Under the pieces are notes generated by a model. The model saw only the letters and a list, made by a program, of their open reading frames with translations, was not told the DNA's origin and did no database searches. DNA of 64,000 nt. It comes from Rufibacter roseolus. Lineage in GTDB: Bacteria; Bacteroidota; Bacteroidia; Cytophagales; Hymenobacteraceae. Position 1 is the first letter of the stretch; each line of letters begins with the position of its first letter. The stretch is taken from the NCBI RefSeq assembly GCF_017916365.1, contig NZ_JAFMSU010000003.1, forward strand, positions 930,001 to 994,000, written 5' to 3'. Below are positions 1 to 64,000 of the stretch, one piece after another. Position numbers and translations under genes: made by a program.

Positions 1-1
1 A

Positions 2-652
2 CCAGATGATAAAACGGAATTTCTGTATGCCGCCCTTTTTGGCGGTGCTGGAGCTCTGATGGGTGCAGGTATTTATTATCTCATGAAAGACAAAAGCAAA
101 GGTTTAAAAATCGCCTCAGCAACTGGACTTTTCGCTGTAGGTATACTCGCTCTTTACTGGGCAGTCTCACAACCTACAGATGAGGAAATTCTGAACACAG
201 ATTGGGTTACACAGACCATTGGTGAGGTGCAGTTCGACAGCCCTGAGAAACTCACTTTACGAACTTCGGAAATTCCCGCGTCAGCAAAGTGGTTTTATAA
301 AGAGATGAAGCTCTACTCTGATGGAAAAAATGACAGGCTTACTACCTTCCTAGACTCCAAAATTACAGTTGACACTTTGGCTATTGCGGACGCATACTCC
401 AACGCACTGGAAAGTATGCTCAAGAAACACAGCATTAATCCAGCAAAGCTGAAACTAAAGACATTTTCATCCGACGAGGAAGAAATTTCAGCAATGTTCA
501 CCTTTGATCTGAATGGCGAGACGGTTAACGGCTATGGGCATATGTTCAAAAAAGGGGAAGTACTGGAATCAGTTTGGCTAATGCCTGTAACAAAGGGCTT
601 CTCCAAAGAATACATTGAGGAATTTGAAGCGGGGATAATTCCAAATTATTAA
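2..652 (+). CDS. Hypothetical membrane-anchored protein, 5' end cut by the window
   Basis: The frame is open to the window edge, so the first in-frame ATG (base 59) is probably internal. The upstream residues form a glycine-rich hydrophobic stretch (FLYAALFGGAGALMGAGIYY), a likely membrane segment. A second hydrophobic stretch follows (GLFAVGILALYWAV), then about 150 polar residues with no motif I recognise. The soluble part ends in an acidic C-terminus. I infer a membrane protein with an exposed C-terminal domain; the function is unknown. Confidence 0.6.
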   Translation, partial: PDDKTEFLYAALFGGAGALMGAGIYYLMKDKSKGLKIASATGLFAVGILALYWAVSQPTDEEILNTDWVTQTIGEVQFDSPEKLTLRTSEIPASAKWFYKEMKLYSDGKNDRLTTFLDSKITVDTLAIADAYSNALESMLKKHSINPAKLKLKTFSSDEEEISAMFTFDLNGETVNGYGHMFKKGEVLESVWLMPVTKGFSKEYIEEFEAGIIPNY

Positions 653-765
653 TAGAAAATACTTGTGCTATCAAAGTGCATAAGCCATGCTCCAGTCAAC
701 AGGTTAGCCATTGTTAAAACGGGACTATAACCAAATATCAACACTCAAATCCTACTTCTCTCACC

Positions 766-1281
766 ATGCCTCCCATCCACTTCAACACTCATATTGGTAA
801 ACTAGAGTACCTCATGGGCACCCATTACCTGGAGATTCCGGCGGAGGTGGTGCAGAAACTGGGCGGCAAGTTCAACGTGCGGCTGCTAGTCACGGTGAAC
901 AACGCGCTCACTTACCAGGGCGGCATAGTGGCGCTGGGTCAGGGCCTAGGCTACATCACGCTGACCAAACAGCGCCTGAAACAACTGGGTCTGAAAGAAG
1001 GCAGTCCGGTCACCGTAACTTTAGAAAAAGACGAAAGCCAGTACGGCACGCCCGTGCCGGAGGAACTCACCGAACTCTTCCGGCAGGATGACGAAGGCAA
1101 AGTCCGTTTTGACCAACTAAAACCCGGCATGCAGCGCTACATCATCCAGCACGTAGCGGCGGTGAAAAGCTCCCAACTCCGCATAGACCGGTCCATCCTG
1201 CTTATTGAAAACCTGAAGCACTTAAAACCCGGTAAAGAAACTTTTCGGGAGATTCTGGGACTGGAGAAACGGGAGGCATAA
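766..1281 (+). CDS. YdeI/OmpD-associated (OmdA) family protein with DUF1905-like N-terminus
   Basis: The 171-residue protein has a small beta-rich N-terminal part (about residues 8-85, with EIPAEVVQKLGG and VTVTLEKD) resembling DUF1905. The C-terminal helical part (about 95-165, with LKPGMQRYIIQHV and AAVKSSQLRIDRS) resembles the OmdA/bacteriocin-protection domain. Family members are small cytoplasmic proteins of unclear biochemical role. It starts at an ATG after an AT-rich gap and stands alone. A 7-base tandem repeat array begins five bases after the stop codon. Confidence 0.7.
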   Translation: MPPIHFNTHIGKLEYLMGTHYLEIPAEVVQKLGGKFNVRLLVTVNNALTYQGGIVALGQGLGYITLTKQRLKQLGLKEGSPVTVTLEKDESQYGTPVPEELTELFRQDDEGKVRFDQLKPGMQRYIIQHVAAVKSSQLRIDRSILLIENLKHLKPGKETFREILGLEKREA

Positions 1282-1285
1282 TTGC

Positions 1286-1320
1286 GAGTCCTGAGTTCTG
1301 AGTCTTGAGTTTTGAGTCGA
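1286..1320. repeat. Heptamer array (family D), five units
   Basis: Five consecutive 7-base units: GAGTCCT, GAGTTCT, GAGTCTT, GAGTTTT, GAGTCGA. The array begins just after the preceding stop codon. A closely related array lies near the other end of the window at 63827-63861. Confidence 0.85.
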
Positions 1321-1337
1321 AGTGGAATAGGCAGGTG

Positions 1338-1371
1338 TTTAGGGGCCATTTTCTGAAAACGGGTCTGAAAT
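1338..1371. repeat. Family A palindrome, degenerate copy
   Basis: TTTAGGGGCC, a centre of ATTTTCTGAAAAC, then GGGTCTGAAA. The core TTTTCTGAAAA is perfectly palindromic; the outer arms are decayed. Confidence 0.6.
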
Positions 1372-1444
1372 GCCTGTACCCACCCCTGCCCTTCCCAGGG
1401 GGGATTTTCTTCTAATGTACTACCGCTCAATGTTGGTTAATTTT

Positions 1445-1468
1445 GTAGAGACAAGGCATGCCTTGTCT
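1445..1468. repeat. Family B palindrome AGACAAGGCATGCCTTGTCT
   Basis: Bases 1449-1468 are a perfect 20-base palindrome, preceded by GTAG. Diverged relatives occur at 49912-49936 and 61074-61098. Confidence 0.75.
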
Positions 1469-1508
1469 TTTGCACGCATTTCCTCTTTTCCACCATCTCG
1501 TTCTTTCT

Positions 1509-1539
1509 GCCTGATTTTCCTAAAAACAGGCCCAAAACG
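1509..1539. repeat. Family A palindrome, left-truncated copy
   Basis: GCCTGATTTTCCTAAAAACAG followed by GCCCAAAACG. The inner arms CTGATTTT/AAAAACAG are present; the outer left arm is not recognisable. It lies upstream of the -7 element of the next gene, so it is not in that transcript. Confidence 0.6.
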
Positions 1540-1576
1540 ATTCAGAAAACTTTCCTCCTTTCCCCGCTGCCTGCCG

Positions 1577-1584
1577 TACCTTTG
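1577..1584 (+). promoter_or_regulatory. Candidate Bacteroidota -7 element TACCTTTG
   Basis: Exact match to TAnnTTTG, 29 bases before the HAD-hydrolase ATG. No clear TTG lies at the expected -33 distance. Confidence 0.45.
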
Positions 1585-1613
1585 GAGGAACAAACAACCG
1601 CATTCCTTACCGC

Positions 1614-2444
1614 ATGAACATCCGCGCCATTTGCTCCGATATTGACGGAACGCTGCTTAACAGTGACCGGGAGCTTTCCCAAAGAACCATTGACACCATT
1701 CAACGCTTAGATAAAAACCTGCCCTTTATCATGGCCTCGGCTAGAATGCCCAGCGCTGTGCGCCATCTGCAGGAACAACTGGGCATTCTGCACCACCCTA
1801 TGATCTGCTTCAACGGCGGTTACGTGCTGCTCTACGATGACTCCACCCAGGAGCCCCGCGTGCTGGACACCGTGCAGATTCCGGCCTCGGTGTGCCTGGA
1901 GATTGCCCAGTTGGCCCAGGGCACCAGCATCAACGTGAGTCTATACCAGAACGATGACTGGCACGCGCCGCAGGATGACCAGTGGACCCAGCGCGAGATC
2001 AAGCACACCAAAGTGACGCCTACCATCTCCTCTACCCAGGAAGTTTTGCAAACCTGGCAAGCCGAGTCTACCGGGGCGCACAAGGTCATGTGCATGGGCG
2101 CCGCCGAGGAAATCCAAACGCTCTGGGAAGCACTGAACCCCAAGTTCGGGGAGCAGTTGCACATCTACCGCTCCAACGACCGCTACCTGGAAATCGCCCC
2201 GAAGACTATTTCTAAGGCCACCGCTTTGGAGCTGCTTTTGAAAAAACACTATGATTTCGGGCTGGAGTCGGTCATGGCGTTCGGGGACAATTACAACGAT
2301 GTGGAGATGTTGGGTGCTGTGGGACTGGGCATCGCCGTAGGGAACGCCCGCCCAGAGGCCAAAGCCGCCGCCAAGGAAGTCACCGCCCCCAGCATTGAAG
2401 ACGGCGTGGCCCTGGCCATAGAAAAGCATCTGCTGCAGGCGTAG
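1614..2444 (+). CDS. Cof-type HAD-IIB family hydrolase
   Basis: This 276-residue cytoplasmic protein has the HAD motif I near the start (SDIDGTLLN, with the nucleophile and acid/base aspartates), a motif II Ser in FIMASAR, and motif IV near the C-terminus (FGDNYNDVEML). The lysine before it lies in TISKATAL. A cap domain of about 110 residues between them fits type IIB (Cof). Family members dephosphorylate sugar phosphates, nucleotides or pyridoxal phosphate; the substrate here is unknown. A TACCTTTG -7 element lies 29 bases before the start. The pirin gene follows after 81 bases on the same strand and could be co-transcribed. Confidence 0.88.
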   Translation: MNIRAICSDIDGTLLNSDRELSQRTIDTIQRLDKNLPFIMASARMPSAVRHLQEQLGILHHPMICFNGGYVLLYDDSTQEPRVLDTVQIPASVCLEIAQLAQGTSINVSLYQNDDWHAPQDDQWTQREIKHTKVTPTISSTQEVLQTWQAESTGAHKVMCMGAAEEIQTLWEALNPKFGEQLHIYRSNDRYLEIAPKTISKATALELLLKKHYDFGLESVMAFGDNYNDVEMLGAVGLGIAVGNARPEAKAAAKEVTAPSIEDGVALAIEKHLLQA

Positions 2445-2525
2445 GCTGCTTTCCCGCAGGTAAGCGGCAATCCGGGCCTTATCCCAAGCGGTTTGCGTAT
2501 ATAGCAGGAAATTGAAGGAACCCAC

Positions 2526-3380
2526 ATGAGAAGCATCAAGAGAATCCATAAAGCCGAGTACTCGCCCATCGCGGATCTGGTCACGTACTCGCCCCTGCCC
2601 TCGCGCAGCGTGCAGCAGATAGATCCGTTTTTGTTCCTGAACCACCACGGGCACCAGGTCTACAAGCCCAATAACCGCGGATTGCCCTTTGGGCCGCACC
2701 CGCACCGGGGCATGGAAACCGTGACGTTCATCCTGGAGGGCGATATCATGCACAAAGACTCAGGCGGGCATGAGAGCGTGATCACCGCGGGTGGCGTGCA
2801 GTGGATGACCGCCGGCAAGGGCCTCATCCACGCCGAGGTCTCTTCCTCAGATTTCAAGAAAACGGGCGGCCCTTTGGAGATCCTGCAGCTGTGGGTGAAC
2901 CTGCCGGCCAGGTTCAAGATGACCGAGCCCCGCTACGAAGGTCTGCAGCAGGAGAGCATTCCCTCCTTCACCCTGGACGAAGGCAAAGTAACCGTGAACC
3001 TGGTCTCCGGCATCTGGGACGGGCATAAAGGCGCTTTTGAAACCTTGTCAGACATCGTACTGAGCACCGTGTACTTCCAGCCGGGCGGAAAACTGAGCCT
3101 GCAGGTACCCGCCGAGCGGAACATCTTCTTCTACATCATCAAAGGAACCCTCACCGTGAATGGCCAAGAAGTACCGTTCAGAAACCTGGTAGAATTCAAC
3201 AACGATGCTCCGGAGCTGACCATTGAAGCCACGGAGGACAGCATTTTGCTCTTCGGGCACGCCGTGCCATTCAATGAACCGGTGGTGGCGCAGGGTCCCT
3301 TCGTGATGAACACCCAAGCCGAGATCCACCAAGCGTACGCCGATTACCAGGCAGGCAAATTCGGTTCCTGGAACCATTAA
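2526..3380 (+). CDS. Pirin family protein
   Basis: This 284-residue bicupin protein carries the pirin metal-site signature PHPHRGMETVTFILEG in its N-terminal cupin, followed by HKDSGGHESVITAGGVQWMTAGKGLIHAE. The C-terminal cupin (about 170-270) is more diverged. Bacterial pirins bind Fe(II); some show quercetinase activity or modulate metabolic enzymes. The length is typical. The gene ends just before a perfect 25-base-pair hairpin that separates it from the convergent bestrophin gene. Confidence 0.92.
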   Translation: MRSIKRIHKAEYSPIADLVTYSPLPSRSVQQIDPFLFLNHHGHQVYKPNNRGLPFGPHPHRGMETVTFILEGDIMHKDSGGHESVITAGGVQWMTAGKGLIHAEVSSSDFKKTGGPLEILQLWVNLPARFKMTEPRYEGLQQESIPSFTLDEGKVTVNLVSGIWDGHKGAFETLSDIVLSTVYFQPGGKLSLQVPAERNIFFYIIKGTLTVNGQEVPFRNLVEFNNDAPELTIEATEDSILLFGHAVPFNEPVVAQGPFVMNTQAEIHQAYADYQAGKFGSWNH

Positions 3381-3396
3381 TTGCTCTATCAGATGC

Positions 3397-3450
3397 AAAT
3401 CCCCCGCTTCAGGCCTGTTTTCTCTAAAACAGGCCTGAAGCGGGGGATTT
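3397..3450. terminator. Perfect 25-base-pair hairpin: family A copy acting as a bidirectional terminator
   Basis: Arms 3397-3421 and 3426-3450 are exact reverse complements around the loop CTCT. The inner half is the family A sequence TTCAGGCCTGTTTT; the outer part is AAATCCCCCGC. It lies between the stops of two convergent genes, with T-rich sequence on the plus side. Confidence 0.85.
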
Positions 3451-3476
3451 CGTTTTTGGCAATGACTAATCGGATG

Positions 3477-4421
3477 TCAATCCAGGATAAATTTCTTTTT
3501 AGGCTTCAGGGCCTTGGGTATTTCCTGGCCTGCCATCTCCAAGAGCGAGGCCTCAATGGTCTGGCTGATGGTGTTCAAAGCTAAGTCATTGGGCTCGGTG
3601 CCGAAGGGTTCTTCAATCTCGGTCACAATAGATTCCAGGGCCATGAAGGTGTAGCCCACAAACACCACCATGAGCGGCGTCATCCACCCGATGCTGTCTA
3701 CCAGCCCAAACGGCAGCAGGAAACAGTACAGGTACACGGTGCGGTGCAGCAGCACGCTGTAGGTGTACGGAATGGGCGTGCTGGCAATCCGCTCGCAACC
3801 GCCCACAATGTTGGAAAGCTGGTTTAGGTTATGGTCAATGGCTGCCTGCGTGATGGAATCTATGCGCCCCGCCTCTTTCCCGGCCTGCACCCACTGTCCC
3901 ATTTCCCTCAGGAGTAAAATAGGTTTGAAACGGGCTTTCGCCAGTCTCAGTACTAACTCTTGCGGGAGCAGCCGCTGAAAATCTTCAGTAGGATCTGTCC
4001 TGCGCAGCTGGTGTTTGAGCGCGTAGGTAAAGGCGATGAGCAGGCGCACAAAGGAAAGCACCTCGGGCGAATCTGCCGGGAGGCCGGTCATGGTGAGGGC
4101 CTGGCGGGTGAGTGAGCGGGTATCAATAAGCAAGGCACCCCAGAGCTTGCGGCCTTCCCAGAAACGCTCGTAGCTGGCGTTGTTCCGGAAGCCCAGGAAA
4201 ATGGCCAGTGCCACCCCCAGCAAAGTAAACGCCGCCGGGTTCAGCGGGATTTTGTACTCAAACAGTCGTCCCTGCACAAACACCACCGCCACCGAGATGA
4301 GCAGCAGCAAGCCCAACCTGGGAAGAATGGCCGGCAACACAGAGCCCTTCCAGACGAAGAGCATCTTAAACCAATTTTCTCTTTCTCTTACAATCATAAT
4401 GCAATGCCCGCGCAGCCTCAT
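3477..4421 (-). CDS. Bestrophin family (UPF0187) ion channel
   Basis: This 314-residue membrane protein matches bacterial bestrophins: an early WKGSVLPAILPRLGLLLLIS segment, then the signature region FTLLGVALAIFLGFRNNASYERFWEGRKLWG. Later comes PYTYSVLLHRTVYLYCFLLPFGLVDSIGWMTPL, the pore-forming helix region. Characterised bacterial homologues are pentameric channels. The C-terminal FGTEPNDLALNTI motif is also typical. An alternative start is Met9 (base 4397). The -7 element at 4447-4454 allows either start. Confidence 0.9.
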   Translation of the reverse strand: MRLRGHCIMIVRERENWFKMLFVWKGSVLPAILPRLGLLLLISVAVVFVQGRLFEYKIPLNPAAFTLLGVALAIFLGFRNNASYERFWEGRKLWGALLIDTRSLTRQALTMTGLPADSPEVLSFVRLLIAFTYALKHQLRRTDPTEDFQRLLPQELVLRLAKARFKPILLLREMGQWVQAGKEAGRIDSITQAAIDHNLNQLSNIVGGCERIASTPIPYTYSVLLHRTVYLYCFLLPFGLVDSIGWMTPLMVVFVGYTFMALESIVTEIEEPFGTEPNDLALNTISQTIEASLLEMAGQEIPKALKPKKKFILD

Positions 4422-4446
4422 CTATTCCGGCTTGCTTAAGGGCACG

Positions 4447-4454
4447 CAAAGGTA
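4447..4454 (-). promoter_or_regulatory. Candidate -7 element TACCTTTG for the bestrophin gene
   Basis: Exact TAnnTTTG match on the minus strand, about 26 bases before the ATG. A TTTG lies upstream but only 13 bases away, closer than usual. Confidence 0.45.
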
Positions 4455-4852
4455 CAGCCTCGGGTTACAAATCTCACCTATCGGCGCTGATACCAGGGGA
4501 TTCTCTGGTTAGGTTGGGCAATATGATATTTAAAAGTATTGCCGTTTCAAGCCTATTTAGGTCAAAGAAGGCTTGAAACGCAGGAGGTTTGTAGACATTA
4601 CATCAGCTTTGCGGCAGACCTACTACTGTTTGCCCACCAGATCCTTTCAGGATGACAAAGAGAGAATAGATAAGGATGGCAAAGTGGGAATGATGGTTTG
4701 ATGCAGGAGGCCCAATCACTTTGTTGATAATAAAACCATTCCTATAAACTTGAAGCACCAAAAGCTTTACGGAAATGTAAAATCTCCCAAGAGGACAAAC
4801 TCGGCCTTCAAAGGATTTCCGTTTCAAGCATGATTCCCAAAAAACTACCCAA
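4455..4852. other. Intergenic stretch without a credible gene
   Basis: It holds one family A palindrome and the terminator of the downstream minus-strand gene. A 74-codon open frame at 4603-4827 (minus) has no recognisable features. Confidence 0.6.
4543..4580. repeat. Family A palindrome with perfect 12-base arms
   Basis: CGTTTCAAGCCT and AGGCTTGAAACG are exact reverse complements around a 14-base centre. The arm bases differ from the idealised TTTTAGGCC at several paired positions, so both arms have changed together. Confidence 0.85.
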
Positions 4853-4897
4853 AAACGGCCGGGCCCGATGTAAGTGCTACATCGGGCCCGGCCGTTT
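4853..4897 (-). terminator. Strong intrinsic terminator, 20-base-pair perfect stem
   Basis: AAACGGCCGGGCCCGATGTA (4853-4872) pairs perfectly with 4878-4897 around a 5-base loop. On the minus strand it is followed by T-runs. It lies just after the stop of the secreted coiled-coil gene. Confidence 0.9.
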
Positions 4898-4914
4898 GCT
4901 TTATTATGTTTTGG

Positions 4915-5679
4915 TTAGTCAATCTTGTCCAGCTTGGCTTTGACAATTTCCACGGCGTGGCGCATGTTCTCCAGCTCCTTTTTGTTTGTTTCCTGCTGTT
5001 TCAGGTTTTGCTGCACGTCTTTGTTCAGTTGCTCCAGTTCCTTGGCATTGGCGGCCAGGGCGGCTTCCAATTCCAGTTTGCGCTGCTGGTTTCTGGTGAT
5101 TTTGGTTTGGATCTCGTTGGCCTCATTCACCACCAAATCGGCTTTGGCCTGGGTATTGGTCACTACCTTCTCAGCGTCCAGAACCTGCGCCTGAATGTCC
5201 TGTCTGTAGAGGTTACGCGCGAATTGCTGCAACATGGCGGCGCCGTTGGCCCACTCACGCGGTGTTTCTTTTTTACCTAGGTAGGCGTTGCCCATGTCCA
5301 GCGACCACCACAGCAGGGTGCCCTTCTCATTGGCTTCCACTTTGGAGAAAATGCGCAGCGGGTTGCGGCTGATGGAGTCTAGCTGGGCTTTTTCCACGGC
5401 ATAGATTCCTTTGCCGGCCTGCGCTTTGGCCGTGGGCAGAATAGAAGGCCCTTTCACCACCCCTCCGGATTTTTCCTTTAAAAAAGTAGCCCAGGCTTTC
5501 TCCACCACTTTGCTGTCCAGTTGGATCATGATACGCTGCCCTTTCCGGCTGATGCCGTTCACCTCCACCTCGGTTTCCTCTACCGCTGAGCGCTGCGCCC
5601 AGGCCGCGGTGGCCATTCCCCAAAATAAGAGCAATAACACAACTGTTAATTCCCGCGTACGTTTGCCTTCCATGTTCAT
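4915..5679 (-). CDS. Secreted coiled-coil protein of unknown function
   Basis: This 254-residue protein has a signal peptide (LTVVLLLLFWGMATAAWAQ). A globular part of about 140 residues follows, with WATFLKEKSGG and LLWWSLDMGNAYLGKKETP. The last 90 residues, rich in Ala, Glu, Lys and Gln (LELEAALAANAKELEQLNKD), form a clear coiled coil. Met1 or Met3 may be the start; a -7 element at 5700-5707 suits both. I infer a periplasmic or outer-membrane-facing protein; I do not recognise the family. Confidence 0.75.
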   Translation of the reverse strand: MNMEGKRTRELTVVLLLLFWGMATAAWAQRSAVEETEVEVNGISRKGQRIMIQLDSKVVEKAWATFLKEKSGGVVKGPSILPTAKAQAGKGIYAVEKAQLDSISRNPLRIFSKVEANEKGTLLWWSLDMGNAYLGKKETPREWANGAAMLQQFARNLYRQDIQAQVLDAEKVVTNTQAKADLVVNEANEIQTKITRNQQRKLELEAALAANAKELEQLNKDVQQNLKQQETNKKELENMRHAVEIVKAKLDKID

Positions 5680-5699
5680 TATCTGCTTTAAATCGGCCG

Positions 5700-5707
5700 C
5701 AAAATTA
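5700..5707 (-). promoter_or_regulatory. Candidate -7 element TAATTTTG
   Basis: Matches TAnnTTTG 20-25 bases before the secreted coiled-coil gene on the minus strand. Confidence 0.4.
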
Positions 5708-5746
5708 ATCCATTTATCCGCATTAGTCCTTAAGCCTTAGCAAATT

Positions 5747-5763
5747 TATACGGTGCACGTATA
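5747..5763. promoter_or_regulatory. Palindrome TATACG-GTGCA-CGTATA in a divergent intergenic region
   Basis: Six-base perfect arms around GTGCA lie between the divergent coiled-coil and QueD-like genes. It could be an operator; no regulator is known. Confidence 0.3.
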
Positions 5764-5816
5764 GTAGAAAAACCCCGAAGGAAAACTAAATTGCCTCTAC
5801 TCCTGTTTCCAGCCTT

Positions 5817-6224
5817 ATGAATGTGACCGTCTGCCGAAAAGAGAATTTCAATGCTGCCCACCGGCTCCATAACCCAAATTGGTCCGATGAGCAGAACAAA
5901 ACCGTCTTCGGGCTATGCAACAACCCTAATTACCATGGCCATAACTATGACCTCATAGTAAAGCTTACCGGCCCGGTAGACCAGGACACAGGCTATGTCT
6001 ATGACATGAAAAAGCTGAGTCTTCTCATAAAAGCAGAAATTTTAAATAAATTTGACCACAAAAACCTGAATCTGGACACCGAGGAGTTTCAACACCTGAA
6101 TCCCACCGCCGAGAATATCGCCGTAGTCATCTGGCAGCGTCTTCGCCCCCACCTCCCGGAAAACTATGCGTTGTCCATCACTTTATTTGAAACTGAAAGA
6201 AACTTTGTTGAATACCATGGATAA
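5817..6224 (+). CDS. 6-carboxytetrahydropterin synthase / 6-pyruvoyltetrahydropterin synthase family
   Basis: This 135-residue T-fold enzyme has the zinc-binding histidines in FNAAHRL and YHGHNY, the catalytic cysteine in GLCNNPNYHGHNY, and a conserved FDHKNLN segment. The family converts dihydroneopterin triphosphate to 6-carboxy- or 6-pyruvoyl-tetrahydropterin, for queuosine or a biopterin-like cofactor. The stop overlaps the start of folE by 8 bases, so the two consecutive pterin steps are translationally coupled. No other queuosine genes are visible here, so the product is uncertain. Confidence 0.92.
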   Translation: MNVTVCRKENFNAAHRLHNPNWSDEQNKTVFGLCNNPNYHGHNYDLIVKLTGPVDQDTGYVYDMKKLSLLIKAEILNKFDHKNLNLDTEEFQHLNPTAENIAVVIWQRLRPHLPENYALSITLFETERNFVEYHG

Positions 6225-6882
6225 AAGGGACTGGAACGAGGAAGATCCCGAGGAGGAGCATTTTGCCGGTTCTTTAGACACGCCGCTGCGCCCAGATGCG
6301 TTTGACCTCACCGATGAACAGAAAATAGACGGCATTGCCCACCACTTTAGGGAAATTATGACCCTCTTGGGCCTGGACCTGCAAGACGACAGCCTCAAAG
6401 GCACACCGCGCCGGGTAGCCAAGATGTACGTGAAGGAGATCTTTGACGGCCTTAACCCCGAGAATCGGCCCGCGGCCCGCCTGTTTGAGAACAAGTACGG
6501 CTACCGCCAGATGCTGGTAGAGCGCGACATTACCCTTTACTCCAGCTGTGAACACCACTTTGTGCCCATCATTGGCAAAGCCCACGTGGCCTACATCCCC
6601 AATGAGCACGTGATTGGCTTGTCTAAACTCAACCGCATTGTGCAGTACTATGGCCGCCGGCCGCAGGTGCAGGAGCGCCTTACCCGCCAGATTGCCCAGG
6701 AACTGCGCGATGTGCTCAAGTCTGAGAACGTGGCCGTACTCATTGAGGCCGATCACCTTTGCGTGATGAGCCGCGGCGTGAATGACGTGAGCAGTAGCAC
6801 CATCACCTCTGAGTATTCTGGTTTGTTTGAGCAGGATGTCTACCGGCTGGAGTTTCTGCAGGCCATCCGCAGCCAGAAATAG
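6217..6882 (+). CDS. folE: GTP cyclohydrolase I (type IA)
   Basis: This 221-residue enzyme makes 7,8-dihydroneopterin triphosphate from GTP, the first step to folate and pterins. It has the zinc motif SSCEHHFVPIIGKAHVAYIP, the motif GLSKLNRIVQYYGRRPQVQERLT, and the third zinc cysteine in HLCVMSRGV. The ATG at 6217 was chosen over the upstream in-frame ATG (6166) because it gives the usual N-terminus and a short overlap with the preceding gene. The C-terminus EFLQAIRSQK is typical. Confidence 0.96.
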   Translation: MDKRDWNEEDPEEEHFAGSLDTPLRPDAFDLTDEQKIDGIAHHFREIMTLLGLDLQDDSLKGTPRRVAKMYVKEIFDGLNPENRPAARLFENKYGYRQMLVERDITLYSSCEHHFVPIIGKAHVAYIPNEHVIGLSKLNRIVQYYGRRPQVQERLTRQIAQELRDVLKSENVAVLIEADHLCVMSRGVNDVSSSTITSEYSGLFEQDVYRLEFLQAIRSQK

Positions 6883-7024
6883 CGGTCTGCAGAAGAAAGG
6901 AAAGATGAATTTTTCAGGCCTGCGCTTTGTTTCCAAGTGACTATTCTTGTATTAGTATGAGCCCTACCTATTTAGGCAATTTACCGTATAAGTTGGTCTG
7001 GGCGTAGACCGTAGATATCGCAAC

Positions 7025-7939
7025 ATGTCAGATAAGATATTGATTGCCGGGGGCACCGGTTTATTGGGAACACGGCTGTCAGAAATGTTGATTGACAGCG
7101 GTTATGAAGTGGCTCACCTTAGCCGCACCCCAAATAAATATGCCCGCTACAAGACCTTTAAGTGGGATGTGCAGAAAGGCTATATTGATGAGAACGCCAT
7201 CCGGTACGCTGACTACGTAATCAACCTGGCCGGTACCAGCGTTTCTGGGGAGAAATGGACAATGGCCCGCAAAAAGGAAATCCTCAACAGCCGCATCCAA
7301 TCCACTAATCTGCTCTGCCAGTACCTGGAAAAAACCCAGCACCACGTAAAAGGGTATCTGGGCTCCTCGGCGGTAGGGATTTACGGTGACTCCGGTGACC
7401 GTTTGATGATGGAGGAAAGCAGCTATGGATCAGACTTCCTGGCCGAGGTTTGCAAACAGTGGGAGCACGCTTCCTGGCAAGTCCATAACCTGGGCATCAG
7501 GACGGTTATCTTCCGGATTGGGATTGTGCTCAGCAACAAGGGCGGGGCGCTCCCGCAGATAGCCAAACCCGTGAAGATGCTGGCTGGCGCCCCGCTGGGC
7601 TCTGGTAAGCAGTACATGTCCTGGATCCATATTGATGACCTGTGCCGCCTGTGCATCAAAGCCATTGAAGACCGCCAGATGGAAGGGGTTTACAATGCTG
7701 TGGCGCCCAACCCTGCTACCAACGAGCAGTTAACCCGTAACCTGGCCAAGGTTATGCATAAGCCCATGGTGTTCCCCAACGTACCGGCCTTCGGGCTGAA
7801 ACTTATGCTGGGCGAGATGAGCGAGATTGTCTTGAACAGTTCCCGCGTGAGCGCCACCAAGGTGCTTCAGACAGGCTTCACCTTTGAGTACAACAACATT
7901 CAGGAAGCCCTTGAATCGCTTTATGACAAGCACAGTTAA
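7025..7939 (+). CDS. TIGR01777 family NAD(P)-dependent epimerase/oxidoreductase (SulA/YfcH-like)
   Basis: This 304-residue Rossmann protein opens with the cofactor motif GGTGLLGTRL and has YVINLAGTSVSGEKWTMARKKEILNSR, highly typical of TIGR01777. The pattern SSAVGIYGD holds the extended-SDR tyrosine, and ..WIHIDDLCRLC follows later. Homologues are nucleotide-sugar-epimerase-like proteins with poorly defined substrates. The gene stands alone, with a strong terminator 15 bases after the stop. Confidence 0.93.
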   Translation: MSDKILIAGGTGLLGTRLSEMLIDSGYEVAHLSRTPNKYARYKTFKWDVQKGYIDENAIRYADYVINLAGTSVSGEKWTMARKKEILNSRIQSTNLLCQYLEKTQHHVKGYLGSSAVGIYGDSGDRLMMEESSYGSDFLAEVCKQWEHASWQVHNLGIRTVIFRIGIVLSNKGGALPQIAKPVKMLAGAPLGSGKQYMSWIHIDDLCRLCIKAIEDRQMEGVYNAVAPNPATNEQLTRNLAKVMHKPMVFPNVPAFGLKLMLGEMSEIVLNSSRVSATKVLQTGFTFEYNNIQEALESLYDKHS

Positions 7940-7954
7940 GTAGCAGATAACTCA

Positions 7955-8000
7955 AAAAAGAAATCCCTCAATGGTGCAAACCGTTGAGGGATTTCTTTTT
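7955..8000 (+). terminator. Intrinsic terminator, 17-base-pair perfect stem
   Basis: AAAAAGAAATCCCTCAA (7955-7971) and TTGAGGGATTTCTTTTT (7984-8000) flank a 12-base loop. A and T runs on both sides allow action in both directions. Confidence 0.9.
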
Positions 8001-8096
8001 GTAGCCTTACCTGAAGAATTCCTTCCATCCTTCACAAACACGGAGGTTTCTGTTTCATCTCAACTCCTGACGTTTAGCTGTTTAGAAGCCAAAAAA

Positions 8097-8136
8097 GAGA
8101 AAGTCCCCTGAAAACGGATTCTCAGGGGACTTTCTC
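8097..8136 (-). terminator. Intrinsic terminator, 15-base-pair perfect stem
   Basis: GAGAAAGTCCCCTGA pairs with TCAGGGGACTTTCTC around a 10-base loop. Six T follow on the minus strand. It ends the T9SS glycosidase-like gene. Confidence 0.88.
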
Positions 8137-8154
8137 GCTTTACAACCGCTCAGG

Positions 8155-11100
8155 TTAGTTCATTAACAAGAGCTTCTTGGTGATGGTCTTCTTAGCGGTG
8201 GTTAACCGTGCAATGTAGACACCGTTTGGCAAGCCCTGAGCGTTGAACTGCATGGCCTGCGGCACCCCGCCTTCAGCGTTTCCTACAAAGAGGTGACGCA
8301 CCAGCTTACCCTGGGAATCAAAGATATCCAGCACTGCCTCACCAGACTCGGCTACCAGGAACTCAACAGTGGTGTTCTGGTTGAACGGGTTGGGGTAAAC
8401 AGACAGGTTAGTCTCCAGTGTTGGCACAAGCTCAGCGGTTTTAGTCTCCTCCACAGCATTGCTGGTGGTGGTCATTACCATTGGACCTGTGGCCAGGACA
8501 AAGATTGGGGTCTCTGTTACGGTAATGGCCAGTTTGCCCTGGTTTGTCTTCACCTTTTTCACCGCAAAAGTGCTGCTTCCGATTGTAGGCGTGTAGATAC
8601 TAGCTGAGTCGGTCCCCAGAGAAAGTGTGTAGTTCACTCTGCGGTCTTCATCATCAGGCACCCAGCAGGCATACATGTTCTTGCCGGAGTCGTCTCGGTA
8701 CTTGTCAATGCGTGGGTCAGAGCTCAGGCGGCTAACCGGCACAAAATCCCCGAATTCGGTTCCCACTTGGGCGATGTAGTCGGCGGCAGGTCTGCGCACC
8801 AGGGTATTCCGGTCTACGTGGCCGCTGGTGGCAAATTGCGTGGTGTTGTAAATAGAGCCGCTGGCGTCGTCGTAGAGCTGGTAGAAATACAGACCAGACA
8901 GACCAGCCATAGCATAATCAAGGGAGCTTCTCAGGATCCAGTCGCCCTGCACCGCAAATTTGTCTTTCGCCCCTATAACTTTCGTTCCCTGGGTTTTGCT
9001 GTTCCAGTCATAACCGGTCTCGGTGATGATGATCGGCATGTCACCGTCACCCACCATTTCGCGGTTCATCTGGTGGAATTTGTTGATGTTAAGCGGTGCC
9101 AGGGAAAGCTCTGGGGCAACCCCTACCCTCACACCATCGGCGTACTGCTCGCCATCAAAGTTGTTGTTGTAGGCGTGGTAGTTGATCTCATCAAAGCAAA
9201 GGTTCACTTTCCCGTTGGGCAGGTAGCCTCTGTTCTTTTTGCACCAGTCCACAAGACCCTGGTAGAAGCCAGTCTTAGTGGTGGCGATACCGGCAGCCAC
9301 TACTTTCATGTTAGGGTCAGCGTTTTTCACGCCCACGCCAGGTCCCAGGGTTCCCATGTGGCCGTCATAGAACGCGCTCAGGTAAGCGGCATACTCATCA
9401 CTGTTCTGGTTAGCAGCCCGGCCTTTCCAGTTACGGTCTGGCTCGTTATTGGCCTCCATTTTGGAAATCAGGTTCATCCCGATCTTTACGGTGCTTTTGG
9501 TCTTTACCAGGGTTGGGTTCAGGCTGGTATTGGATCCGTATCGGGCGGCAAACTGGAAGGCAAGCTTGGCGATCTTGATGTAGGAAGCAGGCTTCAGTTT
9601 ATCGGCGTTGTAGTTCGCGTTGAAGTAGTTGGTGCCCGTGGTATAGGTGCTTTTGTACGGCATCGGGGCGTTTTCATGATCATCAATGGCCGATGGATAC
9701 GTGGCCACCATCCAGCCGGGGATGTTCTTGATACACACCAGCACTTCTTTGCCTCTGGCTTTGTGGCGAGCGTAAATCTCATCCAGTTTCCAGCTTCCTT
9801 TCAGGGTTGGGTTAAAGCCGTAAGTTCCTTCGTAGGCTTCCAAAATCCCCCAGTCCACGTAATCCCTTACTACTTTGTAAGGCTCAATGGCGGCAATCTT
9901 CTGTACAAGTCGCTCGGCAATGGTGCTGGAGTTATCTGCCGGATAGGTGTTGACACCCAGCATTCTTTTGAGCGGATAAGCGGGCTTGGTGAAGGTAGGC
10001 GGGGTATAAGGCTTGTATTTACCGTAGAACTTGATCTCGTCTGGTAGTCTCACGCCTTTCTTTTTCCGGAGGATAACGGCACTTACCTTGAGGGAAGTGG
10101 TTAGGGTATGGTCAACCCAGACATTGTACTTGCTGCCGTTATAGACAGGGCCCAGAATCTCTTTGCCGGTGCCTCTTTCCACGTAAATGGTCTGGATCTC
10201 AGATCCTGCAGCAATGGTATTGCTACCGTCATAGAAGCTGATTCTCTGCAGTTCCACCTCCATCTGATCCGGGAAGTTCAGGACAACGTCTGCCACAGGC
10301 ATCATTTCCCCGTTACCCATGCTCACGGTTTCATTCACCACACCGTTGAACAGCTTGTCAATGTATTGGGTGCTTTTGTCTTTGTGGTAACCCCAGTAGC
10401 CTTTGTAAGGGATATTGCCGGTTACCGGGGTTGTGGTGGTAGTGGTAGTAGTGGTTGTACTGCTGGTACCTACTACCAGGGAACGGGTCACATTGGTAGC
10501 CGCGGAATAATTGCCACCCGCTACCTGCGAGGCGGTGATGTTGGCGGTGCCGGCTCCTACTATCGTTGCTTTCCAACCCTCGGTAGTCTTTACCACCGTG
10601 GCCACTGCAGGGTTTGAAGACGTGAAGGTGATGGGTGTGGTGGTATTGGTGCTGGTAGCAGTGATGGTGAAAGGCGCGTCTCCCACTTTCTTGGCAGGCA
10701 GAGCATTGAAGGTGATGATTGCCGGAACGGTAGAGACACTTAAAGTCCGGCTCACGTTAGTGGCGGCGGCGTATCCGTTACCTGCCGGTTGTGAGGCCGT
10801 GATGGTGGCAGAACCGGCTTTCAGGATGGTGGCCTTCCAGCCCTCGGTGGTATTAGCCACGGTTGCTACCGCGGTATTGGAAGAGGTAAAGTTGAGAGGA
10901 GTAACCGTGTTGGTACTGGTGGCTTGCAGCAGGAAAGGTGCGTCGCCGTATTTCTTGGCAGGAAGTGAGTTGAAGGTGATCACTGAGGCCAACGTAGTAG
11001 ACTGGGTGGTGTTGGTGACGCTACCTACGGGCTGACCGTAGATTCTTACTTTCTGCGGAATGTTGTTCGCGTACTTCCGGACGATGATGGCATCTGCCTC

Positions 11101-11502
11101 GGTAAGGGTGCTGGGTTTGATATCTACCCACTGCAGGAACATTCTTCCGTCAAAAGTGGCGAGGAGTTGCCGCTCGGTGCCTTTTAAAGCGTAGATGTAG
11201 GCTGGGTTGGTGGTGAAGGTTCCCTGGTAATCATACAGAGAAACTCTTGAGATGGTACTCCGGCTTTCCAGATTCAGGACAACGTCTATGTACTGCTTGT
11301 TGATGGCGGTCCAATTATTCTGAACCAATTTACTGAGATCATCCAGCAGCCAGGGAGCATAATCTGTACCGGTATTTAGGGATGGTTCAATGGAAGTTAC
11401 TTTAAGGTTTACCTCAGTGGATGTCTGGGCATTAGAACTTCTGGGAATTAAACAGGAGAGAAAGATAGATAAGCTTAAAAGAATGGGTTTAATAGGGTTC
11501 AT
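8155..11502 (-). CDS. Secreted T9SS glycoside-hydrolase-like protein with two Ig-like repeats
   Basis: From the chosen Met (MNPIKPILLSLSIFLSCLIP, a signal peptide), the 1115-residue protein has these parts. A beta-rich, possibly carbohydrate-binding segment lies at about 30-165. Two Ig-like repeats (175-345) share PAKKxGDAPF, FTSSNxAVATV and TITASQ. A Ser/Thr linker (347-360) leads to a second beta-rich segment (365-500). A TIM-barrel-like domain (510-900) has a candidate acid/base Glu in ANNEPDRNW (about 687) and nucleophile Glu in IIITETGYDW (about 828). The C-terminus is a T9SS type A sorting domain (SVYPNPFNQNTTVEF ... ITKKLLL). It probably degrades a polysaccharide at the cell surface; the GH family is not certain. 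The longer open frame adds 17 residues before the signal peptide and was rejected. Confidence 0.82.
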   Translation of the reverse strand: MNPIKPILLSLSIFLSCLIPRSSNAQTSTEVNLKVTSIEPSLNTGTDYAPWLLDDLSKLVQNNWTAINKQYIDVVLNLESRSTISRVSLYDYQGTFTTNPAYIYALKGTERQLLATFDGRMFLQWVDIKPSTLTEADAIIVRKYANNIPQKVRIYGQPVGSVTNTTQSTTLASVITFNSLPAKKYGDAPFLLQATSTNTVTPLNFTSSNTAVATVANTTEGWKATILKAGSATITASQPAGNGYAAATNVSRTLSVSTVPAIITFNALPAKKVGDAPFTITATSTNTTTPITFTSSNPAVATVVKTTEGWKATIVGAGTANITASQVAGGNYSAATNVTRSLVVGTSSTTTTTTTTTTPVTGNIPYKGYWGYHKDKSTQYIDKLFNGVVNETVSMGNGEMMPVADVVLNFPDQMEVELQRISFYDGSNTIAAGSEIQTIYVERGTGKEILGPVYNGSKYNVWVDHTLTTSLKVSAVILRKKKGVRLPDEIKFYGKYKPYTPPTFTKPAYPLKRMLGVNTYPADNSSTIAERLVQKIAAIEPYKVVRDYVDWGILEAYEGTYGFNPTLKGSWKLDEIYARHKARGKEVLVCIKNIPGWMVATYPSAIDDHENAPMPYKSTYTTGTNYFNANYNADKLKPASYIKIAKLAFQFAARYGSNTSLNPTLVKTKSTVKIGMNLISKMEANNEPDRNWKGRAANQNSDEYAAYLSAFYDGHMGTLGPGVGVKNADPNMKVVAAGIATTKTGFYQGLVDWCKKNRGYLPNGKVNLCFDEINYHAYNNNFDGEQYADGVRVGVAPELSLAPLNINKFHQMNREMVGDGDMPIIITETGYDWNSKTQGTKVIGAKDKFAVQGDWILRSSLDYAMAGLSGLYFYQLYDDASGSIYNTTQFATSGHVDRNTLVRRPAADYIAQVGTEFGDFVPVSRLSSDPRIDKYRDDSGKNMYACWVPDDEDRRVNYTLSLGTDSASIYTPTIGSSTFAVKKVKTNQGKLAITVTETPIFVLATGPMVMTTTSNAVEETKTAELVPTLETNLSVYPNPFNQNTTVEFLVAESGEAVLDIFDSQGKLVRHLFVGNAEGGVPQAMQFNAQGLPNGVYIARLTTAKKTITKKLLLMN

Positions 11503-11586
11503 GGGCGCGTGGTAGGTAGAAAAATCAGGTAGAATCCATGAAGGGGGGAGCATGAAGACTTATTACAATTCAGACGCGGCTTTAAA

Positions 11587-11620
11587 CCTCTAATTATGAA
11601 TTAATTAGGCTTATTAGAGG
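11587..11620. repeat. Inverted repeat CCTCTAAT/ATTAGAGG upstream of the glycosidase-like gene
   Basis: Eight-base perfect arms (11587-11594, 11613-11620) surround an AT-rich centre. It lies about 85-120 bases before the minus-strand start, in the likely leader. Confidence 0.5.
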
Positions 11621-11638
11621 TAAATAAAGTGAAGTGAG

Positions 11639-11674
11639 AGCCCTCGCATTACCTGCGATGTGAAATACAGGGCT
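11639..11674. repeat. Nested inverted repeat AGCCCT/AGGGCT enclosing CGCA/TGCG
   Basis: The outer arms (11639-11644, 11669-11674) enclose an inner hairpin CGCA-TTACC-TGCG. It lies about 140-170 bases upstream of the glycosidase-like start and may be leader structure or an operator. Confidence 0.45.
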
Positions 11675-12756
11675 GTTTTTACAAAGTGGACTTATTCAAT
11701 ACATAAAACAATTCTACTAGTATGCAAGCCTAATACTAAGCTATAGTAAAATTTAGTTTAGATAGAAAAAACACAATTGCAAGTTAAACCTCTGCATCCC
11801 TCAACCTAGCTTTTGTATCAATAACCTCGTTATTTCCATTTTAAGCCAGGATTAAATAGGGTTTATATCAAGTAGTTATCGTATATACCGCATAAGAGTT
11901 AAGTGAAACCATCATAAAGAGTACAATTCTCTCTACTTTTAGATAATCCAAAATTATGCACTGAAACAAAACCACGCAACAAGCAAAATATAACTTTTCA
12001 AACAAAAGCTAAATCTTATATAAAGAAGTTAAACCTTATTTATGCTATTCTCGTAGGGGTGCCACTAATTTTCCGAGAAATTTGGATTTTATGAGCACCT
12101 TTTCAGGCAGGCTAATACTTTGAAGATGAGACCTCTATTTTACCATTAGGGCGTTCTATAATTTTATTCAGAATTATATTATTTTAATATATATACCAAT
12201 TATATATATAAAGTATTGATAATAAGAAGCATAGGCCTAAAAGCAGCTTTTTACAAGGATTTGCAGACTACAGCACAAGGACGCAGAATTAGACAATTAT
12301 GTATTTTAAAGATTTTTAATAAGGTTAAACCAACATCTTTTCGCAGGCCTTTCTTGCTTCTGTATCAGAAAACAAAAAGGCTTGGCGGCTTGAGGAAGGA
12401 TGCAGGCTTACTCGTTTGGGAGAGGTGGATGGAATAGGAGTCGGGCTACAAACCAGCGCGTGAAGAGACATACAGAATTCTCTATCCCAGAAGACGAGGA
12501 TAAAAGCGTTTTCAGTCTGAAATAACAAAAACAAGGCAAAAACGGCTTATGGCTTAATGGCTCCTGCCTTTAGCTTGATTCTCATCTGACCACTCGCAGG
12601 TAATTCTTTCCTCCCTCCCGTACTTTGGTAATGGCTGCCCCGGAGGGTAGAAAACAGCATCGCTTACCATCAGCGGCATTTACCAAAGCATCTGAACACA
12701 ACTTTTTGACACCATAGAAGAAACAAAGCTTTTACAGGCACCAAACCTGCCTTAAA

Positions 12757-12806
12757 GCCGAAAGCCCCACAGGAAAGCGTATGGTCTTTCCTGTGGGGCT
12801 TTCGGC
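12757..12806 (-). terminator. Long hairpin terminator, 21-base-pair perfect stem
   Basis: Arms 12757-12777 and 12786-12806 (core AAAGCCCCACAGGAAAG) pair perfectly around CGTATGGT. It lies 40 bases after the class A PBP stop on the minus strand. The T-run is weak. Confidence 0.82.
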
Positions 12807-12845
12807 ATTCTTCCTTAAGTCTTCTAAAGCCTAAGCCAGGGTCGC

Positions 12846-15173
12846 TTAAAACTGAGAGGAGATACTATCATTCAGCTGCTCCAGCATGGTGTCTACGGCA
12901 GTGGTATCTACCACTTTTGGTCTGCGGGGAGGCGCTGGCGTGATGCAGTTATAAGTCTTGTTGATTTTCACTTTGGGTTTAGGGAAAGTCCCCAGCTTAA
13001 CTCCCAGGTTAGGATCACGGTACACCTTCTCCATGAACCGGCCAAAAATGGGCAGCGCGGTTTTAGAGCCTTCACCCGTAGCCGAGGTCCGGAAGTGGAT
13101 ACTGCGGTCTTCCCCTCCTACCCAAACGCCTGTTACCAAGTCTTTGGTCACGCCCATGTACCAGCCGTCTGAGTGATTGGAGGTGGTTCCGGTTTTACCG
13201 CCAATCTGGTTTCCTTTTTTCCAGAGGTCGTACTCCCATAAGGCCTGTGAGGTACCGCCCGGTTCTTCCATGGTGCCTTTGAGCATGTGCACCATCAGGA
13301 AAGCGGTTTCTTCTGAGATCACCCGCTTCTGCTGCGGATTGAACTGCTCCACCACGTTGCCGTTGCGGTCTTCTATGCGCATCACCAGCATGGGTTTGTT
13401 CAGGAAGCCGTTGTTCACAAAAGTGCTGTAGGCATTCACCATTTCATAGATGCTCACGTCTGATGAACCCAAACCAATGGAAGGCACCGCCTCCAGCGGG
13501 CTTGTGATCCCCAGCTGGCGGGCGAATCTACGCACGGTCTCCCAGCCAATGGCCTCGGTCAGTTGCGCAGTCACGGTATTGATGGACCGGCCCATGGCAT
13601 GGCGCAGGGTCATGTTCTGCCCGGAAATGGAGTAGCTGGCGTTATGCGGGGTCCACTCCATGGGTTTGCCGTTCTCTACGTATTTAATGGTCACGCGCTT
13701 GTCCTGAATCCTGTCGCAGGGTGAGTAACCTCCATCAATGGCGGCGGCGTACACAAAAGGCTTAAACGTGGAACCCGGCTGGCGCTTGGCCTGCTTTACG
13801 TGGTCGTATTTAAAGTTCTCGTAGTCAATACCGCCCACCCAGGCCTTGATGTGCCCGGTGAAAGGATCCATGGTCATCATGCCGGCCCGCAGAAAACGCT
13901 TGTAATACCGCAGCGAGTCCATAGAGCTCATGGTCATCTCTTTAGGCCCTTTCCAGCTGAAGACCGTCATTTTCTTGGGCGTATTCAGTTCCCGGTTAAT
14001 AGAAACGGTATCGTCTTCGTATTTGGCTTTCAAAGACGCGTACACGCCGGTGCGCTTGATGGCATTCTCAATGAAGCCCGGAATCTCATTGTTCTGGTCA
14101 TCTACCCACGGGTTTTTCCCACGCCAGTGACCTTCAAACCGGTTCTGCAAGGTCTTCATCTTCTCCTGCAGGGCTTCCTCGGCCAGGCGCTGCATGCGTG
14201 AGTCAATGGTGAGGTAGATCTTGAGGCCATCGGCGTAGATGTCCAGTTCCTTTTCCTCGGCCCAGTTGCGCACAAACTCGTTCACCGCCTGCCGGTAATA
14301 GGCCGGAACTCCGTCCAGGTGCTGTTCCACGTGGTATTTCAACTCAATTGGAAGTTGGGACAAAGAATCTGCCTCGGCCTGGGTGATTACCTGGTTACGG
14401 GCCATCTGCTGCAGCACCACATTACGGCGGGCCACTGCGTTCTTGGGGTTGAACCGTGGGTTGTAGGTAGTGGGCGCTTTCAGCACACCCACCAGCATGG
14501 CGGCTTCCTCGGGTTTCAGCTTGTCTGGCGTGGTAGAGAAGAAGGTCTTAGCGGCCACCTTGATCCCGAAGGCGTTGCTCCCGAAATCAACGGTATTCAG
14601 GTACATGCCCAGGATCTCGTCTTTGGTGTAGCGCTGCTCCAGTTTAATGGAGGTATTCCACTCCTTGGTTTTGGCCACCACCGTAGACACCAGCGGCACG
14701 TGCCCCAAAATGCCTTTGGTGTTCTTGGTACGCGTTTTATAGAGGTTTTTGGCTAACTGCTGGGTAAGCGTGGAGGCCCCGCGGGAATCACCTTTGAGGT
14801 TGTCTTTCACGGCCGCCAGCACTGAGATAGGGTCAATGCCCTGGTGCTCATAGAAACGCTCATCCTCAGTAGCCACCAGCGCTTTCACCATCACGGGTGC
14901 AATGCTGTCATACGGCACCAGGTCGCGGTTCTCCCGGAAATACCGGCCCACCAGCAAACCATCTGACGTATAGATCTCAGAAGGCAGGTTGTTTCTTGGG
15001 TTCTCCAGGTCGTCCAGCCCCGGTGATTCCCCAAACAGGTACAACAGGTTCAGGTCAACGGCAACAAAGTAAAGGACGATGAACAATACCCCGAAGACGA
15101 AGGTCTTCCAGAGGGTTCTGATCCATTTATGGTATTTGGTACGCGGGGGTTTTATCTTTTTTATTTCTGGCAT
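12846..15173 (-). CDS. Class A penicillin-binding protein (transglycosylase/transpeptidase)
   Basis: This 775-residue bifunctional peptidoglycan synthase is anchored by one N-terminal membrane segment (FVFGVLFIVLYFVAVDL). The GT51 domain (about 80-265) has the catalytic glutamate motif ATEDERFYEHQG and GASTLTQQLAKNLY. The transpeptidase domain (about 430-700) has the SxxK serine in QPGSTFKPFVYAA, SxN as SIN in MGRSINTVTAQ, and KTG in IGGKTGTTSNHSDGWY. It polymerises and crosslinks glycan strands in the periplasm. The second Met (MPEIKKIKPPRTKYHKW) fits the usual start better than the upstream one. Confidence 0.96.
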   Translation of the reverse strand: MPEIKKIKPPRTKYHKWIRTLWKTFVFGVLFIVLYFVAVDLNLLYLFGESPGLDDLENPRNNLPSEIYTSDGLLVGRYFRENRDLVPYDSIAPVMVKALVATEDERFYEHQGIDPISVLAAVKDNLKGDSRGASTLTQQLAKNLYKTRTKNTKGILGHVPLVSTVVAKTKEWNTSIKLEQRYTKDEILGMYLNTVDFGSNAFGIKVAAKTFFSTTPDKLKPEEAAMLVGVLKAPTTYNPRFNPKNAVARRNVVLQQMARNQVITQAEADSLSQLPIELKYHVEQHLDGVPAYYRQAVNEFVRNWAEEKELDIYADGLKIYLTIDSRMQRLAEEALQEKMKTLQNRFEGHWRGKNPWVDDQNNEIPGFIENAIKRTGVYASLKAKYEDDTVSINRELNTPKKMTVFSWKGPKEMTMSSMDSLRYYKRFLRAGMMTMDPFTGHIKAWVGGIDYENFKYDHVKQAKRQPGSTFKPFVYAAAIDGGYSPCDRIQDKRVTIKYVENGKPMEWTPHNASYSISGQNMTLRHAMGRSINTVTAQLTEAIGWETVRRFARQLGITSPLEAVPSIGLGSSDVSIYEMVNAYSTFVNNGFLNKPMLVMRIEDRNGNVVEQFNPQQKRVISEETAFLMVHMLKGTMEEPGGTSQALWEYDLWKKGNQIGGKTGTTSNHSDGWYMGVTKDLVTGVWVGGEDRSIHFRTSATGEGSKTALPIFGRFMEKVYRDPNLGVKLGTFPKPKVKINKTYNCITPAPPRRPKVVDTTAVDTMLEQLNDSISSQF

Positions 15174-15215
15174 GCGGCTATTCACGGGCGCAAAACCCGC
15201 TTTCTCAAAAACGCC

Positions 15216-15223
15216 CAAAGTTA
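15216..15223 (-). promoter_or_regulatory. Candidate -7 element TAACTTTG for the class A PBP gene
   Basis: Exact TAnnTTTG on the minus strand, about 43 bases before the chosen ATG. An inverted repeat sits directly upstream, in the promoter spacer. Confidence 0.5.
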
Positions 15224-15224
15224 C

Positions 15225-15244
15225 GGGAAAGTGTTGGCTTTCCC
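15225..15244. promoter_or_regulatory. Inverted repeat GGGAAAG-TGTTGG-CTTTCCC in the PBP promoter spacer
   Basis: Seven-base perfect arms begin two bases from the -7 element. The position between the -7 and -33 regions would suit an operator. Confidence 0.4.
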
Positions 15245-15258
15245 GAAGTTGTGCACTT

Positions 15259-15297
15259 GTTTAGGCGCTCTTTTCTGAGAAACAGGTTAAAAACGGC
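15259..15297. repeat. Family A palindrome, degenerate copy
   Basis: TTGTTTAGGCGC, centre TCTTTTCTGAGAAACAG, then GTTAAAAACGGC. It lies upstream of the PBP promoter elements. Confidence 0.6.
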
Positions 15298-15415
15298 AAC
15301 TCCATGAGCCACAGGAGCAAATCTCTGCGCCAATATAAGGTTTTTCTTCGCAATACCCAGATACACAGGCATTCTGCTTCCTTCTTTCTCTTTGGCTTTT
15401 ACCCTCTCTCCTTGT

Positions 15416-15486
15416 TCTGTCCCCTGACAGACTAACCCGGCAAAAGCTGCTCGTAAGGTTCACTTTCCGGTCTGTCAGGGAACAGA
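15416..15486. repeat. Spaced inverted repeat, 17-base arms
   Basis: TCTGTCCCCTGACAGAC (15416-15432) and its inverse at 15470-15486 match at 16 of 17 positions around a 37-base loop. Each arm also contains CTGACAG. It resembles neither family A nor a simple terminator. Confidence 0.65.
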
Positions 15487-15594
15487 TCGAGGAGACTTTT
15501 TAAGATAGGATAGTTCTGCTTTACCTCTTTAAAAGTATCAGAGGAATAAAAACCGACTTAATTCTCGGACCTATTCCAACTTAGGCTAAGGCTT

Positions 15595-16560
15595 TTACTC
15601 CAGGCTCTTTTTATAGAGATGGTACAGCACCTTTTTGTCATCGTCGGTGAGGATGCCGTTCACTTCCTTCTGCACGAAATGCAGCTTAAAAGCCTTGATG
15701 GCCGCGTCCAGGTTCTTAACATCGTAACCAATGATGCGGAGGGCATCTTTGGGCTGGAAGGAAAGTGGAATAGTGTCTACCTCCACCACCACACCGGGAG
15801 GAACTATGGTCACGGGCGCCGAGATACTGTCTTTGGCAATGGCCATGCTATCTGCAGTTACGACCGTGGAATCCTGGTAAGGCGGGATAATGGATTCAAA
15901 TACCGAGTTGCGCACCTTCTCCTCATCGTACCACATCCCAAAACCGGCCTCGGCGAGCTTCTTCCAGGGGAAAGTTGGATTGGGATCTACCTTGCGGCTG
16001 GGCGCGATGTCTGAGTGCCCGATGAAGTTGGCAGCCGGAATACCGTGGGTTTTCTTAAGGATAGCCAACACCTGCAAGAGGCTGTTGATCTGCGCCTCGG
16101 CGAAGGGCTCAGAACCGTTGTTATCCAGCTCAATCCCGATGGAGGAAGAGTTGAGGTCTGAGTTATTGCCCCACTTGCCCGCGCCGCCGTGCCAAGCCCG
16201 CAGATAGTCACTGAGCATGTGGTACACCTTGCCGTCGCGGCCAATCACGTAATGGGCGCTCACCTGGGTTCTGGCCAAAGTAAAGGTCTTCAGCGTCTGC
16301 TCCGTAGAGTTCTGCGCCGTATGGTGAATCACCACGAAGTTGGGTTTCCGGAGGTTGAAGTTGGTGGTTCCTACCCACTGGTCTCCCTGCATGAGGCTAT
16401 CCTCTCCGGGATTGGTGACCGGCGTGGCGCGCAGGGTTTTGGCAAAGGCCTTCGCCTGCTTCTTATAGATCTTGTTGGTAGCGGCGTAAGGATTGCTGGA
16501 GCAACCGGCCAAAACCATCGACAGAAAAACAGGGAAGCAAAGCAGGGCAGTACGTTTCAT
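15595..16560 (-). CDS. N-acetylmuramoyl-L-alanine amidase lipoprotein (Amidase_2)
   Basis: The start MKRTALLCFPVFLSMVLAGC gives a lipoprotein signal with the lipobox LAGC. The amidase domain (about 65-215) has the first zinc histidine in FVVIHHTAQNS, then GRDGKVYHMLSDYLRAWHGG, and the last zinc ligand region IGHSDIAPSRKVDPNPTFPW, as in AmpD-type enzymes. The C-terminal 110 residues, starting around DEEKVRNSVFESI, include a helical region (ALRIIGYDVKNLDAAIKAFKLHF) like a peptidoglycan-binding fold. It cleaves the amide between MurNAc and stem peptide in the envelope. It is probably a separate transcription unit from the PBP. Confidence 0.93.
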   Translation of the reverse strand: MKRTALLCFPVFLSMVLAGCSSNPYAATNKIYKKQAKAFAKTLRATPVTNPGEDSLMQGDQWVGTTNFNLRKPNFVVIHHTAQNSTEQTLKTFTLARTQVSAHYVIGRDGKVYHMLSDYLRAWHGGAGKWGNNSDLNSSSIGIELDNNGSEPFAEAQINSLLQVLAILKKTHGIPAANFIGHSDIAPSRKVDPNPTFPWKKLAEAGFGMWYDEEKVRNSVFESIIPPYQDSTVVTADSMAIAKDSISAPVTIVPPGVVVEVDTIPLSFQPKDALRIIGYDVKNLDAAIKAFKLHFVQKEVNGILTDDDKKVLYHLYKKSLE

Positions 16561-16764
16561 AGGACAGGTCATTTACCAGGCCAAAGATGCTAAAATTTCC
16601 CTTCGCCCGAAAAGGGAGGAGCCATTCAACTGCAGGCTAAGAAAGATCACATCTTAACCCGGAACATCTAAAAATGCTATCAAACCCATATAACTTCTTG
16701 ACTATTAACCTAATTCTCCGCAACTTCATAAGAGCGAGCCGCTGGTAGAAGTAGCAATTGACTG

Positions 16765-16783
16765 GCCGGTTAACAGAACCGGC
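16765..16783 (+). promoter_or_regulatory. Hairpin GCCGGTT-AACAG-AACCGGC followed by T-rich sequence
   Basis: Seven-base perfect arms precede TGTTTTTCTTTT, 34 bases before the DJ-1/PfpI start. No plus-strand gene lies upstream, so a leader attenuator is possible. Confidence 0.35.
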
Positions 16784-16816
16784 AATGTTTTTCTTTTATC
16801 CTTAACGCATCATCCT

Positions 16817-17443
16817 ATGGAAAACAAAAAGAAAATCCTGTTCCTCACCGGCGATTTCGCCGAGGATTACGAGACCATGGTTCCCTTCCAGATGTTGCTC
16901 ATGGTGGGGTATGACGTACACGCCGTGTGCCCCGGCAAAAAGAAAGGCGACACCATCAAAACCGCCATCCATGATTTTGAGGGCGACCAGACCTACACCG
17001 AGAAACCCGGCCATAACTTTCAACTAAACTACGCTTTCGCGGATGTCAACCCTGAGGACTACGCCGGACTGGTGATTGCCGGAGGCCGCGCGCCCGAGTA
17101 CCTGCGCCTGAACCAGCGCGTGCTGAAGGTGGTGCAGCATTTCATGGAGAAAGACAAACCGTTGGCCGCAGTTTGCCACGGCATCCAGATCCTGACCGCT
17201 GCCCGCGTGGTGGAAGGACGCCGCCTCACCGCCTATCCGGCCGTTGGGCCAGAAGTGAGTCTGGCCGGCGGCACCTTTGTTCCGGTAGAGGCCACCGAAG
17301 CCGTGGTAGACGGCAACCTGGTCACCTCCCCTGCCTGGCCCGGCCATCCCGCCTTTATCCGGGAGTTCCTCAAAGTAATGGGCGTCACCATTGACCTTAA
17401 TGCCGGTTCCCGCGCCACCACTTCCGTGGAATACCTGACTTAA
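16817..17443 (+). CDS. DJ-1/PfpI family protein
   Basis: This 208-residue protein has the nucleophile elbow [13 protein letters not shown] with the conserved cysteine, and an early [14 protein letters not shown] segment as in PfpI/YhbO-like proteins. The [22 protein letters not shown] stretch is also typical. Family members act as glyoxalases, deglycases or proteases; the activity here is not decided by sequence. It stands alone between two non-coding stretches. Confidence 0.92.
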
Positions 17444-17470
17444 GGAGTACCTGGCTTAAGCAGAATTGCA

Positions 17471-17518
17471 AAACCTGTTTCGAGGCTGATTTCCGATTAT
17501 TAGCCCCGAAACAGGTTT
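17471..17518. repeat. Family A palindrome, long copy with 17-base arms
   Basis: AAACCTGTTTCGAGGCT and AGCCCCGAAACAGGTTT pair at 16 of 17 positions around a 14-base centre. The arms differ from the consensus in matched fashion. It could terminate the DJ-1/PfpI gene. Confidence 0.8.
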
Positions 17519-17577
17519 CCCTTTACGAACAAGACGATATTTTTTTCCTCCCTTATCTCAGGCTATTTCATTCTGCC

Positions 17578-17705
17578 TGTAAGTCCCCTGATCATTGATT
17601 CCCCTGGTTCAAGTATTTTTCTGATTAAGTTTTGCCCTGATGCAAGTCTTTGGTTTCCTGGCCAAAATTTTTGGTTTCTCTGGTTTAAGTTTTCAACTTG
17701 GACCT
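17578..17705. repeat. Degenerate short repeats, CTGATTCAAG-like units
   Basis: Five or six units of roughly 18-22 bases can be read, including CCTGGTTCAAG, CTGATTAAG, CCTGATGCAAG and CTCTGGTTTAAG, with TTTGGTTT between several. The period is irregular. Confidence 0.45.
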
Positions 17706-17882
17706 ACGATGGGCTGAAGGTTTCAACTTCAGTGAGGCGCAAGCCTCAAACTGGCTTTGCAGACGTGAACACTATGGCCCCTTTTTCAGTCGATTCTCTT
17801 GATTCTTTCAGGCTTTTCTTCCAGCTGCCAATAAGCAAACCAGCCCCAATCGTCCTTCTATATAAACCCTAAGCCAATGCTC

Positions 17883-17920
17883 ATTTCAGGCCCAGTTTCT
17901 GAAAAACACCTTAAAAACAG
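17883..17920. repeat. Family A palindrome, degenerate copy
   Basis: ATTTCAGGCCCAGTTTCTGAA and AAACACCTTAAAAACAG. The core TTTCTGAAA is intact and the arms are decayed. Confidence 0.55.
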
Positions 17921-17990
17921 CCTCCCAGTGTTTACCTCAAACCCTTAAAAGAGTATCTTAGGCGGGTCAACCGCGCTTATCTTTCCTGTT

Positions 17991-18590
17991 ATGGATTTAC
18001 CTTCTATTCAATTAACCCACGAATTTGAGCCCATTCCGCCCGATTTCCACTGCGGAGCATCGGGGCAGCCGTTCCAGACCTGCATCGCCTGCGAGCGCCA
18101 CCTGCTGCAAGACGGCGTGAGTTACCTGGTAGAAAAAGCAGTGCGCTTTTATCCCCAGGACGGTGTGCTGGATACCGTGCTGGAATATGCCATGTGCGTG
18201 CCTTGTGCCCAGCAGATGCGGGAAGAGCTGTCTGTAGAATCCAGAAGTAAGATTGACGCCTATTTTTCTGAGCATGTGGACCTGGTGGCCCGTCGCGAGG
18301 CCCTGCTTTCTTTACCCAACCCCTTAAGACTGGAAAACTGGCTCTCGCACTGCATCGTGACGGGTACGCCCCGCGAAGCCTGCAAAGAATACCAAATCTA
18401 CGCCCAGTGCGAAGGCAAGGACCTCTTATACACTTACATGCCGTACATGATCAGCGGCGAGGCGATGGAGGAAATCCAGCGGCTGATCTCGCCGCATACC
18501 CGCCAAATCTTGGACGACTTCATGGACACGCACTTCGGGCTGCCACCCGAGCTCAGGGCCCTGCTCCAGGACCGGTTGATCCTTATATAA
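17991..18590 (+). CDS. Hypothetical protein with CxxC pairs
   Basis: The 199-residue protein has two cysteine pairs, CIACERHLLQDG and CVPCAQQMREEL, about 40 residues apart, which could bind zinc. Two further cysteines lie around HCIVTGTPREACKEYQ. There is no signal peptide or membrane segment. I do not recognise the family and assign no function. A TATCTTTC sequence just upstream is a near match to a -7 element, with little room for a leader. Confidence 0.7.
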   Translation: MDLPSIQLTHEFEPIPPDFHCGASGQPFQTCIACERHLLQDGVSYLVEKAVRFYPQDGVLDTVLEYAMCVPCAQQMREELSVESRSKIDAYFSEHVDLVARREALLSLPNPLRLENWLSHCIVTGTPREACKEYQIYAQCEGKDLLYTYMPYMISGEAMEEIQRLISPHTRQILDDFMDTHFGLPPELRALLQDRLILI

Positions 18591-18612
18591 AAAGAAAAAC
18601 GTATTTTGCTCT

Positions 18613-18638
18613 GGCCTTCTCAAGGCCTTTGCTTTTGT
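18613..18638 (+). terminator. Candidate terminator GGCCTT-CTC-AAGGCC
   Basis: A six-base-pair stem with a 3-base loop is followed by TTTGCTTTTG, shortly after the preceding stop. Confidence 0.5.
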
Positions 18639-18669
18639 AAACAGAGCCTATCGTAACCACACACCTTCT

Positions 18670-19185
18670 ATGCGCGCCCTCCTTTTGCTTTCTTTCTGCC
18701 TCCTGCTCAGCGGGTCGGCCTTTGCCCAGACCAAAAAAGCCACGCCTGCTAAGCCCTCAGCCGATGCGAAAGCTGTAGAGGCAGCCGTGGTGCGTTTCTT
18801 TGACGGCATGCGGGCCGGCGACAGCACTATGTCCCGCTCGGTATTGGCGCCCAATGCCCGGCTGTTCTCAGTAGGCGCCGGCAAAGACGGCAAGGTCCTG
18901 CCCCGCGAGACACCCATGGACAAGTTTGTGCAGATGATTGCGCAGCCCCATCCGCAGGTGTTGGATGAGCGCATCTGGGATGTGAAAGTGAACATTGACG
19001 GAGACTTGGCTACCCTTTGGTGCGAGTATGCTTTCTATGCCGGAGACACCTTCAGCCACTGCGGCGTGGATGCCTTCCAACTATACCGCTCTCCCGAAGG
19101 CTGGAAAATCTTCACCATCACAGACACCCGCCGCAAAGAAAACTGCGACCTCAAAGCCGCCCAAGCAGCCAAAACCAAACCGTAA
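18670..19185 (+). CDS. Secreted NTF2-like (SnoaL/DUF4440-type) protein
   Basis: This 171-residue protein has a signal peptide ending in AFAQ. It then carries the NTF2-like fold pattern: an N-terminal helix with VRFFDGMRAGDSTM, a strand pair around ARLFSVG, and the C-terminal strands GDLATLWCEYAFYAG, CGVDAFQLYRSPEGWKIFTITDTRR. Such domains are used as ligand-binding pockets or enzymes. It is presumably periplasmic; the ligand is unknown. Confidence 0.82.
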   Translation: MRALLLLSFCLLLSGSAFAQTKKATPAKPSADAKAVEAAVVRFFDGMRAGDSTMSRSVLAPNARLFSVGAGKDGKVLPRETPMDKFVQMIAQPHPQVLDERIWDVKVNIDGDLATLWCEYAFYAGDTFSHCGVDAFQLYRSPEGWKIFTITDTRRKENCDLKAAQAAKTKP

Positions 19186-19365
19186 TCTGTTTCTTTTCTG
19201 AGATCGCACGGCGCTCCATTCCCAGGTCTACTGGAGATGGAATGCCTCAGCGCGTTCATGGTCCTAGTATAACTACTGTCCGAGGGTTGCACGTATACCC
19301 TGGTTATTGTTTTACTATCTGCGGCCTGGCGTAAGTTGGGCGGCCGTGCACCCCCAGCTGAAGAA

Positions 19366-20454
19366 ATGAACAGATTATTAAACCAGACCTACTACCACAA
19401 CAGCGTTTTTGATTATCTCTTCGCCTTAGGAGTCATCATTATTGGGTTGCTGCTCCTCAGGTCCGTGAAGCACATCTTTTTTCGGAAAATCAGGAAATGG
19501 GTCAAAGGCACCAGAACCCACCTGGACGATCTGCTGGTGGAAGGTGTGGACCGATTCCTGCTCCCGGCCCTCTACTTTGCTGTTATCCACGCCGGCATCA
19601 GCTATCTTACCTTATCTGAGAAAGCCCAGAACGTGCTGGGAGTAGTGACCACCATGGTGATCACTTTCCTGTTTGTGCGCCTGATCTCCACCACTATTCT
19701 CATGCTGCTCAGGTCTTATGTAAGAAAGCAAGAGCGCGGCGAGGAGAAGGTGAAGCAGTTGGGCGGGCTCATGCTCATCATCAACGCGGTGATCTGGATG
19801 GTGGGCCTGCTCTTCCTGTTTGACAACATGGGCTACAACGTGACCACCATCATCACGGGTCTGGGGATTGGGGGTATCGCCATTGCGCTGGCGGCGCAGA
19901 ACATCCTGGGTGACGTGTTCAACTACTTCGTGATTTTCTTTGACCGCCCCTTTGAGACCGGCGACTTCATTGTAATTGACGACAAAAGCGGCACCGTGGA
20001 TTATATAGGTATCAAAACCACGCGGGTGAAAAGCCTCTCGGGGGAGCTGCTGGTATTTGCCAACAGTGACTTGACCAAATCACGCATCCATAACTACAAA
20101 CAGATGCTTAGGCGGCGCGTGGTGTTCAAGCTTGGAATCACCTACCAGACCTCGCTGGAGACTATGAAAATCATTCCCGGGTTGCTGGAAGACATTGTGA
20201 AAGCACAGGACCCCGTTGAGTTTGACCGCGCCCACTTTATGAGTTACGGAGACTCCAGCCTAGACTACGAGGTGGTTTACTATGTCCTGAGCGATTCCTA
20301 CAACAAGTACATGGACATTCAGCAGAACATCAACTTCAGGATCTATGAGGAGTTCCAGAACCGCGGCATTGAGTTTGCCTACCCTACCCGCACACTCTTC
20401 CTGGTGAACGAAGAAACCGAGACGGCAGACGCGCCCATGGCCCGGCAACGGTAA
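19366..20454 (+). CDS. Mechanosensitive ion channel family protein (MscS-type)
   Basis: This 362-residue inner-membrane protein has about four hydrophobic segments, the last being the pore helix region. The MscS signature follows it: GIGGIAIALAAQNILGDVFNYFVIFFDRPFETGDFI. The beta domain has SGTVDYIGIKTTRVKSLSGELLVFANSD. Family members open under membrane tension to release solutes on osmotic downshock. The start at MNRLLNQTYY was preferred to an in-frame ATG ten codons upstream. Confidence 0.94.
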   Translation: MNRLLNQTYYHNSVFDYLFALGVIIIGLLLLRSVKHIFFRKIRKWVKGTRTHLDDLLVEGVDRFLLPALYFAVIHAGISYLTLSEKAQNVLGVVTTMVITFLFVRLISTTILMLLRSYVRKQERGEEKVKQLGGLMLIINAVIWMVGLLFLFDNMGYNVTTIITGLGIGGIAIALAAQNILGDVFNYFVIFFDRPFETGDFIVIDDKSGTVDYIGIKTTRVKSLSGELLVFANSDLTKSRIHNYKQMLRRRVVFKLGITYQTSLETMKIIPGLLEDIVKAQDPVEFDRAHFMSYGDSSLDYEVVYYVLSDSYNKYMDIQQNINFRIYEEFQNRGIEFAYPTRTLFLVNEETETADAPMARQR

Positions 20455-20463
20455 GCGTGTTTA

Positions 20464-20502
20464 TGTTTAGGCTGTGTTTTCTAATAAACGCAGGCAAAAA
20501 CG
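20464..20502. repeat. Family A palindrome, degenerate copy
   Basis: TGTTTAGGCTGTGTTTTC and AATAAACGCAGGCAAAAACG. It lies between two convergent genes. Confidence 0.6.
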
Positions 20503-20517
20503 CTAGGGCTAAACGGC

Positions 20518-20985
20518 TTAGTTGTTCGCTTTTAGCTGACAGGCTTTAAGCCAGGCCAGCGCCTCCGGACGGGAGTTGAAGGCACAGAACTCCAGTTGGC
20601 GCCCTATTTTGCTCACCTGCATAACCTGACCAGCGGTTTCACCATAAGAATGCTCGTGGGCTACGTGGGCCAGATAACGGAGTCCGGCTTGCATGGCCCG
20701 GGGCAACCAATCCTTTTCCAGCCAGGCTACGGCATCGGCCCAGGGACCGGTCAGCTCACTGTTGTCGTTCAGTTTGTAGGGGCATTTGGTTTGCTCCAGC
20801 AACTCAAGCCCAATTTCGCAGGCCTTGCGCAGGTCATTCTGAGAGGCATACCCGTACCATTTGGTGTCTATGATGTTCAGCTCAGGGTTGTGCTCTACCA
20901 CGTAGTAGACTCTGTCAAATGAGTTTTTAGCTTCACGCTGCATGGCACTGGGATTTGGAGCCAGAAAAGATGGAAAGGAAGACAT
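20518..20985 (-). CDS. STAS/SpoIIAA-like hypothetical protein
   Basis: The 155-residue soluble protein has a strand-helix pattern (FDRVYYVVEHNPELNIIDTKWYGYASQNDLRKACEIGLELL) and a C-terminal QLEFCAFNSRPEALAWLKA, resembling SpoIIAA/STAS-like proteins of Bacteroidota. The match is weak and the role unknown. The ATG at 20983-20985 was chosen because a well-formed promoter ends only 15 bases upstream, so the mRNA is nearly leaderless. Confidence 0.65.
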   Translation of the reverse strand: MSSFPSFLAPNPSAMQREAKNSFDRVYYVVEHNPELNIIDTKWYGYASQNDLRKACEIGLELLEQTKCPYKLNDNSELTGPWADAVAWLEKDWLPRAMQAGLRYLAHVAHEHSYGETAGQVMQVSKIGRQLEFCAFNSRPEALAWLKACQLKANN

Positions 20986-20999
20986 CTGCAATATTTAAA

Positions 21000-21029
21000 C
21001 AAAAGTAAGTTTTTATTTACGATTTTCAA
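21000..21029 (-). promoter_or_regulatory. Bacteroidota promoter TTG-N19-TACTTTTG
   Basis: On the minus strand TTG (21027-21029) and TACTTTTG (21000-21007) are separated by exactly 19 bases. This predicts a start about 8 bases before the ATG of the STAS-like gene. Confidence 0.75.
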
Positions 21030-21292
21030 GGAAGCCCTGCGCTTAGCCACCCTGCCCTACCCGCAAGAAATTCTATTCTCTGGCTTTCTACCCTGTTTAC
21101 CCTGAGAACCTGCTGCGGTGTCAATTGTTTTCTGTAAACTCATGAAAAGGAGAAAGCTGCCGGCAGACATCTTTCTAAGCTTAGGCCTGGGCAAGGCATT
21201 GCCAGAAGAAAAGGAAGCTCAATCTACCCGAAACCAGATATTTAAAGTAAACTTGGCAGGAAAATCTGAACTGCCTCTATTTGATTTACTTT
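21030..21292. other. Intergenic stretch upstream of the beta-lactamase homologue
   Basis: An open frame starting at 21118 runs into the beta-lactamase gene in another frame and has no protein-like features. No clear promoter for the beta-lactamase was found. Confidence 0.5.
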
Positions 21293-22087
21293 ATGAAGCA
21301 TCTGTTTGCCTGTGGTCTGTATTTTCTTTTTCTACCCTTCATAAGTTTTGGCCAGAACCTGCAGCAGCCGTTTAAAGATTGCGGCCTGGAAGGCAGTTTC
21401 ACTTTGTATGACCTCAAACAGAACCGCTGGACTTACAGCCACCCAAAGGATGCGAAACGGGCCACCCTGCCGGCTTCCACCTTCAAAATTTTGAATTCTC
21501 TTATTCTGCTGGAGGAGAAAGCGGTACGGGATGAAAATGAAGTATTGAAATGGGATGGTCAGCAGCGGAGCGTGCCGGCCTGGAACGCCGATACGGACAT
21601 GAAGCACGCCTTCACCAACTCAACGGTCTGGTTCTATGTGCGCCTGGCCCAGCAGATTGGTTTGAACAAATACCGAAACTATCTACAGCGCTGCGGCTAC
21701 GGCAACGACAAGTTCAACGGTGCCCAAGGCGCCGATTTCTGGAACTACGGTGATTTTGCCATCTCACCCAAGACACAAATCCAGTTCCTGCAGAAGCTTT
21801 ACCAGGAGAAGCTGCCTTTCTCCAGGGAGAACATCCATAAAGTGAAGCAGATGATGGTGGCAGAAGAAACACCGGCATACACCCTCAGAGCCAAAACCGG
21901 CCTGACCAGCCACAACGGAAGAAACATTGGCTGGTATGTGGGCTACGTGGAGACCAAAGGCAACGTCTACTTCTTCGCCACCCGGCTGCACAAAGACGTG
22001 CAGACCCAAAACGAGAATTTCGCCACCTGCCGGAAGACTGTCACCCGGAAGCTCCTGCAACAATTGGGCATCTTACCCGCTCCCTGA
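21293..22087 (+). CDS. Class D (OXA-type) beta-lactamase homologue
   Basis: The 264-residue protein starts with a signal peptide (MKHLFACGLYFLFLPFISFG) and carries the class D motifs in order. These are PASTFKI with the SxxK serine and lysine, STV in TNSTVWFYVRLAQ, YGN in CGYGNDKFNG, and KTG in LRAKTGLTS followed by GWYVGYVE. The length is normal for class D enzymes, which hydrolyse beta-lactams in the periplasm after carbamylation of the SxxK lysine. A BlaR-type sensor domain is excluded because the protein ends directly after the catalytic domain. No mobile element, integron or regulator lies nearby, so it looks chromosomal. The substrate range cannot be read from sequence. Confidence 0.9.
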   Translation: MKHLFACGLYFLFLPFISFGQNLQQPFKDCGLEGSFTLYDLKQNRWTYSHPKDAKRATLPASTFKILNSLILLEEKAVRDENEVLKWDGQQRSVPAWNADTDMKHAFTNSTVWFYVRLAQQIGLNKYRNYLQRCGYGNDKFNGAQGADFWNYGDFAISPKTQIQFLQKLYQEKLPFSRENIHKVKQMMVAEETPAYTLRAKTGLTSHNGRNIGWYVGYVETKGNVYFFATRLHKDVQTQNENFATCRKTVTRKLLQQLGILPAP

Positions 22088-22122
22088 TTTAAGCGTGTTT
22101 TGGTTAAAACAGCCCGTAAACG
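22086..22122. repeat. Family A palindrome, degenerate copy
   Basis: GATTTAAGCGTGTTTTGGTT and AAAACAGCCCGTAAACG. It begins at the beta-lactamase stop codon. Confidence 0.55.
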
Positions 22123-22158
22123 ATCCTTACTTACCTATCAATAAACCCTTTAACAAAG

Positions 22159-22584
22159 ATGCAACCCAGAATCACCCTGATCACCTTAGGCGTATCCAGC
22201 GTGGCGGCGGCCACCCAGTTCTATGAATCCGTTTTCGGGTGGAATCGCACTTCTGCCAGCCAGGAAGGCATCACGTTTTTCCAGCTCAACGGTTTGCAAT
22301 TGGCGCTTTTTCCTACGGTGGAGCTGGCCAAAGATGCCCACGTATCTGCTGAAGGAACCGGCTTCAAAGGGTTCAGCCTGGCGCATAACCTGCGCAGCGA
22401 AGAGGAGGTAGATGCGCTTTTCCAGGAACTGGCGGACAAAAACGTCACGATTTTGAAACACCCCGAGAAGGTGTTCTGGGGCGGCTACAGCGGCTATTTC
22501 TCTGACCCAGACGGGCACCTTTGGGAAGTAGCCTATAACCCGTTTCTCCCGCTGGATGAGCAGGGCAATGCAGTGCTGCAATAG
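22159..22584 (+). CDS. VOC family protein (glyoxalase/bleomycin-resistance fold)
   Basis: This 141-residue protein has the vicinal-oxygen-chelate pattern: ITLGVSSVAAATQFYESVFGW at the N-terminus and YSGYFSDPDGHLWEVAYNPF near the C-terminus. The final motif holds the metal-ligand glutamate. Members are metal-dependent lyases, dioxygenases or antibiotic-binding proteins; no specific substrate is indicated. It follows the beta-lactamase by 71 bases, with a family A copy between. Confidence 0.92.
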   Translation: MQPRITLITLGVSSVAAATQFYESVFGWNRTSASQEGITFFQLNGLQLALFPTVELAKDAHVSAEGTGFKGFSLAHNLRSEEEVDALFQELADKNVTILKHPEKVFWGGYSGYFSDPDGHLWEVAYNPFLPLDEQGNAVLQ

Positions 22585-22592
22585 GCTTTATA

Positions 22593-22628
22593 AAACACGA
22601 AAGGCGCCCGTGGACGCCTTTTGTGTTT
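22593..22628. terminator. Bidirectional terminator, 14-base-pair stem
   Basis: AAACACGAAAGGCG pairs with CGCCTTTTGTGTTT (one G-T pair) around an 8-base loop. It separates two convergent genes. Confidence 0.85.
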
Positions 22629-22631
22629 CTT

Positions 22632-22841
22632 TTATACTTTCTTCAGGAAGCACGTTTTCAAAACCATAACGGTTCTCTCCACGCGGCCTTCAATCTCTTC
22701 GGCGTCATCGGTGAGCCTGATTTTCTTTACTACCGTGCCTCTTTTGATGGTGGTGGAGGAGCCTTTCACCTTCAGGTCTTTGATTACCGTGACAGAGTCG
22801 CCCTCGTTGAGCAGGGTGCCGTTGCTATCTTTTACTTCCAT
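22632..22841 (-). CDS. PhnA/YjdM-type alkylphosphonate utilisation domain protein, short form
   Basis: The 69-residue protein matches the C-terminal domain of YjdM/PhnA (VKDSNGTLLNEGDSVTVIKDLKVKGSSTTIKRGT ... IRLTDDAEEIEGRV). The N-terminal zinc ribbon of the full-length E. coli protein is absent. The longer open frame adds 32 residues without that ribbon, so the start at MEVKDSNG is preferred. Despite the name, the family has no proven role in phosphonate use. Confidence 0.8.
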   Translation of the reverse strand: MEVKDSNGTLLNEGDSVTVIKDLKVKGSSTTIKRGTVVKKIRLTDDAEEIEGRVERTVMVLKTCFLKKV

Positions 22842-22958
22842 TTTGCTTTGCCTTTGAATGAAACCAGCCTGCTTTCTGTTGGGCAGCCGGCCAGGCACAA
22901 AGCTACCTGCATTTCCAGCCGTTTCCAACCTTCCCAAATCGCGAAACAGAGCTTCCAG

Positions 22959-22997
22959 CGTTTCAAGTCTGTTCTGCGAAAAACAGCCCTGAAACAG
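22959..22997. repeat. Family A palindrome copy
   Basis: CGTTTCAAGTCTGTT and AACAGCCCTGAAACAG around CTGCGAAA. The arms pair at most positions. The end touches the epimerase gene boundary. Confidence 0.65.
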
Positions 22998-22998
22998 A

Positions 22999-23880
22999 CT
23001 AGCCTACGCTGATGGTATAGGAAGCTTCAAAGGTTTCGTTCGTACCCAAAGACTGCATGCCTTCTTTTTCGCTGAGTTCAATAGGCTGCCCCGAAGTGCC
23101 GGCAATGCCGTACCAGGGCTCAATGCACAGGAATGGCGCGCCCACGCGTTTGGTCCAGATACCCAGGTAAGGGAAATTAGCGAACTGCATCTGCACGAAG
23201 TGTGGGTGACGGTCGGTTTTGAGGGTCACGCGCTCTGACTTGAACGCTTTGAACACCATGGCGTCTTTCTCATAGTGCTCGTAGCGGAGCGGCAACACGG
23301 CCATGTTGTCCAGCACGGGCTCAGTCTGGCCATTCTGCAGCCCAGTGCCATCTTCCAGCAGGTAGCGCGACAGCAACTCGGGTTGGGAGAACTCCAGGTA
23401 ATAGTCTTCAAAAGCGCCTCCCTCCTGCATGGGCACATTGAAAGCCGGGTGCGCCCCAATGGAGAACAACATCTCGCCCTCGCCGACATGGTGCACCTGC
23501 CAGGTCACATCCAGGGTCTGGCCCTGCAAGGTGTAGACGATGCGCAACACAAAGTCAAAGGGGTAAACTTTCCGGCTTTCTTCCGAGGACTTGAGTTCAT
23601 ACACCAACCTGTCCTGCCCCTCCTCTACCAACTCAAACTCCTGGTCTCTGGCGAACCCGTGCTGAGGCAAACTGTAGGTTTTACCCTGGTGCAGGTACTG
23701 GTCTTGCGGCAGGCGGCCCACAATTGGGAAAAGCACCGGCGCATGGCGGTTCCAGAAGGCGGCATCGGCTTGCCAGATGTACTCGCGGTTTGCGTCTTTC
23801 TTTACCAGGCTGCATAGCTCGGCGCCTGCGGTTTTCACGCCCACGCGCACGTATTCGTTTTCCAGGAAGGTAGTTTTCAT
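22999..23880 (-). CDS. Aldose 1-epimerase family protein
   Basis: This 293-residue protein has the galactose-mutarotase-like fold pattern: IWQADAAFWNRHAPVLFPIVGRL, QHGFARDQEFELVE with the conserved histidine, and FSIGAHPAFNVPM with the second active-site histidine. A glutamate candidate lies in FLCIEPWYGIAG. The family interconverts anomers of free or phosphorylated hexoses. It lies 15 bases downstream of the NadR-like kinase gene, so the two are probably co-transcribed. Confidence 0.9.
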   Translation of the reverse strand: MKTTFLENEYVRVGVKTAGAELCSLVKKDANREYIWQADAAFWNRHAPVLFPIVGRLPQDQYLHQGKTYSLPQHGFARDQEFELVEEGQDRLVYELKSSEESRKVYPFDFVLRIVYTLQGQTLDVTWQVHHVGEGEMLFSIGAHPAFNVPMQEGGAFEDYYLEFSQPELLSRYLLEDGTGLQNGQTEPVLDNMAVLPLRYEHYEKDAMVFKAFKSERVTLKTDRHPHFVQMQFANFPYLGIWTKRVGAPFLCIEPWYGIAGTSGQPIELSEKEGMQSLGTNETFEASYTISVG

Positions 23881-23895
23881 AGCTGAGGATTGGGG

Positions 23896-24411
23896 TTAGG
23901 GATGAAGCACCTTGTCTACCGCCTTTATGGCATTTTGGAGGCGCTCCTCGGCGGAGCCGGATATCTCTACGTAAGGCACGCCCATCTGGTCCAGCTCACG
24001 TTTGTACCAGTCATGGAAAAATTGGCGCAGGTGCGGATGCTCGCGCTGCGGATCTGGGGTCCAGGGCAGGTCTATGTCCAGGAGCAGGTACAGGTCTACG
24101 TTCTGCCGCCGCAGGTTCTCCAGGATGAAGGAAGAGCAGATGTCATAAGAATGCTCAGACCAGATTTTGAGCACCAGCAACTCAGTGTCCAGGAAGAGCA
24201 GCTCCGGACTTTTGGCTTCCTCTTCTTGCCAGAGCGCCAGCTGCCCGCGGGCGATGGCTTCCAGGTCGGGGGCTGCGTAGGGCCTTTCCAATTGGTCCAA
24301 GTAAGTGCGGGCATACTCGGGCACCCAGGGCGCGTTGTAGTGCTGCGCCAGTTGCGCCGACAAGGTTGATTTTCCGGTGCTCTCCGGGCCGGTGATCGCG
24401 ATCTTTACCAA
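23896..24411 (-). CDS. NadR-like AAA ATPase / nicotinamide-ribonucleoside kinase-type protein
   Basis: This 171-residue P-loop protein begins with the Walker A motif ITGPESTGKSTLSAQLA, then YARTYLDQL and DLYLLLDIDLPWTPDPQREH. These fit the kinase domain of NadR (AAA_28), which phosphorylates nicotinamide riboside. A pnuC transporter lies 7.4 kb away on the same strand, making NR salvage plausible. It is the first gene of a probable operon with the aldose epimerase. Confidence 0.88.
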   Translation of the reverse strand: MVKIAITGPESTGKSTLSAQLAQHYNAPWVPEYARTYLDQLERPYAAPDLEAIARGQLALWQEEEAKSPELLFLDTELLVLKIWSEHSYDICSSFILENLRRQNVDLYLLLDIDLPWTPDPQREHPHLRQFFHDWYKRELDQMGVPYVEISGSAEERLQNAIKAVDKVLHP

Positions 24412-24435
24412 ACTGCTGCGGTTTAGGATAAACAG

Positions 24436-24469
24436 TTTCGGGGCCGGTTTTCAGAAATCGGCCCCGAAA
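24436..24469. repeat. Family A palindrome with perfect 11-base arms
   Basis: TTTCGGGGCCG and CGGCCCCGAAA are exact reverse complements around GTTTTCAGAAAT. The arm sequence is GC-richer than the consensus, changed on both sides together. Confidence 0.85.
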
Positions 24470-24590
24470 ATGTTTTACAAATGAATGTACAGAATATATA
24501 CGCTTGCCTACCCTTCTCTGGTTAAACCCTCTTCATTTCAGGAAAGGGATACTCACGATGGAGCCGGGTTGGCAGCGATAAGATGATGGT

Positions 24591-25343
24591 TTATTGGGCG
24601 GCAGTAGTCTGTTTCCGGAAATCCAGGTTATAGGTAAGGCCTACCTGCAGGGTGTGGTTATTTTCAAACCATACGCCGTTGCGCTGGGCCACGTGCTGGT
24701 GCATGTAACCAACCTCCAGCATGGCGTCTTTATGGAAACGGTAACCCAGGGCGGCGTACGCACGGTTCTGGTCAAAGATGTTGTTGGTCACGTTGGGCCC
24801 GAAATTCACGAACACCTCGTCATACAAGCCCAGGTAGAATTCCTTGTCTTCCAGCGTTGGGCCCGCCAGTGGAATATTGGTGCGGAACTGGTACCGCACA
24901 CGGTTCATGTAAGTGTAGTCTTCGGCGCCGGCAAACTTGATCCAGCGCTGCTCTAACCTAAAACGGTGCTGCAAGCCAAAAATGCCCTGCTGGTCTTTCA
25001 ACTGCAATTGCTGATAGGTGCGGTGCTCGGGGAAGTCATCGGCGGCGGGGTTGTCACCGTACGGATAGGTGTGTACGTAGGCGTACCCGGCCGCTATGGA
25101 GGCGCGATCAGACAGATTGTACACCATGGCTACGCGGGGCATCACCTGCTGCGGATCTGAGACCACGTGGTAGCGCCGCAACTGGAACTCGGTGTGCAAG
25201 CTCCATTTATCAGTGAGCTTGTGCGTGCCGTAATACATAAACCAGCCGTTGTAATTGGTGTCATGGCGGCGGTTGTTCTGCGCGGCAACCTCTGAAAGGC
25301 TGAGCGTGAGCAGGAGCAGAAGTACAGGGAATAATTTTTTCAT
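24591..25343 (-). CDS. DUF2490 family outer-membrane protein
   Basis: This 250-residue protein has a signal peptide (FPVLLLLLTLSLSEVAAQ). Alternating strands rich in aromatic residues follow (WSLHTEFQLRRYHVVSDPQQVMPRVAMVYNLSDRASIAAGYAYVHTYPYG; LQHRFRLEQRWI; TYMNRVRYQFR), as in DUF2490 barrels. The C-terminal strand HTLQVGLTYNLDF would sit in the outer membrane. The function is unknown. Confidence 0.88.
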   Translation of the reverse strand: MKKLFPVLLLLLTLSLSEVAAQNNRRHDTNYNGWFMYYGTHKLTDKWSLHTEFQLRRYHVVSDPQQVMPRVAMVYNLSDRASIAAGYAYVHTYPYGDNPAADDFPEHRTYQQLQLKDQQGIFGLQHRFRLEQRWIKFAGAEDYTYMNRVRYQFRTNIPLAGPTLEDKEFYLGLYDEVFVNFGPNVTNNIFDQNRAYAALGYRFHKDAMLEVGYMHQHVAQRNGVWFENNHTLQVGLTYNLDFRKQTTAAQ

Positions 25344-25447
25344 GGGGATATTGGGGATGTTGGGGATTGCCGGGCTAACCCGGATGATTTATTTAGATAA
25401 GGGTGCAAATCAAAAACTAAAATCTGATTACGCCCAATCAGCCTAGT

Positions 25448-25485
25448 TGTTTTCGGGTTATTTTCCAGAAATGAGGTTAAAAACA
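25448..25485. repeat. Family A palindrome, degenerate copy
   Basis: TGTTTTCGGGTTATTTTC and AGAAATGAGGTTAAAAACA. Partial arm pairing. Confidence 0.55.
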
Positions 25486-25505
25486 AAGCAGGTGATGCTG
25501 AAAAA

Positions 25506-25539
25506 CAGAAAACCCACTGCAAAAACAGCGGGTTTTCTG
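25506..25539 (-). terminator. Intrinsic terminator, 14-base-pair stem
   Basis: CAGAAAACCCACTG and CAGCGGGTTTTCTG pair with one mismatch around CAAAAA. It follows the PAP2 phosphatase gene on the minus strand. Confidence 0.75.
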
Positions 25540-25575
25540 GACTAGGATTTTGAAATTTAATTCTGGACGAGCCCG

Positions 25576-26442
25576 CTAATTGATTAGGGCCTGATATTGT
25601 TGGTCTCTTTTCCGGTTTTTATAATCGTCCAGGTTCATGGAGAAAGCGAAGCCCGGCACCCCGTAAATATAGGTAGGCGACAACTGCACAATGGAAGGTT
25701 TCCGGCCCCAACGGTTCCGGTGAGACAGGTACGCTAAGTGGGAGGACAGCATGCCTATACCCGCCCCCACAAACACATCAGACTGCCAGTGCTTGTTGTT
25801 AAGCATCCGGAAAGCGCCCACGCTGGTGGCAATGGTGTAGGCCCCAATTCCGTACCACGGGCTCTTATGCTTGAGCTCTGAGTTGAGGATAGAAGCCGCC
25901 AAAAAGGCCTGGGCCGTGTGGCCCGAGGGCATTGATTGGTCGTTTTCCCCGTTAGGCCGCACCTGGTTGGTGGTTTGCTTGAGCGTGAAAACGGTGAGCC
26001 CGAAGATCGCCTCGGCCTTCAGGATCAGGATGCTGGTGTTCAGAAAATCGTTGTTAGACTTTATGTTGAAGAGGTTGGCTGCCGCCAATTCTACATAAGG
26101 CGCAATGAGCAAGGGGTTGTCAATGGTGGTATGGAAATTTGGAAAATGCTTCTGAATATCGCGTTTTGCATCCATGCTACTGTAGATACCCCGGTCTCCT
26201 ATGGTGCTTATGCCATACGCAATAAGAATAGAAGGTATAATAGTGGCTCTGAAAGCCTTAGATTTGAAAAAGGGCTTCTTCTCTGGTGTAGCCACCGAGT
26301 CTTGGTACTTTTTCAAGGTATCTTGCGCAACTACCGGAGTCTGGTACTTCTTAAGAGAATCTGCTTCCTGCGCCATCAGCTCATGACTAGTCAGGCCGAA
26401 GCACATGGTGAGGGCAAGCCAAATACGTACTATGTTTTTCAT
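25576..26442 (-). CDS. PAP2-family phosphatase with signal peptide
   Basis: Starting at MKNIVRIWLAL, the 288-residue protein has a signal peptide and then the three PAP2 motifs. These are KQTTNQVRP (KX6RP), PSGHTAQAF, and RMLNNKHWQSD (RX5HX3D), so the catalytic set is complete. It probably dephosphorylates a lipid or isoprenoid phosphate on the periplasmic face. The longer open frame adds 26 residues ahead of the signal and was rejected. Confidence 0.9.
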   Translation of the reverse strand: MKNIVRIWLALTMCFGLTSHELMAQEADSLKKYQTPVVAQDTLKKYQDSVATPEKKPFFKSKAFRATIIPSILIAYGISTIGDRGIYSSMDAKRDIQKHFPNFHTTIDNPLLIAPYVELAAANLFNIKSNNDFLNTSILILKAEAIFGLTVFTLKQTTNQVRPNGENDQSMPSGHTAQAFLAASILNSELKHKSPWYGIGAYTIATSVGAFRMLNNKHWQSDVFVGAGIGMLSSHLAYLSHRNRWGRKPSIVQLSPTYIYGVPGFAFSMNLDDYKNRKRDQQYQALIN

Positions 26443-26642
26443 ATACGGTTCACGGTTGGGGTGAGAAATTAACCTACTGCATATCGTTAGAAAAAAGCAA
26501 AGGGTTGCCCTGAACTGCACTTTTTTCTTTAATTCATGATTTCAGGCTAAAAAAAGGCACCAAGCAACCGCGGCGCCCCGCTCCTGCCAGATTCTTTTCA
26601 AGCCTGATAACCGTCCCTTCAAAGTCAGTTGAGAAGGCATAT

Positions 26643-27368
26643 TCAATCAGCTACCCACCGGCCAGATTTCTTGAGGTAACGCACCGTAAAGTACACGGTC
26701 GCCAACCCCAGAACAATGAAAGCCAATAGCATATTTCTGAGTTGCGGATTAAAGTCCGTAAGCTGTGGGTAGTACAGCAGCAGAATGAGCGTGATGCCCA
26801 GAAGCCAGACAAACTGGGTGTTGTATTCTTTCAAAAGCCAGCGTTTGGGCTTGAACTCCATGCTATGGAACGTTTCTCCCAGTCCGTTGGGATTGATGAG
26901 CCAGCGGTTCACCCGGGCACAGTACGCGTTGAACGCTGCCCCAAACTTGCCGCGCAGGAAATTCTCCTCGGCCAGCACAATGGCCTGGTAAATGAACAGA
27001 AACAGCGGGATGAGCACCGCCATGTACAGCAAAGAATTGGAGAGAATGCCCACACCCACCAGCATGAGGATGTTGCCCACGTACAAAGGGTTGCGGCAAT
27101 GGTTGAAAATACCCTGGGTCACCAGTTCCTCAGCGTACACTTTCTTGTCTCTCCCGCCCCTGATAATGTACGCTAACCCAATGGTGGCGCCCCTGATGGC
27201 CTGTCCGGCTACAGTCACTACCAGCCCCAGACTAATGGGCCAGAGGTAATAATACTCCCCAAAATGCTCCCGCCTGAAAATATCCGGTGAGGGAATAAAC
27301 AAGGCCAAATACAGAAAAATAAATAGCACATTTCTGTACTTGAAAAAGAAATTACCAATAAAAACCAT
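26643..27368 (-). CDS. Isoprenylcysteine methyltransferase-like (ICMT/PEMT family) membrane protein
   Basis: This 241-residue protein has five or six membrane segments and the signature LVTQGIFNHCRNPLYVGNILMLVGVGI, where an Arg-Asn-Pro-hydrophobic-Tyr pattern binds S-adenosylmethionine. A Glu in AEENFLRGKFGAAFNAYCARVNRW is also conserved. Members methylate lipids or thiols; the substrate is unknown. Its start codon directly abuts the stop of cmoA, so it is the second gene of a two-gene operon. Confidence 0.87.
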   Translation of the reverse strand: MVFIGNFFFKYRNVLFIFLYLALFIPSPDIFRREHFGEYYYLWPISLGLVVTVAGQAIRGATIGLAYIIRGGRDKKVYAEELVTQGIFNHCRNPLYVGNILMLVGVGILSNSLLYMAVLIPLFLFIYQAIVLAEENFLRGKFGAAFNAYCARVNRWLINPNGLGETFHSMEFKPKRWLLKEYNTQFVWLLGITLILLLYYPQLTDFNPQLRNMLLAFIVLGLATVYFTVRYLKKSGRWVAD

Positions 27369-28127
27369 TTACTTCTTGATTGCGATGAGTCCGGAGAAAT
27401 TGTACCACTTGAAAAACACCTCGCATTGGGCAAAGCCGGCTTCGCGCAGCATCATGATGTTCTCGCTGAGTTTGTAGGGAATGAGCACGTTTTCCAGTGC
27501 CTCGCGCTTCTGCGAGATCTCCATCTCACTGTAGTGGTTGCGCCGTTTGTAGTTGTAGTAGTACTTGATGAAATCACGGTTGTACATGCTGTCCTCGGTG
27601 AGGATTTTCTCTACCAAAAGGAGCACGCCGCCGGGCACCAGTCCGTCATAGATTTTCTTCACCAACTTGTCACGGTGGATGGGCCTGATGAACTGCAGCG
27701 TAAGGCAGAGCACCACCACTGAGGCGTTCCTGATCTCCAAATTTTCCTGCAGATTGGCCAGTTCCAGACTGTAGGGCCGCACCACGCCCATCTCTTTCAG
27801 TTTGGCATCGCACTTGGCCAGCATGTCTACAGAATCGTCCACGCCCACAAACCTGATGTCCGGGGCCATCATGGCATCCATGCCTATCATGGTGGTACCC
27901 GTGGAGCAGCCCAGGTCATAGACATTGGTATTTTCCTGGGCGTGGTCGGCGGCCAGTTCGGCAATCATGCGCTGTATCTCGCCGTAGAACGGCACAGACC
28001 GGCTTACCATGTCATCAAACACCTTGGCCACCTTTGAGCTGAAAGTAAAGTCTGCGGCTTCCTTGATGTCATCTTTGAAAACCTCGTCGCGGGTTTCCTC
28101 CTGGCTTTGTGCTTCTAAATTATCCAT
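27369..28127 (-). CDS. cmoA: Carboxy-S-adenosyl-L-methionine synthase
   Basis: Starting at MDNLEAQ, this 252-residue Rossmann-fold enzyme has the SAM motif NVYDLGCSTGTTMIGMD and the second acidic site FVGVDDSVDMLAKC. The signature FIRPIHRDKLVKKIYDGLVPGGVLLLVEKI and the YYYNYKRRNHYSEMEI region also fit. CmoA makes carboxy-SAM from SAM and prephenate for wobble uridine modification of tRNA. The partner cmoB is not nearby; instead a membrane methyltransferase follows with no gap. Confidence 0.92.
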   Translation of the reverse strand: MDNLEAQSQEETRDEVFKDDIKEAADFTFSSKVAKVFDDMVSRSVPFYGEIQRMIAELAADHAQENTNVYDLGCSTGTTMIGMDAMMAPDIRFVGVDDSVDMLAKCDAKLKEMGVVRPYSLELANLQENLEIRNASVVVLCLTLQFIRPIHRDKLVKKIYDGLVPGGVLLLVEKILTEDSMYNRDFIKYYYNYKRRNHYSEMEISQKREALENVLIPYKLSENIMMLREAGFAQCEVFFKWYNFSGLIAIKK

Positions 28128-28545
28128 TTTACCTACTTTTCTCTTTAAAGCAAATGCTCCTACCACTGCCCGTTCTGGTCGCTGAGGCAAGAAAATGGCC
28201 CCAAACAAAACAGGCGCCCAAGCCCTTCCGTTGATTCTTAAAGGAAGCAAGAGAATCTGTAGGAATCCTGTTTTTGAGGTGCCAAAAGAAAATAAAATCA
28301 GCCCTTTACCACCATCTCTGCAACATTCTATGTCTTAAACAATTGCAACAGGAAATTGATTGAAATTTGGAATACTGGAGCCAGAATAACACCATCTCAT
28401 CTGAACCTCAGACTTCTGAAAGTCCTTATTTTGCCTTAACCTTATATTTCTTTGCCAGAATTAGGAAATCGGCCAGAAAACGGCCGCGCCACTGGCTTCA
28501 GAATCTCTTCAGAATTGGGTTGTAGCTTGATGTTTTGATCTGAAA
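28128..28545. other. Divergent intergenic stretch, nothing identified
   Basis: It separates the divergent cmoA operon and the response regulator. No palindrome of the window's families or clear promoter was found. Confidence 0.5.
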
Positions 28546-29223
28546 ATGAAAATACTTCTTGTAGAAGACGAGGCCAACCTGCTCAACACCACTTCCAGTT
28601 ATCTTCAGAAAGAAGGTTTCGTGTGCGAGGAGGCCCCCACTTTTTCTGCCGCCGAGGAGAAACTGATGCTCTACCAGTATGACCTGCTCATCCTGGACAT
28701 CACCCTCCCCGACGGCAACGGCCTGTACTTGGTGCCCAAGCTCAAGAAAATGCAGCCAGACACCGGCATCCTCATCATCTCAGCCAAGAACTCCTTAGAC
28801 GATAAACTTAACGGCCTGGACCTAGGCGCGGACGACTACCTCACCAAGCCTTTTTTCCTGGCCGAGCTCAACTCCCGGATCAACGCTATCCTGCGGCGGC
28901 GCAAGTTCAGCGGCTCCACTTCAGTGGTGTTCAACGAGATTGAGGTGGTGCCCAATGCCATGGTGGCCCGGGTACACGGCCAGGCGCTGGACCTCACCAA
29001 AAAGGAGTATGATCTGTTGCTTTATTTCCTCACGAACAAGCAGCGCGTGCTCTCCCGCGAGAACATAGCCGAGCACATCTGGGGGGACCTCTCCGGCTCC
29101 GCCGATAACTTTGACTTTATCTACACCCACATCAAGAACCTACGCCGCAAAATAGTGCAGGCCGGGGGCACAGATTACCTACAGACAGTGTACGGGGTGG
29201 GCTACAAATTCGCGGCTCCATGA
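28546..29223 (+). CDS. OmpR/PhoB-family response regulator
   Basis: This 225-residue regulator has a receiver domain with acidic pair LVEDEAN, phosphoacceptor in LLILDITLPDG, and KPF in YLTKPFFLAEL. A winged-helix DNA-binding domain follows (ALDLTKKEYDLLLYFLTNKQRVLSRENIAEHIWG ... NLRRKIVQAG ... TVYGVGYKF). The stop overlaps the start of the next gene by 4 bases (ATGA), so it is translated together with its partner kinase. The signal sensed is unknown. Confidence 0.96.
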   Translation: MKILLVEDEANLLNTTSSYLQKEGFVCEEAPTFSAAEEKLMLYQYDLLILDITLPDGNGLYLVPKLKKMQPDTGILIISAKNSLDDKLNGLDLGADDYLTKPFFLAELNSRINAILRRRKFSGSTSVVFNEIEVVPNAMVARVHGQALDLTKKEYDLLLYFLTNKQRVLSRENIAEHIWGDLSGSADNFDFIYTHIKNLRRKIVQAGGTDYLQTVYGVGYKFAAP

Positions 29224-30482
29224 GGCTCCTGCAGAAGTTAAACCGCACCTACATTTTCTTCTCCTCACTGTTGTTTCTGGTGGCGGGCATCCTGCTGTAC
29301 TTCTTCCTGACGGCTAACATAGATTATGAAGCCGAAGAGCAGCTCCTGAACACCGAGCGGCGCATTGCCCGGCAACTGACCCGTGGCCAGACGCCCACCA
29401 AATTGTTTCCGGTGCTGGAGGTAACCCAACTTGCGGCACACCAGCCCCAACGCCTCACTATCACAGACACCACTATGTTTGACCAGGTGGAAGGCGAGGA
29501 AGAAACCTTTAGACAAGTACGCTCCGTCCGGAATATCAACGGGCACTCCTACGCCATTGTGCTCCGGCAAATGGTGGTGCAGCATTCAGAGTACATCATG
29601 ACCATTGGCTGCATTCTGGTGCTGGTAATGGGATTGTTGCTGGTGTGCCTAACCATGATGAACCGCAGCATTCACCGCACGGTATGGCAGTCTTTCTATA
29701 ATACGCTGGAAACGGTGAAGAGCTTCTCGGTACACCAACCCGGCCCGCTGCAGCTACAAGAATCGGCTATCCAGGAGTTCCAGGAAATGCATACCGCGCT
29801 GGCCCGGCTCACGGAGAAGGCCCGCCTGGATTACCTGGCCCTAAAAGAATTCTCTGAGAACGCCTCGCATGAGATGCAGACCCCACTGGCCGTTTTGCAG
29901 AACAAGCTGGACGAACTGCTGCAGGACCCTGCCTTAAGTGAACTGCAGGCGCGTCACATCCAGACTGCTGGCGCGGCCGTGCAGAAACTCTCCAAACTAA
30001 ACCAGACGCTGCTGCTGCTCACCAAAATTGAGAACCGACAGTTCATCCACACCGAGGCCATCTGCGTGACTGCTTTCCTGCGCCGGCAACTTGACTTGCT
30101 GGAAGACTTTATCCTGGAAAAAGAGCTGCAGGTGACTTTGGAAGAAGTGGTTGCCCTCAGGGTCTCGGCCAACCCTGCGCTGGTAGACGTCCTGCTCTCC
30201 AACCTGCTCAGCAACGCCATTAAGCACAACAACCCGCAAGGTTTCATCTCCATTGAGGTGCAGAAGAACAGGCTACTAATCTCCAACTCCGGCAAGCCGC
30301 TGCCCTACGCGCCGTCACTGCTGTTTGAGCGGTTCAGCAAAGCAGACGCCTCCTCTTCCTCCTTGGGTTTGGGCCTGGCCATTGTGCGCACCATTTGCCA
30401 TCTCTACGCCTGGGATGTAAAATACCACGTGCAGAAAGACCGCCATTCCCTGGAAATCATCTTCCCGGAAACATTAGCCTAA
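29220..30482 (+). CDS. Sensor histidine kinase
   Basis: The 420-residue membrane kinase has two hydrophobic segments (TYIFFSSLLFLVAGILLYFFL and IMTIGCILVLVMGLLLVCLTM) flanking a periplasmic sensor region of about 100 residues. The HisKA histidine is in FSENASHEMQTPLAVLQNKL. The ATPase domain shows NLLSNAIKHN and SLGLGLAIVRTI. The first G-box is weaker (ISNSGKPLP). It phosphorylates the overlapping response regulator. Confidence 0.95.
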   Translation: MRLLQKLNRTYIFFSSLLFLVAGILLYFFLTANIDYEAEEQLLNTERRIARQLTRGQTPTKLFPVLEVTQLAAHQPQRLTITDTTMFDQVEGEEETFRQVRSVRNINGHSYAIVLRQMVVQHSEYIMTIGCILVLVMGLLLVCLTMMNRSIHRTVWQSFYNTLETVKSFSVHQPGPLQLQESAIQEFQEMHTALARLTEKARLDYLALKEFSENASHEMQTPLAVLQNKLDELLQDPALSELQARHIQTAGAAVQKLSKLNQTLLLLTKIENRQFIHTEAICVTAFLRRQLDLLEDFILEKELQVTLEEVVALRVSANPALVDVLLSNLLSNAIKHNNPQGFISIEVQKNRLLISNSGKPLPYAPSLLFERFSKADASSSSLGLGLAIVRTICHLYAWDVKYHVQKDRHSLEIIFPETLA

Positions 30483-30502
30483 GCAGCCGTTCTCCTTTTC
30501 CC

Positions 30503-30536
30503 TTTTTTAGGGTATTTTCTTTAAAACACCTTGTAA
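30503..30536. repeat. Family A palindrome, degenerate copy
   Basis: TTTTTTAGGGTATTTTCTTT and AAAACACCTTGTAA. Only the core pairs well. Confidence 0.5.
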
Positions 30537-30564
30537 CTGGAAAGCCGCCGCCCTGAGCCAAAAA

Positions 30565-30595
30565 GAAAACCCGAGGCCAATGGCCCCGGGTTTTC
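30565..30595 (+). terminator. Intrinsic terminator, 14-base-pair stem
   Basis: GAAAACCCGAGGCC and GGCCCCGGGTTTTC pair with one mismatch around AAT. It ends the two-component operon. Confidence 0.82.
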
Positions 30596-30656
30596 TGCAG
30601 ATACTATCTAAATAGCCGCCTTTTCCCCGGCGGCAAGGGTAAAACTTTTAAGCCCA

Positions 30657-30692
30657 GCTTTAGGCCCGATTTGCAGAAAACAGCCGCAAAAC
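30657..30692. repeat. Family A palindrome, degenerate copy
   Basis: GCTTTAGGCCCGATTTGC and AGAAAACAGCCGCAAAAC. Arms are partly decayed. Confidence 0.5.
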
Positions 30693-30996
30693 TGCTGCTT
30701 CCAATGCAACTCCTGCCACTGCACCTTAACGAATTTGGGCCTTCTGGTATCCAGATCTATCCTTCTGCAGGTGCTGGGACTTACGCCCTGAAAAAGCAAG
30801 CGAAAACAGTCTGGCCTCATGAAGAAGATACCATGACAGACTTAACTAGTTCTCCTCTCATGGACCTGGCTCTGTTTCCGCGTGCTTTCTTTTCTGGCAG
30901 CGGCACTTAGTTCATGAGAGGTTAGCGGGGCAGATGACATTGCACCTGCGGGAGTATCCCCATAGCTCCGGCTCCCACCAACCTCTGTTTCTTTCC

Positions 30997-31033
30997 GTAT
31001 AAGACCTGCTTTTCGGAAAACAGGCCCTAAACG
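30997..31033. repeat. Family A palindrome copy
   Basis: ACCTGCTTTTCGGAAAACAG followed by GCCCTAAACG. The inner stem CTGCTTTTC/GAAAACAG is strong; the outer left arm has decayed. Confidence 0.65.
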
Positions 31034-31349
31034 ATGAATTCTTAATAATGAAAATCCTTCTTTAACCGGTAAATCTGTTGCAGTGCTGGTGATAGCTGCC
31101 TTCTGGATGTTGAGTGCGGATCGCCTGCGGATTAAAGATTCATTTAAAAGAGCTCAGGACTGCTTTCTGAAGAAATGAAATCTAGCCCGGCAACTCTCAT
31201 AGAAGCTCAACCGGTAAAAGCATTAAACCTAAATTACACCGACCTCAGGTGGGTAAACCCAAAGAAAACAGATCAGCCTGGATATGATTTTTCCGGGCAA
31301 AGCTCTTTAGAAGCACGCAACGGGTGTCAGTAAAAAAAAGGATTTTGGC

Positions 31350-31730
31350 CTATAGCCTGTAACTGTGGTACCGCATGTAGAGCGGCAGATGCGCTGCCGT
31401 AGCAACCGCTGAACCATACTCCCGGTCTGAAGCCGATGGCCACTGTGTAAAAGATAAACCAGAGAAGAAGGCTGAGGCTGGTTCGCCCACTGGAGAATCA
31501 AAACCGGGCGCATGCGTAACTGTCTCTTCCTCAGAAAAAGACTCATTCAGCACCGCCTGTTTAAAGACGAAAAGCAGTTCCTCAGAAGCAGCAGCCCTAA
31601 GGCAAGCTTCAACATGCTGGGAGGGGCTTTCTACCACTGCTTCGCCCATTGATGCGGCACACGCCTGCCCACCTACTACCGGAAGGGTAGCGATAAGCAC
31701 AAGCAGGTACCGGATAAATAATTGCATCAT
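31350..31730 (-). CDS. Hypothetical secreted protein
   Basis: The 126-residue protein has a signal peptide (FIRYLLVLIATLPVVGGQACA) followed by about 100 polar residues with no recognised domain, ending in PLYMRYHSYRL. Met1 and Met2 are adjacent candidate starts. A well-formed promoter (31754-31786) lies about 24 bases upstream, which supports that the gene is real. The function is unknown. Confidence 0.65.
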   Translation of the reverse strand: MMQLFIRYLLVLIATLPVVGGQACAASMGEAVVESPSQHVEACLRAAASEELLFVFKQAVLNESFSEEETVTHAPGFDSPVGEPASAFFSGLSFTQWPSASDREYGSAVATAAHLPLYMRYHSYRL

Positions 31731-31753
31731 GGGGACTCAGATGATAGACAGAC

Positions 31754-31786
31754 CAAATGTAGGAGGAAAAAACTTACATAAGCAAA
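31754..31786 (-). promoter_or_regulatory. Bacteroidota promoter TTTG-N21-TACATTTG
   Basis: On the minus strand TTTG (31783-31786) and TACATTTG (31754-31761) are 21 bases apart. It lies just before the small secreted protein gene. Confidence 0.65.
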
Positions 31787-31839
31787 TGAAAATGTGATTT
31801 TTTTACTATTTAGGCAAAATAACCTTTGAAGCAGTCCGC

Positions 31840-32466
31840 TCACCCCATGGATGGCGAGGGCACCTTCTCCTCCTGAATCCGCTGCAGGTCTTTCTTCCAG
31901 TCTACGTAGCCCCACCACGCCAGCGCCAGGTACAGGAAGTACAACACAGCCGTTGGGTAGAGTTCTTTGTACAGATAGATGGGCACGTACACGGCGTCCA
32001 CCACAATCCAGATAAGCCAGTTCTCCAGTTTCTTCCGGCTCATGAGCCATTGGGCACCCAGGCTCACCGCGGTGGTGGCGGCATCCCAGTAAGCCAGGTC
32101 GGCGTCGGTGTTGGTGTGCAGGTAGGTGCCTAAGCCCAGGGTGAACAAGGGTACAAACAGCAACAGCCACATCCACTGCCGGGAAGTCATGCGGGAGACC
32201 GGCCGCTCCTCACGTTGGTTTCCTTTGTACAGCCACATGTACCAGCCGTAGAAGTTGAGCCCCGCAAACATCACCTGCAAGCCCATATCGGCGTAGAGCC
32301 GGGCCTCATAGAAAATCACGATGTACAGCGTTACACTGATGAGCGCTATGGGGAAGGTCCAGATGTTCTGCCAGGCGGCCAACCAAACGCACAGCAAACC
32401 CGTGATCACGCCCACAATCTCAGTAACTGTAGCCAAATCCCATTGGCTTGGGGAGAGAAGTTCCAT
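31840..32466 (-). CDS. pnuC: Nicotinamide riboside transporter
   Basis: This 208-residue inner-membrane protein has about seven membrane segments and the PnuC-typical tryptophan-rich pattern: LAAWQNIWTFPIALISVTLYI, GLNFYGWYMW, and ENWLIWIVVDAVYVPIYLYKELYPTAVLYFLYLALAWWGY. It imports nicotinamide riboside for NAD synthesis by facilitated diffusion, driven by intracellular phosphorylation. An NadR-like kinase candidate is encoded 7.4 kb away. A family A palindrome (32483-32532) sits between its -7 element and start codon. Confidence 0.93.
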   Translation of the reverse strand: MELLSPSQWDLATVTEIVGVITGLLCVWLAAWQNIWTFPIALISVTLYIVIFYEARLYADMGLQVMFAGLNFYGWYMWLYKGNQREERPVSRMTSRQWMWLLLFVPLFTLGLGTYLHTNTDADLAYWDAATTAVSLGAQWLMSRKKLENWLIWIVVDAVYVPIYLYKELYPTAVLYFLYLALAWWGYVDWKKDLQRIQEEKVPSPSMG

Positions 32467-32482
32467 AAAGAGTCATTGCCAT

Positions 32483-32532
32483 CGTCCCCGTTTAAGGCCT
32501 GCTTTCAGGGAAATGGGCCTTAAACGCGGACG
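32483..32532. repeat. Family A palindrome with 17-base arms in the pnuC leader
   Basis: CGTCCCCGTTTAAGGCC and GGCCTTAAACGCGGACG pair at 16 of 17 positions around a 16-base centre. It lies between the candidate -7 element (32552-32559) and the pnuC ATG, so it would fold in the 5' leader. Confidence 0.85.
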
Positions 32533-32551
32533 GTCTTTCATGTAAAGTGCA

Positions 32552-32559
32552 CAAAAATA
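32552..32559 (-). promoter_or_regulatory. Candidate -7 element TATTTTTG for pnuC
   Basis: Matches TAnnTTTG on the minus strand, about 86 bases before the ATG. No convincing -33 TTG was seen. Confidence 0.4.
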
Positions 32560-32616
32560 GAAGCCTGCCGGTTGGTTTACGTGCCTGACGGATATTATTG
32601 CCAAATTATTTAGCCC

Positions 32617-32624
32617 TATCTTTG
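32617..32624 (+). promoter_or_regulatory. -7 element TATCTTTG predicting a leaderless rhodanese mRNA
   Basis: The element ends 4 bases before the ATG, so transcription would start at or next to the start codon. A TTG lies 16 bases upstream, shorter than the usual 19-21. Confidence 0.5.
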
Positions 32625-32628
32625 ACGC

Positions 32629-34556
<1,928 letters not shown>

Positions 34557-34597
34557 CTTGTAGAAAAGCCTCTCCGGCAATTAATAAATCTTTCCTG

Positions 34598-34631
34598 TTT
34601 TGCTCTGTCCATCCGTTTGGGCAGAGCAAAA
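34598..34631 (+). terminator. Intrinsic terminator of guaB
   Basis: TTTTGCTCTGTCC and GGGCAGAGCAAAA pair at 12 of 13 positions around ATCCGTTT. Confidence 0.78.
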
Positions 34632-34676
34632 TTCGTTTATGGAGAAGGGTTACACATGAAAAGAGCACTTCTGTTA

Positions 34677-34710
34677 ACAGCCTGTTTTTAAGAAAACCCA
34701 CTAAAACAGG
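34677..34710. repeat. Family A palindrome, degenerate copy
   Basis: AACAGCCTGTTTTTAAGAAAA and CCCACTAAAACAGG. Only part of the arms pairs. Confidence 0.5.
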
Positions 34711-35312
34711 TTTTCCCTGGGAGTTGAAAGCCTGTCCACTGGCGCAAGTGCATTACCTACCAAGGCGCGCTTCTTCCATCTCACATATCACAGTCTGCTG
34801 CTGCAAATCTTGCATTGTTCAGTTTAGGATTTGAGCTCTCGTTAAAAGGGATGATATACGCAGAATGGAAAAGTCCATAAACCAACCATTGACATCACCA
34901 CCTCCGGCGATCTTTAGCTTAATTTCAGAGACTATTTTGCTATCCTACTCTCCAGAAGCTCTCCCGGCTCCTGTTTTTCCAATATTCTCCTCACCAAACT
35001 TTTCGATCAATCGCTTAAAAATCAATATTTTATACACAAATAACAAAATAGGTAGTCACAAACCTTTCATCCTGCCACCTTCTGGTGAATCATTGTCTTA
35101 GATTTAGCGTTTCCTATATAGATTTACCCTATGCTGAATTATCTATTTCCTTTATTCAAAGGCAACCTTTTGTCTTTCAGCCGGATGCATTCACCCCGGA
35201 AATATGGCAAAAGTGCTGCATGAAGAACATAAGTTTTTTTTAGTTACTTTTAAGAAATTCTCGTATTCACCCACAGCCATTACATAACCATCACCCGCAG
35301 GCAATCTCTCCA

Positions 35313-37391
35313 ATGCCCCAAGACAAAACCATTAAACAGTTGTGCTTTTTAACCGGAAGTGTAAGCTGGGTCTTGCTATTGGTGAACGTGTTGTTTTTGG
35401 CCCGGCAAGGGTTTATGGGCGAAGCCAACGCGGCTACCCCGTACCTGAACAACGTGCTGTCGGTGGTGTTCATCCTTTCCGTTTTCCTGCACCAGCGCAC
35501 GCACGTGCCAATCCAGCGGAGCGCAGAGTTCACTTCTCCGCTTTGGGGCCTGTTTGTGAAAGGCGGCCTGGGCGCGTACGTCTGCCTGCTCCTCCACATA
35601 GGGTACCCAGGGCTGAACCAATATTGGGTGAACAGCCCTTACCTGCTGGATATCTTCTACCAGGTTTTCTTTGGGTTTCTGGTGTATTTTCTGGGCAAGG
35701 CTTTCTACACCTGGCGGCAGTTCATCCTCTACCACAAAACCAAGGATGTCCAGAGCCAGTGGAAGTGGTTTGAGATTTTGGTCTATCTCAGCCTTTTAGT
35801 GCCCCTGCTCAACGTGCAGTACATGAGCCACGTTTTCCTGATCCTGGACCTGGGCCTTTTGCTTGCCTACAGCCTGTACATGAGCGTGCACCAACGGTGG
35901 GTGGCTTTCCTCACCCTTGACAAGAAATGGAGCTGTATTTTCCTGCTCACGGCGGTACTGGCCTCTGGGGTGCTGTTCGCCAACTTCCTGTTCGTCTACG
36001 CCGATTCCCCAGAGCTGGAAGTGGACTACACAGACAACCCGTTCATCCTGCTGACCCTGGCTTTCGCGTTTCTGTACGCCCTGGTTTCTTTGCTGGTGGC
36101 ACTGTTCAGTTTACCCACGTCCCGGGTTTTTGAGCAGAGAAACGCCGACTTACTGAGCTTCCAGCGCCTGAGCCATACCATTCAGCAGGGCCAGAGCGAG
36201 GATGAGGTGTACAAAATGCTGTTTGAGAGTGCCGTGAAAGCCACCGGGGCAGATGCCGCCTGGCTGGAAATAAATGAGACCACCCACGTTGACACCTCTG
36301 AATTTACCGGTAACCCCATTGACACCCAGGTGCAGGAGGCAGTAAAGGCCTTGATGGAAAACGTGCAGGAGCAGGACAGTTCAACCCCGGACAGCGTGTA
36401 CGTGAACGGCGACCTGAACCTGCTGCCCGAGTTTAAAAGCCTGCCCAGCCTTTACAACTCCCTGCTGGTGGTGCCGCTGGTGTCGGCCAAACGGCGCTAC
36501 GGCGTGCTATACTTGCTGCTGGAAGTAGAACAGGGCTTTGACCCTGACTCTATCAGCGTGGTGCAGTCCTTCGCGAACCAGACGGTATTGACCATTGAGA
36601 ACCTGCGGCTCATGCAGGAATCCTTGCAGAATGAGCGCTACAAAGAGGAACTCAAGATCGCAAGCCTGGTGCAGGACCGCCTCAACCCCAAGAAATTCCC
36701 CACTGATACCTGGTTTGAGATCAGCACCTACGCCCAGGCGGCCAAAGAAGTGGGCGGCGACTTCTATGATTACCTGCAACTAAGCAAATCCCGCATCGCC
36801 ATTATCATTGGTGACGTATCTGGGAAAGGAATCTCGGCGGCGTTCCACATGGCGCAGATGAAAGGCATTTTCCACGGCCTCATGCAGCAGGACTTGCTGC
36901 CGGATGAGTTCATGATCCAGGCCAACAGTGCCCTGAGCCGCTGCCTGGAGCGCACCTCTTTTATCACGTCATCTCTGTATATCATTGATTATGAGATGCA
37001 GGGCGTTTCCTTTGCCCGGGCGGGCCATTGCCATACCCTTTACTACAACTCTATGATAGAAGATACGTTCTATTTCCAGACAGAGGGATTGGGTTTGGGC
37101 ATTATCAGGGACGCCTCTTACGCCAAGCGCATCCACCGGCTGCACTATGATTATAACCCCGGCGATGTGATGGTGATTTACACCGATGGCATTGTGGAGG
37201 CCCGTAACTCCCGCCAGGAGGAGTACGGCGAGGAGCGCCTGAAATACATGCTTTCCCAGACATATCATTTAGAGGCCGAGGACATCAAAAGCGCTATCAT
37301 CAACGATGTCAGCGACTTCAGCAATGATATCCTCTATGATGACCAAACCCTGCTTGTGATCAAGTTCAAACCGCGTCAACCTATTAATTAG
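35313..37391 (+). CDS. Membrane-bound PP2C-type (SpoIIE-like) serine/threonine phosphatase with GAF domain
   Basis: The 692-residue protein has about eight membrane segments in the first 270 residues. A GAF-like domain follows (about 285-440, with FQRLSHTIQQGQSEDEVYKMLFESAVKATGADAAWLEI). Then a helical linker leads to a SpoIIE/PPM phosphatase domain (about 465-690). Metal-binding motifs are visible: AKEVGGDFYDY, IIIGDVSGKGISAAF, and a late VIYTDGIVEARN with DDQTLLVIKF. Its targets are probably phosphorylated STAS proteins, since a STAS gene and an anti-sigma-type kinase gene follow. It is the input end of a partner-switching module. Confidence 0.93.
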   Translation: MPQDKTIKQLCFLTGSVSWVLLLVNVLFLARQGFMGEANAATPYLNNVLSVVFILSVFLHQRTHVPIQRSAEFTSPLWGLFVKGGLGAYVCLLLHIGYPGLNQYWVNSPYLLDIFYQVFFGFLVYFLGKAFYTWRQFILYHKTKDVQSQWKWFEILVYLSLLVPLLNVQYMSHVFLILDLGLLLAYSLYMSVHQRWVAFLTLDKKWSCIFLLTAVLASGVLFANFLFVYADSPELEVDYTDNPFILLTLAFAFLYALVSLLVALFSLPTSRVFEQRNADLLSFQRLSHTIQQGQSEDEVYKMLFESAVKATGADAAWLEINETTHVDTSEFTGNPIDTQVQEAVKALMENVQEQDSSTPDSVYVNGDLNLLPEFKSLPSLYNSLLVVPLVSAKRRYGVLYLLLEVEQGFDPDSISVVQSFANQTVLTIENLRLMQESLQNERYKEELKIASLVQDRLNPKKFPTDTWFEISTYAQAAKEVGGDFYDYLQLSKSRIAIIIGDVSGKGISAAFHMAQMKGIFHGLMQQDLLPDEFMIQANSALSRCLERTSFITSSLYIIDYEMQGVSFARAGHCHTLYYNSMIEDTFYFQTEGLGLGIIRDASYAKRIHRLHYDYNPGDVMVIYTDGIVEARNSRQEEYGEERLKYMLSQTYHLEAEDIKSAIINDVSDFSNDILYDDQTLLVIKFKPRQPIN

Positions 37392-37411
37392 ATGATTCGT
37401 AAAGAAGCACG

Positions 37412-37750
37412 ATGAAAATAAAACATACTATCACAGACAACACCATCACCATCAGTTTAGATGGTGAGTTAGACGCCAGCTCCTCCGTGTTATTGGACGA
37501 AGAGCTCTCCAACCCCAGCATCATGATGTTTGGCAAGATCCTGGTGGACTGCAAAAACCTCAACTACATTTCCTCGGCCGGTTTAGGCGTGTTCATCTCG
37601 CACTTGCAGCGTTTTGAAGATGCTCAGATCAAGCTTATTTTCTTCAACATGCAGGAGAAAGTACGTAACGTGTTCGAGATTTTGGGGCTGGACCTGCTCA
37701 TGACCATCGTCTCTTCCTATGAAGAAGCCGTGACCATTGCCAATGACTAA
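37412..37750 (+). CDS. STAS-domain anti-sigma factor antagonist
   Basis: The 112-residue protein fits SpoIIAA/RsbV: a phosphorylatable serine in NLNYISSAGLGVFISHLQRF, preceded by an ISLDGELDASSS strand. When unphosphorylated, such proteins bind and neutralise an anti-sigma kinase. It lies 20 bases after the phosphatase, and its stop overlaps the kinase start. Confidence 0.94.
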   Translation: MKIKHTITDNTITISLDGELDASSSVLLDEELSNPSIMMFGKILVDCKNLNYISSAGLGVFISHLQRFEDAQIKLIFFNMQEKVRNVFEILGLDLLMTIVSSYEEAVTIAND

Positions 37751-38153
37751 TAAGATCCGGGTCAGTTGTGACAGGAAGAACCTTAAAATTATCCGCACCT
37801 TTGTGACGGATACCCTCTCTCCTGTCCACTTGTCTGAGATCACGTTAAACCAGATCATCCTGGCCGTAGACGAGATCTGCGCCAACCTGATCATCCACTC
37901 CAACAAGGAAGACAGCCAGAAAAACCTCTGCCTCACCATCAGGTATGATGACCGGGAAATTGTTTTTGAGCTGGAAGACAACGGCACCCCCTTTGTGCAG
38001 GCCAACTACAAAGCGCCTAACATCCATGACAACATAAAGGCGGGTAAAAAGGGGGGCGTGGGCGTGGCCCTGGTGAACCGGATCATGGACAAGGTAGAAT
38101 ACAGTGTGAAGGGGTCAACCAATATCTGCCGCATGCACAAACTCCTGGTGTAG
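37743..38153 (+). CDS. Anti-sigma regulatory factor, RsbW/SpoIIAB-like ATP-binding kinase
   Basis: This 136-residue HATPase_c protein has ILAVDEICANLIIHS (N-box), ELEDNGTPF (G1) and GKKGGVGVALVNRIMDKVEY (G2). It should phosphorylate the STAS partner and bind a sigma factor or other output protein. The ATG at 37743 overlaps the STAS gene by 8 bases; an upstream in-frame TTG was rejected. No sigma factor gene is adjacent, so the output is unknown. Confidence 0.93.
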   Translation: MTNKIRVSCDRKNLKIIRTFVTDTLSPVHLSEITLNQIILAVDEICANLIIHSNKEDSQKNLCLTIRYDDREIVFELEDNGTPFVQANYKAPNIHDNIKAGKKGGVGVALVNRIMDKVEYSVKGSTNICRMHKLLV

Positions 38154-38191
38154 GCACAGGACTATATTTTTCCCAAGCCGCACAATAAAAA

Positions 38192-38231
38192 CCGTTTTTG
38201 GCCTGTTTTAAGCAAAATATGCCAAAAACGG
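38192..38231. repeat. Family A palindrome with perfect 11-base arms, candidate terminator
   Basis: CCGTTTTTGGC and GCCAAAAACGG are exact reverse complements around CTGTTTTAAGCAAAATAT, whose ends also pair. It is the only hairpin after the partner-switching operon. Confidence 0.85.
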
Positions 38232-38365
38232 AGGTGGTTTTCTTCCAGCCCGCCTCCAGGGCACTATGTTTTTCAATAGTAGCCTGTTCTCTCCAAAAAA
38301 ATGAGTAAAATTGCATAATGTAAGGGAAGTCTATAGCCTACACATCCTGCATTTTGCTGACACCT

Positions 38366-40651
38366 ATGCGAGTTACTTCTTTGTATGTGGGCCTGAGTGC
38401 CCTGCTCCTATTCCAGTGTACCTCCCCTAAAAAGGCCGCGGAACCTGTTTTGCTCACCATTGGCCCAGAGAAAGTACCGGTCTCTGAGTTCGCTTACGTG
38501 TATGAGAAAAACAACAGCGCCGCAGACAGTGCTTTTTCCAGCGCCAGCGTAAACGAGTACCTGAACCTGTACACCAATTTCAAGCTGAAAGTGGCGGAGG
38601 CCAAGAGCCGCGGTCTGGATACCACCCAGGCGTTTAAAACAGAGCTGGGCGGTTACAAAGAACAACTGGCGCAACCTTTCCTCACGGAGAAAAGCGTAAC
38701 CGATCAACTAGTGCGCGAAGCCTACGAGCGCCTGAAGAAAGAAGTAAACGCCACCCACATTCTTGTTTCCGTGGACATGGAGGCCGATCCCAAAGACACG
38801 CTGGCCGCTTACCAAAAGATCATGGATTTGCGGAACCAGGCGGTAAACGGCACCCCGTTTGAGCAACTGGCCCAGCGTTTCTCTGAAGACCCGTCTGCCC
38901 GGGAGAACAACGGCAACTTAGGTTATTTCACTGCCCTGCAGATGGTATACCCTTTTGAGAACGCCGCCTTCAACACGCCGGTAGGTCAAATCTCGCAGCC
39001 GGTGAGAACCCGTTTTGGGTACCATATCATCAAAGTAAACGAAGTACGCCCGGCCCAGGGCGAGATCAAAGTGGCGCACATCATGGTGCGGGCGCAGCAA
39101 GGCCTGCCCAAAGCAGATTCCCTGGCCGCCAAGAAGAAGATTGACGAGATCTACAGCCGCGTCCTGCGCAAGGAAGACTGGAACAAACTCACCTCTCAGT
39201 TCTCAGAAGACGCCGCCTCGGCGGATAACGGCGGGGAGTTGCCTTGGTTTGGCACCGGCCGCATGATTCCTTCCTTTGAGGAAGCCGCTTTCGCCCTGGC
39301 GCAGCCGGGAGCCATCACGCCACCTGTGCAGACGGTTTACGGCTGGCACATCATCAAGCTGCTGGAGCGCAAAGAACTGCCGTCTTATGAAGAGATGGAG
39401 ACCTCGCTGCGGAACCGTATTGCCAAAGACTCGCGCTCTGAGCTGAACAAAGCCGCATTCCTGCGCCGCATCAAAGCCGAGAACAAGTTCCAGGAGAACC
39501 AGGCCATTAAAACGGCTACCCTCAAACTGGCAGATTCAACCCTGGTAACTGGCAAATGGAAATTCAGCGTGCCCGCTGAGCCCAAGAACCTGCCTACCGC
39601 TACGCTGTTCACCATTGCCGGTAAGCCCTATACCGTAGGGAGCTTTGCCACGTACATTGAGGCGAACCAGCGCGCCCGCCAGAACGTGTCTCCTTCCCAT
39701 GCCATGAACCTGCTCTATGACAAGTTTGTGGAAACCAGCCTGCTGGATTACGAGCGTGAGCACCTGGAGGAAAAACACCAGGATTACAAGATGCTGGTGA
39801 ACGAGTACCATGACGGCATCCTGCTGTTCCAGCTTATGGAGGAGAAGGTATGGGCCAAAGCAGTGGAGGACACCGTGGGCTTGAAAGCTTTCTTTGAGGC
39901 AAACAAAGCCAACTACATGTGGGGCGAGCGGGCCCAGGCTACCATCCTCAGCGCCGCCAACTCTGCTGTGATGAACCAAGCCAAAGCCCTGTTGGCTGCG
40001 GGTAGGTTCCCGTCTTCCAGACACAAGCAAATTGACCTGCTCTTTACCACCGGCGCAAATAAACTTTCCAATGCAGCCACGGCCCAGCTGGATCAGCTGG
40101 CTTCTACCATGCAGGCAGACTCTGCCCTCAGCCTGGATGTGACCGGTTACATTGACGCCCGCGAAAGCGCAAACCAGAGAAACTCAACCTTGGGAGCCCG
40201 CCGGGCCACTGCGGTGAAGAACTACCTGCAGCAGAAAGGGATTAAAGGAGAGCGCATTAAGATTGTGCCTTCTACGGCCCAATTAGCCGGAACCCGCCGT
40301 GTGGCCGTGACCGTGTATACCTCAGATCTGCAAGCCATGGCCGAACAGTTAAACCAAAGCAACCCGCTGGCCCTGCAGGTTACTTCGCGCAAGTTCCAGC
40401 GCGGCGAGAACAAGGTGCTGGATGCGGTTACCTGGAAGCCGGGTACCTACAACCTCACCCAGGATGGCCGCATTCTCTGGATCAAGATTGACCAGGTAGA
40501 TCCGCCTACCCCTAAGAAACTGAACGAGACCCGCGGCGTGGTGATCTCAGATTACCAGAATTACCTGGAGCAGGAATGGATCAAAGAACTGCGCCAGAAA
40601 TACCCGGTAAGCATCAACCAGCCAGAGGTGCAGAAGCTTATTAAGCACTAA
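38366..40651 (+). CDS. Peptidylprolyl isomerase lipoprotein with two parvulin domains and an inserted OmpA-like domain
   Basis: From MRVTSLYVGLSALLLFQC, a lipoprotein signal, the 761-residue protein has a SurA-like N-terminal region. Two PPIC domains follow (about 130-225, ATHILVSVD; about 235-335, VAHIMVRAQQG), both with the terminal FGYHIIKV or YGWHIIKL histidine pattern. A second SurA-like helical region leads to an OmpA-C-like segment (about 555-650): QIDLLFTTGANKLSNAA, DVTGYIDARES, NSTLGARRATAVKNYLQQKG. The last 100 residues return to the PPIase family. It probably acts as a periplasmic outer-membrane-protein chaperone that can touch peptidoglycan. The ATG was chosen over an upstream TTG. 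Confidence 0.88.
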   Translation: MRVTSLYVGLSALLLFQCTSPKKAAEPVLLTIGPEKVPVSEFAYVYEKNNSAADSAFSSASVNEYLNLYTNFKLKVAEAKSRGLDTTQAFKTELGGYKEQLAQPFLTEKSVTDQLVREAYERLKKEVNATHILVSVDMEADPKDTLAAYQKIMDLRNQAVNGTPFEQLAQRFSEDPSARENNGNLGYFTALQMVYPFENAAFNTPVGQISQPVRTRFGYHIIKVNEVRPAQGEIKVAHIMVRAQQGLPKADSLAAKKKIDEIYSRVLRKEDWNKLTSQFSEDAASADNGGELPWFGTGRMIPSFEEAAFALAQPGAITPPVQTVYGWHIIKLLERKELPSYEEMETSLRNRIAKDSRSELNKAAFLRRIKAENKFQENQAIKTATLKLADSTLVTGKWKFSVPAEPKNLPTATLFTIAGKPYTVGSFATYIEANQRARQNVSPSHAMNLLYDKFVETSLLDYEREHLEEKHQDYKMLVNEYHDGILLFQLMEEKVWAKAVEDTVGLKAFFEANKANYMWGERAQATILSAANSAVMNQAKALLAAGRFPSSRHKQIDLLFTTGANKLSNAATAQLDQLASTMQADSALSLDVTGYIDARESANQRNSTLGARRATAVKNYLQQKGIKGERIKIVPSTAQLAGTRRVAVTVYTSDLQAMAEQLNQSNPLALQVTSRKFQRGENKVLDAVTWKPGTYNLTQDGRILWIKIDQVDPPTPKKLNETRGVVISDYQNYLEQEWIKELRQKYPVSINQPEVQKLIKH

Positions 40652-40763
40652 GCCCTCCGGAAGTTTCTTTAAGTGAAGGCGTTTGCCTAGCTTTGTTTGT
40701 TTACCACTATACTAATTTGCACGAGAAGCGGTTCTATAGCTAGAGACCGCTATACAGAATACC

Positions 40764-42116
40764 ATGAAAATCAGAATTTCTTATTCTTCTTTCCTTAAAA
40801 GCCTCCTTCTACTGATTACCCTGGGCACTCTGACGCAAAACGCAGAGGCCCAGCAAGCTGCCCTGATAGATAACATTGTGGCCAAAGTAGGAGGGCATAT
40901 CGTGTTACGGTCAGAGCTGGAGTTTCAGCACGCCAACGCGGTAAGCCAGGGCTATAAATCCCCTAACCTGCGCTGCGAGATCCTGCGCTCACTTGTCCAG
41001 AATAAACTATTGCTGGCCCGTGCCGAGGTGGACTCTGTCATTGTAGAAGAAAACACCATCAATGCCGAGCTGGAAGGCCGCCTGAACCAGTTCATTGCCC
41101 AGATTGGGAGCCAGGAGAAACTGGAGGCGTACTACAACAAGCCCATGAGCGAGATCCGCAGTGACTTGCGCCGCAGCCTCAAAGAGCAGATGACCGTTCA
41201 GAAAATGGAGCGCGAGATTGCCGGCAAAATGAAAGTGACACCCAAAGAGGTACAGCAGTATTTCAACCGTATTCCCAAAGACAGCTTGCCTTATTTCTCC
41301 ACCGAGGTAGAAGTAGGCCAGATTGTGAAGATTGCGCAGATTGGAACCGCCCAGAAACAGGCAGCCCGCGAACAGCTGGAAGGCATCAGAAAACGCATCT
41401 TAGCTGGTGAGGACTTCGCCACGCTGGCCCGGCAGTTTTCGCAGGACCCGGGTTCCGGGGCTGCCGGCGGAGAGCTGGGCTTCTTCAAGAAACGCGAGTT
41501 GGTACCTGAATACGAGGCAGCCGCTCTTAAACTGCAGCCCGGCGAGACTTCTCCCGTGATTGAGTCCATGTTCGGTTTCCACATCATCCAGTTGATTGAG
41601 CGCCGCGGCGAGGAGTTCAACACCCGCCACATCCTCATCAAGCCGGCTACAGCTCAGGTAGACATGCAGCAAACCGCCCGTCTGCTGGACAGCATCAGAA
41701 CCCGCATCATGTCTGACAGCCTAACTTTCGCCAAAGCGGCCAAGGAATTCTCAGATGACATGTCTTCCAAGGGGAACGGCGGTATGATCACCATGCCTAA
41801 CAGCCCTACCACTTACATTCCGGTGGATAAAGTGGACCCGTCTATCTTCTTCGTGATTGATACCATGCAGGTAGGTTCCATCAGCGGTCCGCTTCCGTAC
41901 CGTACCGAGGACGGGAAAGAGGCCATGCGCATTCTGTATCTGAAATCAAAGGCTGCCCCGCACCAGGCCAACATGCGTGACGATTACCAGAAGATTGCCG
42001 CTGCGGCCCTAGCCGACAAACGCAACAAAGCCATCAGTGAGTGGTTTGAGAAAAACAAAGAAACGGTGTTCGTAGACATCGCCCCAGATTTCAAAACCTG
42101 TAGTTTAGACGAATAA
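40764..42116 (+). CDS. SurA-like periplasmic peptidylprolyl isomerase
   Basis: The 450-residue protein has a signal peptide (MKIRISYSSFLKSLLLLITL ... NAEAQQ). The SurA N-terminal domain (IDNIVAKVGGHIVLRSELEFQH) is followed by two parvulin domains: VEVGQIVKIAQ ... GGELGFFKKRELVPEYEAAALKL ... MFGFHIIQLIE, and TRHILIKPATA ... SDDMSSKGNGGMI. It is expected to chaperone outer-membrane proteins. It follows the OmpA-containing PPIase by 112 bases and precedes the MoxR ATPase by 10 bases. Confidence 0.93.
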   Translation: MKIRISYSSFLKSLLLLITLGTLTQNAEAQQAALIDNIVAKVGGHIVLRSELEFQHANAVSQGYKSPNLRCEILRSLVQNKLLLARAEVDSVIVEENTINAELEGRLNQFIAQIGSQEKLEAYYNKPMSEIRSDLRRSLKEQMTVQKMEREIAGKMKVTPKEVQQYFNRIPKDSLPYFSTEVEVGQIVKIAQIGTAQKQAAREQLEGIRKRILAGEDFATLARQFSQDPGSGAAGGELGFFKKRELVPEYEAAALKLQPGETSPVIESMFGFHIIQLIERRGEEFNTRHILIKPATAQVDMQQTARLLDSIRTRIMSDSLTFAKAAKEFSDDMSSKGNGGMITMPNSPTTYIPVDKVDPSIFFVIDTMQVGSISGPLPYRTEDGKEAMRILYLKSKAAPHQANMRDDYQKIAAAALADKRNKAISEWFEKNKETVFVDIAPDFKTCSLDE

Positions 42117-42126
42117 ACTCCCCTCT

Positions 42127-43092
42127 ATGCCTCCCTTTGCCTCTGACAAAGAAGCCGCAGATGCGCTTCACCATGCCTACCAGCGTCTGACCGCTGAGAT
42201 TTCCCACACCATTATTGGTCAGGAGGAAGTAGTAAAACTGGTGCTGACTGCTGTTTTTTGTCAGGGGCATTGTTTGTTGGTGGGGGTGCCTGGTCTGGCC
42301 AAAACGCTCCTGATCCAGACCATCTCCAACTCCCTGGACCTGTCGTTCAACCGGGTGCAGTTCACCCCAGATTTGATGCCTTCTGACATTTTGGGCTCCG
42401 AAACGCTGGACCAGAACCGTCATTTCCAGTTTGTGAAGGGCCCGGTGTTCGCCAACATCGTGCTGGCAGATGAGATCAACCGTACGCCGCCTAAGACCCA
42501 AGCAGCCTTGCTGGAGGCTATGCAGGAATACTCCGTGACCGTGGCGGGCCACCACTATAACCTGCCGCGCCCGTTCTTTGTGCTGGCCACCCAGAACCCC
42601 ATAGAGCAGGAAGGAACCTATCCCCTGCCCGAGGCGCAGCTGGACCGCTTCATGTTTCACGTGGCGCTGGAGTACCCCAGCTACGAGTCCGAGCTGCAGA
42701 TTGTGAAGAACACCACCGGTGACCGCAAACACACGCCCAACGTGGTACTGCACGCCGAGGAGATCACCGCCTTCCAGCAACTGGTGCGCCGCGTACCGGT
42801 CACCGACAACGTGGTGGAATACGCCGTAAAGCTGGTGCATGCCACTCGCCCCAACACCCAACTAGCCAGTTCGCAGACAAACCAATATCTGGAATGGGGC
42901 GCCGGACCACGGGCCTCGCAGCACCTGATCATGGGCGCCAAATGCAATGCCCTCATCCGGGGCAAATACTCCCCAGACATTGAAGACGTGCAGGCCGTGG
43001 CCGTACCCATTCTGCGTCACCGCCTGGTGCGCAACTTCAAAGCCGAGGCAGAGGGCATTACTGTAGAGCAAATCATCAAAGGTCTTCTGTAA
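42127..43092 (+). CDS. MoxR family AAA+ ATPase
   Basis: This 321-residue ATPase has Walker A (LLVGVPGLAKTLLIQ), Walker B (NIVLADEINRTPPKTQAALLEAMQE), sensor 1 (VLATQNPIEQEGTYPLPEAQLDRF) and sensor 2 (GAGPRASQHLI), all in MoxR form. Family members mature or activate partner proteins, often with von Willebrand factor-A proteins; none is adjacent here. It is separated by 10 bases from the SurA-like gene, so an envelope maturation role is likely. Confidence 0.95.
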   Translation: MPPFASDKEAADALHHAYQRLTAEISHTIIGQEEVVKLVLTAVFCQGHCLLVGVPGLAKTLLIQTISNSLDLSFNRVQFTPDLMPSDILGSETLDQNRHFQFVKGPVFANIVLADEINRTPPKTQAALLEAMQEYSVTVAGHHYNLPRPFFVLATQNPIEQEGTYPLPEAQLDRFMFHVALEYPSYESELQIVKNTTGDRKHTPNVVLHAEEITAFQQLVRRVPVTDNVVEYAVKLVHATRPNTQLASSQTNQYLEWGAGPRASQHLIMGAKCNALIRGKYSPDIEDVQAVAVPILRHRLVRNFKAEAEGITVEQIIKGLL

Positions 43093-43131
43093 CTTTTCAG
43101 GCCTGCTTTTCAGAAATCAGGCTTAAAAAGG
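43093..43131. repeat. Family A palindrome copy after moxR
   Basis: CTTTTCAGGCCTGCTTTTCAG and AAATCAGGCTTAAAAAGG pair well with G-T pairs. It starts one base after the stop. Confidence 0.7.
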
Positions 43132-43221
43132 ATAACGCCCCGCTGGACTAAAAAGCCTTTCTGCCTGAACCTTCTTTTGGGAAGCAGGCAGCAGCTCGCA
43201 GCTCATGGAACCCTCATAGGA

Positions 43222-43260
43222 TGTTTTCAGCCCGATTTTGAGAAAACGATCCCAAAATTA
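43222..43260. repeat. Family A palindrome, degenerate copy
   Basis: TGTTTTCAGCCCGATTTTGAG followed by AAAACGATCCCAAAATTA. Inner arms are intact. Confidence 0.55.
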
Positions 43261-43316
43261 AAATACGCCTTTACCTGCAGGCAACCGCAGGTGGTGCAAA
43301 AGAGTAACGCATTGTG

Positions 43317-43324
43317 TACTTTTG
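43317..43324 (+). promoter_or_regulatory. Candidate -7 element TACTTTTG
   Basis: Matches TAnnTTTG, 27 bases before the next ATG. There is no clear -33 TTG. Confidence 0.4.
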
Positions 43325-43351
43325 CCCCCGATTCTTTTAACCCGAACTTGC

Positions 43352-43780
43352 ATGGAAGCAGCAGCTCTTTACGAACGCTTTGAAAATAACCTGGAAACCA
43401 TCTTCTCTTACATCAACAGAGGCCTGGATGTACGCACCACGCCGTACAACATCTCCATGCCCTTGGAACTAAACCTCCTGTGCGATGTACTTACCTCCGC
43501 AGGCTTTCCCTGCCAGGTAACCAAAGACGGTTTTGATGCCTTGGTGGAGTTTCACGCGGTGTACATGCAGGAAGGCAAGCGCGTGTCTGACGTGATGCAC
43601 CGGATTCTGGAAGACAAACGCGCGTACCTGCGCACCCCTGAGGGCACCGTGCTGTTGAAAGAGCAGTTGATCCGTCGCCTGGAGTATTTCAACGAGATTG
43701 CCCACTCCATGGAAGTCATCGCCCGCCAGCAGCAACTAGGCAGTCCCTTGCAGTACAACTATCCTTTCCTGAATAAATAA
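43352..43780 (+). CDS. Hypothetical cytoplasmic protein
   Basis: The 142-residue protein from MEAAALYERFENNLETIF is helical and has no signal, membrane segment or cysteine pair. It has PLELNLLCDVLTSAGFPCQV and a late helix EQLIRRLEYFNEIAHSMEVIARQQQ. I do not recognise the family. A -7 element lies 27 bases upstream of the chosen ATG, so the alternative start at 43322 is unlikely. Confidence 0.7.
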   Translation: MEAAALYERFENNLETIFSYINRGLDVRTTPYNISMPLELNLLCDVLTSAGFPCQVTKDGFDALVEFHAVYMQEGKRVSDVMHRILEDKRAYLRTPEGTVLLKEQLIRRLEYFNEIAHSMEVIARQQQLGSPLQYNYPFLNK

Positions 43781-43814
43781 CCAGCGAACGCCCTGAACAC
43801 AGGGTTTAGCTCTT

Positions 43815-44192
43815 TTATGGTTTATTGTAGCCCAAGATGTGCACTGACATTTTCTGGTCTGTCTGCTTGGGTGTCTTGAAAGTGATCCAGGCTTCCTGCA
43901 CGCTTTCCTTAGGCGCCAGCGGAAAACGCAGCTCGGCTTTGTCTACCTCCCTACCCTGCTGCAAAAGGGAAACCTCCACAATAACGTTCTCGGCGGTCTG
44001 CTCTCCCATGTTCACCAGCTCAACCCTATGGATGTTCTGCCCGGGCCGGTCCTTTTCCGGGAGTATTTTGATTTTAAGATCCGGCGGCGTGTGTTCGTAG
44101 TGAAAGGCTTTCACTGTCAGGTAGCCCAGCAGGGCAATGATGAGCAGGACACTCGCCCCAAACACGAACCACTCCAGCGGATTTTTCTTCAT
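43815..44192 (-). CDS. TIGR02588 family protein
   Basis: The 125-residue protein has one N-terminal membrane segment (WFVFGASVLLIIALLGYLTVKAF) and an exposed beta-rich domain (IHRVELVNMGEQTAENVIVEVSLLQQGREVDKAELRFPL). It matches my memory of TIGR02588. Its partner family TIGR02587 is encoded 11 bases upstream, as expected for this pair. The function is unknown. Confidence 0.75.
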   Translation of the reverse strand: MKKNPLEWFVFGASVLLIIALLGYLTVKAFHYEHTPPDLKIKILPEKDRPGQNIHRVELVNMGEQTAENVIVEVSLLQQGREVDKAELRFPLAPKESVQEAWITFKTPKQTDQKMSVHILGYNKP

Positions 44193-44203
44193 ATAGCTTT
44201 CCT

Positions 44204-45088
44204 TTATTTATACTCCTGGTCAAACAAAAACCGTCCCGCCGAAGCTCCAAGTGCCGAGACCAGGCCCAGCACTACCGTAGCCTCAATACAAGCCTGCAAC
44301 CCCACTCCCTCAAAGCGACCGAAGAACCACAGCGCTCCCGCTGAAGTGCAGAACGCGGCGGCATAGGTGATGCTCAGGCCATACACCACCTCCAGGAAAG
44401 TGGGAGCCTCATTGGCCGGGGTTTCATAAGAACCTCTGAACCCCACGTAAAAAAGAATGGCGCTGCTCAAGGCCAGAGACACCAGAAAGACCAGAAGCAA
44501 CTGCAGCGGGGTGGCATCGGCGGAGATCTTCATGACTTCCTCTGTGGGGGCGATGCTCGCGCCAAAGATCAGGCTGGCGCAGGTGGCCAGCATGATCTGC
44601 TCCAGAGTAGAGGCCGGTCCGGCGTCCTGCTTGGCCAAGATACTTTCCTGGGGCTTCTTTTCCTCAGACTCGTCGTCCTCTTTCTCGGAGGTACCTAACT
44701 GGGCCGTGCCAATAGAAACGCCAATGGCAATGGGCATGGCTTCCACCACCGTCATGTACACCATGCGCTCCAGAGACATATCCGTGGGTTGGATCACCCC
44801 CAATAGCCAGAGGAAAAGGAAACCAAGTACCAGCCCCAGCCCCATCTCCTCTATAGAGTCCACGGCAATCTCTTTCCAGGAGGCACTGGACCGCAAACCA
44901 GCGTAGGTGTTATAGCCCAGCAGCGAGACCGAGGTCACCAGAATGTAGAGCAGCAAGAGCCACGGCGACACGGTGAAACTGGCCCACCAGATCTCCATGG
45001 TGTAGAGCATGGGCAGGCTGAACAGCAAGCCGCCAATAACGCCTCGGCCGTACTCCTGCAAAGACTGAAGGATGCTCTTTTCGTGCAT
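44204..45088 (-). CDS. TIGR02587 family membrane protein
   Basis: The 294-residue protein has about seven membrane segments, interrupted by a Glu/Ser/Lys-rich loop (TSEKEDDESEEKKPQES). Segments include GVIGGLLFSLPMLYTMEIWW, SPWLLLLYILVTSVSLLGY and FGRFEGVGLQACIEATVVLGL. It resembles TIGR02587 and is paired with TIGR02588. A family A half-copy touches its start codon. Confidence 0.75.
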   Translation of the reverse strand: MHEKSILQSLQEYGRGVIGGLLFSLPMLYTMEIWWASFTVSPWLLLLYILVTSVSLLGYNTYAGLRSSASWKEIAVDSIEEMGLGLVLGFLFLWLLGVIQPTDMSLERMVYMTVVEAMPIAIGVSIGTAQLGTSEKEDDESEEKKPQESILAKQDAGPASTLEQIMLATCASLIFGASIAPTEEVMKISADATPLQLLLVFLVSLALSSAILFYVGFRGSYETPANEAPTFLEVVYGLSITYAAAFCTSAGALWFFGRFEGVGLQACIEATVVLGLVSALGASAGRFLFDQEYK

Positions 45089-45112
45089 GGTTTTCTGAAA
45101 ACAGGTGAAAAC
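45089..45112. repeat. Family A half-copy adjoining the TIGR02587 start codon
   Basis: TTTTCTGAAAACAGGTGAAAAC, beginning directly beside the minus-strand ATG. Only the core and right arm are present. Confidence 0.5.
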
Positions 45113-45424
45113 AAGCTGCTTTATCGCTTAAGCCGTTATCAAGGCGCAAAAGCAATGAATATGTTTGCCGGTACTTTCATTACCCTGCCAGGGCTTGCTC
45201 TTATCTTTCGCCATAAAAAGGAACAGGCGCCCTGATGCCGGAACCAGCCGGCGGCATTCTTCCAGACCAAAGAGTGGCCAGGCCTGCCTTCCCTTTGAAG
45301 AAAAATGGGGCAGAAGACAAAAAGACAGTACCTTCCTTAACGGCCTCTTGGCAGAAATTGTTAGTTTTTTGGCATCTACGGGTTGGCAGGGCCGTACACC
45401 CAAAAAGATTATCTTTTCCCGCCT

Positions 45425-46030
45425 ATGCAGCCAACTGTTACCTCCCCAGCCTATCAAGTAGAGATTTCCACCGAAAGGCTATGGTTGCTTCCGTATACGG
45501 TAGAGCATGCGCCTGCTTTCTGGGAACTGCTGCACCAGAACCGCGCCCGCCTGCTCCCCGACTTCCCGGACCGCACCTCGGCGGTACTCACCTTACCAGA
45601 TGCGCAGCACCGGATTAAGGTTTTCATCTCGCAGCACAAGGCCGGGGACCTGTACAGTTTCGGGATCTGGCGGAAAGAGTTTGATGATTACGTAGGCGAT
45701 ATCACCCTGCGGCGGCTGGCCCGCGGCAAACCCTACTCTGAAGTAGGCTACTACCTGGGAGACCAGGCCGAGGGGCAGGGCTACGCCACGGAGGCCCTCA
45801 AGGGCCTTGCCCGATACGCGTTCCAGGACCTTCGCATGGAATGCATCAATCTGCGCTGCGCCGTGACCAATGACAAAAGCCAACGCGTGGCCGAGCGCAG
45901 CGGTTTCACGCACCTCAAGACCTATACGCCCGTAGCACCCGAGAACGGCACCGGCACGCCCCAGCCCATCCACGTGTACCGCCTCAAGAAAGACGATGCC
46001 AACGCGCAGCTGCTGTGGAAAGGGTTCTAA
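45425..46030 (+). CDS. GNAT family N-acetyltransferase (RimJ/RimL type)
   Basis: The 201-residue protein from MQPTVTSPAYQVEISTERLWLLPY has VEHAPAFWELL, GDITLRRLARGKPYSEVGYYLGDQAEGQGYATEALKGL (acetyl-CoA loop) and INLRCAVTNDKSQRVAERSGF, the full pattern of ribosomal-protein alanine acetyltransferase relatives. The target is unknown. The longer open frame adds 14 residues unlike the family. Confidence 0.93.
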   Translation: MQPTVTSPAYQVEISTERLWLLPYTVEHAPAFWELLHQNRARLLPDFPDRTSAVLTLPDAQHRIKVFISQHKAGDLYSFGIWRKEFDDYVGDITLRRLARGKPYSEVGYYLGDQAEGQGYATEALKGLARYAFQDLRMECINLRCAVTNDKSQRVAERSGFTHLKTYTPVAPENGTGTPQPIHVYRLKKDDANAQLLWKGF

Positions 46031-46060
46031 GCCTGTTTTCCTAAAATCAGCCCTAAAACA
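46029..46060. repeat. Family A palindrome between convergent genes
   Basis: AAGCCTGTTTTCCTAAAATCAG then CCCTAAAACA. It starts within the GNAT stop codon and ends four bases before the next convergent stop. Confidence 0.6.
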
Positions 46061-46064
46061 AAGG

Positions 46065-47234
46065 TTATCTTTTCTTCAGGCGGGCCAGGAAGAAATCTGA
46101 GTTGAAATTGAGGTACAGGCTATTGGAGAACTCCAGCTGCGGATTATCGAAGTCAATGAAAGGCTCTACCCGCAAAGTCAGGCTCAGACCTTCCATGAGC
46201 TCCACGTCATGCATGAACCGCACAATCAGGATCTGCCGGTTCTTATCGGTGAAATCTGGGGTTTTGAAGTTAGAGGAGACCGACGGGTATAGCTTACCGC
46301 CTAACTCTGAGTAGTACCCATTTCCGTGCCAGTAGCTCAGCATCACGTTCTGGTACTTGGTATCAATACCGGCGTTGAGGTACAGACCGCCGCCTTGCTT
46401 GAAAGCCAGGTTCTTCTCATTGGAGAAATCTTTCCAACCCACCACGTAAGGCTGAAAATGCAGGGCCTTCAAAAACTTCTTGTCATAGCTTTTCCTGATC
46501 ACTAGCCCCGCCGCGGCATTGGTCAAGGTCACCAGGGGCAGATCGGTTACGTCAATCTGGCCGCCCCGGTGCTGGGCCGTGAACTGTAGCGGCAAGCCGA
46601 TGTAGGTTTCCGTTTTAGGGGTGTTTTCTTCAGAATCAAGCGAAACCGGCGTACGGTACAACGTGAATTCAGCTGAGGCCCCGCCGGCAACCTCTTCCTG
46701 GAACGGGTCCAGGCGGCGGAGGTAGCGCTGCCAGTCAATCCAGACATCCAGCTTCACGTTGGGCTTGTTCAGGAGGTATTGCAGGCCGTTCTCCAGCCGG
46801 TTTGTGATCACACGCTCAAAATCGTAGAGGGGTTCAATGTAGCCGTGGTTCAGGTGCCCTTGCAGTGTCCCGAAAAGCAGCGCCATGTCATCCTTCTCGT
46901 AGCGGATGGTGAAGGTGGGCTGCATCAGCGAGTACCGCTTAGATCCGAAGTCTTTCTGCACCTGCACCCCGGCGTCTATGCGCACGTTGGGCGAGGCGAA
47001 GTAGATGAGGCGCGGGTTCAGGTGATAGCCAAACAGGGTGTAGCCCTCAGCGATGTCATTGAAGTACTCGTTGTTCTTCTGGTACCCAAAGGCGTTGAGG
47101 CCCAACTGCAGTTCCCCGGCCTGCTCGGGCTTTACCGGCTGCCGGGTCTCAAAGGCTTTGTTGTTTAACTGCGCAAAGGCCACCTGACCTGTAAAAAACG
47201 CCACCAGGGCGGGCAGAAGCCACTTTTTAGACAT
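46065..47234 (-). CDS. Outer-membrane beta-barrel protein of unknown family
   Basis: The 389-residue protein has a signal peptide (WLLPALVAFFTGQVAFAQ) followed by many amphipathic strands with aromatic girdles (LQLGLNAFGYQKNNEYF; YTLFGYHLNPRLIYFASPNVRIDAGVQVQKDFG; LSLTLRVEPFIDFD). The final strand SLYLNFNSDFFLARLKK fits a barrel. It may be a porin or transport channel; the substrate is unknown. Confidence 0.8.
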   Translation of the reverse strand: MSKKWLLPALVAFFTGQVAFAQLNNKAFETRQPVKPEQAGELQLGLNAFGYQKNNEYFNDIAEGYTLFGYHLNPRLIYFASPNVRIDAGVQVQKDFGSKRYSLMQPTFTIRYEKDDMALLFGTLQGHLNHGYIEPLYDFERVITNRLENGLQYLLNKPNVKLDVWIDWQRYLRRLDPFQEEVAGGASAEFTLYRTPVSLDSEENTPKTETYIGLPLQFTAQHRGGQIDVTDLPLVTLTNAAAGLVIRKSYDKKFLKALHFQPYVVGWKDFSNEKNLAFKQGGGLYLNAGIDTKYQNVMLSYWHGNGYYSELGGKLYPSVSSNFKTPDFTDKNRQILIVRFMHDVELMEGLSLTLRVEPFIDFDNPQLEFSNSLYLNFNSDFFLARLKKR

Positions 47235-47395
47235 AGCAAATTGTGAACATCCCGCTTTGCCACGGGAAATGGTAAAAAGAAAAGGGAAAGATCCCCGCCA
47301 TCAGCTCCTGCCGCACCCCTCCCCCGAAAGGTAGTTAAAGACGGCTAGAAAAGAAACGGAGGCTCGAAGCGACTAACCTCTCCGGTTCCTGCTTC

Positions 47396-47428
47396 TTGGC
47401 CGTTTTCCGGAAATCTGGCCTAAAACAG
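47396..47428. repeat. Family A palindrome copy
   Basis: TTGGCCGTTTTCCGG, then AAATCTGGCCTAAAACAG. The core palindrome is intact. Confidence 0.6.
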
Positions 47429-47584
47429 CGGTCTCAACCGGCTTACGTTTCCTGGGCCTTCTCCGTTAAAATACCCACCCGCTCTGTAACTTATTTGCCC
47501 CTGTTTTTGTTGAGAAGAAGCAAGGAGAAAAACCCTGAGCCCTCTCCCGCGCTATAACTGAATGGTTATTTGGCAGTTGCTGTT

Positions 47585-47603
47585 TTGCTATTTTAAATAG
47601 CAA
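47585..47603. promoter_or_regulatory. Palindrome TTGCTATTT-T-AAATAGCAA upstream of recA
   Basis: Nine-base perfect arms flank a single T. It lies 182 bases before the recA ATG, so it is a candidate operator. No known SOS box matches it. Confidence 0.45.
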
Positions 47604-47784
47604 CAAACTAGAAAAAATAACTAAAAAAAGTAGTAAATCAGGGGACAAATCCGGTACTTTGGGTGTTTCATTTTTACGCCTCCGGAAAGAGTCTGGCAAG
47701 CACCACAAACGCCGCGGCTAGCGTTTGCAGATTGGCTCAGGAAGTTGTAAATTCAACAAATAATTAAGCAAAGAAAACACAGAC

Positions 47785-48819
47785 ATGAGTGTAAACAGCG
47801 AAAAATTGAAAGCGCTCCAACTCACCATCGACAAGCTGGACAAGACCTACGGCAAAGGTACGGTCATGAAGCTGAACGATACGCAGGTGGAGGACATCCC
47901 GGCCATTTCTACCGGCTCCCTGGGCTTAGACATCGCCTTGGGTATTGGAGGTCTTCCGCGTGGCCGTGTGGTGGAGATCTACGGACCAGAATCTTCCGGT
48001 AAAACCACGCTTACCATGCACTGCATTGCAGAGGCACAGAAGAAAGGTGGCCTTGCCGCGTTCATTGACGCCGAGCACGCTTTCGACAAAGCATACGCTG
48101 AGAAACTAGGCATTGATACGGAGAACCTCCTGATCTCGCAGCCAGACAATGGTGAGCAGGCCCTGGAGATCGCCGACCATCTGATCCGTTCCGGTGCTAT
48201 TGATATTATTGTGATTGACTCCGTGGCCGCCCTGGTGCCTAAAGGCGAACTGGAAGGCGACATGGGTGAGAGCAAAATGGGTCTTCAGGCACGTTTGATG
48301 TCTCAGGCCCTGAGAAAACTTACCGGTACCATCAACAAAACCGGCTGCTGCTGTATCTTCATCAACCAGTTGCGTGAGAAGATTGGTGTGATGTTCGGTA
48401 ACCCAGAGACCACTACTGGTGGTAACGCCCTTAAGTTCTACGCTTCCGTGCGTCTGGATATCCGTCGTATCGGGCAGATCAAAGAAGGTCCGGACAGCAT
48501 CACCGGTAACCGCACCAAAGTGAAAGTGGTGAAAAACAAAGTGGCGCCTCCGTTCAAAGTGGTGGAATTTGACATCATGTACGGTGAGGGTATCTCCAAA
48601 GTAGGTGAGATCCTTGACCTGGGTGTTGAACTGGGCGTGGTACAGAAATCAGGTTCCTGGTTCTCTTACAACGGCGACCGTTTAGGCCAGGGCCGCGACG
48701 CCGTGAAGCAGTTCCTGCTGGACAATGAAGAGCTGATGCAGGAAATTGAGAATAAGATCCGGGCCATTGTGAAAGGCGAGCCAGAGAAAGTGGCCGCTGC
48801 CCTGGAAGACAACGAATAA
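47785..48819 (+). CDS. recA: Recombinase A
   Basis: This 344-residue protein has [16 protein letters not shown] (Walker A), [19 protein letters not shown] (Walker B), and the L2 loop [20 protein letters not shown]. Length and motifs are those of full-length bacterial RecA. It promotes strand exchange on single-stranded DNA. The gene stands alone, with a terminator 20 bases after the stop. Confidence 0.99.
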
Positions 48820-48838
48820 TTTCTTAGCTTTTTTCACA

Positions 48839-48864
48839 AAACGGCACCTTTTTAGGTGCCGTTT
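48839..48864 (+). terminator. Intrinsic terminator of recA
   Basis: AAACGGCACC and GGTGCCGTTT pair perfectly around TTTTTA. Confidence 0.85.
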
Positions 48865-48873
48865 CTGTTTAAG

Positions 48874-48903
48874 TTGAGTTCCACCTGAAAACCTATAACT
48901 TTG
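48874..48903 (+). promoter_or_regulatory. Bacteroidota promoter TTG-N19-TAACTTTG
   Basis: TTG (48874-48876) and TAACTTTG (48896-48903) are exactly 19 bases apart. It predicts a leader of about 65 bases for the DUF3108 gene. Confidence 0.75.
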
Positions 48904-48973
48904 TATACGGTCCTGATCTGGCAGGAATTGGTACGACATTTGAATAGCCCAGGCATATAGGCAAGAATAACTT

Positions 48974-49783
48974 ATGCGTGTAAAACATCATCTACTTTTT
49001 ATTGTACCGCTGTTAGGATTAGTATTGAGTGGCTTCGCGTTCAATGACACGCTGCGCACCGTGAAGAACGACTCATTTGCCCCCGGCGAGGTGCTGCAAT
49101 ACAAAGTGCATTACGGAATCATCAACGCCGGCGAGGCCACCATCAACGTGGCCCCTAACCTACACCGGATCAATAACCGCCCCTGCTACCAGACTACGGT
49201 AACCGGCAAGACCATTGGGTCTTTTGACTTCTTCCACCGTGTGCGCGATACCTGGACCTCTTTTATAGATACCTCTTCTATGCTGCCGCTGCGCTTCCAC
49301 CGCAACATTGAGGAAGGCAAATACCGCCGCAAGGAAACCACCGATTTTGACCACTTCAAGAACACCGTGGTGGTGAATGACAGCCGTGACGAAAAAAAGA
49401 ACCAGGTCTTCAAGGTGCCAGACAATGCCCAGGACATGGTGAGTGGCTTCTATTACCTGCGCACCCTGGATCTGGACAGTTACAAGCCGGGCCAAACCAT
49501 CAGAATGCAAGGCTTCCTGGGCGATGAGGTTTTTGACATGACGGTTACCTACCGCGGCAAGACCGTGGTGGAGACCAAAGCCGGCAAGATCAGGGCGCAC
49601 CGCCTGGTACCCAGAATGCCTAAGAACAAACTATTCAGCGGCGAAGACGCCATTACGGTGTATTTCTCTGACGACGTAAACAAAATCCCGGTGATGTTCC
49701 AGGCCGAGATGTTCGTGGGTTCCGTGAAAGTGGACCTGTACAAATACAATGGTTTGCAGAGTAGACTTGCTATAGTGAAATAG
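48974..49783 (+). CDS. DUF3108 domain-containing secreted protein
   Basis: The 269-residue protein has an N-terminal signal (HHLLFIVPLLGLVLSGFAF). The DUF3108 pattern follows: FAPGEVLQYKVHYGIINAGEATI, then TGKTIGSFDFFHRVRDTWTSFID, then MFVGSVKVDLYKY near the end. It is presumably periplasmic, of unknown function. The stop is followed directly by a heptamer array and then a strong hairpin. Confidence 0.87.
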   Translation: MRVKHHLLFIVPLLGLVLSGFAFNDTLRTVKNDSFAPGEVLQYKVHYGIINAGEATINVAPNLHRINNRPCYQTTVTGKTIGSFDFFHRVRDTWTSFIDTSSMLPLRFHRNIEEGKYRRKETTDFDHFKNTVVVNDSRDEKKNQVFKVPDNAQDMVSGFYYLRTLDLDSYKPGQTIRMQGFLGDEVFDMTVTYRGKTVVETKAGKIRAHRLVPRMPKNKLFSGEDAITVYFSDDVNKIPVMFQAEMFVGSVKVDLYKYNGLQSRLAIVK

Positions 49784-49789
49784 CCTTAC

Positions 49790-49831
49790 TAGTTATTAGT
49801 GATTCGTGCCCAGTGATTAGTGATTAGATAA
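49790..49831. repeat. Heptamer array (family D), six units
   Basis: TAGTTAT, TAGTGAT, TCGTGCC, CAGTGAT, TAGTGAT, TAGATAA in exact 7-base steps. It begins six bases after the DUF3108 stop. Confidence 0.8.
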
Positions 49832-49835
49832 ACAG

Positions 49836-49879
49836 AAACAGGTGAGCCGCCGGATTCTTCTCCGGCGGCTCACCTGTTT
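49836..49879 (+). terminator. Intrinsic terminator, 19-base-pair perfect stem
   Basis: AAACAGGTGAGCCGCCGGA (49836-49854) pairs exactly with 49861-49879 around TTCTTC. Confidence 0.85.
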
Positions 49880-49912
49880 TAGGGCCATCTCCAGGAAATC
49901 GGCCCTAAAGCA
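49875..49912. repeat. Family A palindrome copy with perfect TTTAGGGCC/GGCCCTAAA arms
   Basis: Bases 49875-49912 overlap the end of the terminator stem. Nine-base arms pair perfectly. Confidence 0.78.
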
Positions 49913-49936
49913 GACAAGGCTCGCATTGTCATCTAC
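49912..49936. repeat. Family B relative, diverged
   Basis: AGACAAGGCTCGCATTGTC then ATCTAC. It compares with the reverse of GTAGAGACAAGGCATGCC, with several changes. Confidence 0.5.
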
Positions 49937-49955
49937 ACCCTTTTCTCCAAATGGG

Positions 49956-49990
49956 CAGCTAATCACTAAGGATTAAACACCAACAACTAA
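49956..49990. repeat. Heptamer array (family D), five units, inverted
   Basis: CAGCTAA, TCACTAA, GGATTAA, ACACCAA, CAACTAA on the plus strand; the minus strand reads TTAGTTG-type units. Confidence 0.7.
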
Positions 49991-50143
49991 ACCGGGTAAC
50001 AATTTCTTAATACAACTTTACGGCAGACTATTCCTTATCTTTATCCTGAAATTCAGAGACCCGCTTTTCTCACCGCGTAGTTTCAACCTGGCTATCAAGG
50101 AGATTGCCAGTAGTGTATTGCTCTTTCAAGTAAAACGCATTCT

Positions 50144-50836
50144 ATGCAAACGTCGGCCAAATACAAGATTCTGGTAGTAGACGATGACCCAGACATTGTG
50201 GAACTCTTACAGTACAACCTGGAGAAAGAAGGCTACGAGGTGGCACATGCCCAGAACGGCCAAGTGGCCCTGGACGTGGCCAAGAAATTCCTCCCCGATA
50301 TCATCCTTCTGGACGTGATGATGCCCGTCATGGACGGCATCACGGCTTGCCGCCAGCTGCGCGAGAAGCCAAAGTTCAGAGACACCCATATTCTGTTCCT
50401 GACCGCCCGCAGTGAGGAGTTCTCTGAGGTAGCCGCCTTTGACGCCGGCGCCGATGACTTCATTGTGAAGCCCATCAAGCCCCGCGCCCTCATTAGTCGG
50501 TTGGCTGCCTACAAGCGCCGTGACACGGTTCAAAGTCCCGAGCAGACCCAGGTCATAGAGATAGGTGGGCTGCGCATTGATCGCACCAGCTTCATAGTGC
50601 ACAAAGGCGAGCAGAAAATCACCCTGCCCAAAAAGGAGTTTGAACTGCTGTCCTTCCTGGCCACCACGCCAAACAAAGTGTTCTCCCGTGATGAACTCCT
50701 GAACAATGTGTGGGGGAACGATGTTTTTGTAATTGCCCGTACCGTAGATGTGCACATCAGGAAGGTGCGGGAGAAAATAGGCGAAGACCAAATAAAGACC
50801 ATTAAAGGCGTTGGCTACAAATTCAACACCGACTAA
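50144..50836 (+). CDS. PhoB-like response regulator
   Basis: This 230-residue OmpR-family regulator has acidic residues in VVDDDPDIVELL, the phosphoacceptor aspartate in IILLDVMMPVMDG, and KP in FIVKPIKPRAL. Its winged helix shows ITLPKKEFELLSFLATTPNKVFSRDELLNNVWG and KVREKIGEDQIKTIKGVGYKF. It overlaps the histidine kinase by 26 bases. The pair resembles PhoB/PhoR, but no phosphate genes are adjacent. Confidence 0.95.
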   Translation: MQTSAKYKILVVDDDPDIVELLQYNLEKEGYEVAHAQNGQVALDVAKKFLPDIILLDVMMPVMDGITACRQLREKPKFRDTHILFLTARSEEFSEVAAFDAGADDFIVKPIKPRALISRLAAYKRRDTVQSPEQTQVIEIGGLRIDRTSFIVHKGEQKITLPKKEFELLSFLATTPNKVFSRDELLNNVWGNDVFVIARTVDVHIRKVREKIGEDQIKTIKGVGYKFNTD

Positions 50837-51917
50837 ACCTATCCCTCCTACCCCGGCTGCTCCTCCCAGAGGAATAAAGCTGAGTTCGCAGAGAATTGCC
50901 ATCCTCATCTCGGTGCTGGTGGCGCTTATTATTGCCATTTACCTGGGCATCTCGCCGTATCTGGAGTTCAGGCAGCGGGTTTTGGCCCTAGCGCTCACGT
51001 TCTCCTCCTGCTTTCTGCTGGTGTACTTCTCCTATGAGGCTCTGATCTTCAGGGAAATCAACAACATCTACGCCGGGCTGGAAAAATTCAAGCGGAAGGA
51101 ATTCAAGCAGATGAGCACCAAATTCCTCTTCAGGCCAGATCCCCTGCAGCGCATCAAAGACGAGATCTATCTCCTGGCCGAGCGCAACCAGAAGGAGATT
51201 GAAGAGCTCAAACGCCTGCAGGCCATGCGCCGCGAGTTCCTCGCTGATGTCTCCCACGAGCTTAAAACCCCCATCTTCGCGGCCCAGGGCTTTATCCACA
51301 CCCTTCTGGACGGCGCCATGGATGATGAGCGGGTGCGCGACAAGTTCCTCATGAAAGCTGCCAAAAGTCTGGACGGCCTAGATACCCTGGTGCAGGACCT
51401 CATCACCATCTCCCAGCTGGAGAAAGGGGTGATGCAGATGAAGAAATCAAAGTTTGACCTGAACGAGCTGGGCCGCGAGGTGCTGGAACAGTTGGAAGGC
51501 AAGGCACAGGCCAGGAACATCACCATTCACCTACTTAACGCCTCCGAGGAAGTTTTCAGGGTAATCGGGGACCGGGGCCGTATCAAGCAGGTGCTGGTCA
51601 ACCTCATAGACAACGCCATCAAATACGGCTCTGAAAACGGCAATATCTGGCTCTCTTTCCAGGACGGGAAGAAAAAGACCTTGGTAACCGTGCAGGACGA
51701 CGGACCGGGTATTCCCAAAGAGCACCACAACCGCATCTTTGAGCGTTTCTACCGCATAGACAAAAGCCGCACCCGTGATGTCTCCGGCGGAGGATCCGGC
51801 TTGGGGCTAGCCATCTCCAAGCACATTGTAGAGGCGCATAAATCCACCATCGCGGTCTTTAGCGAAGTGGGCCAGGGCACCACCCTTCGGTTTAAGCTCA
51901 CCCGCGTTAAAGACTAG
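50811..51917 (+). CDS. PhoR-like sensor histidine kinase
   Basis: The 368-residue kinase has two membrane segments close together (IAILISVLVALIIAIYLGISP and LALALTFSSCFLLVYFSYEAL), so little is exposed outside. A charged linker leads to HisKA (REFLADVSHELKTPIFAAQGFIHTLL). The ATPase motifs are NLIDNAIKYG, VQDDGPGIP and GGGSGLGLAIS. No ATG lies in the proper place; a TTG at 50811 inside the regulator gene is the best start seen, but the exact start is uncertain. Confidence 0.92.
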   Translation: MATNSTPTKPIPPTPAAPPRGIKLSSQRIAILISVLVALIIAIYLGISPYLEFRQRVLALALTFSSCFLLVYFSYEALIFREINNIYAGLEKFKRKEFKQMSTKFLFRPDPLQRIKDEIYLLAERNQKEIEELKRLQAMRREFLADVSHELKTPIFAAQGFIHTLLDGAMDDERVRDKFLMKAAKSLDGLDTLVQDLITISQLEKGVMQMKKSKFDLNELGREVLEQLEGKAQARNITIHLLNASEEVFRVIGDRGRIKQVLVNLIDNAIKYGSENGNIWLSFQDGKKKTLVTVQDDGPGIPKEHHNRIFERFYRIDKSRTRDVSGGGSGLGLAISKHIVEAHKSTIAVFSEVGQGTTLRFKLTRVKD

Positions 51918-51922
51918 GCCAA

Positions 51923-51960
51923 TGTTTAGAGGCCAGTTTCTCCTAACCAGCCCCTAAACC
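51923..51960. repeat. Family A palindrome copy
   Basis: TGTTTAGAGGCCAGTTTC and AACCAGCCCCTAAACC. It lies six bases after the kinase stop. Confidence 0.6.
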
Positions 51961-51988
51961 GGGAATCTGCCGGGAAGAAAATAAGTGG

Positions 51989-51996
51989 TACCTTTG
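51989..51996 (+). promoter_or_regulatory. Candidate -7 element TACCTTTG for the RluA-type gene
   Basis: Exact TAnnTTTG match, 90 bases before the ATG, with a family A palindrome in between. There is no clear -33 TTG. Confidence 0.42.
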
Positions 51997-52014
51997 TGCC
52001 GCGCAGAGACTGCC

Positions 52015-52056
52015 GCCGTTTTGGGCCTGTTTTCGTAAAAGCAGAGCAAAAACGGC
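52015..52056. repeat. Family A palindrome in the RluA-gene leader
   Basis: GCCGTTTTGGGCCTGTTTTC and AAAAGCAGAGCAAAAACGGC pair at most positions. It lies between the -7 candidate and the start codon. Confidence 0.7.
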
Positions 52057-52086
52057 CAGCCTGTCTGCCGTCACACATCTGTTTCT

Positions 52087-52800
52087 ATGAAGTTACCCGC
52101 TTTCCGCGACCTTATTGTTTTTGAGAACGATGATTTCATTGTAGTCAATAAACCTCCGTTTCTGGCTACGCTGGAAGACCGTTCTTTCAACGCAACCAAC
52201 CTTCTCACCCTGGCCCGCCAGTACCACGAGGACGCCCAGGCCTGCCACCGCCTGGACAAAGAAACCTCCGGTTGCCTGGCCATCGCCAAGAACCCCGAGG
52301 CTTACCGTCACCTGTCCATGCAGTTTGAGAACCGCCAGGTACAGAAAATCTATCACGCCGTAGCCTGGGGCAGCCATGAGTTTGACAACCTGCTGGTAGA
52401 CCGCGCCATCCAACCCGGCCTCAAAGGCGTGGCCAAGCTGGCTTTCAAAGGCAAACCGGCCCAGACCTATTTTACTACCCTGGAGAAATTCGGTCGGCAC
52501 ACGCTGGTTGAATGCAAGCCCATTACCGGCCGCATGCACCAGATCAGGCTTCACCTGGCTTTTCTGAAAGCCTCCATTGTGCAGGATGAACTCTACGGCG
52601 GCGAGCCGCTGTACCTCTCCAGTCTCAAGCGCAAATTCAACCTGGCCAAAGACACCCAGGAACAGCCAGTCATCAAACGCTTCGCGCTCCACTCCTACCA
52701 ATTGGGCTTCACGCTGCTGAACGGGGAGCAGGTGACCATCACCTCAGAATACCCCAAAGATTTTGAAGTGCTCCTGAAACTGCTCCGCAAGAACGGCTAG
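52087..52800 (+). CDS. RluA family 23S rRNA/tRNA pseudouridine synthase
   Basis: This 237-residue enzyme has the catalytic motif CHRLDKETSGCLAIAK with the essential aspartate. It also has DFIVVNKPPFLAT near the start and PITGRMHQIRLHLAFLKASIVQDELYGG, all typical of RluA-type synthases. There is no N-terminal S4 domain. The modified uridine is not predictable. A family C palindrome begins directly after the stop. Confidence 0.95.
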   Translation: MKLPAFRDLIVFENDDFIVVNKPPFLATLEDRSFNATNLLTLARQYHEDAQACHRLDKETSGCLAIAKNPEAYRHLSMQFENRQVQKIYHAVAWGSHEFDNLLVDRAIQPGLKGVAKLAFKGKPAQTYFTTLEKFGRHTLVECKPITGRMHQIRLHLAFLKASIVQDELYGGEPLYLSSLKRKFNLAKDTQEQPVIKRFALHSYQLGFTLLNGEQVTITSEYPKDFEVLLKLLRKNG

Positions 52801-52963
52801 TAGCGGCGTTACCCTGTAACGCCGTGGTCCTATGCAACAGTAACGCTTTTACCTCAGCAACTTCAATCCATAGAGGTATAGCTTTTGCCTAGGTGTAGGG
52901 GCCTTTTTCATTTGAAGACAGTGTCTCTGCGTGGCAACACGGCGTTACGTGTAACGCCGCTAC
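52801..52963. repeat. REPIN-like inverted pair of GGCGTTAC palindromes (family C)
   Basis: TAGCGGCGTTAC-CCT-GTAACGCCGTG (52801-52826) and CACGGCGTTAC-GT-GTAACGCCGCTA (52938-52963) are mutual inverted copies about 110 bases apart; each is itself a palindrome. No transposase lies between them. Confidence 0.8.
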
Positions 52964-52971
52964 ATGACAGC

Positions 52972-53014
52972 ATCCATTTCAGGCCTGTTTTTCAGAAATG
53001 AGGCTTGGAATGGA
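52972..53014. repeat. Family A palindrome with G-T pairs
   Basis: ATCCATTTCAGGCCT and AGGCTTGGAATGGAT pair completely if two G-T pairs are allowed, around GTTTTTCAGAAATG. Confidence 0.82.
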
Positions 53015-53023
53015 TCTTTGTTT

Positions 53024-53058
53024 TCCAGGGCATTTTCTGTAAGACGGCTCCTAAACAC
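53024..53058. repeat. Family A palindrome, degenerate copy
   Basis: TCCAGGGCATTTTCTGTAAG then ACGGCTCCTAAACACC. The left outer arm has decayed. Confidence 0.5.
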
Positions 53059-53154
53059 CAAGGCTTCTTTGTGCTAAACGCTTCAGGAATAGCGGGAAAG
53101 TAGTTAACAAATAGTTAATTCTATTGATTTTCAGGGGAATAAATGAAAGTGGGG

Positions 53155-53185
53155 TTGCACACCAAAAAGAAAGCTTGTATCTTTG
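53155..53185 (+). promoter_or_regulatory. Bacteroidota promoter TTG-N20-TATCTTTG for the ribosomal operon
   Basis: TTG (53155-53157) and TATCTTTG (53178-53185) are 20 bases apart. The predicted leader for rplM is about 45 bases. Confidence 0.8.
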
Positions 53186-53237
53186 TGTCCATTTTCAAGA
53201 AAAAGCATATAATCTTTTCACCCGTTAACCATTTACA

Positions 53238-53687
53238 ATGGACCATTTAAGTTATAAGACGCTATCAGTTAATAAGGCGGCCGCTAATAAAGGCTGGGTA
53301 GTGATAGACGCCGGAGACTCAACCCTTGGCCGTGTGGCCTCTCAGATCGCGATGATCCTTCGCGGAAAATCTAAACCTTCTTTCACGCCTAACGCTGACT
53401 GCGGCGATAACGTGATTGTGATCAACGCGGACAAAGTTCGCATGACCGGTAAGAAGTGGGATAAGAAAACCTTCGTTACCCACACTGGGTACCCAGGTGG
53501 TCAGAAGACCTTCACTCCGCGTGAGCTGAAAGCCAAGTCTTCCACCCTGTTGGTAGAGCGTGCGGTAAGAGGTATGTTGCCAAGAACCCGTTTGGGCCGT
53601 GAGCAATTCCGCAACCTGTTTGTGTACGCTGGTGCTGAGCATCCGCACGCTGCGCAACAGCCTGTTCAAGTAAAACTTACAAAATAA
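53238..53687 (+). CDS. rplM: 50S ribosomal protein L13
   Basis: The 149-residue protein has GWVVIDAGDSTLGRVASQIAMILRGK and the C-terminal VRGMLPRTRLGREQFRNLFVYAGAEHPHAAQQP, as expected for L13. It is the first gene of an operon with rpsI, 14 bases on. A TTG/TATCTTTG promoter lies 53-83 bases upstream. Confidence 0.98.
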   Translation: MDHLSYKTLSVNKAAANKGWVVIDAGDSTLGRVASQIAMILRGKSKPSFTPNADCGDNVIVINADKVRMTGKKWDKKTFVTHTGYPGGQKTFTPRELKAKSSTLLVERAVRGMLPRTRLGREQFRNLFVYAGAEHPHAAQQPVQVKLTK

Positions 53688-53701
53688 TCTAGACATATTT
53701 A

Positions 53702-54088
53702 ATGGAAGTTCTCAATACATCTGGTAGAAGAAAAACCTCGGTGGCGCGCATTTACATGACGTCAGGGCAAGGGAATATCACTATTAACGATAGAGATATT
53801 AAGGAATACTTCCCTAGTGAAGTATTGCAAACCATCGTTCAGCAGCCATTGTCGCTGATTGATGCGGTTGGCAAATACGACATTAAGGCGAACATCAAAG
53901 GCGGTGGCGTGGCCGGTCAGGCAGAAGCCCTTCGTTTGGCTATCACCAAAGCTTTGGTGGAAGAAAACGCTGAGACCCGTCCAGCCCTGAAAAAAGAAGG
54001 ATTCTTAACGCGTGACCCACGTATGGTGGAGCGTAAGAAATTCGGTCGTCGCAAAGCCCGTCGTTCCTTCCAGTTCTCTAAACGTTAA
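53702..54088 (+). CDS. rpsI: 30S ribosomal protein S9
   Basis: The 128-residue protein has GRRKTSVARIYMTSGQGNITIN, GGGVAGQAEALRLAITKALVE and the C-terminal KKFGRRKARRSFQFSKR, whose tail reaches the ribosomal P site. Full length. Confidence 0.98.
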   Translation: MEVLNTSGRRKTSVARIYMTSGQGNITINDRDIKEYFPSEVLQTIVQQPLSLIDAVGKYDIKANIKGGGVAGQAEALRLAITKALVEENAETRPALKKEGFLTRDPRMVERKKFGRRKARRSFQFSKR

Positions 54089-54112
54089 TATATCATCAGC
54101 TGTATCAATATC

Positions 54113-54874
54113 ATGGCTAATACCACATATAAAGAATTACTGGACGCCGGTGTACACTTTGGTCACCTTACCAGAAAATGGGATCCTAAAATGGCTCCGT
54201 ACATTTTCATGGAGAAAAACGGCATCCACATCATTGACCTGAACAAAACTCTTGCTTCCCTGGACGACGCGACTAACGCTATTAAGCAAATCGCGAAATC
54301 TGGCCGTAAGATTTTGTTTGTCGCCACCAAGAAACAAGCACAGGACATTGTGGCTGAAGAGGCAAAACGCCTTAAAATGCCTTACGTGACCGACCGTTGG
54401 TTAGGTGGTATGTTGACTAACTTCCAGACTGTGCGTAAGTCTTTGAAAAAAATGTCAACTATTGACAAAATGGTGAAAGAGAACACTGCTTATGCCGCTA
54501 TGGCTAAACGTGAGCGTCTGATGTTGTCTCGTGAGCGTGAGAAACTTGACCGTGTGTTGGGTGGTATCGCTGACTTGTCACGTCTCCCAGCTGCTCTGTT
54601 CGTAGTAGACGTGAAGCGTGAGTCTATCGCTATCAAAGAAGCTCAGAAACTAAACTTGCCAGTATTCGCCATTGTGGATACCAACTCTAACCCAGAGACA
54701 GTGGATTTTCCAATCCCGGCAAACGATGACGCTTCTAAATCTATCTCTCTCATCACATCTTTGATTGGCCGCGCCATTGAAGAAGGTCTGTCTGAGCGTA
54801 AAGTAGACAAAGAAGATTCTGACAGAAAACGTTCAGAAGACGAAGGCATCCAGGAGAAAATTGACGCTGAATAA
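54113..54874 (+). CDS. rpsB: 30S ribosomal protein S2
   Basis: The 253-residue protein has LLDAGVHFGHLTRKWDPKMAPYIF, TDRWLGGMLTNFQTVRKS and the C-terminal SLITSLIGRAIEEGL. It follows rpsI by 24 bases and precedes tsf, with a hairpin between. Confidence 0.98.
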   Translation: MANTTYKELLDAGVHFGHLTRKWDPKMAPYIFMEKNGIHIIDLNKTLASLDDATNAIKQIAKSGRKILFVATKKQAQDIVAEEAKRLKMPYVTDRWLGGMLTNFQTVRKSLKKMSTIDKMVKENTAYAAMAKRERLMLSREREKLDRVLGGIADLSRLPAALFVVDVKRESIAIKEAQKLNLPVFAIVDTNSNPETVDFPIPANDDASKSISLITSLIGRAIEEGLSERKVDKEDSDRKRSEDEGIQEKIDAE

Positions 54875-54901
54875 GCCTCTCTGATCTCTTTATAGAATTG
54901 T

Positions 54902-54951
54902 AAAAGAAACTGAACATTAGGAAGCCTGGCCACTGATGTTCAGTTTCTTTT
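54902..54951 (+). terminator. Hairpin between rpsB and tsf, 16-base-pair stem
   Basis: AAAAGAAACTGAACAT and ATGTTCAGTTTCTTTT pair perfectly around an 18-base loop, then TT. It may reduce or end transcription before tsf. Confidence 0.75.
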
Positions 54952-55030
54952 TAACCAAACGGGAACCCGCCTCTCTGGCAACTCCCTCTCCTACTGAAAC
55001 TTATTATCCGTATTTCTTAATAAAAGAACA

Positions 55031-55864
55031 ATGGCTATTACAGCACAAGATGTAAACAGACTTCGTCAGGAAACTGGCGCTGGTATGATGGACTGCAAAA
55101 AAGCGTTGACAGAAGCCAACGGCGATTTTGAGACAGCCAAAGATATCCTTCGTAAACAAGGTCAGAAAATTGCCAGCAAGCGTGCCGACAACGCTACTTC
55201 TGAAGGAGCGGTATTAACTCAGGTAAACGCTGATGGTACAGTTGGAACAGTGATCGCGCTTGCCTGCGAAACTGAGCCAGTATCTAAAGTAGAAGATTTC
55301 AGAACTTTGGCCCAGACTGTATTGGCGGCTGCCGTTGCCAACACTTCAGGCACCAAAGAAGATTTATTGGCTACGCCTCAGGCCGATGGCCGCTCACTGC
55401 AAGACCACATCACTGACCTGATGGGTAAAATTGGTGAGAAAATTGACGTAGTTTCTTACGAGACTGTAACCGCTGAGAAAGTTGTTGCTTACAACCACTC
55501 AAACGGTAAACTGGGTGTATTGGTAGGCTTAACCAACACCGGCGGAAACGAAGTAACTGAGGTTGGTAAAGACGTAGCCATGCAGATTGCTGCTATGAAA
55601 CCAATTGCAGTAGACAAAGACGGTGTTGATGCAAATACCATCCAGCGTGAGATTGAGATCGGGAAAGAGCAGGCTCGTGCCGAAGGCAAACCAGAAGAAA
55701 TGCTGGAGAAAATTGCCCAGGGCAAGCTGAACAAATTCTACAAAGAAAGCACTTTGCTGAACCAGGAGTTTGTGAAAGACCCATCTGTGACCATTGCCAA
55801 ATTGTTGGACAACACTTCCAAAGGCATGACCGTTACTGAGTTCAAGCGCGTTGCCATTGGGTAA
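55031..55864 (+). CDS. tsf: Elongation factor Ts
   Basis: The 277-residue protein has VNRLRQETGAGMMDCKKALTEANGD, the standard EF-Ts N-terminus, and a dimerisation domain. It recycles EF-Tu by nucleotide exchange. The MAITAQDVN start is typical. A strong terminator follows. Confidence 0.98.
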   Translation: MAITAQDVNRLRQETGAGMMDCKKALTEANGDFETAKDILRKQGQKIASKRADNATSEGAVLTQVNADGTVGTVIALACETEPVSKVEDFRTLAQTVLAAAVANTSGTKEDLLATPQADGRSLQDHITDLMGKIGEKIDVVSYETVTAEKVVAYNHSNGKLGVLVGLTNTGGNEVTEVGKDVAMQIAAMKPIAVDKDGVDANTIQREIEIGKEQARAEGKPEEMLEKIAQGKLNKFYKESTLLNQEFVKDPSVTIAKLLDNTSKGMTVTEFKRVAIG

Positions 55865-55888
55865 TCTAGCTTAACTTAACCCATATTC

Positions 55889-55920
55889 AAAAGCCCCGCT
55901 GTTAATTCAGCGGGGCTTTT
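55889..55920 (+). terminator. Intrinsic terminator of tsf
   Basis: AAAAGCCCCGCTG and CAGCGGGGCTTTT pair perfectly around TTAATT. Confidence 0.9.
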
Positions 55921-56107
55921 CTTTTGAATTTATTAATAGAATTAATTAACTGATAAGGGTGTAACCAACTAGGCATAGCCGGATTAGCATGCTTTCATAA
56001 AGTTAAACCCTGGCTTATTTTGTATAGATTTAGGCTATAGAGTTTTTTCTTATGGTATAGGCAGGTGCCGTAAGGTCAGATTACCTCACTGCTAAATCAG
56101 GTACTGT
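55921..56107. other. Intergenic AT-rich stretch, nothing identified
   Basis: It lies between the tsf terminator and the small minus-strand ORF. No promoter or hairpin was recognised. Confidence 0.5.
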
Positions 56108-56260
56108 TCAGTTACCGGCAGGCATGGAAACTCTTTGCTCAAGCTGAGGCACTTGCTCTCCCTGGGCTTTGTTGTTCTTTGCACTCTTAGACTTGATCTG
56201 CTCTTTTCTCATTCTCTTCTCAGCAGAGATATAACTCAAGAAGGTAGCTTTTGCTTTCAT
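56108..56260 (-). CDS. Candidate small basic protein, 50 residues
   Basis: An open frame of 50 codons runs from ATG (56258-56260) to TGA. It starts MKAKATFLSYISAEKRMRKE and is rich in Lys and Arg in its first 31 residues. The sequence is balanced and protein-like, with few rare residues. It has no signal peptide and no known family. The neighbouring DNA is very AT-rich while this frame is not, which supports coding, but chance cannot be excluded. Confidence 0.5.
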   Translation of the reverse strand: MKAKATFLSYISAEKRMRKEQIKSKSAKNNKAQGEQVPQLEQRVSMPAGN

Positions 56261-56859
56261 AACTAAAGGGTTTCTGATTTAACAATTTATATTACTTATA
56301 GATTAAATATGAACTTGCGAACACCCAACAAACCCGTTGTTGAGAAGGAGGAGCCAAATGATTTATGCTTATTCTCTTGCCGAACAGAAGAAAAAACCAA
56401 ATCGTTCTCCTATTTTGAAATTATTTTACAAAAAATATAAACAAAACACTTTGCAAAATCTATATCTAGCTTTTCCTATACAAGCCCTCCATTTTTTATG
56501 CAGGTACTTTTACCACTCTTTTTAGCCTTATATAATTTTCTTCATCTAATATAGTGCAAAATTAATAGCATCCAAAATATTATTTACTAATTTTTATAAA
56601 TTAATGGATAATACCTAATAGTAAGTAATTTATTAATGAAAATAATGACATTTATACTGACCCAAAACCCGCATTATCCTCAATAAGGCATGATTTTACT
56701 ACCTACCAAGAAAAGGAGGCATAAGGAAAACACAGTCCCTTCTCTCCAGTTCTTAAGTGATGTTTTTATAAACAGAATTTTATGGGAAAGCCATTTGGTA
56801 TGACTTTCCAGCAATAGTCCTCATCCGGCTTCAGACTACCTCCCTTCATACAAAAAAAA
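56261..56859. other. AT-rich stretch without a credible gene
   Basis: A run of low-complexity A/T sequence lies from about 56380 to 56660. An open frame at 56337-56525 has no protein-like signature. Confidence 0.55.
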
Positions 56860-56881
56860 GAGGCCTGCGAAAGCAGGCCTC
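56860..56881 (-). terminator. Intrinsic terminator of the NDH-2 gene
   Basis: GAGGCCTGC-GAAA-GCAGGCCTC is a perfect 9-base-pair stem. On the minus strand eight T follow. Confidence 0.88.
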
Positions 56882-56908
56882 AGTACCAGTTGTTAAAATC
56901 GTTAGAGT

Positions 56909-58255
56909 CTAATCAAGATCGGCCTGCCGGCGCACAAACTCCTGCCCTGCCACATCCTCTTTCCTAATAAATGGCCGGATAATCAACCGGTTACCATTTT
57001 CAAAGGTAAAGAACTTGTAAACCCAGTTGGCCAGCACCACCAGTTTGTTCCGGAACCCGATCAGGTAATAGATGTGCACGAAGAGCCAGGCCATCCAGGC
57101 CAGAAAGCCTTTCAGGTGCATATCTTTGGGCAGATCGGCCACGGCCCGGTTACGCCCGATGATGGCGAGTGATCCTTTATCAAAATATTCGAAAGGAACG
57201 AGCTGCTCATTCCTGATCATGCGGCGCAGGTTCTTGGCCAAATGCTGCCCCTGCTGGATGGCGGGTTGCGCCACCCCAGGGTGTCCTTTGGGCCATTTCT
57301 CGGTCTTCATGGCTGCCACGTCGCCAATGGCGAAGATATCTGGGAAGCCAATGATCTGGTTAAATGGATTCACCAGGTAGCGCCCACGTTCACTGGCCTC
57401 CGGCGGAAGGCCCCCTATCTGAGCTCCGGACACCCCAGCGGCCCAGATCAAGGTCTGGGTTTTGATGGTCTCGCCACCCTTGAACGTCACCGTTTGGCCG
57501 TCATAAGATTCTACCAGGGTGTTCAGCTTCACAACGATCCCGGCTTTTTCCAGGTACTCCCGCGTGACCTGACTTGATTTAGGCGACATGGGCGGCAACA
57601 CACGGTCCAGGCCTTCTACCAGTACAATGTTCATCTGGCTGAAGTCAAGCCCCGGGTAATCACCGGGCAGGATGTGTTTCCGCATCTCAGCTAAAGCGCC
57701 AGCCAGCTCCACGCCAGTTGGCCCACCGCCCACAATCACGAAATTGAGCAGGCTTTGCCGCACATCGGGGTCTTTGATCATATTGGCCTGCTCAAAGGCC
57801 TGCAGCATCTGGCTTCTAAGATTCAGGGCATCGGGGATCTGCTTCAATGGGAAAGAGAACTTCTTGATCTGCTCGTTCCCAAAATAGTTGGATTTGGTAC
57901 CCGTGGCGATGACCAGAAAATCATACCGTAATTCCCCCACCAGGGTAGTGACGGTCTTGGTAGCCGGGTTCACCCCGGTCACTTTCACCTGCCGGAAGTG
58001 GAAGTCCTCATAATCCTCGTCAAACATCTTCCGTAGCGGCTCAGCAATGGCATCTGGCTCCAGACCTGCCGTGGCTACCTGGTACAGCAAGGGCCAGAAC
58101 CCGTGGTAGTTCTGCCGGTCAAACAACACCACTTGGAAATCTTTCCCAGGCAATCCCCTGACAAGATTCACGCCCCCAAATCCGCCGCCAATAATGACCA
58201 CCCTTGGTTTAGTGGTTTCCGGTATGTTAAGGGTAAGTTCCTTTATATGAAGCAT
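56909..58255 (-). CDS. Type II NADH:quinone oxidoreductase (NDH-2)
   Basis: The 448-residue flavoprotein has the FAD motif RVVIIGGGFGGVNLVRGL, a second nucleotide-binding motif FVIVGGGPTGVELAGALAEM, and the FAIGDVAAM motif for FAD. The C-terminus WMAWLFVHIYYLIGFRNKLVVLANWVYKFFTF is the amphipathic membrane anchor. It oxidises NADH and reduces quinone at the inner membrane without proton pumping. Length and motif order are typical. Confidence 0.94.
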   Translation of the reverse strand: MLHIKELTLNIPETTKPRVVIIGGGFGGVNLVRGLPGKDFQVVLFDRQNYHGFWPLLYQVATAGLEPDAIAEPLRKMFDEDYEDFHFRQVKVTGVNPATKTVTTLVGELRYDFLVIATGTKSNYFGNEQIKKFSFPLKQIPDALNLRSQMLQAFEQANMIKDPDVRQSLLNFVIVGGGPTGVELAGALAEMRKHILPGDYPGLDFSQMNIVLVEGLDRVLPPMSPKSSQVTREYLEKAGIVVKLNTLVESYDGQTVTFKGGETIKTQTLIWAAGVSGAQIGGLPPEASERGRYLVNPFNQIIGFPDIFAIGDVAAMKTEKWPKGHPGVAQPAIQQGQHLAKNLRRMIRNEQLVPFEYFDKGSLAIIGRNRAVADLPKDMHLKGFLAWMAWLFVHIYYLIGFRNKLVVLANWVYKFFTFENGNRLIIRPFIRKEDVAGQEFVRRQADLD

Positions 58256-58410
58256 AAGTCTATCTGTAGAAGTTTCAATTGGCAGAGGGCAAATCCACGG
58301 CCGTTCTATCTCATAGCCTTATACTGGATTTCCTGTATAGAGGATATTCTATTTAATGTTAGCCCTTAACCCAATACAGGCGCAGGCAAATGATTCTACA
58401 GAGGTGCCCC

Positions 58411-58446
58411 TGTTTGGTGCCCGTTTTGGAAAAACGGCTTTATAAC
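58411..58446. repeat. Family A palindrome, degenerate copy
   Basis: TGTTTGGTGCCCGTTTTGG and AAAAACGGCTTTATAAC. The centre CCGTTTT/AAAACGG pairs well. Confidence 0.55.
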
Positions 58447-58525
58447 GCAGTCAGACAAATCTTACCAATGAGAGCGAGCGGCTTTCTGCCGATTCTTCTC
58501 TATTTTGAAGCTGAAAACAAAATTG

Positions 58526-59383
58526 ATGGAGAATACAACTCACTGGAGCGAGGTAGAGGTGGCCTTGGTCAACGGCAAGTCACGGCTTATTTCCAGCAAG
58601 AACCTGCAGCCGCTGAAAATCCTGAACCCCGGCTCATTCCATGACAGCTGCCATGTGGTGCTGTCCAGCTACGGGGGCGGCATGGTCTCCGGCGACCAGA
58701 TTAACCTGCGGATCACCTGCGGCGCGCACTCTAGGCTTTTCCTAAGCACCCAGGCCAACACCAAGATCTTCAAGAGCACCAATCAGGCCGATGCCGAGCA
58801 GCATTTCAACGCGCACGTAGGCGAAAACGGATTGGCAGTCTCGTTCCCAGACCCGGTGGTGCCGCAGGAGAAAAGCCGCTACAAACAGACGCAGCATTGG
58901 CATTTGCATCCCTCGGCGGTGCTGTTGGTGGTGGATTGGTTTCATTCCGGCCGCATGGACCAGGGCGAAAGGTTCGTTTTTGAGGCGTTTTCCTCAGAAC
59001 TGAAGGTAAGCGTGGGAAACAGACTGGTGCTGCTTGACCGCTTCGGGTTCACGCCCGAGGAGCACATCGCCTCCTCCCCTGCTAACTTTGATGCGTATCA
59101 GACCATGTTCTCGGCCTATCTGGTGGGCTCACCGGAGAACAGCCGGTTCCGCCAACTCGCCCAAGCGATGCAGGACCTGAAGATGCCAGGTAGCACCGGC
59201 CTGGATTTCAACATGACTGAGCAAGACTACGTGCTTTCCGTGTCAGAGGCGAAAGAAGGTGTCTACGTGCTCCGGGCCATGGGCAAGACACGTCAGGATC
59301 TGGAGCCGCTATGTCAGCATCTATTAGTAACCTTGAGCAAAGAGGAATTCTTCGGGTACAATCCGCTGGAGCGAAAGTATTAA
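58526..59383 (+). CDS. ureD: Urease accessory protein UreD
   Basis: This 285-residue protein has YGGGMVSGDQINLRITCGAHSRLFLSTQANTKIFKS, typical of UreD, the scaffold that binds apo-urease and passes nickel from UreG. The PHAxxxPDPVVPQ-like region appears as LAVSFPDPVVPQEKSRYKQ. The ATG at 58526 was chosen over an upstream TTG. It is the only urease gene on the plus strand and converges with the rest of the cluster. Confidence 0.93.
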   Translation: MENTTHWSEVEVALVNGKSRLISSKNLQPLKILNPGSFHDSCHVVLSSYGGGMVSGDQINLRITCGAHSRLFLSTQANTKIFKSTNQADAEQHFNAHVGENGLAVSFPDPVVPQEKSRYKQTQHWHLHPSAVLLVVDWFHSGRMDQGERFVFEAFSSELKVSVGNRLVLLDRFGFTPEEHIASSPANFDAYQTMFSAYLVGSPENSRFRQLAQAMQDLKMPGSTGLDFNMTEQDYVLSVSEAKEGVYVLRAMGKTRQDLEPLCQHLLVTLSKEEFFGYNPLERKY

Positions 59384-59397
59384 CCACAAAGCAACCC

Positions 59398-59437
59398 TGT
59401 TTTCAATCCGATTTTCTGATAACAGGCCTAAAACAGC
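59398..59437. repeat. Family A palindrome between convergent ureD and ureG
   Basis: CTGTTTTCAATCCGATTTTC and GATAACAGGCCTAAAACAG. It may be a shared terminator. Confidence 0.6.
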
Positions 59438-59502
59438 CTTTCGTTAAGACTATAGAAAACTACCGGAGCCGCAGGTAATTTTTAATTGCCAGACGCGCCA
59501 AC

Positions 59503-60255
59503 CTATCGTCTGTCTTCCCGCACCGACTCGAGCGCTTTTGCCTTCGCCTGGAAAATATGGTTGATAATCACATCCAGGTTGTAGCCGTCCAGCGCCCGGG
59601 CAAACACAAACGGACCATCGCCCCGCATCTTGAGGGAGTCGCGCTCCATTACGCCTAAATCGGCGCGCACCAGAGCCGCTATGTCAATTTTGTTGATCAC
59701 CAGCAGGTCTGACTGCGTGATGCCCGGCCCGCCTTTCCGCGGAATCTTATCGCCGCCCGAGACATCAATTACATAAATAGAATAATCCACCAACTCGCGG
59801 CTGAAATGAGCCGCCAGGTTATCGCCGCCGCTTTCCACAAACAGCAGGTCAATCTGGTTATCAAACTTGGCCATGAGGCCTTCCAGCGCATCCATGTTCA
59901 AGGAAATATCCTCCCTAATAGCGGCGTGCGGACAGCCGCCGGTCTCCACCCCCACAATGCGGTCAGCGGAGAGGGCGCTGTTCCGGATGAGGAACTCTGC
60001 GTCCTCACGGGTGAAGATGTCATTGGTGACCACACCCAGTTGGTAGTCGTTGCGCAGACGCTCGCACAAGGCTTTGAGCAAGGCGGTTTTGCCGGTGCCT
60101 ACCGGTCCGCCGATGCCCACCGTGAACGCCCGCTTCCGGAAGTTGCGGTACGGCGGCAGTTTGCGGGTCTCGCGTTCCTCAAAATTGCCCGGTGATTCAT
60201 AGAACTCGTGGGTGTGTCCGTGCAGCAGAAGCGCTAGTTTATCTACAAAAGGCAT
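59503..60255 (-). CDS. ureG: Urease accessory GTPase UreG
   Basis: This 250-residue SIMIBI GTPase has the P-loop [18 protein letters not shown], the nickel CPH motif in [15 protein letters not shown], and [30 protein letters not shown] and [12 protein letters not shown], all typical. An N-terminal extension has four histidines ([11 protein letters not shown], and more distant), possibly for nickel. It delivers nickel during urease assembly. It is the last gene of the minus-strand cluster. Confidence 0.97.
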
Positions 60256-60278
60256 GAGTGAATGTGTGGTTGAGTGAG

Positions 60279-60956
60279 TTAATTCTGAAACAACTTGGAA
60301 TAAATGTCTTCCTGCAAGACTTGGGCAGTGTCCAGCATGAATGCCGATCTTGTGGCTTGGGTGTACTCTCTGCTCATTTGGTTTTGGAGCAGATTTTCGA
60401 AAATCGAGTAAAAATTGTGTTGCAACTTATGCCCTTCCATTGGACCGATGAAACCCAGCCGGATGGCGGCGCTCACCTGGTCCCGAAGCGCCATGTGCAG
60501 GTACATGGTCTGCAGGTCAGACAACGTAAACTCCACCCGTTTGAGGCACAGTGCGAAGACCAGCACAAAATGCGTGGGCAGGTCCTGTTCCTCAAACCAC
60601 CGCCTTACCTGCTGCATGCCCGAGGCAGGGTAGAAAGATTCCAGCAGCTTCAGCCAGTTCTTGCCTTGCACCACACTTGCCTTCCGGATGGTAGGCACCA
60701 GCATCATGGCATCGTATTCCTCGGCAATGGTTCGGAGGTCGGCGTTCAAATCCGGCGCTGGCAGGTGGAAGCAAGAGTTCAGAAACGGGATTTCCATGCC
60801 CACCACCTGCTGCAGGTACGAGTACAGGTAATGCCGCAGCCCCAGCCGGTCCTTGATGAGTCCAAACGTGATGCTGCTCTCCAGCCCGTAGGAATACGCA
60901 AACGAGCCAGTAGGAATGGAGGAATCCACAAGATGCAGCAGCCGGGCGAATTTCAT
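60279..60956 (-). CDS. ureF: Urease accessory protein UreF
   Basis: The 225-residue protein has the UreF N-terminus [24 protein letters not shown] and the later [32 protein letters not shown]. UreF gates GTP hydrolysis in the UreDFG complex. It lies 23 bases upstream of ureG in the operon. Confidence 0.94.
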
Positions 60957-60967
60957 TTGTAAGACGC

Positions 60968-60995
60968 TAAAGGATAGATGTTAGATATTAGACGG
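60968..60995. repeat. Heptamer array (family D), four units
   Basis: TAAAGGA, TAGATGT, TAGATAT, TAGACGG, in the gap just upstream of ureF. Confidence 0.65.
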
Positions 60996-61001
60996 TGGTT
61001 C

Positions 61002-61039
61002 TATTTTGGTGCCGTTTTAGTGAAAACTGGCCTGAAATG
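61002..61039. repeat. Family A palindrome copy in the ureF-ureC gap
   Basis: TATTTTGGTGCCGTTTTAG and TGAAAACTGGCCTGAAATG. Paired with G-T allowance. Confidence 0.65.
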
Positions 61040-61073
61040 TATTGGATCAGGAATGATAGATCGGGAATCGTGA

Positions 61074-61098
61074 AGACAAGGCAGTGCCTGGTCTCTAC
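61074..61098. repeat. Family B relative in the ureF-ureC gap
   Basis: AGACAAGGCAGTGCCTGGTC then TCTAC, close to the inverse of the copy at 1445-1468. Confidence 0.65.
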
Positions 61099-61111
61099 AG
61101 CATACTTTTCT

Positions 61112-61146
61112 TTCAATTCTTAATTTTAAATTCCTAATTAACTAAA
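61112..61146. repeat. Heptamer array (family D), five units, touching the ureC stop
   Basis: TTCAATT, CTTAATT, TTAAATT, CCTAATT, AACTAAA; the last unit overlaps the ureC stop codon. Confidence 0.65.
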
Positions 61147-62863
61147 ATAGGTTGTACAGCTGGGCCAAGGGCAGTTTCTCGGCGGGTTCGCAGGTGAGGT
61201 GCACGCCATCCACGGTGACTTTGTAGGTCTCGGGGTCTACCTCAATGTTGGGCAGGTAATCGTTCAGGGCCATGTCTTTTTTGGTGACGCTGCGGCAGCC
61301 TTTCACGGCCACTACCTGCTTCTGCAAACCGTAATGCTGCTGCACATACTCCACTGAGGCCTGCGAGACGAATACCATAGATGTTTGTCCGATGGCCTTA
61401 CCGAAGGAGCCGAACATGGGCCGGGACAAAACCGGCTGCGGCGTGGGGATGGAGGCGTTGGCATCGCCCATCTGCGACTGCACAATGATGCCGCCTTTGA
61501 TGATCATCTCGGGCCTTGAACCGAAGAACGCGGGTCTCCAAAGCACCAAATCAGCCAGTTTGCCCAGTTCCACAGAGCCGATTTCCTCGGAGAAGCCATG
61601 CGCGCGGGCCGGGTTGATGGTGTATTTGGCCACGTAGCGTTTCGCCCGGAAGTTATCGGCTGCCAGGTCCTTGCCGGTGTCTTCGGTCAGCAGGCCGCGT
61701 TGCTGTTTCATCTTGTGGGCGGTCTGCCAGGTGCGGGTGATCACTTCGCCCACACGGCCCATCGCCTGCGAGTCTGACGAGATGATGGACAAGGCGCCCA
61801 GGTCATGCAGGATATCCTCCGCGGCGATGGTCTCGCCCCGTATGCGGCTCTCGGCGAAGGCCACGTCCTCGGGGATGTTCTTGTCCAGGTGGTGGCAGAC
61901 CATGAGCATGTCCAGATGCTCATCGATGGTGTTCACCGTGAACGGACGCGTGGGGTTGGTGCTGGAGGGAATCACGTTAGGCTCGCCGCAGATCTTGATG
62001 ATGTCCGGGGCGTGTCCGCCGCCTGCGCCCTCAGTGTGGTACGCGTGGATGGTACGGCCCTTGAACGCGGCCGTAGACGTCTCCACGAAACCGCTCTCGT
62101 TCAAAGTATCGGTATGGATGCAGACCTGCACGTCGTACTGCTCGGCAATGGAAAGGCACGTGTCGATGGCCGCGGGCGTGGTGCCCCAGTCCTCGTGGAG
62201 CTTAAAACCTAGGGCGCCGGCTTCCACCTGTTCAATCAGCCCCTCGGGCTTGGACGAGTTGCCTTTGCCCAGAAACCCGAAGTTCAGCGGATAGGCTTCC
62301 GTGGCCTGCATCATCATCTTGATATAGAACTCGCCGGGCGTACAGGTAGTGGCCGTCGTGCCCGCTGCCGGTCCCGTGCCGCCGCCCACCATGGTGGTCA
62401 CCCCCGAGGCCAGCGCCTCGTTGATCTGCTGCGGACTGATGAAGTGGATGTGGCAGTCAATACCGCCTGCCGTCAGAATCAGGCCTTCCCCAGCTACCAC
62501 TTCAGTCGTCACCCCCACCACCATGCCCGGCGTGACACCTGGCATGATGTGCGGATTACCGCCTTTCCCGATGCCGGAGATGCGCCCGTTCTTCACCCCG
62601 ATATCGGCTTTGTAGATGCCGGTGTAATCCAGGACCAGCGCGTTGGTGATGATAAGGTCCAGCGCCTCGGCCTGCCCGATCCCGGCTGCCTGTCCCATTC
62701 CGTCGCGGAGCACCTTCCCGCCCCCGAACTTGCATTCCTCGCCGTAGACGGCATAGTCCTTTTCTACCTGGATCACCAGATCGGTGTCTCCGAGGCGAAC
62801 GCGGTCGCCCACGGTGGGTCCGTACATCTCGGCGTAAGCGCGGCGGTCAAGGGGAAGGCTCAT
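61142..62863 (-). CDS. ureC: Urease alpha subunit
   Basis: This 573-residue nickel enzyme hydrolyses urea to ammonia and carbamate. Nickel ligands are visible: His138 and His140 in [14 protein letters not shown] (Cys replaces the usual Thr before the first His), the carbamylated Lys221 in [12 protein letters not shown], His250 in CIHTDTLNE, His276 in [15 protein letters not shown], and Asp364 in [10 protein letters not shown]. The flap MVCHHLDKN has Cys323. Full length. It follows ureAB in the operon after 201 bases. Confidence 0.98.
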
Positions 62864-62866
62864 AGG

Positions 62867-62894
62867 TTTGGTTGTTAGTTATTGGTTGTTTTTA
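62867..62894. repeat. Heptamer array (family D), four units, between ureC and ureAB
   Basis: TTTGGTT, GTTAGTT, ATTGGTT, GTTTTTA, beginning just before the ureC start and running into a family A copy. Confidence 0.6.
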
Positions 62895-62926
62895 GGGCGA
62901 TTTAGGGGAAACGGGCTTGAAACAGC
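62888..62926. repeat. Family A palindrome copy between ureC and ureAB
   Basis: GTTTTTAGGGCGATTTAGG and GGAAACGGGCTTGAAACAGC. Arms partly pair. Confidence 0.55.
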
Positions 62927-62986
62927 TTGGTGCAAGACGCTCGCAGGTCCTCCGGACGCTACGAGGTCTTTGGGCTTTTCAAGCTT

Positions 62987-63019
62987 AAACCTGTGAGGTC
63001 TTGAAGACTTTACAGGTTT
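62987..63019. repeat. Family E palindrome AAACCTGT/ACAGGTTT
   Basis: AAACCTGTGAGGTCTT and AAGACTTTACAGGTTT pair at 16 of 16 positions with two G-T pairs around a single G. Confidence 0.75.
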
Positions 63020-63021
63020 TT

Positions 63022-63061
63022 CCGTTTTAGGGCTGTTTTTTAAGAAACAGGCCTGAAACGG
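63022..63061. repeat. Family A palindrome copy just after ureAB
   Basis: CCGTTTTAGGGCTGTTT and AAACAGGCCTGAAACGG pair at 15-16 of 17 positions around TTTAAG. It begins three bases before the ureAB stop on the minus strand. Confidence 0.8.
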
Positions 63062-63064
63062 GTT

Positions 63065-63820
63065 CTACTCCGTACTCAGGAACTTCTGCGCTTTGGCTTT
63101 CTCCAGTGCCTCGCCTTTTTGTTCTTCACCTAAGGTGCCGTCTACCAGGTTATTGCCGCCGTAGCTGATTCTTTCGCCTGAGAGTTCCACCAAGGTCACC
63201 CGTTTCCGCTCGCCGGGCTCAAAGCGCACGGCCGTACCGGCCGGAATGTTGAGGCGGAATCCGTAGGCTTTCTCACGGTCAAACTGCAGAAGGGCGTTGG
63301 TTTCGAAGAACGGGTAATGGGAACCCACCTGTACTGGCCGGTCGCCCATGTTGGTTACTTCCACCTCTACCGTAGTGCGGTCTTGGTTGAGTGTGAGTTT
63401 GTCTTCTCCCAGCAGGTACTCTCCGGGATTGGGTTGAATGAGGGTGTCTGGCGAGGCGGTTTGCGCGGTTTTGGTGAGCCCGGAGCCGTACAGGGCCAGT
63501 TCAGGAGCGCCTTGCTCGCGGCAGATGGGATGGTGCACGGTCACCAGTTTGGTGCCATCGGGGAAAGTGCCTTCCACCTGCACCTCGTGGATCAGCTCGG
63601 CCACGCCCTCCATGACATCGGCGAAGCCCAAGAGCTTTTTGCCTTTGTCCATGAGCGTGGCCACGCGCTCGCCGTCCCGGATAAACTCCAGCAACTGCGT
63701 GGCTATGAGGGCCACCGCCTCGGGGTAATTGAGCCGCAGGCCGCGGGCGTAGCGTTTCTGGGCCACGAAACCGGCGTTGTGCAGCACCAATTTGTCTATG
63801 TCTTTGGGCGAAAGATGCAT
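63065..63820 (-). CDS. ureAB: Urease gamma-beta subunit fusion
   Basis: The 251-residue protein joins the gamma subunit (about residues 1-100, [52 protein letters not shown]) to the beta subunit (about 130-235, [42 protein letters not shown]). The same fusion is known from Helicobacter UreA. It is the first urease gene of the minus-strand operon. A heptamer array fills the gap to the next gene upstream. Confidence 0.96.
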
Positions 63821-63826
63821 TTGCGG

Positions 63827-63861
63827 TAGTTCTGAGTCTTGGGTTCTGAGTCCTGAGTTTA
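63827..63861. repeat. Heptamer array (family D), five units, between ureAB and the SelW-like gene
   Basis: TAGTTCT, GAGTCTT, GGGTTCT, GAGTCCT, GAGTTTA fill the whole gap between the ureAB start and the next stop codon. Confidence 0.8.
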
Positions 63862-64000
63862 TTATTTTTTATCTGAGTGGCCGAGGCTTTTCTCTGGGTT
63901 CACCTGATCGCGGACCAGTTGCTTGAGTTCTTTGATCTCGGGAAATTCCGGTCGAAGATCACCTGGTCATTGACCCGGATGATGTAGGAGCCACTGGTTT
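63862..64000 (-). pseudogene. SelT/SelW/SelH (Rdx)-family protein, C-terminal part, frame-broken and cut by the window
   Basis: On the minus strand one frame reads SGSYIIRVNDQVIFDRNFP. The C-terminal half, FPEIKELKQLVRDQVNPEKS, continues in a different frame and ends LGHSDKK-stop. Together they match the C-terminal half of Rdx-family thioredoxin-like proteins. The frame changes near 63939-63945; a single missing base (CCGAG instead of CCGGAG) explains it, and 4-5 usual residues may also be missing. Either a real frameshift or a sequencing error is possible. The N-terminal CxxC lies outside the window. Confidence 0.65.

Follow-up and report, generated by a model that had tools for sequence, protein, structure and literature searches.

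A SurA-like PPIC protein of Rufibacter roseolus with an OmpA-like domain nested in its C-terminal region

The locus and its neighbours

In this work, we analysed a 64,000-nucleotide stretch of the Rufibacter roseolus genome (hereafter, the window) and found a gene (38366..40651, +) that encodes a SurA-like PPIC protein of 761 aa, a probable lipoprotein, with a nested OmpA-like domain (translation and Pfam). The N-terminus of this translation reads MRVTSLYVGLSALLLFQC, and its signal peptide (38366..38419, +; from sequence) ends with the probable lipobox LLFQ-C18. Pfam matched Rotamase_3 in two stretches (E 7.2e-55) that represent two parvulin (PPIC) domains. According to Pfam, the alignment, and fold comparison of a structural model, the first spans residues 122-229 (38729..39052, +) and the second spans residues 232-338 (39059..39379, +). 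In alignment A2, His131 and His220 of the first PPIC domain are invariant, as is His238 of the second, and His328 is nearly so. At the other end of the protein, the AlphaFold2 model has a C-terminal helix at residues 723-745 (40532..40600, +). The protein of Rufibacter hautae (Hymenobacteraceae, Cytophagales) is 95% identical to the window protein.

Among solved structures, Escherichia coli SurA (1m5y) is the best relative of the window protein by sequence (E 1.9e-21) and is also at the top by Foldseek; both proteins have two PPIC domains. Structural alignments of the model to SurA-like chains cover residues ~25-757, but with large rmsd. Unlike SurA, the window protein scores only 95.3 bits against the NCBIfam SurA equivalog NF008038 (cut-off 394), is a probable lipoprotein, and appears to contain a third, degenerate parvulin-like domain that holds the OmpA insert. 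The SurA_N family is absent from its Pfam matches.

Downstream of this gene and on its strand lie genes for a SurA-like protein of 450 aa with two PPIC domains (40764..42116, +; Pfam) and for a MoxR ATPase. We counted both neighbours in the named loci whose downstream sequence covers 2.5 kb or more. SurA follows on the same strand in 18/19 loci bearing the OmpA insert and in 30/33 insert-free loci, and MoxR does so in 18/19 and 28/33, respectively. In Bacteroides thetaiotaomicron, SurA co-purifies with BamA (excerpt of PMC12578637). Together with the SurA neighbour, this is support, purely by association, for a part in the biogenesis of outer-membrane proteins.

The surroundings of the gene pair differ among loci. 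In eight insert-free loci that we read, including L023, L024, L028, and L030, a gene of ~290 aa with a lipoprotein-like start is located between the large PPIase gene and the SurA gene. The PPIase-SurA gap is 102-453 bp in the Hymenobacteraceae loci L005-L022, and this family, including the window, has no room for such a gene. Directly upstream of the PPIase gene and on the same strand, the window has a trio of genes for a SpoIIE phosphatase, a STAS protein, and a HATPase (35313-38153). This trio is found in 18/18 named Hymenobacteraceae loci (L005-L022); among the other named loci, only L051 matches any of the three (STAS and SpoIIE).

The nested OmpA-like domain and its host

An initial annotation, made from the letters of the window, had proposed that an OmpA-like segment interrupts this SurA-like PPIC protein near its C-terminus. 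Profile searches, alignment, and structure prediction all uphold this claim, and the three peptides quoted in its support are all found in the 761-aa translation. The HMM search that it recommended matched PF00691 (OmpA) at residues 559-634 (44.5 bits, cut-off 27.2; E 2.1e-11) in addition to Rotamase_3, and a search with the insert region alone gave E 1.4e-12 for PF00691. Among solved structures, those of Pal come closest to the insert by sequence (1oap, E 1.4e-6), and Pal was again the best match of a profile of 99 segments from relatives (E 5.8e-16). PF00691 was matched at E <= 0.01 in 83 of these 99 scanned segments, a set that includes four rows without a true insert (L168, L169, L175, and L176).

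The AlphaFold2 model of the window protein (alignment of 86 sequences; mean pLDDT 93.8, pTM 0.74) predicts an OmpA fold at residues 551-652 (40016..40321, +), with the OmpA order of strand, helix, strand, helix, strand, and strand. These residues align with the OmpA domain 9uu2 over 102 residues (Z 15.1, rmsd 2.2). The host protein resumes at residue ~655, and the stretch after the OmpA fold comprises 107 residues, in agreement with the last 100 residues proposed earlier. Whether all homologues have a different fold at this position was also looked at, and the claim stood.

The models also suggest what kind of domain is interrupted, and this had been missed before. In the window model, the OmpA fold is flanked by a strand and a helix on one side (residues 522-530 and 533-545; 39929..40000, +) and by a helix and three strands on the other (helix 655-662, strands 670-678, 693-699, and 702-712; 40328..40501, +). 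In the model of the insert-free homologue L151 (pLDDT 93.2), the host elements form one continuous run (strand 518-526, helix 529-540, helix 544-553, strands 557-564, 579-585, and 588-598). Because the order of these elements in both models is that of a parvulin, we read the host segment as a third, degenerate parvulin copy. Because the same elements flank the OmpA fold in the window model and are unbroken in L151, the insertion point in these models is between helices 1 and 2 of the third parvulin-like domain, so that the insertion described in the initial annotation is upheld and can be placed more exactly.

Sequence evidence for the putative third copy is weak. Its profile-profile match to the first PPIC domain has a probability of 9.9 and an E-value of 0.0032, and a single one of 34 insert-free third-domain segments passes Pfam (L162, Rotamase_2, 28.6 bits against a cut-off of 27). 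The assignment is based on the element order in two confident models, together with L162. The sequence of the window protein has other residues where the first two copies have their two histidines, and we describe this third domain as catalytically dead.

The insert shares with Pal and the OmpA C-terminal domain (PF00691) the fold, the profile match, and the set of Asp, Asn, and Arg discussed below; it differs from them in being nested in another domain of a chaperone-like protein and in having relatives that often lack the Asp. The nested OmpA domain and its SurA-like host are known kinds of part in an arrangement not found in the literature searched. Our search of the open-licence PubMed Central literature, which covered the architecture, its parts, and a Porphyromonas homologue, found no PPIase with an inserted OmpA domain, and no experiment on the window protein or an orthologue was found in the same literature.

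Distribution, origin, and constraint of the insert

Matches to the window protein were found in all 60 Hymenobacteraceae genomes sampled, and the insert is present in all 47 aligned loci of this family (12 from the genus and 35 others). In the order Cytophagales, we sampled 148 genomes, and 124 of them match at E <= 1e-50. Of the matching genomes, 113 are outside the family, and 110 could be aligned after three with fragments were left out; the insert is present in 96 and absent in 14 of the 110. The distribution follows family boundaries, such that 13 of the 17 families of the order other than Hymenobacteraceae always have the insert, four never have it, and none is mixed. Outside the order, 62 of the 63 aligned genomes of the class (43 and 20 in two sets) have no insert. 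The exception is G221, the only genome sampled of its order, whose insert is canonical, lies at the same site (E 4.9e-21), and rules out a complete absence of the insert from the class outside the order. The architecture, which the initial annotation had suggested looking for in other Bacteroidota, is therefore common in Cytophagales, and nearly all relatives outside this order are insert-free. The insert of G221 (L277) is the most canonical among those scored singly, covering the full PF00691 model with 75.3 bits; its next best OmpA match within G221 has 45% identity.

Of the loci that come from named records, the insert is present in 19 and absent in 36, with two short ones unscored. The 19 are from Hymenobacteraceae and one Cytophagia metagenome genome, and the 36 are mostly from metagenome genomes labelled Flavobacteriales, Bacteroidales, Chitinophagales, and similar. 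In the homologues, a block of ~100 residues is cleanly present or absent at a single site, and the remainder of the protein can be aligned. The chance of a spurious match or an assembly artefact is close to nil, and no point in favour of it was found. The same insert is seen in 155 aligned homologues from many genomes, Pfam and the predicted fold agree, and the alignment of independent genomes refutes this explanation.

An OmpA-like domain is also found in the family f91, which belongs to another class of the phylum. In f91, 19 of 21 genomes have a match to the window protein, and all 18 rows that are long enough to align (one fragment was dropped) have the domain; Pfam gives scores for two of these rows, with 31.1 bits in L165 (above cut-off) and 16.9 bits in L172 (below cut-off). 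As read from the sequences, the junction in f91 is shifted, with the host helix-2 segment before the OmpA domain and none in the segment after it, whereas helix 2 comes after the OmpA domain in Cytophagales (model) and in G221 (sequence). In phylogenetic trees, f91 is separated from Cytophagales on supported branches. Based on the shifted junction, the f91 domain is probably a second, separate insertion into the same host domain, located after helix 2, although a later shift of the junction is possible instead. If true, repeated insertion into one dead domain would point to a benefit of this position. For the Cytophagales-type inserts, the tests of a single clade gave p 0.46 (46 rows) and p 0.43 (56 rows, including G221). 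These tests favour neither answer, and the inserts may have a single origin, which fits them. The unconstrained trees require six or seven changes of the insert trait.

No part of the protein is less conserved than the insert. Its mean identity to the window protein is 31.5% (94 insert-bearing rows), the lowest of all segments, compared with 41.7% for the short strand-helix stretch before the insert and 53-65% for the others (N-terminal, PPIC, middle, and C-terminal). In a set of 11 Rufibacter/Sabulibacter genes, the insert has a median dN/dS of 0.19 (44 of 55 pairs usable), approximately four times that of the PPIC part (residues 26-338; 0.049, 52/55 pairs), and that of the C-terminal part is 0.083 (44/55 pairs). 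These values indicate that the insert is kept by purifying selection in Rufibacter/Sabulibacter, under looser constraint than the other parts.

Proposed wall binding, probable lipid anchor, and possible function

PorE, a Bacteroidota lipoprotein of type IX secretion, provides a reference for the binding site. The side chains of its Asp576, Asn584, and Arg591 hold diaminopimelate, in which the Arg contacts a carboxylate and the Asp and Asn contact the amine (excerpt of PMC7192894). Alignment to Pal assigns the equivalent residues of the window protein as Asp597 (40154..40156, +), Asn606 (40181..40183, +), and Arg613 (40202..40204, +). The Asp and Arg noted in the initial annotation are thus present, and the Asn can be added as the third position. 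Like the window protein, PorE has an OmpA domain with these three residues; unlike it, the PorE domain, solved with a peptidoglycan fragment, is C-terminal and part of a different host protein (excerpt of PMC7192894). The presence of the three PorE residues makes wall tethering by the nested domain of the window protein plausible, as the initial annotation had suggested, and in the window organism this domain would most likely serve as a wall anchor.

The three residues vary among relatives. All of them are present in the 15 rows from Rufibacter, Sabulibacter, and the same genus (15/15). Across the 155 inserts, the Arg is nearly universal (154/155) and the Asp is found in 79, leaving 76 without it; it is missing in all three named Hymenobacter, where the residue is Lys, as it is in Solirubrum. 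In the alignment of the insert region, two positions are conserved in at least 90% of the rows, namely, R613 and N663, and the latter belongs to the host. The loop with the Asn is badly aligned (of 95 rows, 20 have Asn and 68 have a gap), so this position cannot be scored family-wide. In f91, the Asp is found in 17/18 and the Arg in 18/18 rows, and the canonical insert of G221 keeps both.

A precedent for loss of the Asp is Tp0624 of Treponema pallidum, which resembles the Asp-less relatives in being a multi-domain protein with a divergent OmpA domain that keeps the Arg; its Asp is replaced by Ala, and it does not bind diaminopimelate (excerpt of PMC5104382). The same excerpt places the OmpA domain of Tp0624 at the C-terminus, unlike that of the window protein, and describes its other two domains as previously uncharacterised or repurposed, not PPIC. 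Given this precedent and the Asp count of 79/155, wall tethering is not a general property of the family, and wall binding is doubtful for about half of it.

With regard to the lipid anchor, the Gln at position -1 of the lipobox (LLFQC) is unusual, and relatives have LLAGC and similar motifs, a comparison made by sequence only. The window protein is probably a lipoprotein. Its first six residues after Cys18 include no acidic residue, and the sign for surface export of lipoproteins is at least two acidic residues among these six (excerpt of PMC12578637). Because this sign is missing, the window protein probably faces the periplasm. Among the 155 insert-bearing proteins, a script recognized a lipobox in 127, with two acidic residues after the Cys in none of these (0/127). 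Reading by eye added nine more (136/155) and left 17 soluble-looking proteins, five of which carry the Asp, and two that could not be judged. The soluble-looking proteins indicate that lipid and insert are not strictly linked. For the insert-free proteins, the script flagged a lipobox in 10/96, with several wrong by eye and a few missed, and most of these homologues are probably not lipoproteins. On the tree, a lipid-insert link found no independent support in four independent pairs on supported branches (median p 1), and the tree-based test of a link between Asp and lipid gave none either. The association of lipid and insert is at the clade level only, and we do not count it, or that of Asp and lipid, as evidence of co-selection. 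Excerpted accounts of BamM (Flavobacterium) and BamJ/BamK (Bacteroides), which are isomerase subunits of the Bacteroidota BAM, describe proteins that are similar to the window protein in having an isomerase fold at the Bacteroidota outer membrane; BamJ/BamK have an acidic surface-export signal and are part of an extracellular dome, whereas the window protein has no such signal.

Taken together, our preferred reading, with a probability of about 0.58, is that the window protein is a periplasm-facing outer-membrane lipoprotein chaperone with two intact PPIC domains whose OmpA insert probably holds meso-diaminopimelate, making it a fixed folding station. The protein would probably bind unfolded outer-membrane proteins jointly with the SurA encoded next door, and its nested domain would probably hold meso-diaminopimelate via Asp597, Asn606, and Arg613. 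Its N-terminal lipid would sit in the outer membrane and its nested domain would grip the wall, fixing the station between both, in contrast to a freely diffusing SurA. The gene, its domains, the nesting, the conservation, and the motif are computed results, and lipidation, outer-membrane location, chaperone role, wall binding, and an advantage of tethering are inferred from them. This reading is supported by the OmpA profile and fold, the clean presence or absence of the block, the three PorE residues, purifying selection, a lipobox without surface signal, co-location with SurA and MoxR, SurA-BamA co-purification, the probable second insertion of f91 with Asp and Arg, and the canonical insert of G221. 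It is weakened by the 76/155 inserts without Asp, the low conservation of the insert, the 17 soluble-looking insert-bearing proteins, and the lack of independent tree support for a lipid-insert or lipid-Asp link.

The uneven retention of the two residues (Asp in 79/155 against Arg in 154/155) and the fast evolution of the insert, the fastest of all segments, also fit a tentative and somewhat unlikely alternative, in which the insert of most of the family no longer holds diaminopimelate and serves as a structural spacer or as a surface for a partner, such as BAM, SurA, or a client, with the Rufibacter Asp being a remnant. Tp0624, in which diaminopimelate is unbound by a domain with Arg and without Asp, offers a precedent (excerpt of PMC5104382). 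However, the complete set of Asp, Asn, and Arg in the window protein and in 15/15 Rufibacter, Sabulibacter, and same-genus rows, as well as the Asp and Arg kept in f91 (17/18 and 18/18) and G221, argue against this alternative. The insert could also be a client-binding or regulatory addition that replaced the job of the dead third domain and has no link to the wall. The lack in the host domain of the histidines seen in the other two copies (model and sequence) is in line with this, as is the known client binding by a PPIase domain of E. coli SurA (excerpt of PMC13067283). The intact diaminopimelate residues of the window protein, which client binding would not need, speak against this reading, and we consider it very unlikely.

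A bolder form of the tethering hypothesis, which we regard as improbable, is that the chaperone was wall-tethered twice by OmpA insertion, at two junctions, and that the Asp-less pocket was re-aimed at another carboxylate. Where the Asp is lost and the Arg is kept, as in Hymenobacter, one candidate for the new target would be the C-terminus of a client outer-membrane protein.

To our knowledge, the positioning of periplasmic chaperones relative to the wall and BAM has hardly been studied outside Proteobacteria. Structures of the Bacteroidota BAM date from 2025 only. A chaperone that combines a probable lipid anchor with a probable wall-binding module would offer a natural example of a positioned folding station, and a ready comparison set exists in the relatives that have the Asp, that lack it, and that lack the entire insert.

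Several relatives have other changes in the gene. In one genome of the same genus (G017:C1:2345952-2348227), the orthologue is found as two overlapping pieces, one with an in-frame TAG, which represents a broken gene or a sequencing error. Among the insert-free homologues, L281 and L291 (f30) have ~60 extra residues around positions 341-412 of the query, and L279, L287, L288, and L292 (f58 and f43) have ~45-50 extra residues in the first PPIC region.
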